The notes under the pieces were generated by a model, which did not search any database, had not been told where the DNA came from, and saw only the letters and a program-made list of their open reading frames with translations. This document shows positions 1 through 48,300 of a DNA stretch of 48,300 nt, in pieces (positions within the stretch are counted from its first letter, which is position 1; every line of letters starts with the position of its first letter). Position numbers and translations under genes: made by a program. Origin of the DNA: Centipeda periodontii DSM 2778 (GTDB taxonomy: Bacteria > Bacillota > Negativicutes > Selenomonadales > Selenomonadaceae); assembly GCF_000213975.1 (NCBI RefSeq), contig NZ_GL892076.1:1002555-1050854 (forward strand), read 5' to 3'.

Positions 1-57
1 TTTGTATTGTAGCATATTTTTTTTGAAAATTTTGTAACCCAAGTCACACAATACAAA
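1..57. repeat. 10-bp inverted repeat at window start
   Basis: TTTGTATTGT at 1-10 is perfectly complementary to ACAATACAAA at 48-57, with a 37-nt AT-rich loop and an A-run after the second arm. It may be the tail of an upstream gene's terminator or a chance AT-rich palindrome. No coding sequence is visible in 1-451. Confidence 0.3.
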
Positions 58-118
58 AAAAGATGTATTAAGAATAAAATTCATTGATAAATTTGGGATC
101 GTATCAGGGATGTATTTT

Positions 119-280
119 AGGAATCGCTGATAAAATGAAGTCCGTCAGATTGGCGTAGATTTTTTCGTCCGATTGAGGAGGCAAACCGGACGCATAGCCA
201 AAGCTATGTGGAGGATCGAGGGCGAAAAGCGGGCAAAAAAGATGCGCTAAGATGATGGTGCTGAATTTATCAGTGCTTCC
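119..280. repeat. MITE-like structured intergenic element
   Basis: The ends form an imperfect terminal inverted repeat: GGAATCGCTGATAAA (120-134) against TTTATCAGTGCTTCC (266-280), 13 of 15 positions complementary. Nested inside are CGTCCG/CGGACG (166-171/187-192) and CATAGC/GCTATG (193-198/203-208). There is no ORF. A similar end, TTAGGAAATCGCTGATAA, occurs at 38625-38642. This fits a short non-autonomous repeat; mobility is inference. Confidence 0.5.
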
Positions 281-341
281 TTTACTCTGAAAAAATCTTA
301 GAAAAGAAATGGATAATTCAACTTGCGTGCAGTTCCTTGCA

Positions 342-370
342 TTGCTTTTTCCTGTGAAAAAACGTATAAT
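342..370 (+). promoter_or_regulatory. Sigma-A-type promoter of eno
   Basis: A -35 TTGCTT (342-347) and a perfect -10 TATAAT (365-370) are separated by 17 bp, about 80 bp upstream of the enolase start. The leader in between includes a small GGAG/CTCC hairpin near 410-424. Confidence 0.7.
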
Positions 371-436
371 ATTGAGAAGGAGAATACGCTGGATTGATTC
401 GCGTATTCGGAGGGGGATGCTCCCTTTGTTTGGTGA

Positions 437-1756
<1,320 letters not shown>

Positions 1757-1774
1757 GAATATCCTTTGAGATAC

Positions 1775-1804
1775 AAAATCCCCCGTTGCGGCGGGGGATT
1801 TTTG
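1775..1804 (+). terminator. Intrinsic terminator after eno
   Basis: A GC-rich stem (AATCCCCC pairing with GGGGGATT) with a short loop is followed by a T-run. It lies between convergent eno and the minus-strand nitroreductase; its A-flank may let it serve both strands. Confidence 0.8.
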
Positions 1805-1824
1805 TGTGAAACTGGAAGGGACAG

Positions 1825-2337
1825 CTACAGTATCTCCACAAGTTCTGCCACATTCTTGCGTTGGGCATGGCGCGGGGAGGGGACACCTTTCTCGGTTGCA
1901 TATCCGACGGGGAAGATGGCGATGAGATCGTAGTCTGCCATCTGAGGGAAGAACTCTTTCATCTTGGGCGCGTCAAAGTGACCGACCCATGTCGAGCGCA
2001 GTCCCTCGTTGTGAATGGCGAGCATGATGTAGGTCGCGACGATGGAGGCATCCACATCGGCGAAATTGCGTCCGTCGTATTGACGCACCCATGCGTCTTC
2101 GTACTTTCCGCCGACCACGAGGAAGACGCCTGCACCGAAGGTGTAGTTCGTCGTCTCCGCGAGTTTTGCCCGCGCCTCGGGGCTCTCGACCGCCCAGATC
2201 TTGAACGGCTGCTTGTTGACCGCCGTGGGCGCAACACGCGCCGCCTCAAGAATGCGGTTAAGCGCCTCGCGTGGGATCTCTCTGTCCGACAGGGCGCGGC
2301 AGGAGAACCGATCCTGAATGAGTTCATTGAATTCCAT
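1825..2337 (-). CDS. Nitroreductase-family FMN oxidoreductase
   Basis: A 170-residue protein beginning MEFNELIQDRFSCRALSD. The R-x-S-x-R pattern and the following EAARVAPTAVNKQPF segment match the FMN-binding N-terminus of the nitroreductase family, and IFPVGYATEKG matches the C-terminal flavin-contact region. Such proteins are small cytoplasmic dimeric FMN enzymes that reduce nitro or quinone compounds with NAD(P)H; the physiological substrate cannot be told from sequence. The ATG has GAGGAGG upstream. The gene stands alone, convergent with eno and divergent from the ankyrin gene. Confidence 0.88.
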   Translation of the reverse strand: MEFNELIQDRFSCRALSDREIPREALNRILEAARVAPTAVNKQPFKIWAVESPEARAKLAETTNYTFGAGVFLVVGGKYEDAWVRQYDGRNFADVDASIVATYIMLAIHNEGLRSTWVGHFDAPKMKEFFPQMADYDLIAIFPVGYATEKGVPSPRHAQRKNVAELVEIL

Positions 2338-2368
2338 ATGATTACCTCCTCGTGTAGATTCTTCCTAA

Positions 2369-2377
2369 AGTATAGCA
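2369..2377 (-). promoter_or_regulatory. Extended -10 promoter of the nitroreductase gene
   Basis: On the minus strand TGCTATACT reads as an extended -10 (TG-N-TATACT) about 32 bp upstream of the ATG at 2337. No good -35 is seen at the usual distance, as is common for extended -10 promoters. Confidence 0.45.
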
Positions 2378-2498
2378 TAAAACAGAGAGAATCGGCGGGA
2401 TTTTTCGGAACAATAGTATCTTTGTGAAGGAAATCTTATTGCTTTAGCGAACTATTACATTTGTATGTATGTGTTTCGCAGCAGAGGGGGAATTTCCG

Positions 2499-3347
2499 AT
2501 GAAAAAATTTATGACCGCGACGATGATGGCGACGATTCTTGCCGTAGGCAGCAATATGTCTGCACCGACGGCGGAAGCGGGCGGCGTATACTTTGCGGAT
2601 GCGCCCGTGGTTTCGCCGGCGATAACCGCACCTGCACCCACGGCGGCACCCGGTACACGTCCCTCGGTCTACATCCCCGGACAAATTACCACACCGTTTG
2701 TGGATCGCGACCTTACAACGGATGAAAATATGTTCTTCCTTGCCATCGAGAAGGCGGACTACAATACGATGCAGCTGATGCTCGACAAGGGCGTTGACAT
2801 CAATGCCTACTACACACGGCGGGGGACGACGCCGCTCGGGCGCGCCATGGCGCTCAACAACCGTACGACGATCCAGTTCCTCTTGGAGCGCGGTGCGGAT
2901 GTGCAGGGCTATGTCTTTCATCGTGGAGAGAATCACACGCACTCCTATTTGGTAGAAGCCGCCGATAAGGGAGATCTTGCACTCGTGCAGTATCTGCACA
3001 ACTGGGGCGCGGACATCAATGGCGTTTCGTGGGATGGGGGAACGGGTTTTTTCAATGCACTTTTTACGCTGGGGTCGTCATCCGATGATATGAATATTCG
3101 GCGCTATCTCATCGCACAGGGGATCAATGTAAACTATGTGACGAGCGAGGGCGGTGCAACACCGCTCATCAATGCTGCGGCGAAGTATATGTCTTCAGGA
3201 GAGCGTCAGAACATCCTCAAAATGCTGCTCGATGCGGGTGCAGATCCTGACGTTCGGAACAAGTCCGGAAAGACGGCGGTCGACTACTGCATGGATCGCG
3301 GCGATCTTGAGAGTGCGCGCTTTCTCCAGACATATCAGCGTCAGTAA
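2499..3347 (+). CDS. Exported ankyrin-repeat protein
   Basis: A 282-residue protein. The ATG at 2499 is chosen because it follows GAGGGGG at good spacing and begins a classic signal peptide (MKKFMTATMMATILAVG, then a likely cut after a TAEA-like segment). The body carries repeated ankyrin units, for example KADYNTMQLMLDKGVDINA, TTPLGRAMALNNRTTIQFLL and TPLINAAAKYMSSGE..MLLDAGADPDVRN. Ankyrin repeats are protein-binding scaffolds, so an envelope interaction role is likely, but no partner can be named. A longer start at 2469 would bury the signal peptide. Confidence 0.85.
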   Translation: MKKFMTATMMATILAVGSNMSAPTAEAGGVYFADAPVVSPAITAPAPTAAPGTRPSVYIPGQITTPFVDRDLTTDENMFFLAIEKADYNTMQLMLDKGVDINAYYTRRGTTPLGRAMALNNRTTIQFLLERGADVQGYVFHRGENHTHSYLVEAADKGDLALVQYLHNWGADINGVSWDGGTGFFNALFTLGSSSDDMNIRRYLIAQGINVNYVTSEGGATPLINAAAKYMSSGERQNILKMLLDAGADPDVRNKSGKTAVDYCMDRGDLESARFLQTYQRQ

Positions 3348-3364
3348 TCACCATACATGCTGTT

Positions 3365-3413
3365 GGCGCGGGCGAATGCGGCGGATCACGTCTGCCGTTT
3401 GCCCGTGCCTTTT
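3365..3413 (+). terminator. Probable terminator after the ankyrin gene
   Basis: An imperfect GC-rich stem, GGCGCGGGCGAATGCGG pairing with CTGCCGTTTGCCCGTGCC, is followed by TTTT. It fits a rho-independent terminator between the ankyrin and M48 genes. Confidence 0.5.
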
Positions 3414-3485
3414 GTATTGCGCCTTTCAGTCTGTTTTAGGAAATGTCTGTTATACTGCGTACGCAATAGAAATGTGAGGTGAAGG

Positions 3486-5306
3486 ATGCGGAAAACAGCG
3501 GCAACAATGCTTTCGGTTCTCGTGATTGCGGCGGCGACACTCTTTCCGCCTGCACGCGCGGAGGCGATTGACGCGTGGGGCATTGCGGCGCAGGCGCTCG
3601 GCGTGCTCGGTGCGTATCACTCGGCGCTCGGCGCGGTGCTTGCGCTCGGCAATGATGTCAGCGCTCAAGTGCAGAGCGAGCGACAGGATATTGCGGAAAA
3701 CGGGCGTGCGCGGAATGCGCGTGATATCGAACTTGTGGACGGAATTATGGAGCGGCTCGTGCAGGACGGTGACTATGTGCTCCGCGTGAACTCGCTGCCC
3801 TTTACATGGGCAGTCACGGACAGCGCTGTCTTCAATGCGGCATGCTATCCGACCGACTACGTGACGATCAATCGGGGACTTATCCGAGGCCTCGACGGCA
3901 ACGTCGATGAACTCGCTGCCGTACTCGGGCATGAGATGACGCATGGCATCCGTCAGCACAGCGCGCACAACTATGCAAAAGCGGCGGCGCAGTTCTACGG
4001 CATGAGCTTCCTCAATATGAATTTCGGTCTGATGGACTGGAACAAGCTCAACGCACTCGTGGGCTACTCCGTCGCCAAGAATGTCACGCTGCCGACGGAG
4101 TACGAGGCAGACGAGGGCGGCTTTCGCATTATGACGAGCGCAGGTTTCAACCCCGGCGGTGGAGCGGCGGCAATGGCGCGCATGGGCTACTATCTGACCT
4201 ATGTGACGCAGGATCTGCAGGAGTATCAGGATCCGACGCAGAAGGACCTGCCGCAGGACGATTTCTCCGACCACCCCGCGACGGAGCGGCGCGAGGCAAA
4301 GCTCGCGGGATTTATGACGGACTACAGTGCGGGACATGTGACCGTCACCGACCGCAAGACCGTCTGCATTGACGGAACCCCGCTCCTCACGGTGACGTGG
4401 ACGGATGATGACTATGACAACAGCCAGGAGAATGCCTATCTCGTTGCCGGAGCGCTTGCACGTGCCTTTCATGACTACGACCGCGCGGAGGACTGGCACC
4501 TCGTTCTGACACGGGACGGCGGCGCGACCCTCGGTGGTGACCCGCGCGTGAACGAGCTGCTCGTATATTTCCTCGCGAAAGAACGGGCAGGGGAGCGCCT
4601 GATCGTGCTCGTCCGTGACGCCTATGCGGGCGAAGCGGCAAGCGGTGCGCGAGAGAAGCTGCTTACCGCCGAGAAGATGCGCGCAGACGCACGCGCGGCA
4701 GAGCTTGCCGAGGTGGAGAATGCCGATGCGAAGGCAATCAAGAAGATCCGTGAGAACAGTGATGCGTACAGCGACTATGGGGACAGCGTTCGGGCGCTGG
4801 CACTTATGGAGCGCGTCTTTTCTTCGCCCCATGATGACAGTCGTGCACTCAGCCATGTCATCCGCGCGCGTGCGTACGCCGTGCAGGGTGACACTGCGCA
4901 GGCAATGGCGGATGCGGACAAGGGGGTTGCGGATGATCCGAAGGATGTCTACACATGGCTGAACCGTTCGGATGTACGCCGCATGCTCGGTGACCGTGAC
5001 GGCGCTCTTGCGGATGCGCTGAAGGCGATCGAAACGGATGCGAAGAATCCTTACGGCTATCTGATTGCCGCAGAACTCTATGATGAGATGGAGAACGCGG
5101 CAGAGGCGCAGGAGTTTTTCAAGAAGCTTTACGCTGTCGAGCCAAAGGCAATCGAGCGAATTCCGGACGAGTATCTGGAAGCCGTCGACAAACGCGCCTA
5201 CGCAAAGCGCATGAAGGACAAAGAGACGGCGAGAGCGGAACGGGAAAAGGAAATCCGCGAAAAACTGAAAGAAAAAAGCCGTCCGGCGGACGGCAATACG
5301 GATTGA
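3486..5306 (+). CDS. Exported M48-family metalloprotease with TPR repeats (BepA-like)
   Basis: A 606-residue protein. An N-terminal signal peptide (about residues 1-27, ending ARAEA) sends it to the envelope. The zinc site is HEMTH at residues 149-153, with the third ligand Glu about 207 in EYEADEGG, and a downstream DHPATERR motif typical of peptidase M48. A middle region of about 100 residues is followed by TPR-like helices (about 415-560) and a charged C-terminal tail rich in Lys/Arg/Glu. In diderms M48-TPR proteins such as BepA cut or chaperone misassembled outer-membrane proteins; that role here is inferred from domain order. A TATACT box lies at 3451-3456. It looks monocistronic, with a hairpin at 5325-5366. 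Confidence 0.88.
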   Translation: MRKTAATMLSVLVIAAATLFPPARAEAIDAWGIAAQALGVLGAYHSALGAVLALGNDVSAQVQSERQDIAENGRARNARDIELVDGIMERLVQDGDYVLRVNSLPFTWAVTDSAVFNAACYPTDYVTINRGLIRGLDGNVDELAAVLGHEMTHGIRQHSAHNYAKAAAQFYGMSFLNMNFGLMDWNKLNALVGYSVAKNVTLPTEYEADEGGFRIMTSAGFNPGGGAAAMARMGYYLTYVTQDLQEYQDPTQKDLPQDDFSDHPATERREAKLAGFMTDYSAGHVTVTDRKTVCIDGTPLLTVTWTDDDYDNSQENAYLVAGALARAFHDYDRAEDWHLVLTRDGGATLGGDPRVNELLVYFLAKERAGERLIVLVRDAYAGEAASGAREKLLTAEKMRADARAAELAEVENADAKAIKKIRENSDAYSDYGDSVRALALMERVFSSPHDDSRALSHVIRARAYAVQGDTAQAMADADKGVADDPKDVYTWLNRSDVRRMLGDRDGALADALKAIETDAKNPYGYLIAAELYDEMENAAEAQEFFKKLYAVEPKAIERIPDEYLEAVDKRAYAKRMKDKETARAEREKEIREKLKEKSRPADGNTD

Positions 5307-5324
5307 TGAGGGATTTCTATTGAT

Positions 5325-5366
5325 GGGGCCGTTGTACGAAGTTTTTCAGTTTCGTACAACAGCCCC
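5325..5366 (+). terminator. Repeat-family hairpin terminator (GGGGCYGTTG type)
   Basis: GGGGCCGTTGTACGAA pairs with TTCGTACAACAGCCCC around a GTTTTTCAGT loop. It is one of at least five related intergenic hairpins in the window (also 27926, 31879, 34181, 42632). It probably terminates the M48 gene. Confidence 0.65.
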
Positions 5367-5395
5367 TGTCTTTATGATACGCACGTGCAATGCGC

Positions 5396-5424
5396 TTGTA
5401 AAAACGCATGGAAAGTCCTATAAT
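5396..5424 (+). promoter_or_regulatory. Promoter of ilvBN
   Basis: A -35 TTGTAA (5396-5401) and a consensus -10 TATAAT (5419-5424) have 17-bp spacing. It predicts a leader of about 90 nt before ilvB. Confidence 0.7.
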
Positions 5425-5467
5425 AGAAGAGTATTATGGGGGATTCCATCGAAAGCACTGGTACATA

Positions 5468-5487
5468 AAGCCCCCTTGTAGGGGCTT
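5468..5487 (+). promoter_or_regulatory. Leader hairpin upstream of ilvB
   Basis: AAGCCCC (5468-5474) pairs with GGGGCTT (5481-5487) inside the ilvBN leader. It has no immediate T-run, so it is not a clear terminator, and no T-box specifier or anticodon-binding bulge was recognised. Confidence 0.35.
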
Positions 5488-5523
5488 CGTGGTCGGTGTT
5501 TTCATTCTTTAGGAGGGTTTCTA

Positions 5524-7212
5524 TTGTTGATGAATGGTGCACGGGCACTCTTGGAGAGCCTGAAAGCGGAGGGCGTCGAGGTCGTGTTCGGCTATCCGGG
5601 CGGAGCCGTCCTCACGCTCTACGATGAAGTATATAAGATGAAATTTCCGCACGTTCTGACGCGTCACGAGCAGGGGGCAGCGCATGCGGCAGACGGCTAC
5701 GCCAGAGCTTCCGGCAAGGTCGGCGTCGCCTTTGCGACCTCGGGACCCGGTGCGACGAATCTGGTGACGGGCATCGCGACGGCACATATGGACTCCGTGC
5801 CGATGGTTTGCATCACGGGACAGGTCGCGAATCCCTATATCGGCAAGGATTCGTTTCAGGAGGCGGACATTGTCGGCATTACGACGCCGATTACGAAGCA
5901 CAACTATCTCGTGAAGGATGTGAATGACATCCCGCGCATCGTGAAGGAGGCGTTCTATATCGCGCGGACGGGGCGTCCGGGCGTTGTCGTCATCGATGTG
6001 GCAAAGGATGTATTCGATACGCCGATCGAATATGAATACCCCGCAGAAGCACTGCTGCACGGCTATACGGATCACATCCCATTTGATATGGAGACTGTGC
6101 ACGCAGCAGCAGAGGCGCTTGCCGCGGCACGTCAGCCCCTCCTCTTTGTCGGCGGCGGTGTTGTGCTTTCGGATACAGAGGAATACGTACGTGAAATCCT
6201 CCGTCTCACGGGCATGCCTGCCGTTGCAACTCTGATGGGGATTGGCGGCGTTGCGGCAGATACCGAGGGCTATACGGGGATGGCGGGGATGCACGGCGCC
6301 TACGCCTCGAACATGGCGATTCAGGAGTGCGACCTCCTGCTTGCACTCGGCACGCGCTTCAGTGATCGTGTTACGGGGAATACAGCGGCATTTGCACCCA
6401 AGGCGAAGATTGTGCACTTTGACATCGACCCCGCCGAACTGAACAAGAATGTGCGCGCGGACATCCCCATCATCGGGGATCTCCGACAGACGCTCCCCGC
6501 ATTTGTGAATGCTGTGCGCGCCATCGAGGACGATCTGCGGGTAAGATTCCGCCCGTGGCTGGGCGAAGTGCTCTCGATGGAGCGTGCCCACCCGCTCAGA
6601 TGGAAACCATCGGAGGAGATTCGCCCCGAGGAACTCATCAGCTGCGTGCGGGAACTCGTGCCCGCAGATGCGATCTGTGTCACGGATGTGGGGCAGCACC
6701 AGATGTGGGCAGCGCAGTTCTTCGGCTGTTCGGAGCCGCGTCACTTCCTGACCTCGGGCGGACTTGGCACGATGGGGTACGGCCTGCCTGCCGCGATCGG
6801 CGCAAAGCTCGCCTGTCCCGAGAAGGAAGTCGTACTGATTACGGGTGACGGCAGCATCATGATGAACTGTCAGGAATTTGCGACGATGGCGGACAATGAT
6901 ATCGACGTGAAGGTCGTCATTGTGCACAACTCCATCCTCGGCATGGTCGGGCAATGGCAGCGACTTTTCTACAGTCACCACTACTCCGCTTCGGAGCTGA
7001 AGGGCAAGACGGATTTCGTCAAGCTCGCCGAGGCGATGGGCGTCGCCGGGTGCCGCATCGAAACGCGTGAGGAACTTGCGGAAACTCTGCCGCGCGTGCT
7101 TCGCGAAAAGGGAGCGCGCCTGATCGACGTAATCGTACCGGAGGAGGCGGATGTCGTGCCCATGGTGCCGGGCGGCAAGAGACTCGATCAGATGGTGCTC
7201 GGAGGTAGATAA
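5524..7212 (+). CDS. ilvB: Acetolactate synthase large (catalytic) subunit
   Basis: A 562-residue ThDP enzyme that condenses two pyruvates to acetolactate (or pyruvate with 2-oxobutyrate) at the start of branched-chain amino acid synthesis. It shows the N-terminal pyrimidine-binding domain (GYPGGAVLTLYDE, then RHEQGAAHAADGYAR with the activating Glu), a central domain, and the C-terminal ThDP motif GDGSIMMNCQEFATM. The TTG at 5524 is preferred: AGGAGGG lies 6 nt upstream and MLMNGARALL aligns with the usual family N-terminus; ATG 5530 is the alternative. It is coupled to ilvN, one base after the stop. Confidence 0.95.
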   Translation: MLMNGARALLESLKAEGVEVVFGYPGGAVLTLYDEVYKMKFPHVLTRHEQGAAHAADGYARASGKVGVAFATSGPGATNLVTGIATAHMDSVPMVCITGQVANPYIGKDSFQEADIVGITTPITKHNYLVKDVNDIPRIVKEAFYIARTGRPGVVVIDVAKDVFDTPIEYEYPAEALLHGYTDHIPFDMETVHAAAEALAAARQPLLFVGGGVVLSDTEEYVREILRLTGMPAVATLMGIGGVAADTEGYTGMAGMHGAYASNMAIQECDLLLALGTRFSDRVTGNTAAFAPKAKIVHFDIDPAELNKNVRADIPIIGDLRQTLPAFVNAVRAIEDDLRVRFRPWLGEVLSMERAHPLRWKPSEEIRPEELISCVRELVPADAICVTDVGQHQMWAAQFFGCSEPRHFLTSGGLGTMGYGLPAAIGAKLACPEKEVVLITGDGSIMMNCQEFATMADNDIDVKVVIVHNSILGMVGQWQRLFYSHHYSASELKGKTDFVKLAEAMGVAGCRIETREELAETLPRVLREKGARLIDVIVPEEADVVPMVPGGKRLDQMVLGGR

Positions 7213-7213
7213 G

Positions 7214-7714
7214 ATGGACAAATACTTGCTTGCCGTGCTCGTTGACAACAAGCCCGGCGTTCTGACGCATATCGCGGGGCTTATCAGCCGCCGCGCCTTC
7301 AACATCGAAAGCATCTCCGCCGGCTATACGGAGGAGCCGGATGTCACGCGCATCAACATCGTCGTCTCCGTTGCCTCGGAGAACGAACTGCGTCAGGTGG
7401 TCACACAGCTCTCGAAGCTGATCGATGTGGTGAAGATCGTCAACCTCACCCAGTTTGAGTCCATCACGCGAGAACTTGTCCTTATCAAGGTGCACGCGAC
7501 CAAGGAGAACCGCGCCGAGATCATCGATGTTGTGAATATCTTCCGCGCGCGCATCGTGGATGTCGGCGTGGAGAACGTCGTCATCGAGCTGACGGGCGAC
7601 GCAAAGAAGATCGATGCCCTCTCGGAACTCCTGTCCGACTACGGCATCATCGAGATTGCACGAACGGGGGCAATTGCGCTCTCGCGCGGGCCAATTCCGG
7701 TCAAGAAAATGTGA
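7214..7714 (+). CDS. ilvN: Acetolactate synthase small (regulatory) subunit
   Basis: A 166-residue protein starting MDKYLLAVLVDNKPGVLTHI, a typical ACT domain that binds valine and confers feedback control on the IlvB catalytic subunit. The C-terminal half matches the second small-subunit domain (about residues 80-160). The ATG at 7214 is chosen over upstream in-frame ATG 7151 because GGAGG sits just before it and ilvB ends at 7212. Translational coupling with ilvB is expected. No ilvC or ilvD follows. Confidence 0.95.
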   Translation: MDKYLLAVLVDNKPGVLTHIAGLISRRAFNIESISAGYTEEPDVTRINIVVSVASENELRQVVTQLSKLIDVVKIVNLTQFESITRELVLIKVHATKENRAEIIDVVNIFRARIVDVGVENVVIELTGDAKKIDALSELLSDYGIIEIARTGAIALSRGPIPVKKM

Positions 7715-7737
7715 AAACGTTATTAGGAGAGTTTGCC

Positions 7738-8658
7738 ATGCATCTGAGAAAGTGGGGGCTTATGCTCGTGTCGGCGGCCTGTCTGGGGCTTGTCGGCTGC
7801 GGGCTGACGGGCGCTAGTTCGGATCGTGTCATCTATGCGAACTACGATGACCGCGACGGTTTCTGTACGCAGATCAAGGATGCCTTTGCCGCGAAGGCAA
7901 AGGCGGACGGCATTCAGGTGGAATTCCTTGATGCGAAGAACGACGGCAATATGCAGATTGATCAGCTGAATGAGGCGATCGGCAAGGGCGCAGGTGCTAT
8001 CGTTCTGCTCGCAGCTGACGGTGCGAGCATTGTCAAGACCATCGAAAAGGCAAATGATGCCGGCATTCCCGTCATCACGGTGAATCGCAGCGTCGCGGGC
8101 GGCAAGGTGCTCCGTGCATACTCCGATGATGTGGAGGCGGGACGCATGCAGGGCGAGTATATGGCGGCGCACCTGCCGCCGAATGCAAAGATCGTTTACC
8201 TGCAGGGCGATGGAACGCAGGGCAGTGCCGTGGGGCGCTGGGAGGGATTTAAGGCGGCGTGCCTGGACAAGCGTCCCGACATTCAGCTGCTCTCCTTCGT
8301 GGATGCGGGATGGAGCAAGGCAGAGGCGCTCAAGACGATGACGCTCTGGATGAATATGTTCCCCGAGATCAACGGCGTGGTTGCGGGCAACGATGAGATG
8401 GCGCTTGGTGCCATTGCTGCGCTCAAGGGAGCGAACCGCCTCAAGGGGTGTCTGATCTCCGGGGTTGACGCAACGCCGTCGGGACTTGCCGCCGTCGAAG
8501 CGGGCGAGATGGCGCAGACGATCAAACAGGATGCCAAGGCGCAGGGTGAGGGTGCACTTACCCTTGTGGAGGGATTCCTCAAGGGGAGTCCGCCGACCGA
8601 TGATCTCGCCATTCCCTTTACGTCCATAACAGCGGACAATATCGCACAGGCGAAGTGA
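7738..8658 (+). CDS. Periplasmic sugar-binding lipoprotein (ribose/galactose-binding type)
   Basis: A 306-residue protein of the Peripla_BP_4 (RbsB/MglB) type. The start at 7738 follows AGGAGAG and gives a lipoprotein signal with lipobox LVGC, so it should be membrane-anchored. The body shows the two-lobe fold: [12 protein letters not shown], the [20 protein letters not shown] hinge segment, and [16 protein letters not shown]. The ligand is probably a pentose, hexose or polyol but cannot be assigned. No permease or ATPase gene adjoins it; instead it is 13 bp upstream of a chemoreceptor gene, suggesting a sensing rather than transport role. GTG at 7711 is an unlikely alternative start. Confidence 0.85.
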
Positions 8659-8671
8659 GGAGGAGAGCACG

Positions 8672-10396
8672 ATGAACATTCCATTCCTCTCGGCAGAGGC
8701 GATGAAGGATTATGCTGTGCGGACAAAGGTGTTTATCCTGTCGCTGTTCCTTCTCGCGGTACTGCTCCTCGTCGCTGCGGTCGGCATCTATACGAACTAT
8801 CAGGCAAAGCAGTCGCTCGACGATATGTATAACCACAACCTCATGTCCACACAGTATCTGAACGATGCGAACAACCGCCTGAGGAGGATCAGTGTCAATG
8901 TCCCATACCTCCTGCAGGAGGGGTTCACGGCAGACAACCGAAAGATCCTTGTGGATGACGTGCTGGGCAATCTCGATGCCATCCGTCACGATATGGAGGA
9001 ACTCAAGAAGATCGACACGAGTGAACGGGCGCAGGCGACGATCACGGAGCTTGAAAAGAATTTGAGCGTCGCCGAACAGAAGGTCGGCGCGATCAATAAT
9101 ATGGGAACGGCACCCGAGGACCGCGTTGTCATCTTTGACAATCTCGCCTCGCTCACCGTCATCTCAAGCAATATGGCAGTGCTCACGCCGGACAATGTAT
9201 TCCAAGGCAAGCAGGTCTTTGAGGCGAACAACGCGCGCTATGATTGTACGGTCTGGCTCTTTGCCGGCATCATCCTCATCGCTGTCGGTTTTGGCGTGCT
9301 CGTATCGCGGAGCATTGCCGACAACATCTCCGATCCCCTTGCTGCCTCCATCGATCATCTGAGCGCTGTCGCTGCAGGCGATCTCTCCCGTTCGATTCCG
9401 GCAGAGCTTTCTGAACGCGCGGATGAGATCGGCACCGTGGTGAAGGCACTCGGCAAGATGCAGGGCTTTATGAAGCAGGTGCACGAGGAGGCGGAGCAAA
9501 CCGATGCGATGGTCGCCGAGCTCGAGCAGATGCTGAACGGGCTCAACAACGATACGCAGGATATGTCTGCCGTGACCGAGGAGATGTCCGCAGGCATGGA
9601 GGAGACAGCAGCATCCACATCGAGTGTCCAACATCTCAGCGGTGAGCTGAATGACGGGATCAAGGGCGCGGCAGACGCAGCGCATGCGAGTGAGGAATAT
9701 ACGCGCGAGGTTGCGCAGCGTGCTACCGATCTCCAGACGCGCATGGAGCAGTCGCGCCTGAACACGCGGAAGATCTACGGTGGAACCAAGGCATCGGTGG
9801 CGGAGGCGATCGAATCCGCGAAGGTGGTCGCGCAGATCGAGCAGCTCACACTCGAGATCTCCGAGATCGCCGAGCAGACGAACCTCCTCGCGCTGAACGC
9901 GAGCATCGAGGCAGCGCGTGCGGGTGAGGCGGGGCGCGGATTCGCCGTGGTTGCGGGCGAGGTCGGGAAACTCGCCGAGCAGTCACGCGGGACGGCAGAG
10001 AAGATCAGCGGTCTCACGGGACAGGTCACCGGCTCCGTGCAGGCGCTTTCGAACGGCACACACAAACTCCTCATCTTTATCGATGAAAATATCCGCAGCG
10101 ACTATGATCTGATGGACAAGACTGCCGTGCAGTACAAGGATGATGCGGAGTACTTCCGCAAAAACGCTGCCGCGACAACGGCGCGGTCACAGCATTTGCT
10201 GGACTCCGTCAGTGAGATGAATGCAGCGATGGAAGGGATCCGCAACGCAACCCATGAGGGCGCAGAGGGCAATACGCGCATCGCGGAGAAGGTCGTTTCC
10301 ATGGCGGCAGAGTATGAGAACATCCTCGCGAAGATCCAGAGCTTTAAGGAAGGGACGGTGCGCCTGAAGAATCTTGTCGCGGCGTTCAAAGAATAA
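8672..10396 (+). CDS. Methyl-accepting chemotaxis protein
   Basis: A 574-residue chemoreceptor. A first membrane helix (about residues 13-38), a periplasmic four-helix-bundle-like domain (about 39-190), a second helix (about 190-212), a HAMP region ([20 protein letters not shown]) and a long cytoplasmic coiled coil follow in order. The hairpin tip that binds CheA/CheW is canonical: [20 protein letters not shown] then [14 protein letters not shown] is AGGAGGAGAG. It directly follows the sugar-binding lipoprotein and is probably co-transcribed, so that protein may deliver ligand to this receptor. Motility genes are not in the window. Confidence 0.93.
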
Positions 10397-10411
10397 CCAA
10401 ATCCCAAGCCT

Positions 10412-10468
10412 GCCCCGCCGCAGCGGGGAAGGGGGGACCGCGAAGCGGTGAAAGGGGCGCCTTGAACG
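10412..10468. repeat. Composite GC-rich repeat (family B), partial copy
   Basis: Read on the minus strand, GTTCAAGGCGCCCC followed by a CACCGCTTCGCGGT hairpin and a CCCCGCTGCGGCGGGG hairpin matches the element at 41467-41578. It lies between the chemoreceptor and groES. It resembles REP-type intergenic repeats. Confidence 0.6.
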
Positions 10469-10469
10469 G

Positions 10470-10510
10470 GAGCATGAAGCATTTCGCCTTCATGCTCTTT
10501 GTTGTTTTTT
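10470..10510 (+). terminator. Terminator upstream of groES
   Basis: GAGCATGAAG (10470-10479) pairs perfectly with CTTCATGCTC (10488-10497), followed by TTTGTTGTTTTTTT. It ends transcription from the lipoprotein-chemoreceptor unit. Confidence 0.85.
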
Positions 10511-10532
10511 TGACTTTTTTACAAAATACCTA

Positions 10533-10564
10533 TTGACTTTTTGACTTAAAACGATTAGTATATA
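10533..10564 (+). promoter_or_regulatory. groESL promoter region
   Basis: TTGACT (10533-10538) is the best -35; TAGTAT at 10556-10561 (17-bp spacing) is the best -10, overlapping TATATA. It lies immediately upstream of the CIRCE operator, as expected for HrcA repression. A second TTGACT at 10541 is a competing -35. Confidence 0.5.
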
Positions 10565-10573
10565 CATCGTAAG

Positions 10574-10600
10574 TTAGCACTCAGCGAATGAGAGTGCTAA
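10574..10600. promoter_or_regulatory. CIRCE operator (HrcA binding site)
   Basis: A perfect TTAGCACTC-N9-GAGTGCTAA inverted repeat (10574-10582 and 10592-10600). This is the standard HrcA operator of class I heat-shock genes, placed 43 bp before groES. It indicates HrcA repression of groESL; hrcA itself is not in the window. Confidence 0.97.
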
Positions 10601-10642
10601 CACCATCAAAAAGATTTGTATGAAAACTAGGAGGAAGATACC

Positions 10643-10924
10643 ATGATTAAGCCACTGGGCGAACGTGTTGTCATTGAAGTCGCGGAGAGCGATGTCACAA
10701 CGGCGAGCGGCATTGTGCTCCCCGACACGGCAAAGGAAAAGCCGCAAAAGGGCAAGGTCGTTGCCGTTGGCACAGGCAAGCTGCTCGAGAGCGGCGAGCG
10801 TGCGGAGATGGAGGTCAAGGTCGGCGACGGCGTTGTCTTCTCGAAGTACTCGGGTTCCGAGATCAAGGTAGACGACAAGGATTACCTCATCGTTCGTGAG
10901 AGCGATATTCTGGCAATCCTGTAA
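10643..10924 (+). CDS. groES: Co-chaperonin GroES
   Basis: A 93-residue protein starting [13 protein letters not shown], the GroES fold with the mobile loop around residues 17-35 ([20 protein letters not shown]) that docks onto GroEL. It forms the heptameric lid of the chaperonin chamber. RBS AGGAGG is 8 nt before the ATG. It is the first gene of a groES-groL operon under a CIRCE operator, 24 bp upstream of groL. Confidence 0.98.
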
Positions 10925-10948
10925 TAGATAAATTTGGAGGCAATATAA

Positions 10949-12577
<1,629 letters not shown>

Positions 12578-12608
12578 CGCGTCTGCCCGACTGAACCAAT
12601 AAAAAGTG

Positions 12609-12646
12609 AACTCCCTTGTGAACCCTCATGAGGGAGTTTATATTTT
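12609..12646 (+). terminator. Terminator after groL
   Basis: AACTCCCT (12609-12616) pairs with AGGGAGTT (12631-12638), followed by TATATTTTT. Confidence 0.7.
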
Positions 12647-12688
12647 TGGAAGCCATAGATTTCTTTTATGTTTAGGAGTGGGATTGTG

Positions 12689-13156
12689 ATGAAGATGAAA
12701 AAAATCGCAGCGGCAATGGCACTTGGCTGTCTGATGCTCAGCGCAACGGCTTTTGCAGAGGAAGCGCAGGATCGCACCGTACAGCAGTGCTTCCAGAAGG
12801 ACGAACTCATCGTTCTCGACAAGCAGGATGTTGCCGGAGGCAAGGGTACGCTCCATGGGCTCTTCTCCTTTACGCGCGACATGGCAAAGCCGGAGCAGGC
12901 CATCAAGGAGATCGGCTGGATGCGCCTCGATAAGGGGGCGTCCATTGGTCTGCACAAGCACGGTGTCAACGAGGATGCGTACATCATCATCTCGGGCGAG
13001 GGAATCTTCACGGATGGTGACGGCAATGAAACGGTTGTGCACGCGGGCGATATCACCATCGCGCGCGCCGGACAGTCCCACGCACTCCGGAACGAGAAGG
13101 ATGAGCCGCTTATCTTCCTCGATGTGATCGCACAGAACGACGGCATGCAGAAATAA
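12689..13156 (+). CDS. Exported cupin-domain protein
   Basis: A 155-residue protein with a signal peptide (about residues 1-23, ending ATAFA). The mature part is a single cupin: motif 1 around LHKHGVNEDAYIIISGEG (metal-binding His and Glu) and motif 2 around GDITIARAGQSHAL. Cupins are metal-binding beta-barrels; without other motifs an enzymatic function cannot be assigned. The ATG at 12689 is preferred over 12668 because AGGAG is 10 nt upstream and the signal peptide then starts MKMKK. It stands alone between two terminators. Confidence 0.85.
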   Translation: MKMKKIAAAMALGCLMLSATAFAEEAQDRTVQQCFQKDELIVLDKQDVAGGKGTLHGLFSFTRDMAKPEQAIKEIGWMRLDKGASIGLHKHGVNEDAYIIISGEGIFTDGDGNETVVHAGDITIARAGQSHALRNEKDEPLIFLDVIAQNDGMQK

Positions 13157-13163
13157 ATATGCT

Positions 13164-13205
13164 GAGGTATGTTTCTTTACAGATGGAAACGTACCTCTTT
13201 TTTGT
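13164..13205 (+). terminator. Terminator after the cupin gene
   Basis: GAGGTATGTTTC (13164-13175) pairs with GAAACGTACCTC (13186-13197) with one wobble pair, followed by a seven-T run. Confidence 0.85.
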
Positions 13206-13238
13206 TCTGATGTTTACACAAATTCAACCGATACGATA

Positions 13239-13267
13239 TTGTAAAAATGGAAATATAGTGCTATACT
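13239..13267 (+). promoter_or_regulatory. Promoter of the COG4091-type dehydrogenase
   Basis: A -35 TTGTAA (13239-13244) and -10 TATACT (13262-13267) are 17 bp apart, about 57 bp upstream of the start codon. Confidence 0.65.
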
Positions 13268-13323
13268 AGGCACAGATCAATCATTAATAGCTCCACCGAT
13301 GGGTGGGCGAAAGGAGTTTCGCA

Positions 13324-14646
13324 ATGCTGAATATGGACAAGAAACTCGCCAAGCGCGAGGAAGAGGGTAAAATCATCCGCGCGGGCATCGTCGGTGCGGG
13401 TCAGATGGGACGCGGCATGGTCACGCAGATGGCGCTTATGAAGGGCATCATGCCCGCGATCGTCTCGGACATCAAATTTGAAAACGTCATCAACGCCTTC
13501 CACTATGCAGGCATCAGCGACGAGGACATCGCTGTCGCAAAGACGCTCGAGGAAGCGAACCGCTATATGGAGCAGGGCAAATACGTTGCGACGGAGAACT
13601 CAGATCTCATCTCGCAGGCGAACCTCGTCGAAGTTGCGATCGATGTGACGGGCGTGCCCGAGGTCGGCGTCAAGATCGCGATCGATGCGATGAACAACAA
13701 GAAGCACGTTGTCATGATGGACGTGGAAACGGACGTCGTCATCGGCAGCTACCTCAAGAAACTCGGCGACAAGAACGGCGTCATCTACACGGGCTCGGCG
13801 GGCGATGAGCCGGGCGCCGTTATGGAGCTCTTCTCTTTCGCACGTGCGATGGGCATGGAAGTTGTCGTCATGGGCAAGGGCAAGAACAACAAGCTTGACT
13901 ATGACTGCAACCCCGACACCGTGCTCGAGGAGGCGACGCGCCGCAAGATGAGCCCGCGTATGCTCACCTCGTTCAAGGACGGTACGAAGACCATGGTCGA
14001 GATGACCGCGATGTCGAACGCGACCGGATTTGTTCCCGATGTCATCGGCGGACACGGTCCTGCCGCCTCGCCGAAGGATCGTTGCGCCGACCTCAATCAG
14101 ATCTTTAGGCTCAAGAAGGACGGAGGCATCCTCGACAAACACCATGTCGTCGAGTACGTCAACGGCATTGCGCCCGGTGTCTTCGTCACCGTCACCACGG
14201 AGAACGAAGAGATCGCCTATCAGATGGGCTATCACAGCATGGGACCCGGTCCCCTCTGGACGCTTTATCGTCCGTACCACCTCTGCAACCTTGAGACGCC
14301 GCTCACCGTCGCCAAGATCGTCATCGACCATGAGCCGACCATCATCCCCTTGGGCGGTCCCGTCAGCGAATGCATCACCGTCGCCAAGCGCGATCTGAAG
14401 GCGGGCGAGACCATCGATGGCATCGGCGGCTACACCACCTACGGATCGATTGCAACGGCGCAGGAGACCTATGAGAAGGGCTACGTCGTCTACGCCCTCG
14501 TCAACAAGAACACGCGCATGAAGTGCGATGTCAAGAAGGGGACACTCCTCACACTCGACATGGTCGACCTCGACACCTCCACCCAGCTCTATCAGGTGCG
14601 CAAAGAGCAGGATAAGATGTATAACAACGGGTATGCACTGAAGTAA
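13324..14646 (+). CDS. NAD(P)-binding homoserine-dehydrogenase-like protein with C-terminal SAF domain
   Basis: A 440-residue protein of the COG4091 type. An N-terminal Rossmann segment (IRAGIVGAGQMGRGMV, about residues 18-35) binds NAD(P). The middle carries dehydrogenase-like segments (NLVEVAIDVTGVPEVG, YTGSAGDEPGAVMELF), and the C-terminal about 90 residues (SECITVAKRDLKAGETIDGIGGY and on) form a SAF-like domain. The start at 13324 follows AAGGAG. Members are often called predicted homoserine dehydrogenases, but the true substrate in most organisms is unknown and some act in sugar-acid or polyol catabolism. It appears monocistronic with its own promoter and terminator, so context does not reveal the pathway. 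Confidence 0.85.
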   Translation: MLNMDKKLAKREEEGKIIRAGIVGAGQMGRGMVTQMALMKGIMPAIVSDIKFENVINAFHYAGISDEDIAVAKTLEEANRYMEQGKYVATENSDLISQANLVEVAIDVTGVPEVGVKIAIDAMNNKKHVVMMDVETDVVIGSYLKKLGDKNGVIYTGSAGDEPGAVMELFSFARAMGMEVVVMGKGKNNKLDYDCNPDTVLEEATRRKMSPRMLTSFKDGTKTMVEMTAMSNATGFVPDVIGGHGPAASPKDRCADLNQIFRLKKDGGILDKHHVVEYVNGIAPGVFVTVTTENEEIAYQMGYHSMGPGPLWTLYRPYHLCNLETPLTVAKIVIDHEPTIIPLGGPVSECITVAKRDLKAGETIDGIGGYTTYGSIATAQETYEKGYVVYALVNKNTRMKCDVKKGTLLTLDMVDLDTSTQLYQVRKEQDKMYNNGYALK

Positions 14647-14668
14647 GCGAAACGAGAGAACTTAAAAA

Positions 14669-14706
14669 CTGCCATAAAGGATTTGTCTCTTTATGGCAGC
14701 TTTTTC
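14669..14706. terminator. Bidirectional terminator
   Basis: CTGCCATAAAG (14669-14679) pairs perfectly with CTTTATGGCAG (14689-14699). A T-run follows on the plus strand and an A-run precedes (T-run on minus), so it can end both the dehydrogenase gene and the convergent hic module. Confidence 0.85.
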
Positions 14707-14713
14707 TATGGAG

Positions 14714-15091
14714 CTATCCAATTTTTTCGAGCAGTGCATCGTGCAGTGTTTTGGAGAAGTTGATTCCCTGTGCGCGGGCGCGGTCGTTCAGCCATGCGGG
14801 GATGGTCAGTGTCTTTTTCACCGAGCGACTTGACTTTGCAAGGTTGATATTTGCGCGAATGAGTGTGGGATAGGAGGTTTCTTCTCTTGGAATGGATTGC
14901 ATGGGGCGTGCTGCAGGGAGCTTGTCTCTGTGCGAGAGTGATTCTACCAGCTCGCAGGCAAGTGCCTCTGACGCATTTGTGAGCAGTTCATCCATCGTGT
15001 CAGCGAAGGTCTGACAGCTAGGGAGGTCCGGAAACTCCGCCCAGAGTCCGTCGGGATCTTCGTGAATAATGGCGGGATATATGTATTGCAT
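14714..15091 (-). CDS. hicB: HicB-family antitoxin
   Basis: A 125-residue protein with the HicB architecture: an N-terminal domain (YIYPAIIHEDPDGLWAEFPD and LPSCQTFADTMDELL) with the degenerate RNase-H-like fold, then a C-terminal KTLTIPAWLNDRARAQGINF segment resembling a ribbon-helix-helix DNA-binding domain. HicB neutralises the HicA mRNA interferase and represses its own operon. RBS GGAGG precedes the ATG. It lies 12 bp downstream of the hicA frame, the usual hicA-hicB order. A candidate operator sits at 15303-15320. Confidence 0.88.
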   Translation of the reverse strand: MQYIYPAIIHEDPDGLWAEFPDLPSCQTFADTMDELLTNASEALACELVESLSHRDKLPAARPMQSIPREETSYPTLIRANINLAKSSRSVKKTLTIPAWLNDRARAQGINFSKTLHDALLEKIG

Positions 15092-15103
15092 GGAAGCCTC
15101 CGA

Positions 15104-15275
15104 TCATTTTAATCCTGTTCTCTTCAATATCGCATTGAGAAGTCCTGAAGGGACATCTTTCCTGTGGATAGGGATAGGGATGATCTCTGTCGCATTTCCT
15201 TTTCTCAGCTTATGATGACTGCCATTGATATTGACGACTTGCCATCCATTTTGGAGGAGCAGCTTTATCTCTCAT
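15104..15275 (-). pseudogene. hicA: HicA-family toxin, frame disrupted at the start codon
   Basis: Minus-strand translation of 15271-15104 gives a near-complete HicA: EIKLLLQNGWQVVNINGSHH, then RKGNATEIIPIP and HRKDVPSGLLNAILKRTGLK. It contains the NGW motif and the GSHH catalytic histidine. The expected start ATG (15275-15273), with AGGGG at the right distance, is one base out of frame; the HicA frame itself has TGA directly before its first Glu codon. One extra base or loss of two bases in the ATGAGAGA tract explains it. The toxin is probably not made unless the sequence is wrong or an unusual start is used. Confidence 0.75.
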
Positions 15276-15297
15276 GATGCACCCCTTTCGTGAAATG

Positions 15298-15326
15298 ATT
15301 ATAACACGTGTATACGTGTTGTTCAA
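15298..15326 (-). promoter_or_regulatory. hic promoter with palindromic operator in the spacer
   Basis: On the minus strand, -35 TTGAAC (15326-15321) and -10 TATAAT (15303-15298) are 17 bp apart. The spacer is filled by the inverted repeat AACACGT-N4-ACGTGTT (15303-15320). Such placement fits autorepression by HicB. Confidence 0.65.
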
Positions 15327-15338
15327 ATATATTCTCTG

Positions 15339-15372
15339 TTGCATTAAGTGAAAGAGGTTTCACTTAATGCAA
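15339..15372. repeat. Perfect 15-bp inverted repeat
   Basis: TTGCATTAAGTGAAA (15339-15353) is perfectly complementary to TTTCACTTAATGCAA (15358-15372) around a GAGG loop. It lies in the divergent region between hicA and the galactoside operon. No T-run follows, so it does not look like a terminator. Confidence 0.7.
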
Positions 15373-15403
15373 TTCCCATGTATTTATTCGTAAATTTTAG
15401 AAA

Positions 15404-15440
15404 GAAAACGTTTGCTTTTTTGAAAACAAAGTCGTATAAT
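15404..15440 (+). promoter_or_regulatory. Galactoside operon promoter with LacI-type operator 1
   Basis: A -35 TTGCTT (15412-15417) and -10 TATAAT (15435-15440) have 17-bp spacing. The operator GAAAACGTTTGCTTT (15404-15418, centre 15409/15410) overlaps the -35, as expected for repression by a LacI-family protein such as the one at 24640. Confidence 0.75.
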
Positions 15441-15450
15441 AAAGACCGTA

Positions 15451-15471
15451 AGAAAGAAAACGTTTACTTTT
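15451..15471. promoter_or_regulatory. LacI-type operator 2
   Basis: AGAAAGAAAACGTTTACTTTT repeats 20 of the 21 bases of operator 1, extended to AGAAAG on its left. Its centre (15461/15462) is 52 bp from that of operator 1, close to five helical turns, and lies just after the predicted transcription start. Confidence 0.7.
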
Positions 15472-15544
15472 CCTTTTCCATCCAAATGAAAACTGTTCAC
15501 AAAGGAAGCGGTACTTGCTTCCGGCTCTTGAAGGAGGGAGTCAC

Positions 15545-16150
15545 ATGGAGGAGAAGAAGTTTATCCTCACCATCAGCCGCCGCTACGGCTGCGGCGGACG
15601 GGAACTCGCGAACATTCTCGCTGAGAAGCTGGGGGTTCATCTCTATGACCGTCAGATTGTCCATCTCGCTGCGGCAAAGCTCGGCATCAACGATCTGCAT
15701 GAGAAGGAACTGCTCGAACTTGAGAACACGGTGAAGCCGCTTGCATCGCGCTTCATTCCGTTCCACTCGTTCGGTATGGCGATGGGGGAGTCCAGCCAGG
15801 GGATGTTCATGGCGGAGTCGAATGTCATCCGCAAACTTGCCGATGACGGTCCGTGCATCTTCCTCGGGCGCTGCGCGGACTATGCGCTCCGGAAGCGCGA
15901 CGATGTGTTTTCCATCTTCGTCTGTGCGGACGACGACTACCGTGAGGAGCGCGGACGTACGGTCTACGAGGGCAAGACGCTCAAGGAGATGGATCGCGAG
16001 GATGAGAAACGCGCGCGCTACTATGACTACTATACGGGGCGCAAGTGGGGCGACGGCGCACACTATGACCTCGTTGTGAATGCGGGACGTGCGCCGCTCG
16101 CGCAGATTGCGGATGGCATCATTGCCTACATCCGCACGGTCAAAGGCTGA
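15545..16150 (+). CDS. Cytidylate-kinase-like family protein
   Basis: A 201-residue protein beginning MEEKKFILTISRRYGCGGRE, which matches the N-terminus of the Cytidylate_kin2 family (a P-loop-like glycine-rich turn, then LAEKLGVHLYDRQIV). Further family segments are CIFLGRCADYALR and RARYYDYYTGRKWGD. Family members are P-loop kinase relatives of mostly unknown substrate; many occur beside transporters in Firmicutes. The ATG at 15545 follows GGAGGGAG. It is the first gene of the galactoside operon, directly behind the two LacI-type operators and 12 bp before the permease gene, so it should be induced with it. What it phosphorylates cannot be told. Confidence 0.8.
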   Translation: MEEKKFILTISRRYGCGGRELANILAEKLGVHLYDRQIVHLAAAKLGINDLHEKELLELENTVKPLASRFIPFHSFGMAMGESSQGMFMAESNVIRKLADDGPCIFLGRCADYALRKRDDVFSIFVCADDDYREERGRTVYEGKTLKEMDREDEKRARYYDYYTGRKWGDGAHYDLVVNAGRAPLAQIADGIIAYIRTVKG

Positions 16151-16162
16151 GGAGGGCTTCCC

Positions 16163-20765
<4,603 letters not shown>

Positions 20766-20774
20766 GGAAAAACA

Positions 20775-20812
20775 AAAAACGCAGGAGTTTTCAAAAAGCT
20801 CTTGCGTTTTTT
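20775..20812 (+). terminator. Terminator after lacZ
   Basis: ACGCAGGAG (20779-20787) pairs with CTCTTGCGT (20799-20807), preceded by an A-run and followed by TTTTT. It splits the galactoside cluster into two transcription units. Confidence 0.75.
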
Positions 20813-20842
20813 GGCAAAAAGAGATAGAATGAAAAACGGAAA

Positions 20843-20858
20843 AGAAAACGTTTACTTT
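20843..20858. promoter_or_regulatory. LacI-type operator 3 before galK
   Basis: AGAAAACGTTTACTTT is identical to the core of operator 2. It lies 53 bp upstream of galK, just behind the lacZ terminator, and implies that galKET has its own regulated promoter; TACAAT at 20867-20872 is a possible -10. Confidence 0.7.
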
Positions 20859-20910
20859 CGCTTAATTACAATTTTGATACTTACCCAAAGATGAACGGAG
20901 GATGCAGACG

Positions 20911-22077
20911 ATGGCAATTTTGGACGAGATGAACGAGGTGTTTCGGGAGAAGTTCGGCGCCGCCGAGACGCACGCATATTTTTCGCCGGGGCGCGTGAAT
21001 CTCATCGGCGAACACACGGACTACAACGGCGGACACGTTTTTCCGTGCGCGATTTCGCTCGGGACGTATGCGCTCGTCGCGCCGCGCACGGACAATGTAT
21101 CGCGCCTCTACTCGATGAATCTGCCGGAACAGGGCGTGGTGGAGTTCCCGATGCACGGCGCGGTCAAGAGCGAGGCTTACGGTTGGGCGAACTATCCGAT
21201 CGGCGTCGTGCGCATGATGGAGGATGCGGGACACGCGGCGGCACACGGCTTTGACATCCTTTTCTACGGCAATCTGCCGAACGGTGCGGGGCTGTCTTCC
21301 TCTGCCTCCATCGAGGTCCTGATGGGCGTCATTCTAAACGATGAGCTTGGGCTGGGCATCGACCGCGTGGAGCTCGTGAAGCTCGCTCAGAAGGCGGAGA
21401 ATCAGTTCGTCGGAATGAACTGCGGCATCATGGATCAGTTCGCGGTCGGGATGGGGAAGAAGGACTGTGCAATCCTGCTCGACTGTAATACACTTGAGTA
21501 CCGCTACAGCAAGCTTGACCTCAAGGGGTGCAGTATCGTCATCACGAACACGAACAAGGCGCACAGCCTCGTCACGTCCGCGTATAACGAGCGTCGGATG
21601 CAGAGCGAGGCGGCACTCAAGGCTCTGCAAAAGGTCAAGGCGATCAAGTCCCTCGGCGAACTGACAAACGCGGAGTTTGATGAGAACGCCGCCGTAATCG
21701 AGGATGAGGTCGAGCGCAGACGCGCACGCCATGCGGTCTATGAGAACCGCCGCACACTCGAGGCGGTCGAGGCACTGGAAAAGAACGATGTGAAGCGCTT
21801 CGGCGCACTGATGAACGATTCCCACGTCTCCCTGCGCGACGACTACGAGGTGACAGGACCGGAGCTGGACACGCTCGCGGAACTTGCGTGGCAGCAGGAG
21901 GGCGTGCTCGGCTCGCGCATGACGGGCGGCGGTTTTGCGGGCTGCACGGTCAGCATTGTGCGCGACGAGGCAATCCCCGCATTCGAGAAGAATGTGGCGG
22001 AGGCGTATACGGCGAAGATCGGCTATGCACCGAGCTTCTACGTGGCGAATATTGCGGACGGCGCACGCCGCCTGTAA
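20911..22077 (+). CDS. galK: Galactokinase
   Basis: A 388-residue GHMP-family kinase that phosphorylates alpha-galactose to galactose-1-phosphate with ATP, the first Leloir step. It has the galactokinase signature GRVNLIGEHTDYNGG (about residues 29-45), the GHMP ATP motif LPNGAGLSSSASIEV (about 122-136) and the C-terminal GSRMTGGGFAGCTVS. The ATG at 20911 is 9 nt after GGAGG; ATG 20902 abuts the Shine-Dalgarno sequence and is unlikely. It leads the galK-galE-galT unit, regulated through operator 3. No galM mutarotase gene is present. Confidence 0.97.
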   Translation: MAILDEMNEVFREKFGAAETHAYFSPGRVNLIGEHTDYNGGHVFPCAISLGTYALVAPRTDNVSRLYSMNLPEQGVVEFPMHGAVKSEAYGWANYPIGVVRMMEDAGHAAAHGFDILFYGNLPNGAGLSSSASIEVLMGVILNDELGLGIDRVELVKLAQKAENQFVGMNCGIMDQFAVGMGKKDCAILLDCNTLEYRYSKLDLKGCSIVITNTNKAHSLVTSAYNERRMQSEAALKALQKVKAIKSLGELTNAEFDENAAVIEDEVERRRARHAVYENRRTLEAVEALEKNDVKRFGALMNDSHVSLRDDYEVTGPELDTLAELAWQQEGVLGSRMTGGGFAGCTVSIVRDEAIPAFEKNVAEAYTAKIGYAPSFYVANIADGARRL

Positions 22078-22095
22078 GGTGAAAGGAGCATACTC

Positions 22096-23085
22096 ATGGC
22101 TATCTTGGTTTGCGGCGGTGCGGGCTACATCGGCTCTCATGCCGTGCATGCGCTCGTCGAAAAGGGCGAAGAGGTCGTCATTGTCGACAACCTGCAGACG
22201 GGGCATCGCGGCGCGCTGAACCCTGCGGCGAAATTTTACGAGGGCGATATTCGCGATGCCTCCGTGCTCGACAGGATTTTTACGGAGAATAAGATCGAGG
22301 CGGTCATCCACTTCGCGGCAAATTCGCTTGTCGGCGAGAGCATGGAAAAGCCGCTGCTCTACTTCAACAACAATGTCTACGGGATGCAGGTGCTCCTTGA
22401 AGGGATGGTGCGGCACGGCGTGGACAAGATTGTCTTCTCCTCGACGGCGGCGACCTACGGCGAGCCAAAGCGCGTGCCGATTCATGAGGACGACGAGACG
22501 TGCCCGACGAATACCTACGGCGAGACGAAGCTCACGATGGAGAAGATGATGAAGTGGGTGAGTCGCGCGAACGGCGTGCGCTATGTCTCCCTGCGCTATT
22601 TCAACGCGGCGGGGGCATTGCCCGATGGCTCGATCGGCGAGGATCACAAGACGGAGACGCATCTGATCCCGCTTATCCTGCAAGTACCGACGGGGAGGCG
22701 CGACCATATCACGGTGTTCGGTGACGATTATCCGACGCCGGATGGGACGTGTCTGCGCGACTACATCCATGTGGTCGATCTTGCGGATGCCCATGTACTT
22801 GCGCTTGAGTACCTCAGAAAGGGCGGTGCGAGCGACATCTTCAACCTCGGCAACGGTCAGGGATTCTCGGTCAAGGAGATGATTGCGGCGGCGGAAAAGG
22901 CGACGGGACGCTCCATCAAGGTGGAGATTGGCGCACGCCGTGCGGGTGATCCTGCACAGCTCATTGCATCGAGCGAGAAGGCACGCTCCGTGCTTGGATG
23001 GAAGCCGCAGTTCACGGATGTGGAGCAGGTCATCGGGACGGCGTGGAAATGGCACGAGAGCCATCCGCACGGGTATGAGGACTAG
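22096..23085 (+). CDS. galE: UDP-glucose 4-epimerase
   Basis: A 329-residue short-chain dehydrogenase-type epimerase that interconverts UDP-galactose and UDP-glucose with bound NAD. The NAD motif GGAGYIGSH is at residues 6-14, the SSTAATYG segment carries the catalytic Ser/Thr, and the YxxxK pair is Tyr141/Lys145 in TYGETK. Length is typical. It follows galK by 18 bp and precedes galT by 16 bp, both with ribosome binding sites, so the three Leloir genes are one unit. Confidence 0.96.
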
Positions 23086-23101
23086 GACGGGAGGATGCAT
23101 C

Positions 23102-24607
23102 ATGTGTGACATTCAGCATGAAATCAGCCGTCTCCTGCACTTTGCTCGTCAGAAAGGGTTGATTGCGCCGGAGGACGAGGTCTATGCGGCGAACCGCCTC
23201 CTTGATGTGCTGCACGTTGAGGAATATGTGCCCGAAGAGGTGGATGAAACGCTTGAAACGGCAACGCCGATTTTGGAGAATATGCTTGACTATGCGGCAG
23301 ATCATGGGCTGATCGAGGGCACGACGGATGAGCGCGATCTCTTCGATACGCGCATCATGGACTGCGTGATGCCGCGTCCGTCCGAGGTTGTGCAGAACTT
23401 TAAGGATCGCTATGAGCGTTCGCCGCAGGAGGCAACGGACTGGTACTATCGTCTGAGCATCGCCTCAAACTACATCCGCAAGACGCGCATCGACAAGAAT
23501 ATCGCGTGGAAGGCGGCAACGGAGTACGGTGATCTCGATGTGACGATCAACCTATCGAAGCCGGAGAAGGATCCGCGCGACATCGCCAAGGCGAAGCTCG
23601 CAAAGTCCTCCTCCTATCCGAAATGTCTGCTCTGCCGCGAGAACGAGGGCTATGCGGGGCGCGTGAACCACCCCGCACGTGAGACGCACCGTCTGATTCC
23701 GTTGGATTTCGGCGGGCATGAATGGTTCCTGCAATACTCGCCCTATACCTACTACAACGAGCACTGCATTGTGCTGAACAGTGCGCATGTGCCGATGGTG
23801 ATTTCGCGTGAGACATTCGAGAATCTGGCGGCATTCCTTGAGATTTTCCCGCATTACTTCGCGGGGTCGAATGCCGATCTGCCGATTGTCGGCGGGTCAA
23901 TCCTCTCGCACGATCACTATCAGGGCGGGCGTTATACCTTCGCGATGGAGCGCGCGGCGGTGGAGCAGGAATATCGCTTTGCGAACTATCCGAATGTGCG
24001 TGCAGGGCGTGTGAAATGGCCGATGTCGACGCTGCGCCTCACGTCCTCGGACAAGGGGGCGCTCATCGACCTCGCGGCGAAGATTCTCGCGGCATGGCGC
24101 ACGTACAGCGATGCCTCCGTAGAGATCCTTGCAGAGACGGACGCGCCGCACAATACGATCACGCCGATCGCGCGGCGGCGTGGCACGGACTTTGAGTTCG
24201 ATCTCGTGTTTCGCAACAACCGAACGACGGCAGAGCATCCGCTCGGACTGTTCCATCCGCACGCGGAGGTGCACCACATCAAGAAGGAGAACATCGGCCT
24301 GATCGAGGTGCTGGGGCTGGCAATCCTGCCCGCGCGCCTCAAGGATGAGATGGCACAGGTGCGTGCGGAGCTGCTGAAGGGAACGGAGGATATCTCAGGC
24401 GTCGCGATGCTTGAGAAGCATGCGGACTGGTACCGCACCCTGCGCGCGGCACATCCCGCCGTGACGGAGGAGCATGTGGACGGGATCCTGCGCGATGCGA
24501 TCGGCGCGGTGTTCCTGCAGGTGCTCACCCATGCAGGGGTGTTCAAACGTGATGCGGCGGGGATGGCGGCGTTCGACCGCTGGATTGAAAGTGTAGCAGG
24601 CGTGTAA
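23102..24607 (+). CDS. galT: Galactose-1-phosphate uridylyltransferase, type 2
   Basis: A 501-residue protein of the Firmicutes-type GalT (GalT class 2, about 490-510 residues), not the 350-residue E. coli type. It exchanges UMP between UDP-glucose and galactose-1-phosphate. Visible segments include RKTRIDKNIAWKA, CLLCRENEGYAGR, GGSILSHDHYQGG (His-rich active-site region) and AEHPLGLFHPHAEVHHIK. The ATG at 23102 has GGGAGG upstream and follows galE by 16 bp. An in-frame extension to 22883 would overlap galE and is rejected. Confidence 0.95.
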   Translation: MCDIQHEISRLLHFARQKGLIAPEDEVYAANRLLDVLHVEEYVPEEVDETLETATPILENMLDYAADHGLIEGTTDERDLFDTRIMDCVMPRPSEVVQNFKDRYERSPQEATDWYYRLSIASNYIRKTRIDKNIAWKAATEYGDLDVTINLSKPEKDPRDIAKAKLAKSSSYPKCLLCRENEGYAGRVNHPARETHRLIPLDFGGHEWFLQYSPYTYYNEHCIVLNSAHVPMVISRETFENLAAFLEIFPHYFAGSNADLPIVGGSILSHDHYQGGRYTFAMERAAVEQEYRFANYPNVRAGRVKWPMSTLRLTSSDKGALIDLAAKILAAWRTYSDASVEILAETDAPHNTITPIARRRGTDFEFDLVFRNNRTTAEHPLGLFHPHAEVHHIKKENIGLIEVLGLAILPARLKDEMAQVRAELLKGTEDISGVAMLEKHADWYRTLRAAHPAVTEEHVDGILRDAIGAVFLQVLTHAGVFKRDAAGMAAFDRWIESVAGV

Positions 24608-24639
24608 AACCTGAATTTTGGAGAGCAGAGGGGAACGAG

Positions 24640-25662
24640 ATGAAGGCGACGATCGTTGATGTGGCGCGGGAGTCCGGCGTCTCGGTGGCGACGGTTTCGC
24701 GCGTAGTGAACGGGAACTATTCCGTGCGAGAAAAGACGCGGCTCAAGGTGGAAAACGCCATCAAGAAACTTGAGTACGTGCCGAATCTTCAGGCACGCGA
24801 GCTGAACACGCAGCGCTCCTCAAGCATCGGCGTCGTTGTTCCAAGTTTTGACAATATGTTCTTTGCCCAGGTGCTTGACGGCATCGAGGAGCATCTGCGG
24901 CAGAGCTCGTACTCTCTGCTCCTCGCGTGTGCGCAGAACGATGCGGCGCGCGAGGAGGAGTGTGTGCGGGACTTCATCACACGCAATGTTTCGGGCGTTA
25001 TTGTCGTCAGTCCGAATACGGAGACGGCAGTCTCGGAGTTCTACGAGAACACGGCGGTGCGTCTGCCTCTGGTCTTTGTCAACAGTGCGCGCGAACTTGC
25101 GGGCATATCATACGTGACGAGCGATCAGCGCGGCGGGGCGCGTGCGGCGCTGGCACACCTTTTTCGCTACGGGCACGAGCGTATCCTCTTTGTGCAGGGC
25201 GAGAACAGTGACTCCTACCGCATCAAGGAGAAGGTCTACCGCGAGATCATGCGGGAGCGCGGGGCGTTCCATCCGGAGGACATTGTCAATGTCGGCGAGG
25301 GCAACCGCATCGAGACGGTGGAAAATACCATGTTCATCCTCATGGATATGATGCTCGATCTCGCACCGACGGCGATCTTTTGTTGCAACGATCTCATGGC
25401 GATGGGGGCGGTCAACGCCTGTCAGCGCATGGGGCGGCGTGTGCCGCAGGATATCTCGGTCATCGGCTACGACAACACGGCACTCAGTCGATATACCGCG
25501 CCCAAGCTGACGACCATCGATCAGAATATGGCCGATCTCGGGCGGGAGGCGGCACGACTCATGCTGAAGCAGATCGAGGAGAACGTGACGGAGAATGTCA
25601 TGCTTGCCAATACCGTGGTTGAGCGTGAGACGACGGGCTTTCGCGTGGAGGAAAATAAATAG
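24640..25662 (+). CDS. LacI/GalR-family transcriptional regulator
   Basis: A 340-residue regulator. The N-terminal helix-turn-helix and hinge (TIVDVARESGVSVATVSRVV then ARELNTQRS) are textbook LacI family; the remainder is a periplasmic-binding-protein-like sensor domain (IGVVVPSFDNMFFAQVLDGI, IFCCNDLMAMGAVNACQRMG). It lies between galT and the alpha-galactosidase gene, both on the same strand. It is the natural candidate to bind the three GAAAACGTTTnCTTT operators at 15404, 15451 and 20843. The effector is probably galactose or a galactoside, inferred from context. A CcpA-like role is less likely because the gene is inside the cluster. Confidence 0.93.
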   Translation: MKATIVDVARESGVSVATVSRVVNGNYSVREKTRLKVENAIKKLEYVPNLQARELNTQRSSSIGVVVPSFDNMFFAQVLDGIEEHLRQSSYSLLLACAQNDAAREEECVRDFITRNVSGVIVVSPNTETAVSEFYENTAVRLPLVFVNSARELAGISYVTSDQRGGARAALAHLFRYGHERILFVQGENSDSYRIKEKVYREIMRERGAFHPEDIVNVGEGNRIETVENTMFILMDMMLDLAPTAIFCCNDLMAMGAVNACQRMGRRVPQDISVIGYDNTALSRYTAPKLTTIDQNMADLGREAARLMLKQIEENVTENVMLANTVVERETTGFRVEENK

Positions 25663-25682
25663 CAATCGAAGGGGGATATCCA

Positions 25683-27908
25683 ATGAATATTGTATATCAT
25701 GAGCAGGGCAAGGTCTTTCATCTCTTCAACGACTCCATCAGCTACATCCTTATGATACTGCCGCACGGCGGGCTTGGATCGCTCTACTACGGCAAGGCGC
25801 TGCGCGACCGCACGGGCTTTGAGCACCTCTTTGAGCGCGTCCATCGCGGCATGTCTGCGTGCGTCTTTGCGGATTGCCGTGACTACTCTCTGGATGCGAT
25901 TCGACAGGAACTGCCAACCTACGGTTCGTCGGATTTTCGCCGTCCCGCGTTGAACGTATTGCAGGAGAATGGCAGCCGCATCCTCGATATGCAGTATATG
26001 GGATTTCGTATTGTGGACGGCAAGCCGAAACTCTCAGGTCTGCCCGCGACCTACGTGGAGTCGGACGATGAGGCAAAGACCCTCATCGTTGAGGTGAAGG
26101 ATGAGGTCACGGGGCTGCGTGCGGAACTCCTCTATACAATTTTTGCCGAGGGCGGTGCGATTGCGCGCAGTGTGCGCTATAGCAACGATGGGCAGGAAGT
26201 GCTGCACCTGCAGAAGGTCATGAGTATGTCGATCGACCTGCCCGATACGGAATACGACTGGATGGAGCTGACGGGAGCGTGGACGCGTGAGCGTCACGTC
26301 GAGATCCGTCCGCTTGCAACGGGCATCACGGCAATCGGCAGCCGTCGCGGGCACTCCTCGGGGCAGTACAATCCGTTTGCGGCACTCCTGCGGCGCGGGA
26401 CGACGGAAACGCAGGGCGAAGTGCTTGCGATGAGCCTCGTCTACAGCGGCAATTTCGAGATGCTCGCAGAGGTTGACAACCACGGTGTCACGCGACTGCA
26501 GGCAGGCATCCACAGCACGGATTTCGATTGGAAACTTGTGCCTGGTGTGGAGTTCCAGACACCCGAGGCGGTGCTCGTCTGGTCGGATGAGGGGCTGAAC
26601 GGCATGAGTCAGACCTATCACCGCCTCTATCAGTCGCGGCTTGTGCGCGGGCAGTGGCGCGAGAAGGTGCGTCCGATCCTCATCAACAACTGGGAGGCGA
26701 CGTATTTCGACTTTACGGAGGAGAAGCTGCTCACAATCGCGGACAAGGCGGCAGAGTGCGGCATCGAACTCTTTGTGCTGGACGATGGCTGGTTCGGCGC
26801 ACGCACGTCCGACTATGCGGGGCTCGGCGATTGGACGGTCAACCGCGACCGCCTGCCGAACGGCATCGACGGACTTGCGGAGAAGATCGAGGCGCGCGGC
26901 ATGAAGTTCGGCATCTGGGTCGAGCTCGAGATGGTCAACGAGGACTCCGACCTCTATCGCGCGCATCCGGATTGGGTGCTTTCCGTGCCGGGACGGCGCA
27001 AGTCGCTCGGGCGCTCGCAGTGCGTGCTCGACTTTTCGCGCAAGGATGTGGTCGATAATATCTATGGGCAGATGGAGGCGATTCTCGCGAGCGGCAAGGT
27101 CTCCTATGTGAAATGGGATATGAACCGCAGCATCACCGAGTGCTGGTCGCATGCGCTCCCTGCAGATCAGCAGGGCGAGGTGTTCCATCGCTACATCCTC
27201 GGACTTTATGATCTCTACGAGCGGTTGACATCGAACTTCCCCCATGTGCTCTTTGAGTCCTGCGCCTCGGGCGGCAACCGCTTCGACCCAGGGATGCTCT
27301 ACTATGCGCCGCAGACGTGGGCGAGCGACAACTCCGATGCCGTCGAGCGCCAGAAGATCCAGTACGGGACATCCATGTGCTATCCTGTGAGCAGCATGGG
27401 CAGCCATGTCTCCGTTGTCCCGAATCATCAGGTCAACCGCATGACGCCGCTCCATACGCGTGCGAATACGGCGTACTTCGGGACGTTTGGCTATGAGCTG
27501 GATCTCAATAAGCTGACTGCGGAGGAGATCGCCGAGGTCAAGGAGCAGGTCGTCTTTATGAAGGAGTACCGCGAGATCCTTCAGTTCGGCACGTTTTACC
27601 GCCTGCAAAGTCCTTTTGAGGGAAATGTAACGGTGTGGATGAGTGTGAGTGCGGATCAAAAGACGGCGATTGTCGGCTGGTACCGCACGCTGAACCGCGT
27701 GAACTACCGTTTTGAGCGCGTGAAACTCGCAGGGCTGCTGCCCGATACGCTCTACGTGAACAGCCGCAGCGGCGCGCGCTGCTATGGTGATGAACTGATG
27801 AACTACGGCCTCATCACGACGGACGGCACGGCGGGTGAGCCGAATGCAGAGAACGGACTTACCACAGACTTTGAGTCGCGCATCTACGTGCTGAAGGCGG
27901 TCGAATAG
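25683..27908 (+). CDS. Alpha-galactosidase, glycoside hydrolase family 36
   Basis: A 741-residue GH36 enzyme, the usual size for the AgaA/RafA type that works as a tetramer. It removes terminal alpha-galactose from melibiose and raffinose-family sugars. The nucleophile is Asp479 in KWDMNR and the acid/base Asp549 in ASDNSDAVER; FVLDDGWFGAR and CASGGNRFDPG are further signature segments. No signal peptide is present, so it works in the cytoplasm on sugar imported by the GPH permease. It follows the LacI gene by 20 bp and ends the cluster before a hairpin at 27926-27964. Confidence 0.96.
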   Translation: MNIVYHEQGKVFHLFNDSISYILMILPHGGLGSLYYGKALRDRTGFEHLFERVHRGMSACVFADCRDYSLDAIRQELPTYGSSDFRRPALNVLQENGSRILDMQYMGFRIVDGKPKLSGLPATYVESDDEAKTLIVEVKDEVTGLRAELLYTIFAEGGAIARSVRYSNDGQEVLHLQKVMSMSIDLPDTEYDWMELTGAWTRERHVEIRPLATGITAIGSRRGHSSGQYNPFAALLRRGTTETQGEVLAMSLVYSGNFEMLAEVDNHGVTRLQAGIHSTDFDWKLVPGVEFQTPEAVLVWSDEGLNGMSQTYHRLYQSRLVRGQWREKVRPILINNWEATYFDFTEEKLLTIADKAAECGIELFVLDDGWFGARTSDYAGLGDWTVNRDRLPNGIDGLAEKIEARGMKFGIWVELEMVNEDSDLYRAHPDWVLSVPGRRKSLGRSQCVLDFSRKDVVDNIYGQMEAILASGKVSYVKWDMNRSITECWSHALPADQQGEVFHRYILGLYDLYERLTSNFPHVLFESCASGGNRFDPGMLYYAPQTWASDNSDAVERQKIQYGTSMCYPVSSMGSHVSVVPNHQVNRMTPLHTRANTAYFGTFGYELDLNKLTAEEIAEVKEQVVFMKEYREILQFGTFYRLQSPFEGNVTVWMSVSADQKTAIVGWYRTLNRVNYRFERVKLAGLLPDTLYVNSRSGARCYGDELMNYGLITTDGTAGEPNAENGLTTDFESRIYVLKAVE

Positions 27909-27925
27909 GTTTTCATAGCGGGATG

Positions 27926-27970
27926 GGGCTGTTGCATGAATCTAAAAACTTCATGCAACAGCCCTGTTTT
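27926..27970 (+). terminator. Repeat-family hairpin terminator
   Basis: GGGCTGTTGCATGAA pairs perfectly with TTCATGCAACAGCCC, followed by TGTTTTTG. It belongs to the same family as 5325, 31879, 34181 and 42632, and ends the galactoside cluster. Confidence 0.8.
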
Positions 27971-28000
27971 TGTATGCATGCGTTTGAGAAGAATCAATCA

Positions 28001-28029
28001 TTGCATATTTGATTAAGTTTCGATAAAAT
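28001..28029 (+). promoter_or_regulatory. Promoter of purL
   Basis: A -35 TTGCAT (28001-28006) and -10 TAAAAT (28024-28029) are 17 bp apart. No purine riboswitch or PurR-like box was recognised in the 37-nt leader. Confidence 0.6.
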
Positions 28030-28066
28030 AGAGTATGGGAAACGGAATTAGAGGAGGAGGATTTCT

Positions 28067-31000
28067 ATGGCTGTCAAACGAATCTTTGTGGAGAAGCGGC
28101 AGGGGTTCTTCGATATCCCCGCGCAGCGACTCTGCAGCGATCTGGTGGAGACGTTCCGCCTGACAGAGCTGCGTGCCGTACGCATCATCACACGCTATGA
28201 CATAGAGGGGCTGAGCGATGAGGAGTTTGCTCGGGTACGGAACATCGTCTTTGCCGATCCACCGGTGGATACGGTCTATGAGGACGCACTGCCGGTCTTT
28301 CCCGATGCACACATATTCGCGATCGAGCCGCTGCCGGGGCAGTTCGATCCGACGGCGGCGGCGGCGGCAGAGTGCGTGCAGCTTGTGACGCAAGGAGAGC
28401 GGCCCGATGTGCGCACGGCGCGCGTCATCGCCCTGATTGGCAAGGTGGAGACCAGAGTCTATGAGCAAATCAAGGCGTATCTGATCAATACCGTGGAGAG
28501 CCGCGAGGCATCCCTTGCGATCCCTGCGACGCTTGAGAGCCGGGTTGCTATGCCGACGGACGTGGAGGTTCTCGCGCAGTTCAACGGATTCTCACGCGTC
28601 GAGCTCGAACGTTTCCATGCCGCACACGGCTTTGCGATGAGCGAGGAAGATCTCGAATTCGTTCAGCAGTATTTTCGCGATACGGAGCACCGTGCACCGA
28701 CGATCACGGAGCTGCGCGTGATCGACACCTACTGGTCGGATCACTGCCGTCACACGACGTTCACCACGGCGATTGACTCGGTGAATATCGAAAATGGATT
28801 CTTTTCCATGCCGATCATTGAGAGCTATCAGCGCTACATGGACGACCGCAAGGTGCTCTATCAGGGCGGCAAGCAGCGCGATATGACGCTGATGGACATT
28901 GCCGTCATCGGGATGAAGGCGCTGCGCGCCGAGGGAAAACTCGATGACCTCGATGCGTCCGAGGAGATCAATGCGTGCAGCATCCGTATCACCGTAGATG
29001 TGAATGGAAAAGATGAGGACTGGCTCCTCATGTTCAAGAACGAGACACACAACCATCCGACGGAGATCGAGCCGTTCGGCGGCGCGGCGACCTGCCTCGG
29101 CGGCGCGATCCGCGATCCGCTCTCGGGGCGTTCGTATGTCTATCAGGCGATGCGCGTGACGGGGGCGTTCGATCCGCGCGTGCCGATCGAGGACACACTG
29201 CCGGGGAAACTCCCGCAGAAGAAGATTACGCTCGGTGCGGCAGAGGGCTACAGCTCATACGGCAACCAGATCGGGCTTGCGACCGGGCAGGTTCATGAAA
29301 TCTATCACAAGGGATACCTCGCAAAGCGCATGGAGATCGGTGCCGTCATCGGTGCGGCGCCCGCCGCGCAGGTTGTGCGTAAGCGCCCTGTACCGGGGGA
29401 TGTCATCGTGCTTCTCGGCGGACGCACGGGGCGTGACGGCATCGGCGGCGCGACCGGCTCCTCGAAGCAGCATACGGAGAGCTCCCTGACCACCTCGGGC
29501 GCAGAGGTGCAGAAGGGCAATCCACCGACCGAGCGCAAGATTCAGCGACTCTTCCGGAATCCTGAGGTCAGCTGCATGATCAAGCGCTGCAATGACTTCG
29601 GTGCGGGCGGTGTTGCCGTTGCGATCGGAGAGCTTGCGGACGGGCTGACGATCAACCTCGACGCCGTACCGAAGAAGTACGAGGGTCTGGACGGTACGGA
29701 GCTTGCCATTTCCGAGTCACAGGAGCGCATGGCGGTCGTGCTTGCACCGAAGGATGTTCCCGCATTCCTGCGCCATGCGGACGCGGAGAATCTTGAGGCG
29801 ACCGAGGTCGCTGTCGTGACCGCAGAGCCGCATCTCGTCATGAAGTGGCGTGGGCAGACGATCGTACACATTGCACGCGCCTTCCTCGCGACGAACGGCG
29901 TGCGTCAGCACGTTCGCGTTATCGTTGATCCGCCGAATGAGAGGGCGCCCTATCTGCAGCAGGTGCCACCGGCGGTGAAACAGGTGGGACGCGATCTTGA
30001 GGATATGTGGCTCACGAACCTGCGCGATCTCAATGTGTGCAGCCAAAAGGGACTGGGGGAACGGTTCGACTCGACGTTTGGGGCTGCTTCCGTGCTTATG
30101 CCGTTTGGCGGAAAGTACCAGCTGACGCCGTCGGAGGCGATGGTGGCGAAAATCCCCGTGCGCCACGGACAGACGAATACGGCATCGGCGATGGCATTCG
30201 GCTTTGATCCCGATCTCTCGACGTGGAGCCCGTTCCACGGAGCTGTCTACGCCATTGTCGAGGCGGTGGCGAAGATCGTTGCCGTCGGTGGTGAGGCGAG
30301 CAAGGTGCGCCTGACACTGCAGGAGTATTTCGAGCGCCTAGGTACGGAGTCGAAGAAGTGGGGCAAGCCCTTTGCGGCGCTTCTCGGCGCGTTGCGTGCG
30401 CAGCATGAGATGGGCATTCCCGCAATCGGCGGCAAGGATTCGATGTCCGGCACCTTTGAAAACCTGAACGTCCCGCCGACCCTCGTCGCTTTCGCCGTTG
30501 CGGTCATGCACGCAAACGAAGCACTCTCGCCCGAGTTCAAATATCCGGGCAACAAGGTCATCATGGTGCCCGTTCCGCGTGATGCGCAGGATCTTCCGGT
30601 CTTTTCGCGGCTCAATACCAATTTCAAGAAAATACATGAGCTCATTGTCGAAAAGAAAGTGTTCTCTGCGATGAGTGTCGGGCGCGGCGGCATTGCGGCG
30701 ACCATTTCGAAGATGTGCCTCGGAAACAATCTGGGCTTTAAGTTCACCTCGTTCATTCAGCAGGATGATCTCTTCAAGCCCCTCTATGGAACAATGCTGC
30801 TCGAGGTCGCCCCCTCCTTTGACACGACAGCAAACCTCGTGGGAACGGGTGCCATCGAGATTGGAAAGACGCGCGATGTGCCGAGCATCATCACAGATCT
30901 GGACACGATTGTGCTCGCCGATGTGAAGGACGCGTATACAGAGCCGCTCGAGAAGATCTTCCCGACCATGATTCCTCAGGTTGTGCGTCAGATCGACCGC

Positions 31001-31858
31001 CCGACCTATGCGCCGTATACGAAGGGGAAGATCGTGGGCAGCTCCGTGAAGATTGCAAAACCGCGCGTCTGTATCCCCGTGTTTCCGGGGACAAACTGCG
31101 AATACGATTCCGCGCGTGCGTGGGAGCGTGTGGGGGCGATTCCCGAGATCTTCGTTGTGCGGAACCTCACGCCGAAGGCGGTCGAGGAGACCGTGTCAGA
31201 ACTTGCGGCGGCGCTCGCGCGGTCGCAGATCCTGATGCTGCCGGGCGGTTTCAGCGGCGGTGATGAGCCGGACGGCACGGGAAAATTCATTGCGGCGATG
31301 TTCCGCGCTCCCGCACTCACAGAGGCAGTGCAGCGTCTCCTGCGCGATCAGGACGGTCTGATCCTCGGCATCTGCAACGGATTCCAAGCACTGCTGAAGC
31401 TCGGACTCCTGCCGTATGGCAAGATCACCGATCTCGATGAGAATTCACCGACGCTCACCTACAACAACATCGGGCGTCACGTTTCCCAGACCGTGCGCGT
31501 GCGCGTTGCGTCGAACCTTTCGCCGTGGCTCTCGGGGGTGAGCGTTGGAGATACGCATACGATCGCTGTATCGCATGGCGAGGGGCGCTTCTACACCGAC
31601 GCCAAGACCGTTGCAAACATGCGCATACGCGGGCAGATCGCAACCCAGTACGTCAACGATAAGGGCGAGCCGACGCTCGAACAGCCGTACAATCCGAACG
31701 GCTCCGTCAACGCCATCGAGGGCATCACCAGCCCCGATGGGCGCATTTACGGGCGCATGGCGCACGCCGAGCGCATTGGAACGGATATCTGCAAGAATGT
31801 ACCGGGCGAAATGAATCAGATGATCTTTGAATCCGGCGTGTCTTACTTTATTCGATAA
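28067..31858 (+). CDS. purL: Phosphoribosylformylglycinamidine synthase, single-chain type
   Basis: A 1263-residue enzyme of de novo purine synthesis that converts FGAR, glutamine and ATP to FGAM. It is the one-chain form: an N-terminal PurS-like part (about 1-90), two PurL synthetase halves (TYWSDHCRHTTF, NETHNHPTEIEPFGGAATC, and SKVRLTLQEYF in the second half) and a C-terminal glutamine amidotransferase (about 1000-1263; VFPGTNCEYDSARAW, MLPGGFSGGDEP, and GICNGFQ with the nucleophilic Cys). The shape matches the clostridial-type synthase. AGGAGGAGG precedes the ATG. No other pur gene is nearby. Confidence 0.95.
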   Translation: MAVKRIFVEKRQGFFDIPAQRLCSDLVETFRLTELRAVRIITRYDIEGLSDEEFARVRNIVFADPPVDTVYEDALPVFPDAHIFAIEPLPGQFDPTAAAAAECVQLVTQGERPDVRTARVIALIGKVETRVYEQIKAYLINTVESREASLAIPATLESRVAMPTDVEVLAQFNGFSRVELERFHAAHGFAMSEEDLEFVQQYFRDTEHRAPTITELRVIDTYWSDHCRHTTFTTAIDSVNIENGFFSMPIIESYQRYMDDRKVLYQGGKQRDMTLMDIAVIGMKALRAEGKLDDLDASEEINACSIRITVDVNGKDEDWLLMFKNETHNHPTEIEPFGGAATCLGGAIRDPLSGRSYVYQAMRVTGAFDPRVPIEDTLPGKLPQKKITLGAAEGYSSYGNQIGLATGQVHEIYHKGYLAKRMEIGAVIGAAPAAQVVRKRPVPGDVIVLLGGRTGRDGIGGATGSSKQHTESSLTTSGAEVQKGNPPTERKIQRLFRNPEVSCMIKRCNDFGAGGVAVAIGELADGLTINLDAVPKKYEGLDGTELAISESQERMAVVLAPKDVPAFLRHADAENLEATEVAVVTAEPHLVMKWRGQTIVHIARAFLATNGVRQHVRVIVDPPNERAPYLQQVPPAVKQVGRDLEDMWLTNLRDLNVCSQKGLGERFDSTFGAASVLMPFGGKYQLTPSEAMVAKIPVRHGQTNTASAMAFGFDPDLSTWSPFHGAVYAIVEAVAKIVAVGGEASKVRLTLQEYFERLGTESKKWGKPFAALLGALRAQHEMGIPAIGGKDSMSGTFENLNVPPTLVAFAVAVMHANEALSPEFKYPGNKVIMVPVPRDAQDLPVFSRLNTNFKKIHELIVEKKVFSAMSVGRGGIAATISKMCLGNNLGFKFTSFIQQDDLFKPLYGTMLLEVAPSFDTTANLVGTGAIEIGKTRDVPSIITDLDTIVLADVKDAYTEPLEKIFPTMIPQVVRQIDRPTYAPYTKGKIVGSSVKIAKPRVCIPVFPGTNCEYDSARAWERVGAIPEIFVVRNLTPKAVEETVSELAAALARSQILMLPGGFSGGDEPDGTGKFIAAMFRAPALTEAVQRLLRDQDGLILGICNGFQALLKLGLLPYGKITDLDENSPTLTYNNIGRHVSQTVRVRVASNLSPWLSGVSVGDTHTIAVSHGEGRFYTDAKTVANMRIRGQIATQYVNDKGEPTLEQPYNPNGSVNAIEGITSPDGRIYGRMAHAERIGTDICKNVPGEMNQMIFESGVSYFIR

Positions 31859-31878
31859 GTTGATCCGGACAAAGAATT

Positions 31879-31920
31879 GGGGCTGTTGCACAAAGTTTTC
31901 TAGCTTCGTGCAACAACCCC
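31879..31920. terminator. Repeat-family hairpin between convergent genes
   Basis: GGGGCTGTTGCACAAAG pairs with CTTCGTGCAACAACCCC around an 8-nt loop, then TGATTTATTTT. It separates purL from the convergent kinase-like gene. Confidence 0.7.
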
Positions 31921-31924
31921 TGAT

Positions 31925-32785
31925 TTATTTTATCAATGACTCCTCGCTCAACTGCGCTCTGAGATTGTCCAGATACTCTGTGAGGCGCTCACGGCTGCCC
32001 TCGTGTGCGAGCTGCGCGATCACCGTCATGTGATGGCTGAGGTCGTGGCGCATACGGCGTGAGCTGCGCCAGAGCGCGAGCATCGTATGATAGCGTGCCT
32101 CCTCGGATTGGTGGATCATCTGTTCGTGAATCTGCTTCGCGTGAAGTGCGTTGCCCTCCTCCGTATAGTGCGTGAGGAGATTTGATACGCGCAGGTATTG
32201 GACGAGAGCGAGCGGGAGCAGCAGCCGCGCGGCGATGATCGTCGGCTGCACCGATGTGCCCGACGGGTCAGCGGTGACAGCGAGCGCCACGAGGATCACC
32301 TCATATCCGCAGAGATAGATCCAGAGCCGTCGATCGTCTTTGTGCAGCATCGGTGTGAGCAAATGGCGCATGGTGTGCAGTGCGGCGGGCAGGACGAGGA
32401 GAAACATCATGGGAACGAGAAGGCATTTCCACAGCCCCAGCGGCAGGCCTTCTCCGAAGAACTGCTCCGCCGCTGCTCCAAGCGTGCTCGCAAGCATCAG
32501 AAGAGGATAGACGAGCAGCGTGATCGAGAATACGCGCAGGGGGCTGTCACGTATCACTGCCATCATATAGATGATGGCAAGCGGTCGGCAGAGGAGTGCC
32601 GTCAGCGTCATACTCTGCACGGAGGACATCTGAATGAGCTGCGTCAGCGCAAGCAGGAGGACATAGCCGATGATGACGTGTGACCGTGCAAAGCGCAGCC
32701 GATCGCGAAAGATATAGAAAATCAAAAGATCGAAGGGCGGGGCGCATACGAGCGTGTGCAGCAGCCGAATCTCGAAGTCACTCAT
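31925..32785 (-). CDS. Membrane histidine-kinase-like protein with H-box but no ATPase domain
   Basis: A 286-residue protein (start at 32785; ATG 32806 lies inside the AGGAGG Shine-Dalgarno sequence). About seven hydrophobic segments fill residues 1-195, followed by a helical segment HYTEEGNALHAKQIHEQMIH and an AgrC/SpoOB-type dimerisation helix RRMRHDLSHHMTVIAQLAHE, whose phospho-acceptor His is about residue 247. The protein ends 39 residues after that His, so the GHKL ATPase domain is absent. It overlaps the upstream kinase gene by 8 bp. It may accept phosphate from that kinase's ATPase domain; this is inference. It could also be a degraded kinase or a decoy. Confidence 0.75.
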   Translation of the reverse strand: MSDFEIRLLHTLVCAPPFDLLIFYIFRDRLRFARSHVIIGYVLLLALTQLIQMSSVQSMTLTALLCRPLAIIYMMAVIRDSPLRVFSITLLVYPLLMLASTLGAAAEQFFGEGLPLGLWKCLLVPMMFLLVLPAALHTMRHLLTPMLHKDDRRLWIYLCGYEVILVALAVTADPSGTSVQPTIIAARLLLPLALVQYLRVSNLLTHYTEEGNALHAKQIHEQMIHQSEEARYHTMLALWRSSRRMRHDLSHHMTVIAQLAHEGSRERLTEYLDNLRAQLSEESLIK

Positions 32786-34157
32786 GATGCGTCTGCACCT
32801 CCTCATCAGATGTACGCATGATGGCTGCCGTCAGTACAATCGACACGGCAAAGAGATCGTCCTCCGCCGCAATCTCCATCGTCCCATTGTACCGCGCAAG
32901 ACTTGCGTGAATGCTCTCCATTCCCACACCCCGCTCGCTGTAGCCGCGCTTCGACGAGAGCAGATGATCCTCCGTATCGTAGCGCAGCTTTCCGTCAAAG
33001 CTGTTATCCACCGTCAGAAAGAGCGTGTCCGCCTGATGCACGAGCGCAAGCCGCAGAATGCGCGGCACATCACATGGAAGCTGCTCCAACGCCTCGGCAG
33101 CATTGCGGAGGAGATTGCCGAGGATCGCCGTCAGGTCGAGCGGATCGATCGGATTCTTCGTGCCGATGTCGATCCGGTACGCCATCTGCACCCCCAGACG
33201 CTCAAAGAACGGCTGCCAATACCCGACCAGAATATTGACCGTCTCATTGGCGCAGACGGGGGCATAACGCGTATGAATCGCGGTCGCGGCGTTTCCCATC
33301 AGGCGTTCGATGCCTGCATGATCGCCCTTTGCCAGCAGTTCCTGTGCCGTGTCAATCATATCCGCGAATTGTGTGCGAAAGGTGCGCGTGGTACGGTCGT
33401 TTTCCTCCATCCGCGCGGCATTTTGACGTGTGATCTCCGCCATCTCCGTCTCCCGTGCGAGTTCCTCGTGCAACGTGCGCTGCCGCAGCCGTTCGTTCAT
33501 GGCATAGAGCGCCAGTCCGACACAGAAGAATCCGCCGACTGCTCCGCTCAGACGAACAAAGAGAGCCGTATGCGTCCGCAGATCATTGAACGGTGAGAGC
33601 AGAATCGTCAGCGCGAGAATGAGCACGCACAGCCACGCAAGCGGTGACCATACGGCATCAAAGGAATCGTCAGCGAGCAGAGGCGCGGCGATTGTGCGCC
33701 CATAGTACAGGAGCAGCGGAGTAACAACAGGGAGACAGGCAATCGTGCAAAGTCCGGAGAGAAGGAAGGGAATATCAAAGATCGGATAGGTATCCTCTAT
33801 GGCGTAGATCACCGTCTGCATAGCGAACCAAAACAGCCCCGGGGGGATGAGGATGCAGATTTGCTTGGCAATCGGCACCCGCGTCATCGCAAGCAGATAG
33901 AAGAAGATAAAGAAGAGAAACGGAAAAGCGATGCGCCGTGAAAAGACCGTTACAGCCTCAATCTGGATGATGGCCTCTATCCCGATGAATATGAGCAATC
34001 CCGCAATGATTGGCAGCGGAGAAAAACGCAAATAGCGGCGAAAGATATAGAGACGGATCAGATTGGCGGGGAGAACGTGAATGACCGTATAGAATACGGT
34101 CACGAGCGGGATGGTAAGCGGATCCTGCAGACACACGATGGAAAGCGGCAGATTCAT
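32778..34157 (-). CDS. AgrC/GHKL-type membrane sensor kinase with a degenerate H-box
   Basis: A 459-residue protein: about seven membrane helices (1-225), a coiled segment (about 225-260), a dimerisation helix and a C-terminal GHKL ATPase. The ATPase looks intact: N-box AILGNLLRNAAEA with Asn352, and G-box SSKRGYSERGVGM (about 402-414). In the dimerisation helix, TTRTFRTQFADMIDTAQELL occupies the place of the family's RHD-x-x-N-H motif and has Thr262 where the phospho-His should be. So it probably cannot autophosphorylate at the usual site. RBS AGGAG precedes ATG 34157. It lies between the LytTR regulator and the ATPase-less kinase. Confidence 0.85.
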   Translation of the reverse strand: MNLPLSIVCLQDPLTIPLVTVFYTVIHVLPANLIRLYIFRRYLRFSPLPIIAGLLIFIGIEAIIQIEAVTVFSRRIAFPFLFFIFFYLLAMTRVPIAKQICILIPPGLFWFAMQTVIYAIEDTYPIFDIPFLLSGLCTIACLPVVTPLLLYYGRTIAAPLLADDSFDAVWSPLAWLCVLILALTILLSPFNDLRTHTALFVRLSGAVGGFFCVGLALYAMNERLRQRTLHEELARETEMAEITRQNAARMEENDRTTRTFRTQFADMIDTAQELLAKGDHAGIERLMGNAATAIHTRYAPVCANETVNILVGYWQPFFERLGVQMAYRIDIGTKNPIDPLDLTAILGNLLRNAAEALEQLPCDVPRILRLALVHQADTLFLTVDNSFDGKLRYDTEDHLLSSKRGYSERGVGMESIHASLARYNGTMEIAAEDDLFAVSIVLTAAIMRTSDEEVQTHHE

Positions 34158-34178
34158 AAACGAACTCCTATGGAAAAA

Positions 34179-34225
34179 TAGGGGCTGTTGGACGAAGTTG
34201 GAAAACTTCGTGCAGCAGCCCCTAT
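34179..34225. terminator. Repeat-family hairpin between regulator and kinase genes
   Basis: ATAGGGGCTG arm pairs with the CAGCCCCTAT arm; the full stem (about 17 bp with a few mismatches, ACGAAG/CTTCGT inside) encloses TTGGAAAA. It begins at the last base of the regulator stop codon, so it may attenuate read-through into the kinases. Confidence 0.65.
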
Positions 34226-34950
34226 CACGTAAATCCTGCGCGCATCTTCTTCAGCATATAGGCGCGGTAGTTTCGTTCGACCTCACTGTTGCGGCGCGTT
34301 GCGATAGGGAGACGCGTGCCGTCTGTGAGCAGAATACCGTCCGGCGTCAGTTGGTGGATGTCGTCCATATTGACCAGCAGACTGCGGTGGCAGGAGAGGA
34401 ACATCGGCAGATGTTCCAGCAGCTCGCGCACGCGTGCAAGCGTCATATAGGGCGTAAGCACCGTGCCGTCCGTCAGATGAAACGAGCAGCGACGCCCATC
34501 GGCATCGACGTAGCGAATATTTTCGATGGGGACACGCTGCTCTGTGTAGTCAATCGTGAGCGTGACGGTTGGACGATCCTTCTTAAAGAATGACGTGCGC
34601 GCCAGTGCCTCACGGATGCCTGCTTCCGTCATCGGCTTGATGAGATAGTGCGCCGCCGTCACGCCGAATGCCTCGACCGCGTGGTCACGGCTTGTCGTCA
34701 CGAAGATGATTGCGCAGTTTCTATTGAATGTACGCAAAATCTGTGCCATCCGAATGCCCGTGCATTCCTTCAAATAGATATCGAGAAAGACAATATCGGC
34801 ACGCGCAGAGGACATATGCGCAAGAAATTTCTTATCATCTGTAAACGCACGTATCATGGGGCGCGGCATATGCTCCCCACAGATCGTGTCAAGCATTGTG
34901 CAGAGCGCGTGCAGATCGTTCGGATTATCGTCCAGTACAGCGATTTTCAT
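34225..34950 (-). CDS. LytTR-family response regulator (AgrA/LytR type)
   Basis: A 241-residue regulator. The receiver domain (about 1-118) has the acidic pair Asp7/Asp8, phospho-acceptor Asp57 in IVFLDIYL, and Lys105 in HYLIKPM. The LytTR DNA-binding domain follows (about 128-235; IENIRYVDADGRRCSFHL, FLSCHRSLLVNMDDI). LytTR proteins bind pairs of 9-bp direct repeats. A suitable repeat lies at 35020-35048 in the divergent intergenic region. RBS AGGAGG precedes ATG 34950, and a promoter is at 34973-35001. It is the cognate regulator of the two kinases downstream, inferred from order and family. Confidence 0.93.
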   Translation of the reverse strand: MKIAVLDDNPNDLHALCTMLDTICGEHMPRPMIRAFTDDKKFLAHMSSARADIVFLDIYLKECTGIRMAQILRTFNRNCAIIFVTTSRDHAVEAFGVTAAHYLIKPMTEAGIREALARTSFFKKDRPTVTLTIDYTEQRVPIENIRYVDADGRRCSFHLTDGTVLTPYMTLARVRELLEHLPMFLSCHRSLLVNMDDIHQLTPDGILLTDGTRLPIATRRNSEVERNYRAYMLKKMRAGFT

Positions 34951-34972
34951 AGGGATGAAACCTCCTTAACAT

Positions 34973-35001
34973 ATTCTATGAAAATCAATACAGATATGCA
35001 A
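34973..35001 (-). promoter_or_regulatory. Promoter of the LytTR regulator gene
   Basis: On the minus strand, -35 TTGCAT (35001-34996) and -10 TAGAAT (34978-34973) are 17 bp apart. The LytTR-like repeats start 18 bp upstream of this -35. Confidence 0.55.
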
Positions 35002-35019
35002 GAGTAATTTGAAACATTT

Positions 35020-35048
35020 TGCGTTCATGACATACTTTCCTCGTTTAT
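35020..35048 (+). promoter_or_regulatory. Candidate LytTR direct repeat
   Basis: TGCGTTCAT (35020-35028) and CTCGTTTAT (35040-35048) are direct repeats with an 11-bp spacer, in the longer form CGTTCATGAC/CGTTTATGAC repeated every 20 bp. They resemble the LytTR consensus of paired GTTnA-containing 9-mers about 12 bp apart. Confidence 0.45.
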
Positions 35049-35059
35049 GACAACTTTTA

Positions 35060-35090
35060 TTGATATTTCTCTCAGATATGAGAAAATAAT
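35060..35090 (+). promoter_or_regulatory. Possible activator-dependent promoter of the GT8 gene
   Basis: TTGATA (35060-35065) and AATAAT (35085-35090) are separated by 19 bp, 11 bp downstream of the LytTR-like repeat. Over-long spacing is typical of promoters activated by AgrA-type regulators. Other -10 choices exist in this AT-rich stretch. Confidence 0.35.
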
Positions 35091-35148
35091 AATAGCATAA
35101 TCTGACTGCTCCTATCATCCTATTGTATCAGAAGAGTGGAGGCAAATG

Positions 35149-36099
35149 ATGCGCTGTGAGATTGCGTTTGGTGTGGACGCGAACTATGTGAAGTATGCGG
35201 GGATTGTTATGACCTCCGCTGTTTTGCAGAACGCGGGGGAGGCGATCGGATTCCACCTCGTCTGTGACGGCATTACAGAGGCGGACTGCGATCGATTAGA
35301 GGACTTTCGGCGCATATTTCCGAGCGCGGACATTCACATCTATGATGCGCGGGCGAGACTGGATGAGATTCCGTTTCCGAAGGGGATCCCGCGCGAGCGA
35401 ATCAACCGAAGCGTATTCACACGGATCCTTATGCCGGAGATGGTGCCGCAGGAACTGACGCGCATTCTCTACCTCGATGCCGATACGCTCTGCGTCGGGC
35501 AGCTCAGTGAAATGTATGCATATGATCTCGGCTCTGCTCCGGTTGCCGCCGCACGCGAGGGCGATGCCGCCCGCAAGGCACAGCGCATCGGCATGAGGGG
35601 AACGGACTACTTCAACGCGGGCGTCATGCTTATCGACCTCGCACGCTGGCGCTCCATGCGGCTGACCGCGCGCGTCCTCGAGGCGTGGCGCACGCATGGT
35701 GCATCATTTCCCCTCCTCGAACAGGATGCGCTCAACTGCGCTTTGGATGGGAACTTTGCCGTGTTCACGCAGCATCATGTGCGGCTGATGGATGCCTTTG
35801 CGCCGTGGGATGTGGATTTCTCCGCGCAGGATACGATTTGGCATTTTCTCAATGAGGGAAAACCGTGGATCAACTACGCCGACCCGCGCGTGCATGAGCG
35901 CTATTGGCGCGTGGTGAACGCCTCGCCGTGGAGTAATCTCACGCCGTCCGAGCCGTGGGAGACGCGCATCGCCTACCTCGCGGGCTGTCATGCCGAGGCG
36001 GCGGAGGACTATCGTGCGGCGGCGCACTACTTCCACGCAGCGGCGGAACGGCTGATGCAGTTTTATCTGGAACAGACGAGCATAAGTCCATCGGAATAG
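35149..36099 (+). CDS. Glycosyltransferase family 8 protein
   Basis: A 316-residue GT-A-fold retaining glycosyltransferase of the GT8 family (WaaJ/WaaI and related). The DxD metal/nucleotide-sugar motif is in YLDADTLCV (about residue 110); TDYFNAGVMLIDLARWR and NEGKPWINYADPRVHERYW are other family segments. ATG 35149 is preferred over adjacent ATG 35146 because GGAGG is 6 nt away. It likely transfers a hexose from UDP-sugar. Only 11 bp separate it from the autotransporter gene, which suggests co-transcription and possibly glycosylation of that protein; lipopolysaccharide modification is the alternative. Confidence 0.88.
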   Translation: MRCEIAFGVDANYVKYAGIVMTSAVLQNAGEAIGFHLVCDGITEADCDRLEDFRRIFPSADIHIYDARARLDEIPFPKGIPRERINRSVFTRILMPEMVPQELTRILYLDADTLCVGQLSEMYAYDLGSAPVAAAREGDAARKAQRIGMRGTDYFNAGVMLIDLARWRSMRLTARVLEAWRTHGASFPLLEQDALNCALDGNFAVFTQHHVRLMDAFAPWDVDFSAQDTIWHFLNEGKPWINYADPRVHERYWRVVNASPWSNLTPSEPWETRIAYLAGCHAEAAEDYRAAAHYFHAAAERLMQFYLEQTSISPSE

Positions 36100-36110
36100 G
36101 AGTGTTGAAC

Positions 36111-37496
36111 ATGAAGACGAATACAGACAGCAAACAGATGCGCCTGAGCGCACAGATCGCCCTTGCGCTTACACTTGGTACGGCATTTGTGCCGACGGCG
36201 GCACTCTCTGCGCCGATTACCTCGTCCCGGACCTATACGGCAGATGCGACGGTGTCGGAAGATATCGATATTTCGAGCGGCACAATTACCGTGGAGGGAG
36301 TCAATGATGATTCGACAGGACGGTATGAAAACCGCACGGTCGAACTCAAGGGAAGCAGCATCAAAATCCTGAATCCGACGGGCAATATCCTTGCAGCGCT
36401 CAGCCGCGGTGACGGCACAATGGATTTTTCGGGGGTTCTGAAGGTCAATCCCGATGGCGCGGGGAAGGTCGAGCTGCGCGGAGATATTCTCGTCACAAAA
36501 CGTGATAACAGCGATGCTGACACCTATGATAGAGGCGGCTATGTCAAACTCTATCTCAAGGGGGCGGACTCCTACTTTGCGGGCGGGATTGCGGAGGTAA
36601 AAGATCCGTTGAACAGTATCATTCCACTGCATAAACGCGGCGGTGTGCTGCTCGACCTCTCGGAGGGCGCGACATGGTACCCCAAGGAGGCTGTGGATTC
36701 GTACGCGCTCTTTAACCCGGACAATCCATCGGAGAGATTCGGTGTTTTGCCCGATTGGAGTGAAGATCCGAGCAAACCACGCGGCTTTCATCTGTCGGCA
36801 GACGGCGGCATCATCGACATCGCATATGCTGCGCCGAATGTGGCACGTGCAGCTGCTGCAGGTACGCGCACGCTGACATTCAGCAACACAGAGGCAGCGC
36901 TGAACGGCGCGACCTTCCGCATCTCCACCGACCTCGCGAATGACAAGGCGGACAAGATTGTTCTGAACGGCATTCTGAATCCGACGCCGACAACGAACAA
37001 TAAATATAAGCTGCAGGTCGGCTTCGATCCGAAGATGAACGATGCCGCGGATAAGACAAACTATGTAATTGCGCCCACGACGGCGGGCGGTGTTCCCGTA
37101 CTGGATTCTGACAATACGGGCGACACCGTGGAGGCATCGGAGTATACCGCAAAGAAGGCGGTTGCGGCGGGACTTTTGACGAAGGACTTCAAGGTCAAAC
37201 CGACCCTCGTCGAGGCGACGGAGAGCGGCAGAAAGGTTGTGCGTGTGACCAAGATTACGATTTCGGATACTGCTCCAACGCCACAACCACAACCGCAACC
37301 GCAGCCACAGCCACAGCCGCAGCCACAACCACAGCCACAGCCGCAGCCACAACCGCAGCCACAGCCACAGCCGCAACCACAGCCACAACCACAGCCGCAG
37401 CCACAGCCGCAACCGCAGCCACAGCCACAACCGCAGCCACAGCCGCAGCCGCAGCCACAACCACAACCACAGCCGCAGCCACAGCCGCAACCGTAG
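36111..37496 (+). CDS. Autotransporter passenger portion ending at an in-frame amber codon
   Basis: A 461-residue reading frame. A signal peptide (about residues 1-33, ending ALSA) is followed by a beta-rich passenger-like region of about 350 residues (GTITVEGVNDDS, GKVELRGDILVTKRD, GVLLDLSEGATWY, RTLTFSNTEAALNGATFRIS) and then a Pro-Gln repeat. The frame stops at TAG 37494-37496 in the 36th Pro-Gln unit, where every neighbour has CAG or CAA. The same frame stays open to 38615 and encodes the barrel, so this is the front part of an 834-codon autotransporter split by one nonsense codon. Unless the amber is read through or is an error, no anchored protein is made. Confidence 0.85.
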   Translation: MKTNTDSKQMRLSAQIALALTLGTAFVPTAALSAPITSSRTYTADATVSEDIDISSGTITVEGVNDDSTGRYENRTVELKGSSIKILNPTGNILAALSRGDGTMDFSGVLKVNPDGAGKVELRGDILVTKRDNSDADTYDRGGYVKLYLKGADSYFAGGIAEVKDPLNSIIPLHKRGGVLLDLSEGATWYPKEAVDSYALFNPDNPSERFGVLPDWSEDPSKPRGFHLSADGGIIDIAYAAPNVARAAAAGTRTLTFSNTEAALNGATFRISTDLANDKADKIVLNGILNPTPTTNNKYKLQVGFDPKMNDAADKTNYVIAPTTAGGVPVLDSDNTGDTVEASEYTAKKAVAAGLLTKDFKVKPTLVEATESGRKVVRVTKITISDTAPTPQPQPQPQPQPQPQPQPQPQPQPQPQPQPQPQPQPQPQPQPQPQPQPQPQPQPQPQPQPQPQPQPQPQPQP

Positions 37497-37694
37497 CCAC
37501 AGCCGCAGCCGCAACCACAGCCGCAGCCACAACCACAGCCGCAGCCGCAGCCACAACCACAGCCACAGCCACAGCCGCAGCCACAGCCGCAGCCGCAACC
37601 ACAGCCGCAGCCGCAACCGCAGCCGCAGCCACAGCCGCAGCCGCAGCCACAGCCGCAGCCACAGCCGCAGCCGCAGCCACAGCCACAGCCACAG
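37281..37694 (+). repeat. Pro-Gln dipeptide repeat (69 units) in the autotransporter linker
   Basis: This is 414 bp of a CCR-CAR hexamer array: 35 Pro-Gln pairs, one Pro-amber pair (TAG at 37494), then 33 more pairs. Codons alternate irregularly between CCA/CCG and CAG/CAA, so the array is imperfect at DNA level. It joins the passenger to the membrane barrel. Similar Pro-rich linkers act as extended spacers. Confidence 0.95.
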
Positions 37695-38615
37695 CCGCCG
37701 ACACCCGGCCCCGCACTGCGCACGGCTGACCTTCTCATGGATATGGCACTCGCCCAGCTCAGTGCATGGCGCGGCGAGAACAACGATCTGCATCGGCGTA
37801 TGGGCGCACTGCGTGCGGGTGGAGAGTCCGGCGCATGGGTGCGCGGCTACGGCGGCAGGAACGAGTTCGGCACCTATCCCACCGAGGGCCGTTACAGCGG
37901 TGTGCAGGTTGGCATTGACCGCGCCGTTCCGCTTGGCGGCGGCACACTCTTCACGGGCTTTGCCGCCTCAATGATGAACGGCAGTGCACGCAACAGCGAT
38001 CTCGACGGCAGCTATCGGGCACACTTCTTTGGCGTGTACGGCAGCTACATGGGCAAACGCGGCGATTATCTTGACGCGATCGTGAAATATGGGCGCATGA
38101 CGAATGATGCGACTGCTGTCTTTGACGGCACGGCATACACGGGCGGCTACGGTGTGAACGGCTGGAACATCTCCGTCGAATACGGACATCGCATCGCCAT
38201 TACCCCGCATTTCTACTGGACGCCGCAGGCGGAGCTGAATTATGGACACATCGGCGCGGCAGACTACACAATGCGCGCGGGAGATTTGTCGGGCGCACGT
38301 ATCTCGAACGGTGCCGTCACCACGCTCATCGGGCGCATCGGCACGCAGGTCGGCTATGAGGACGAGCGCGGTTCGGTCTATCTGAAACTCGGCTATCTGC
38401 ACGAGTTCAAGGCCGACCTCCACATGCGCGCACAGTACGGATCGACCTCTATTGACCGCAGTTACTCGGCGCAGGACAGCTATTTTGAGTACGGACTGGG
38501 CTTCACGCGGCGCGTCGGCAGAGCAGATCTCTATGGAGAGTTCAGCCGCACGGCGGGCGCGGATGTCATCAGCGAAAAATGGAAAGCGAATCTCGGCGTT
38601 CGCATCGGATTCTGA
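37497..38615 (+). CDS. Autotransporter linker and beta-barrel portion downstream of the amber codon
   Basis: In the same frame as the passenger, this codes for 33 Pro-Gln units, a PPTPGPALRTADLL joint and a barrel of about 290 residues from Met 37737. GAWVRGYGGRNEFG, GVQVGIDRAVPLGGGTLFTG and the final KANLGVRIGF with a terminal Phe are typical of the autotransporter beta-domain, which inserts into the outer membrane through the BAM complex. On its own it has no signal peptide and no ribosome binding site before Met 37737, so it should not be made as a separate exported protein. It ends at a perfect 12-bp terminator stem (38671-38708). Confidence 0.88.
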   Translation, partial: PQPQPQPQPQPQPQPQPQPQPQPQPQPQPQPQPQPQPQPQPQPQPQPQPQPQPQPQPQPQPQPQPQPPTPGPALRTADLLMDMALAQLSAWRGENNDLHRRMGALRAGGESGAWVRGYGGRNEFGTYPTEGRYSGVQVGIDRAVPLGGGTLFTGFAASMMNGSARNSDLDGSYRAHFFGVYGSYMGKRGDYLDAIVKYGRMTNDATAVFDGTAYTGGYGVNGWNISVEYGHRIAITPHFYWTPQAELNYGHIGAADYTMRAGDLSGARISNGAVTTLIGRIGTQVGYEDERGSVYLKLGYLHEFKADLHMRAQYGSTSIDRSYSAQDSYFEYGLGFTRRVGRADLYGEFSRTAGADVISEKWKANLGVRIGF

Positions 38616-38624
38616 ATCAATCAT

Positions 38625-38642
38625 TTAGGAAATCGCTGATAA
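38625..38642. repeat. Partial match to the end of the MITE-like element
   Basis: TTAGGAAATCGCTGATAA matches TTAGGAATCGCTGATAA at 117-133 with one inserted A. No second end was found nearby, so it may be a remnant or a solo end. Confidence 0.35.
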
Positions 38643-38670
38643 TTTACCGCATAACGTAACTGCATAACGA

Positions 38671-38715
38671 AAAGACCGTTGGCGAATCTGCTTTGTCCAA
38701 CGGTCTTTGTTTTGC
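38671..38715. terminator. Terminator between convergent autotransporter and metal permease
   Basis: AAAGACCGTTGG (38671-38682) pairs perfectly with CCAACGGTCTTT (38697-38708), followed by GTTTTGC on the plus strand. Confidence 0.8.
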
Positions 38716-38720
38716 ATTCT

Positions 38721-39821
38721 TCAGATATAGTACCGCTTGCACAGCGCCGTGTACTGCGCTGCACCCGCATCGGTGAGCAGGTAGTAACTGCCCTCGCGGT
38801 GGAGGAGATGACGGTCGATGAGTTCGCGGCTGACACGGCGCACCTTCGACTCGTTCCATTTCAGATGGTCGGCGATCTCATCCATATGGTTCTCTGCACT
38901 CTCCATGTTCTCGGCGGTATGTCTGCCGATATGGAGGAGGAAGAGGTCGCGCTGCATCTGCCGGATGCTCTGCAGGCGGCGGATGTAGGACGTAATCGCG
39001 CCCTTGGGGCTTGTGAGCAGGGCGAGCACGTAGACGAGCATATTCATGACGGCGCAGAGCCCGGCAATCGAGGCGTTCATATGCACGGCGAGCGCATAGC
39101 CAATGACCGAGTTTACGATGCTGATGAGCAGCGCGAGCAGCAGGGTGTGCGACAGATGCTTTGTAAAGAGCAGTGCCGTCGCTCCGGGCGCAATAAAGAA
39201 TGAAATGACGAGAATTGCGCCGACCGCGTCGAATGCTGCAACCGTGGTGAGCGAGGTCAGCGACATAAAGGCATAGAAGAAGATGCCCGTCGGGATACCG
39301 ATGAGACGCGCGTACTCACCGTCAAATGTGGAGACCTTGAGTTCCTTGTAGAATACGGTGATAAACGCAGCGATGACCGCAATCAACCCGCCCATCTTGA
39401 GTGCGGAGGCGGCAATCTCCACGCCGCCGATCTCCACCGTGTTCAGCCCCGCGTAGATGACCTCGCCCATCAGCACCATATCGGTATCGAGGTGGGCGTT
39501 GCCCGCGTATTTGCTGATGAGAATGACGGCGAGCGCAAAGAGGAGCGGGAAGATGACGCCGATGGCATCGTCGTATTTGACGAGACTGGTCTTGCCGAGG
39601 AGTTCGACCAGCGATACCGTGATCACACCCATCAGCGCCGCGCCGAAGAGCAGCCACGGCGAGCCGAGGTCATGCGTGAGGAAAAACGCGAGCACGATGC
39701 CGAGCAGTACCGTGTGACTGATCGCATCCGCCATCATGGAGAGGCGGCGCAGGATGAGAAAGACGCCGAGCGGCGCGCACGCCGCCGCCGTCAGGAGAAG
39801 TACGAGAAGTGCGTCATCCAT
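38721..39821 (-). CDS. Metal ABC transporter permease with C-terminal winged-helix-like domain
   Basis: A 366-residue protein. Residues 1 to about 285 are an ABC-3 (TroC/ZnuB/MntB-like) permease with 8-9 helices (RRLSMMADAISHTVLLGIVL, FKELKV-like FYKELKVSTFDGEYA). About 80 extra residues follow: RDLFLLHIGRHTAENMESAE, then MDEIADHLKWNESKVRRVSR, then LLHREGSYYLLTDAGAAQY, which reads like a DtxR-type winged helix. Chlamydial YtgCR and related Mn/Fe permeases have a comparable fusion. The start at 39821 has GGAGG upstream and overlaps the preceding permease by 8 bp. It is the last gene of the metal transport operon. Confidence 0.88.
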   Translation of the reverse strand: MDDALLVLLLTAAACAPLGVFLILRRLSMMADAISHTVLLGIVLAFFLTHDLGSPWLLFGAALMGVITVSLVELLGKTSLVKYDDAIGVIFPLLFALAVILISKYAGNAHLDTDMVLMGEVIYAGLNTVEIGGVEIAASALKMGGLIAVIAAFITVFYKELKVSTFDGEYARLIGIPTGIFFYAFMSLTSLTTVAAFDAVGAILVISFFIAPGATALLFTKHLSHTLLLALLISIVNSVIGYALAVHMNASIAGLCAVMNMLVYVLALLTSPKGAITSYIRRLQSIRQMQRDLFLLHIGRHTAENMESAENHMDEIADHLKWNESKVRRVSRELIDRHLLHREGSYYLLTDAGAAQYTALCKRYYI

Positions 39822-40689
39822 GCTCCTGCCTCCGTTTGAGTGTCCTGCCGAGAATCCCCTTCGTCCCGAACAAAATCGAGAAAAAGGCAATCAGCGAGGC
39901 GATGAGAATGATGGAGGGTCCCGTCGACATGCCCTGCTCAAGTGTGCTGATGTATGTGCCAACGAGCGCAGAGACCGCACCGATCAGGCTGCTCAGGACG
40001 AGGACGCGCGAGAGGCTGTTTGACCATTGATTTGCCGCCACGCAGGGGATGATGAGAAAGGAACTGATGAGGATTGCGCCGACGGCTTTGATTCCGATGC
40101 CGATGACGGCAATCGTCATGATGAGCAGCAGGATGTTCAGTAGCCGGCAGGGCAGCCCAACGACCTCCGCATACTCTGCGTCAAAGACGAAGAGTTTCAG
40201 CTCTTTGTAAAAGAGCAGGAGCAGGAAGAGGACGACGGCGGAGACAATGCAGATGAGCTGCACGTCCGCCTCAAGCATGTATGCCGCCTGACCGAAGATG
40301 TATGTGCCGAGTCCTGCCTGTGAGGCACCTGCGTAGTCGGGATTGCCCTGAATAAAACTCTTGAGCGCCATGCCGAGACCGAAGAAGCCCGAGAGGAAGA
40401 TGGCGAGATTTGCGTCGAGTCCGAGGCGCTTGTCCCTGTGTGCGAGCTGGATGAGTGTGTAGCTTGCCGCGCCCGCAGCGATTGCGCCTAGGAGAAGGAC
40501 GACGGGGCTGCGCGTCGCGAACGCCATGTAGGCGAGAATGATGCCGGGGAAGGTCGAGTGTCCGATCGCGTCGCCGATCAGACTTTGCCCCTTGTAGACG
40601 CTGAATGCGCCGATGGGAGCAGCAGCGACGGCGAGGATGACGCTGCCGAGCGCGACGATCTGAAAGGTGTAGTTCATCAGAATGTCCAT
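39814..40689 (-). CDS. Metal ABC transporter permease
   Basis: A 291-residue ABC-3 family permease with about eight membrane helices. Characteristic segments are YKGQSLIGDAIGHSTFPGI, FYKELKLFVFDAEYAEVVGL and GAILISSFLIIPCVAANQW. It forms the membrane channel with the second permease and is driven by the ATPase encoded just upstream. The ATG at 40689 follows AAGGAG, 5 bp after the ATPase stop codon. The longer ORF start to 40761 would overlap the ATPase and is rejected. Metal specificity (Mn, Zn or Fe) is not decided by the permease. Confidence 0.92.
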   Translation of the reverse strand: MDILMNYTFQIVALGSVILAVAAAPIGAFSVYKGQSLIGDAIGHSTFPGIILAYMAFATRSPVVLLLGAIAAGAASYTLIQLAHRDKRLGLDANLAIFLSGFFGLGMALKSFIQGNPDYAGASQAGLGTYIFGQAAYMLEADVQLICIVSAVVLFLLLLFYKELKLFVFDAEYAEVVGLPCRLLNILLLIMTIAVIGIGIKAVGAILISSFLIIPCVAANQWSNSLSRVLVLSSLIGAVSALVGTYISTLEQGMSTGPSIILIASLIAFFSILFGTKGILGRTLKRRQEHG

Positions 40690-40694
40690 CGTCG

Positions 40695-41414
40695 TCACTC
40701 CTTGAGCCGGTAGGCAAGCGCAAGCGCCGCCTCTTTGTCGAGATTGCTGAGATAGTCGCATGCCTTCACTGTGCGGTTGAGCACGACGAGATAGTCAAAG
40801 TAGGAATCGAGTGTGCTGAGGTCGTGATGCACGGCGATGACGGTGCGTTTCTCTTTCTGCAAGTCGATGAATTTGTCCATGATGATGCGCTCCGTCGTCT
40901 CATCGACGCCCGCAAGCGGTTCGTCCATGATATAGAGTTGCGCATCCTGTGCGAGCGCACGCGCGATAAAGACACGCTGCTTCTGTCCGCCCGACAGCTC
41001 CGAGATCTGGCGGTCGGCGAAGTCCGCCATCTTCATCTTTTCGAGGGCGTCCATCGCTCGTGCGTGATCCTCTTTGCCGGGGCGGCGTACGAGTCCGAGA
41101 TGGGCGTAGCGCCCCATGAGTACGACATCAAAGACGGTCGTCGGAAAGTCCCAGTGCACCGAGCCACGCTGCGGCACGTAGGCAATCTGCTTGTGGACGG
41201 CGGAGAGCGGCTTGCCCCAGAGGCGCACTGCACCCGAGACGGGCTTCAACAGACCGAGGATGCCCTTGAGGAGGGTCGATTTTCCCGCGCCGTTTGGTCC
41301 CACGATCGCACAGCGCACACGCGCCGGGATATCGAGGTCGATGTCCCAGAGCACAGGCGTTTCGCGGTATGCCATTGTGAGATCTTCGACGTGGATCACG
41401 CTGCTTTGTTGCAT
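40695..41414 (-). CDS. Metal ABC transporter ATP-binding protein
   Basis: A 239-residue ABC ATPase with Walker A GPNGAGKST (about residues 39-47), Q-loop YVPQRG, signature LSGGQKQR (about 139-146), Walker B LYIMDEP and the H-loop in AVHHDLST. The QRGSVHWDFPTTVFDVVLMG segment is typical of the Mn/Zn/Fe chelate branch. It energises the two permeases that follow. A composite repeat lies between it and the upstream binding-protein gene, so transcription from the 42563 promoter must pass a hairpin to reach it. Confidence 0.94.
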   Translation of the reverse strand: MQQSSVIHVEDLTMAYRETPVLWDIDLDIPARVRCAIVGPNGAGKSTLLKGILGLLKPVSGAVRLWGKPLSAVHKQIAYVPQRGSVHWDFPTTVFDVVLMGRYAHLGLVRRPGKEDHARAMDALEKMKMADFADRQISELSGGQKQRVFIARALAQDAQLYIMDEPLAGVDETTERIIMDKFIDLQKEKRTVIAVHHDLSTLDSYFDYLVVLNRTVKACDYLSNLDKEAALALAYRLKE

Positions 41415-41466
41415 TGAGTATCACCTCGCTCATAGTATCTTTACTTATGTAAATGTTGCTGCTGAT

Positions 41467-41578
41467 CGTTCAAAGCGCCCCTTCCACCGCTTACGCGGTC
41501 CCCCTCCCCCGTGTCGCACGGGGGAAGTGGCGAGCGCAACGAGCCGATAGGGGCGTTCGTGCAACAGCCCTTTTTCAC
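41467..41578. repeat. Composite GC-rich repeat (family B plus hairpin half) inside the metal operon
   Basis: GTTCAAAGCGCCCC (41467-41480) starts an element with ACCGCTTACGCGGT and a CCCCCGTG/CACGGGGG hairpin, closed by GGGGCG (41549-41554) and GTTCGTGCAACAGCCC then TTTTT. The left part matches 10412-10468; the right part matches the minus strand of 48268-48300 almost exactly. No ORF. It sits between the binding protein and ATPase genes. Confidence 0.7.
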
Positions 41579-41593
41579 CTAAGGAGGGCAGTA

Positions 41594-42535
41594 CTACTTC
41601 AAATGCGAAACAATCAGATCGACATTGCTACGGTACATTGTGATATAGGTGTCGCCCTTCTGTCCCTCGGGTGCAAGCGAGTCGGAGAAGAGCTCATTGC
41701 CCTCACCGCCGACGATCTCCACATCGAAGCCCTTTGTCCTGCAGACCTCCTGCAGCTTCTTCATGCGCTCGGGGTTCGTCGTACTCTCGGCAAAGACCGC
41801 CTTGACCTTGTGATCGACAATGTAGTTCGCCGTCTTTTCGATGTCGGCGTTTGCGACCTCGGAGTCCGTGCTGACGCCCTGCGGCGCAATGACGTTCACA
41901 TGGTAGCGGTGAGAGAAGTAGTTGAATGCGTCGTGCGGCGTGACGAGGTTCCGCTGTCCCTCGGGGATCTGTGCGATCTTCTCCGTGATCTCCACATCGA
42001 GCGCATCGAGATCAGCGAGGTATTTCTTCAGATTTTCCTGAATTTCCTTCTCGTGCGCGGGAACGAGTTTGATCAGCTCGGCTGCAGCAGCCTCCGTTGC
42101 TTGCTTGTAGAGGGCGACATCGAACCAGAAATGCGGGTCGACGATCTTTTTGCCGTCCTCCTCCATATAGTTGATGTTCGCGTCCGCAAAATTCTTCGTG
42201 ACGGCGACGCCCTTCTTCTCAAGCACTTCTGCCATCTTGCCCTCGAAGTGCAGACCATGATAGAGGAGGAGATCCGCCTTCTTGATCTTCTCAAGGTCGG
42301 CAGGCTGTGCGACGTAGAGATGTGGATCCTCGCCCGCAGGAATAATCAGCTCGACGTTCACATAGTCGCCCGCAAGCTGCTTGGTCATATCCTGTAGGAA
42401 CGAGGTAGTGACCGTCACAGTCTTCTTTGTGTCTGCCGCCTTATCATTGCCTCCGCCGCAACCGACGGCGATCAGTGCAGTCAGGGCGAGTGCGAGAGTG
42501 AGCAGCAATTTTACATAATTTTTCTGGATGTTCAT
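41594..42535 (-). CDS. Metal-binding lipoprotein of an ABC transporter (TroA/MntA type)
   Basis: A 313-residue cluster A-I binding protein. A lipobox (LIAVGC, Cys26) anchors it to the inner membrane. The metal ligands of the family can be placed: His72 in GEDPHLY, His135 in DPHFWFD, His201 in TPHDAFNYF and Asp285 in ELFSDSL. Three His plus Asp resembles TroA; the long His-rich loop of ZnuA proteins is missing, so manganese or a mixed Mn/Zn/Fe role is more likely than strict zinc uptake. It is the first gene of the operon, with a promoter at 42563-42591. Confidence 0.92.
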   Translation of the reverse strand: MNIQKNYVKLLLTLALALTALIAVGCGGGNDKAADTKKTVTVTTSFLQDMTKQLAGDYVNVELIIPAGEDPHLYVAQPADLEKIKKADLLLYHGLHFEGKMAEVLEKKGVAVTKNFADANINYMEEDGKKIVDPHFWFDVALYKQATEAAAAELIKLVPAHEKEIQENLKKYLADLDALDVEITEKIAQIPEGQRNLVTPHDAFNYFSHRYHVNVIAPQGVSTDSEVANADIEKTANYIVDHKVKAVFAESTTNPERMKKLQEVCRTKGFDVEIVGGEGNELFSDSLAPEGQKGDTYITMYRSNVDLIVSHLK

Positions 42536-42562
42536 GGAAACACCGTCCTTTCATTTGTATTT

Positions 42563-42591
42563 AGAATAGCACAAAAATTTTACCTTGTAAA
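42563..42591 (-). promoter_or_regulatory. Promoter of the metal transport operon with a palindrome at the -35
   Basis: On the minus strand, -35 TTTACA (42591-42586) and -10 TATTCT (42568-42563) are 17 bp apart. The 13-bp near-palindrome TTTACAAGGTAAA (42579-42591) covers the -35 and may be the operator of a metalloregulator (MntR/DtxR- or Fur-like). Confidence 0.55.
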
Positions 42592-42631
42592 TGAGAAATT
42601 CTCTCAATTATTTCTTTATGGAAGAGAAAAA

Positions 42632-42668
42632 GGGCTGTTGCACGAAGTTTTTGCTTCGTACGACAACC
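42632..42668. repeat. Repeat-family hairpin, degenerate copy
   Basis: GGGCTGTTGCACGAAG and CTTCGTACGACAACC form an imperfect stem around TTTTTG. It lies in the gap between nadE and the metal operon, downstream of nadE, and may end nadE transcription. Confidence 0.6.
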
Positions 42669-42687
42669 ACCTGCGTAAGTACCACAT

Positions 42688-44352
42688 TTATTTCTTGAGC
42701 AGTTTTTCCTTCAGCGTACGATAGGCAATCGTCTCATAGGCGCCGATCTGGGACTCGGGATGGTCGCTGCCGTATGCACGACCGGTGACGGACAGCAGCG
42801 GCGGCGACTGGATGCGCTTGGCGACTGCCATGCCCGTGTAGAGTCTCCACCAACGTTCGAGGTCGGCGATGAAGTCTGCGGTTGTCGGGAAGTACGTGCC
42901 GACAAGTCCGTGTTCACATCCGATATGTGCGTCAAGATTCCCTTCTGCGTAGTGTGCAAGAATGTCTTCGGGTGTTTCGTTGTTTTCCGCAAAGGCGCGG
43001 AAGAGATGATCGTGATATGGGTAGCGGATGGGATCGCCCTTGCCCTCGTCGACGTTCTGCGCGTCGGAGAGTTCTGCACTTGGCACGATGTCGATGATGC
43101 CCTGCGGGATGACCTCTCGTCCGTAGACCGCTTCGTTCAGATAGCGTGCGAGATCGTAGACCTGATACTTCCAGAGGTCGGCGAGTGCGGAGAGGAAGCC
43201 TGCCTGATCTCCGTAGAGGGTCGCGTAGCCGACGGTGGACTCCGCCTTGTTCGCGTTGCAGGTAAAGCCCGCGCCCCACGCGGCTGCGACGGTGGAGAGG
43301 ACGCGTCCGCTGCGGTCGCGCGCCTGTATATTCTCGCGTACAAACGAGGAGATCGTGAGATGTTCACCCTCGGCTGCGGGCTTGCCCATGATGGGGATTT
43401 CCGTCAGCTGCGTGACGGTGTGTGCGACGCTCTCTTCGATCGGGACGATCATATGACGGCAGCCGAGATTGTCCGCGAGCTGTGCCGCGAGTCCCTTCGT
43501 CGTTGCGGAGTTGAACTGGCTCGGCATATTGATGAGCAGGACATTCTCTGCGCCGATCGCGTCCACGTAGAGGGCGGCGGCGACGGCGGAGTCAATGCCG
43601 CCCGAGATACCGATGACGACGCGCTCCATATGGATGCGTGCGAGAAATTTCTGCACGGCGTAGCGCAGCATCCGATGGATGGGAGCGATGGGCGGCTCTG
43701 CGTGAGACAAAATGGGAACGGGAAGCGCGTCCGTGTCAACGACGGTTATACCCTCCGTGTAGGCAGGGGACATGGTGACGCGTTCGCCTGCAGCGCTGAA
43801 TACATACGCTCGACCGGGAAATGCGTAGACCGTCTTGCCCTTGTCTTGAAGTCCGAGGGTGTTGATGTAGAAAATATTTTTTCGCTTTTCGTGTGCTGTC
43901 TTGGCAAGGGCGGATGCGCCGAAGCAAATGGGGAAGGGACTCGCATCTGCGGCGAGGATGATGTTCTCGTTCGGCATCTCATAGAGGAGTGGAGCAAACT
44001 GATTTCCCGCACCGTGCAGCGGTGAATGTGCGACCTCACACAGTACGCCGTCCCGCGCCTCCATGAGTGTGCGGCGCACGTCCGTGCAGATCTCTGCCTC
44101 TGCTGCGTTTCCAAAGACGACGGTGATGCCATCTGCCGCAGCGGCAATCTCCTCGGCGTATGCCGCGCAGTCGCGCAGGAATGCGGGCTGTTTCCACACG
44201 CCGCCGAGGAAGAGCCCCGAGAGACTGAGTGCGGGGAAAAGGGCGAGGTCGGCACCCGCCGCCTTTGCCTCTGCAATCTTTCCGCGCATTGTTGCAGCGT
44301 TCCGATCGGGACGACCGGGGACGACTTCCATGGAGATGAGTGCAATTTTCAT
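42688..44352 (-). CDS. nadE: NAD+ synthetase with an apparently inactive N-terminal glutaminase domain
   Basis: A 554-residue two-domain NadE. The C-terminal synthetase is intact-looking: P-loop GISGGIDSAVAAALY (about 248-262), FTCNANKAESTVGYATLYGDQAG and a long C-terminal extension. It amidates NaAD to NAD+ with ATP. The N-terminal nitrilase-like domain (1 to about 240) is shorter than usual: FPALSLSG has Ala41 where the catalytic Glu belongs, and the segment that normally carries the CEDxW nucleophile before the (N/D)ASPF motif (here 136-140) is missing. It probably uses free ammonia. Start at 44352 follows GGAAGGGAG. It is divergent from ybaK. Confidence 0.85.
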   Translation of the reverse strand: MKIALISMEVVPGRPDRNAATMRGKIAEAKAAGADLALFPALSLSGLFLGGVWKQPAFLRDCAAYAEEIAAAADGITVVFGNAAEAEICTDVRRTLMEARDGVLCEVAHSPLHGAGNQFAPLLYEMPNENIILAADASPFPICFGASALAKTAHEKRKNIFYINTLGLQDKGKTVYAFPGRAYVFSAAGERVTMSPAYTEGITVVDTDALPVPILSHAEPPIAPIHRMLRYAVQKFLARIHMERVVIGISGGIDSAVAAALYVDAIGAENVLLINMPSQFNSATTKGLAAQLADNLGCRHMIVPIEESVAHTVTQLTEIPIMGKPAAEGEHLTISSFVRENIQARDRSGRVLSTVAAAWGAGFTCNANKAESTVGYATLYGDQAGFLSALADLWKYQVYDLARYLNEAVYGREVIPQGIIDIVPSAELSDAQNVDEGKGDPIRYPYHDHLFRAFAENNETPEDILAHYAEGNLDAHIGCEHGLVGTYFPTTADFIADLERWWRLYTGMAVAKRIQSPPLLSVTGRAYGSDHPESQIGAYETIAYRTLKEKLLKK

Positions 44353-44367
44353 AGTGATGCTCCCTTC

Positions 44368-44412
44368 CAAACGCGATAGCGTTTGATTTTTATTCCGGCT
44401 CAATGGTATAAT
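44368..44412 (+). promoter_or_regulatory. Divergent nadE/ybaK control region with palindrome
   Basis: CAAACGC-GATA-GCGTTTG (44368-44385) is a perfect 7-bp-arm palindrome. It abuts a plus-strand -35 TTGATT (44383-44388) whose -10 TATAAT is at 44407-44412 (18-bp spacing), and lies 16 bp upstream of nadE. The predicted ybaK transcript would have a leader of only about 11 nt. Confidence 0.5.
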
Positions 44413-44429
44413 CCGGAGTGGTGAGTAAT

Positions 44430-44915
44430 ATGGCAAAGAAGAAAATTCCAAAGACCAATGCGGCACGTATCTTGGATCGCCTTGGCATTTCCTACGAGCT
44501 TCTGACCTATCCCGTCGATGAGAGCGATCTCTCGGCGGCGCATGTGGCAGAGGTGACCGGCATCCCGTTGGAGCGCATCTACAAGACGCTCGTTGTGCGC
44601 GGCGACCGGACGGGTGTGTTCATGGCGGTCATCCCGGGTGCGTGCGAGCTCGATCTCAAGGCAGCAGCCGCCACAAGCGGCAACAAGCGCGCGGAGATGG
44701 TTCATCTCAAGGAGGTCTTTGACCTCACAGGCTATGTGCGCGGCGGATGTTCGCCGCTGGGGGCAAAGAAGCCGTATCCCGTCTGCTGCGATGAGAGCAT
44801 CCTGCAGCATGACAGTATCTGCGTGAGTGCCGGACGGCGCGGTGAGCAGCTTGCCCTCGCTCCGTGTGAGCTCGTTCGTGCTGCGAACGCGACCACGGCA
44901 AAACTTGTGCGCTGA
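44430..44915 (+). CDS. ybaK: Cys-tRNA(Pro)/Cys-tRNA(Cys) deacylase, YbaK type
   Basis: A 161-residue YbaK/EbsC-family editing enzyme that hydrolyses cysteine wrongly attached to tRNA(Pro). Family segments include KTNAARILDRLGISYELLTY, IYKTLVVRGD (the conserved Lys), and GYVRGGCSPLGAKK near residue 100. Length is typical. ATG 44430 is chosen; in-frame GTG codons at 44418 and 44421 overlap the GGAG sequence. It is followed by thrC after 68 bp on the same strand, and the two may or may not be co-transcribed. Confidence 0.93.
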   Translation: MAKKKIPKTNAARILDRLGISYELLTYPVDESDLSAAHVAEVTGIPLERIYKTLVVRGDRTGVFMAVIPGACELDLKAAAATSGNKRAEMVHLKEVFDLTGYVRGGCSPLGAKKPYPVCCDESILQHDSICVSAGRRGEQLALAPCELVRAANATTAKLVR

Positions 44916-44983
44916 TCTTTGAGAAACCCATGCCATAGTATAGCACAGATGAATCTTCCTGCCCAAGAGAAAGGATGTATACA

Positions 44984-46465
44984 ATGGATTATTTCAGCAC
45001 GCGCGGTGCGAAGGAACGCGTTTCCTCCGCTGCGGCAATTCTAAAAGGGCTTGCCTCGGACGGCGGGCTTTTTGTGCCGGATTCGTTCCCGCAGATGACA
45101 CTCTCCGAGATCGAGGCGTTGGTTCCTCTTTCCTATGAGGAGCGTGCCGTGCGCATCCTTCGCCTTTTCCTGACGGACTATACGGAGGAGGAACTGCGCG
45201 GCTGTGTGGAGCGTGCCTATGGGCGTACGTTTGACGACGTGCGACGTGCGCCCGTGCGTGCGGTCGGAGATCTTGAGGTGCTTGAGCTGTGGCACGGTCC
45301 GACGAGCGCGTTCAAGGATATGGCGCTGCAGCTTCTGCCGCAGCTCATGAGTACGGCACGCGTGAAGGAGGGGGAGCGGGATACAATCCTCATCCTTGTT
45401 GCGACATCGGGCGATACGGGCAAGGCGGCGCTCGAGGGCTTCGCCGATGCCGAGGGCATCCGCATCATGGTGTTCTATCCCGACGGCGGCGTCAGCCCCG
45501 TGCAGCGCCTCCAGATGGTGACGCAGGCGGGGGAGAATGTCGCCGTTGTGGCGGTGCGCGGCAACTTCGACGATGCGCAGCGCGGCGTGAAGGAGATCTT
45601 CGGCGATGCGGCGATGGTGCAGGAGCTCGCGGCGCTTCACACGAAGCTCTCGTCGGCGAACTCGATCAACTGGGGGCGCCTCGTGCCGCAGATTGTCTAC
45701 TATTTCAGTGCGTATGCAGACCTTCTCGCGGAGAAAAAAATCGCAACGGGTGATGCGGTGAACTTCACCGTGCCGACGGGGAATTTCGGCAACATTCTCG
45801 CGGGCTACTATGCAAAGTGCATGGGGCTGCCCGTCGGCAAACTCGTCTGCGCATCGAACGCGAACAATGTGCTCACGGATTTTTTGCAGACGGGCATCTA
45901 TGACCGCAAGCGCGATTTCTATCAGACGATGTCGCCGTCGATGGACATCCTCATCTCGAGCAACCTTGAGCGTCTGCTCTATCATCTGACGGAGGATACG
46001 GCTGAGGTCGCCGCATGGATGAAGCAGCTCACAGAGGTCGGGAAGTATGACGCGAGCCGTCTGCTCCCTGCGCTGAAAGAGAATTTCTGGGCGGCATTTG
46101 CGGACGATGCTGCGACGGAGCAGGAGATTCGCGCGGTCTATGAGCGGACGCATTACACACTCGACACACATACGGCAGTAGCCTATCGTGCGGCAGAGGC
46201 GTATCGGCGCGAAACGGGAGATACGCGTCCGATGATTGTGCTCTCGACGGCAAGCCCGTACAAATTCGGCGCAAGCGTGCTCCATGCGCTTGGCGAGGAT
46301 ACGGCGGGGATGGACGAGTTCGCACAGATGGAGCGCCTGCATGCGCGGAGCGGGATGGCAGTTCCTCCGCGCCTCGCCGCGCTGCGTACGGCATCCGTAC
46401 TGCACAAGGGAATCTGCGCGAAGGACGACATGCGTGCGGAGGTCCTCTCCTTCGCTCGTGCATAA
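44984..46465 (+). CDS. thrC: Threonine synthase
   Basis: A 493-residue PLP enzyme, the long bacterial/yeast-type threonine synthase. It converts O-phosphohomoserine to threonine. It starts MDYFSTRG, the family's usual N-terminus, and has the PLP lysine in HGPTSAFKDMALQ, the phosphate-binding ILVATSGDTGKAALEGF and VPTGNFGNILAGYYAK. The ATG at 44984 lies 9 nt after AAAGG; ATG 44975 abuts it and is less likely. The other threonine-pathway genes are not in the window. Confidence 0.96.
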   Translation: MDYFSTRGAKERVSSAAAILKGLASDGGLFVPDSFPQMTLSEIEALVPLSYEERAVRILRLFLTDYTEEELRGCVERAYGRTFDDVRRAPVRAVGDLEVLELWHGPTSAFKDMALQLLPQLMSTARVKEGERDTILILVATSGDTGKAALEGFADAEGIRIMVFYPDGGVSPVQRLQMVTQAGENVAVVAVRGNFDDAQRGVKEIFGDAAMVQELAALHTKLSSANSINWGRLVPQIVYYFSAYADLLAEKKIATGDAVNFTVPTGNFGNILAGYYAKCMGLPVGKLVCASNANNVLTDFLQTGIYDRKRDFYQTMSPSMDILISSNLERLLYHLTEDTAEVAAWMKQLTEVGKYDASRLLPALKENFWAAFADDAATEQEIRAVYERTHYTLDTHTAVAYRAAEAYRRETGDTRPMIVLSTASPYKFGASVLHALGEDTAGMDEFAQMERLHARSGMAVPPRLAALRTASVLHKGICAKDDMRAEVLSFARA

Positions 46466-46520
46466 GAAGAAATAAGAAAACAATAAAAATTTTTCATGAT
46501 AAAGAAGGATTTCCGGACTA

Positions 46521-46537
46521 TGTGAAGAATTTTCACA
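46521..46537. promoter_or_regulatory. TGTGAA-N5-TTCACA dyad upstream of pckA
   Basis: A perfect 6-bp-arm inverted repeat, TGTGAAGAATTTTCACA, 90 bp before pckA. The half-sites equal those of Rex and resemble CRP sites, but the centre is one base longer than the Rex (N4) or CRP (TGTGA-N6-TCACA) spacing. TATGAT at 46558-46563 may be the -10. Confidence 0.35.
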
Positions 46538-46626
46538 AAGTACGCTGAATCATCTTGTATGATATTGAGGCAATTTTGCCTCACATCAATATAGCCAAAC
46601 TTTTTTTGGGGAAAGAGGTTATCATA

Positions 46627-48246
46627 ATGGCAAAGATCGATCTGACACAGTACGGCATCACAGGCACGACGGAGATTGTTCACAACCCCGACTATGACCA
46701 GCTGTTCCGTGAGGAGCTGCGCCCCGATCTCGAGGGATATGAGCGCGGACAGGTGACGGAGATGAAGGACGCCGTCAATGTCATGACGGGCATCTACACG
46801 GGTCGCTCTCCGAAGGACAAGTACATCGTTGATGACGAGACCTCACATGATACCGTCTGGTGGACGTCCGACGAGTATAAGAACGACAACCATCGTGCGA
46901 CGCAGAAGGCGTGGAACACCGTGCGCGACATCGCGATCCGTGAGCTGTGCAACAAGCGCCTCTTTGTCGTTGACGCATTTTGCGGTGCGAATGTGAATAC
47001 GCGCATGGCGGTTCGCTTTATCGTGGAGGTTCCCTGGCAGGCGCACTTTGTCACGAACATGTTCATTCGTCCGACGGAGAAGGAACTCGAGGAGTTCAAG
47101 CCTGATTTTGTCGTCTACAACGCGGCAAAGGCGCGCGTCATGCACTTCGGCGATCTCGGGCTCAACTCCGAGACTGCGGTCATGTTCAACCTCACGAGCC
47201 GTGAGCAGATCATTGTCAACACGTGGTACGGCGGCGAGATGAAGAAGGGCATGTTCTCGATGATGAACTACTACCTTCCGCTCAAGGGCATCTCCTCCAT
47301 GCACTGCTCGGCAAACACGGACAAGCAGGGGCAGAACACGACGCTGTTCTTCGGACTTTCCGGCACGGGCAAGACTACGCTTTCGACCGATAACGAGCGC
47401 CTCCTCATCGGCGATGATGAGCACGGCTGGGATGACGAGGGCGTCTTCAACTACGAGGGCGGCTGCTATGCAAAGGTCATCAACCTCGATCCCGAGGCAG
47501 AGCCGGACATCTATCAGGCGATCCGCCGCAATGCGCTCCTTGAAAACGTTACGGTCGATCTCGCAGGTCGCGTCGATTTCGCGGACAAGACGGTCACAGA
47601 GAATACGCGCGTTTCGTATCCGATCAATCACATTGAGAATATCGTGCTCGGTCACGTTGCGGACAAGTCCGCCGGACCGCACGCAAAGCACGTCATCTTC
47701 CTCTCGGCAGATGCGTTCGGCGTTCTGCCGCCGGTTTCCATCCTGACGCCGGAGCAGACGAAGTACTACTTCCTCTCGGGCTTCACCTCGAAGCTCGCGG
47801 GCACGGAGCGCGGCATCACGGAGCCGACACCGACGTTCTCGGCATGCTTTGGACAGGCGTTCCTCGAACTCCATCCGACGAAGTATGCAGATGAGCTCGT
47901 CCGCAAGATGGAGGAGCACGGCTCGCGCGCCTATCTCGTGAACACGGGCTGGAACGGCACGGGCAAGCGCATCTCGATTCAGGATACGCGCGGCATCATC
48001 CATGCGATCCAAGACGGCTCGATCGACAGCGCACCGACGAAGAAGATCCCGTATTTCGACTTTGAGGTTCCGACGGAGCTGCCGGGCGTTGATCCGAAGA
48101 TCCTCGATCCGCGCGACACCTATGCAAGCCGTACGGAGTGGGATGAGAAAGCGAAGGATCTCGCTGCGCGCTTCATCAAGAACTTCAAGAAGTATGAGGG
48201 CAACGAAGAGGGCAGGGTACTCGTTCCTGCGGGTCCGCAGCTCTAA
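46627..48246 (+). CDS. pckA: Phosphoenolpyruvate carboxykinase (ATP)
   Basis: A 539-residue ATP-type PEPCK that interconverts oxaloacetate and PEP; in succinate/propionate-forming anaerobes it commonly runs toward oxaloacetate with ATP gain. The kinase-1a P-loop is [11 protein letters not shown], preceded by the metal-binding [19 protein letters not shown] segment; [15 protein letters not shown] and FPINHI-like YPINHIENI are further family motifs. The start at 46627 follows AAAGAGG. It probably has its own promoter in the 161-bp gap after thrC. It ends just before a composite repeat at the window edge. Confidence 0.97.
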
Positions 48247-48267
48247 AATTATCTGCAGCACGGAGGA

Positions 48268-48300
48268 GGGGCTGTTGCACGAGCGCCCCTATCGGCTCGC
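48268..48300. repeat. Composite repeat, cut by the window end
   Basis: GGGGCTGTTGCACGAGCGCC and the rest of 48268-48300 are the reverse complement of 41543-41575 with about one mismatch. It is a second copy of the composite element in opposite orientation and continues past the window. Confidence 0.75.

Follow-up and report, generated by a model that had tools for sequence, protein, structure and literature searches.

An AgrC-type sensor kinase apparently split across two neighbouring proteins in Centipeda periodontii and its relatives

Introduction

Can a membrane histidine kinase be divided between two neighbouring genes, with one protein holding the ATP-using part and the other the site that is phosphorylated? 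This question is raised by a locus of Centipeda periodontii DSM 2778 (Selenomonadaceae, Negativicutes) lying in a window, the whole 48,300-nucleotide stretch of DNA that was analysed (assembly GCF_000213975.1, contig NZ_GL892076.1, positions 1,002,555 to 1,050,854, forward strand). Two adjacent AgrC-type proteins are encoded here, named K1 and K2. A sequence-only reading had proposed that they are complementary halves of one sensor, forming a hetero-oligomer in which the ATPase of one phosphorylates the histidine of the other, with possible AND-gate behaviour, and had given decay of a duplicated kinase as the plain alternative. Below, genomes of the survey are denoted by G, their contigs by C, extracted loci by L, genera by g and families by f, each with a number.

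Organisation of the locus

The first gene of the cluster (34225..34950, minus strand) encodes a LytTR response regulator with a receiver domain (PF00072, 52.9 bits) and a LytTR DNA-binding domain (PF04397, 44.8 bits), and is the presumed phosphate acceptor. It is followed by K1 (32778..34157, minus strand), an AgrC-type membrane kinase of 459 aa with an intact GHKL ATPase domain (HATPase_c_5, PF14501, 61.6 bits, cut-off 22). The phospho-acceptor His of its H-box is replaced by Thr262 (codon 33372..33374) and the following Asp by Gln263, while the N-box Asn352 (codon 33102..33104) and the G-box are kept. K2 (31925..32785, minus strand), of 286 aa, overlaps K1 by 8 bp, retains Arg-His-Asp with the presumed phospho-acceptor His247 (codon 32045..32047), and ends 39 residues after this His, following the predicted two-helix DHp hairpin. 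K2 has no hit to an ATPase family at E<=1; its only Pfam matches are SPOB_a (PF14689) at 19.2 bits, below the cut-off of 28.1 and covering profile positions 16-59 of 62, and a chance-level XisI hit. Neither K1 nor K2 has hits to Hpt or CheA domains at E<=1. The coordinates, lengths, 8-bp overlap, Thr262, Asn352, G-box and the His of K2 39 residues before the end, as described in the sequence-only reading for the two kinases, were confirmed. Neither protein alone is a complete member of the AgrC/HPK10-type receptor kinases, but the pair together has the parts.

By a crude hydropathy count, without a topology programme, K1 has seven and K2 six hydrophobic segments. AlphaFold2 prediction from three sequences was too poor for K1 (mean pLDDT 45.6) and was useful in K2 only for the hairpin, with predicted helices at residues 179-262 and 265-281 and block pLDDT values of 72-83 for residues 241-280, although the whole model is poor (mean 52.5).

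A terminator-like hairpin of 17 pairs lies at 31879..31920 (minus strand), just after the stop of K2. This is a pattern match only, and such hits are no more frequent here than in shuffled sequence (2 found, 2.8 expected). A similar hairpin (GGGG...CCCC followed by T-rich DNA) was seen by eye after the regulator gene at 34181-34222, but was not called by the scan. Beside the cluster, on the other strand, lies an autotransporter (35955-38615) whose PF03797 domain (114.5 bits) is in 37737-38615 and whose passenger part (35955-37496) sits in a separate reading frame. The change of frame falls in or next to a 417-bp Pro-Gln-coding tandem repeat (37280-37696), possibly reflecting phase variation or a sequencing slip. 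A GT8 glycosyltransferase (35146-36099) lies between it and the regulator.

Conservation in the window lineage

The same K1/K2 layout is present in eight further genomes of the family, among them Selenomonas sp. FOBRC6 and Selenomonas sp. oral taxon 892, and so it is not an assembly error of one genome. Close relatives of K2 (74-80% identity) occur in six further genomes of the genus and K1 in the same ones, giving 7 of 14 for each with the window included. With profiles, strong matches of both proteins are in the same 9 of 189 family genomes, the other two being both genomes of genus g20. In all nine the K1 His column is Thr, Met or Ala and the K2 His is kept; the genes overlap by 4 bp in most and by 8 bp in the window.

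Orthologues in which both proteins are complete kinases had been named beforehand as evidence that would speak against the split. The other seven genomes of the genus have neither protein, and so no such orthologue was seen. NG86 dN/dS values over eight genome pairs were 0.13-0.33 for K1 and 0.11-0.25 for K2, indicating purifying selection, although one sub-region value is high (0.81 for the DHp of K1, G008 against G013) on very few changes.

It could be supposed that K1 and K2 each pair with complete kinases elsewhere in the cell as dominant regulators, with no catalysis between them, and the window genome does have one other AgrC-type kinase with its His (G000:C1:2672124). However, in four genomes of the window lineage (G005, G008, G010, G012, G013 show one PF14501 hit each, K1 itself) the search found no other AgrC-type kinase to regulate, yet the pair is kept. 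This silencing explanation is considered remote.

Survey of complementary pairs

A profile search listed PF14501 matches in at least 141 of 189 family genomes. Listed loci were collected by hand, together with loci already examined, and all reading frames were scored with purpose-built HMMs for the DHp and ATPase parts, the latter trimmed of response regulator sequence before counting. Of 159 ATPase-bearing frames and 43 DHp-only frames, 50 adjacent pairs were formed. After one frameshifted gene was dropped and one locus split by de-duplication (L105/L091) was joined, 42 ATPase-bearing kinases have an ATPase-less DHp neighbour and 41 of these lack the His. Of 101 unpaired ones, one belongs to the joined locus, three cannot be assessed, 96 keep the His and one (G188) does not, thus 1 of 97. 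Fisher's test gives p 5.7e-33 but ignores relatedness: only two independent comparisons lie on starred branches of the ATPase tree (six on the best tree), so that a sign test cannot reach 0.05 and the association rests on few independent events. The DHp model was trained mostly on His-bearing kinases and missed the His-less, ATPase-less protein of G188, which was found by eye.

A class-wide search gave a DHp match in at least 186 of 380 genomes. Adding loci from this search gives 56 complementary pairs in 50 genomes, 12 genera and three families (f1 50, f2 5, these in genus g31, and f33 1); as the added loci were chosen for short frames, 56 is a count and not a rate. The residues in place of His are Gln (11), Glu (10), Arg (6), Lys (6), Asp (6), Thr (4), Asn (4), Met (3), Ala (3) and Ser (3). 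The f33 pair (G332) keeps a decayed ATPase stretch and its membrane part lies in another frame. In G164 the K1 frame is incomplete (266 aa), and in G054 and G109 K1 runs off the contig. G182 (L185) and G072:C39 (L269), first counted as split, are frameshifted single kinases and were dropped, while G197 (L261) was left out as its K1 is frameshifted. Among 398 genomes of the phylum many DHp frames under 330 aa were listed, but the one opened (L283, G448) is a complete short kinase with ATPase, and no split pairs are claimed outside the class.

The N-box Asn is kept in 40 of 40 split-pair K1 proteins examined, and Arg-His-Asp is invariant in 41 of 41 aligned K2 tails. Of 57 K2-type proteins, 55 stop 33-49 residues after the His, at the end of the DHp hairpin, against 175-419 residues (median 186) in 97 single kinases. 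No ATPase remnant was found downstream of K2 in 34 K1-first loci apart from one chance-level hit (E 0.87), and in 20 of 21 K2-first loci K2 overlaps the start of K1 by 4-14 bp.

A LytTR regulator gene is present, in some position, in the examined stretch of 46 of the 56 loci; of the ten without one several have short flanks. In G140 (L094, 6674-6910) the regulator gene of the otherwise conserved cluster is reduced to two pieces (residues 1-41 and 138-240 of the window protein) although K1 and K2 persist. In the g31 genomes the split pair and its regulator lie near a gene with a long signal peptide typical, by eye, of trimeric autotransporters (L256, 6996-8003; L258, 6269-8002), and together with the window and G116 (L093, 68-3166) this hints that the regulon includes surface adhesins.

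Independent origins, role swap and intermediates

On an ATPase-domain tree of 154 rows the split label needs seven changes, at least three of them forced by starred branches. On a tree of the membrane part plus DHp with the H-box left out, genera g10, g3, g21, g22, g12, g14, g19 and g29 form an upstream-copy clade and a downstream-copy clade (SH-aLRT 98 and 97). On a careful tree of 79 rows gene position needs a single change and role at least four, while holding all His-less rows together is rejected (p-AU 1.2e-5); this grouping was conceived by function, but after a quick tree had been seen. Short K2 proteins without a membrane domain were left out of the trees of membrane part plus DHp. One old tandem pair was thus resolved in opposite ways, the upstream copy having lost the His in some lineages and the downstream copy in a g10 group, and so the split arose more than once. 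The window lineage, G116, G126 and the g7/g31 group fall elsewhere, several of their branches being long, and their number of origins is not settled.

Intermediates survive. Five pairs have one His-less and one His-bearing copy, both with ATPase sequence (G118, G061, G082, G185, G120). The ATPase of the second copy has lost its N-box Asn in G118 (to Glu), G187 (to Ala) and G026:C140 (to Leu), while G016 and G186 have two His-bearing copies with ATPase. There are also exceptions to a tidy rule. In G026:C140 the K1-type copy still has a His, and in G120 the His-less copy has also lost its N-box Asn while the other copy looks complete. Both members lack the His in G079 (L164, 890-3480), with Glu and Leu in its place, and in G188 (L096, 4417-9342), where an ATPase-less and an ATPase-bearing protein lie in tandem beside an 881-aa hybrid kinase with HisKA, HATPase, receiver and Hpt domains; the G188 proteins are possibly sensors that feed the hybrid kinase.

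These His-less pairs, the frameshifts in G197, G182 and G072:C39 and the damaged regulator of G140 could be taken to suggest that K1 and K2 are remnants of a duplicated kinase on the way out. However, low dN/dS in both genes, perfect co-occurrence in the family, truncation at one domain boundary in 55 of 57 cases and opposite role assignments of the same ancestral copies are not expected from random decay, which is now much weakened and regarded as very unlikely.

In 13 pairs K2 has only one hydrophobic segment, ten of these frames being of just 100-118 aa (L179, L199, L184, L271, L150, L156, L173, L148, L128, L131), with that segment plus the DHp hairpin; the K2 of G116 has two. Such short proteins look like membrane-anchored phosphotransfer domains and, with the G188 pair, allow the alternative that K2 is an independent Spo0B-like phosphotransferase or phosphatase fed by other kinases, K1 being a regulatory pseudokinase or acting on something else. 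Against this, K1 keeps its ATPase motifs in 40 of 40 examined and K2 is found next to a His-less ATPase-bearing K1 in nearly every case, usually with overlapping genes, which argues that they work on each other. This alternative is considered unlikely.

Proposed mechanism

The explanation held with good confidence is that K1 and K2 are the two halves of one obligate heteromeric histidine kinase. In this view both sit in the membrane and pair through their DHp helices, K1 contributing the only ATP-binding catalytic domain and K2 the only acceptor His. Signal binding would let the catalytic domain of K1 phosphorylate His247 of K2, necessarily from one chain to the other, and K2 would pass the phosphate to the LytTR regulator encoded upstream; homodimers of either protein should be inert. 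Such pairs would have arisen repeatedly from tandem duplicates of ordinary AgrC-type kinases by complementary loss, one copy losing the His and the other first the function and then the whole of its ATPase domain, and in some lineages also most of its membrane sensor. The sequences themselves show the domain content, its conservation, the complementarity and the recurrence, whereas formation of a complex, trans-phosphorylation and transfer to this regulator are inferred from sequence alone, without interaction, phosphorylation or expression data.

The interpretation in the sequence-only reading is therefore partly supported: complementary loss that is conserved, selected and recurrent is what a split kinase predicts and what decay of one locus does not, but the hetero-oligomer and AND logic remain hypothetical. 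The AND-gate idea fits the window lineage, where both proteins keep six to seven hydrophobic segments by the crude count, but not the 13 pairs with a one-segment K2, in which there is one sensor at most, and so it is not the general point of the split. It remains possible, though doubtful, that there is a recurrently evolved class of obligate two-protein AgrC-type receptors in Negativicutes-like bacteria, dividing ATPase and acceptor His in either direction, in which the pair of the window lineage is a true two-input (AND) receptor.

Comparison with known systems

Split histidine kinases as such are known. In CheA3/CheA4 of Rhodobacter sphaeroides (PMC3591291) the ATP-binding and phospho-acceptor functions lie on two proteins, neither of which autophosphorylates alone while the mixture does, and the phosphate then goes to a response regulator. 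These, however, are soluble proteins of the CheA family with an HPt-type P1 acceptor domain and both join a chemoreceptor cluster, whereas here both are predicted membrane proteins of the AgrC type and the presumed acceptor is the DHp hairpin itself. Hik36/Hik43 of Synechocystis is also described as a split histidine kinase, with a two-hybrid interaction with Rre6 (PMC7656254), but it is a split CheA with HPt on one protein, its genes are far apart and it is not a membrane receptor of the AgrC type. Amin et al. (2013) noted HisKA proteins without HATPase (1556 of 42417 HisKA proteins in SMART) and predicted that other kinases may be split between HisKA and HATPase proteins, proposed for up to 1.7% of HisKA kinases (PMC3591291); this is a count of one half only and of the HisKA family, without partners, AgrC-type members or an evolutionary series. 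K1 and K2 fit the sense of a split histidine kinase used there in that the ATP-binding and phospho-acceptor parts lie on two proteins.

AgrC of Staphylococcus aureus, an HPK10-type receptor kinase (PMC6755735), is a multi-pass membrane receptor, as K1 and K2 appear to be, with a SPOB_a/DHp His followed by Asp, a GHKL ATPase and a LytTR regulator, and works as a dimer, but one protein carries both His and ATPase. His-dead and ATPase-dead AgrC have reportedly been paired in the laboratory (George Cisar et al., 2009), which is what these bacteria would do naturally. Spo0B of Bacillus has a DHp-type hairpin carrying the phospho-acceptor His without kinase activity of its own, but is soluble and takes phosphate from a response regulator, while K2 is predicted to be in the membrane beside a matching ATPase. 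The statement in the sequence-only reading that no system with exactly this split was known is fair for AgrC-type receptors, as literature searches covering open-licence papers listed no such pair by name. What differs from the known split kinases is thus the AgrC-type receptor, along with an evolutionary series not seen described.

These loci give a natural, repeated experiment on how a histidine kinase can be cut into catalytic and acceptor halves, with intermediate stages still alive and with the roles assigned both ways. They make testable whether AgrC-type receptors phosphorylate across the dimer, how heteromeric pairing is enforced and whether two receptors can be tied into one obligate sensor. 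They also carry a warning for annotation pipelines, as each half alone would be called a pseudokinase or a fragment.
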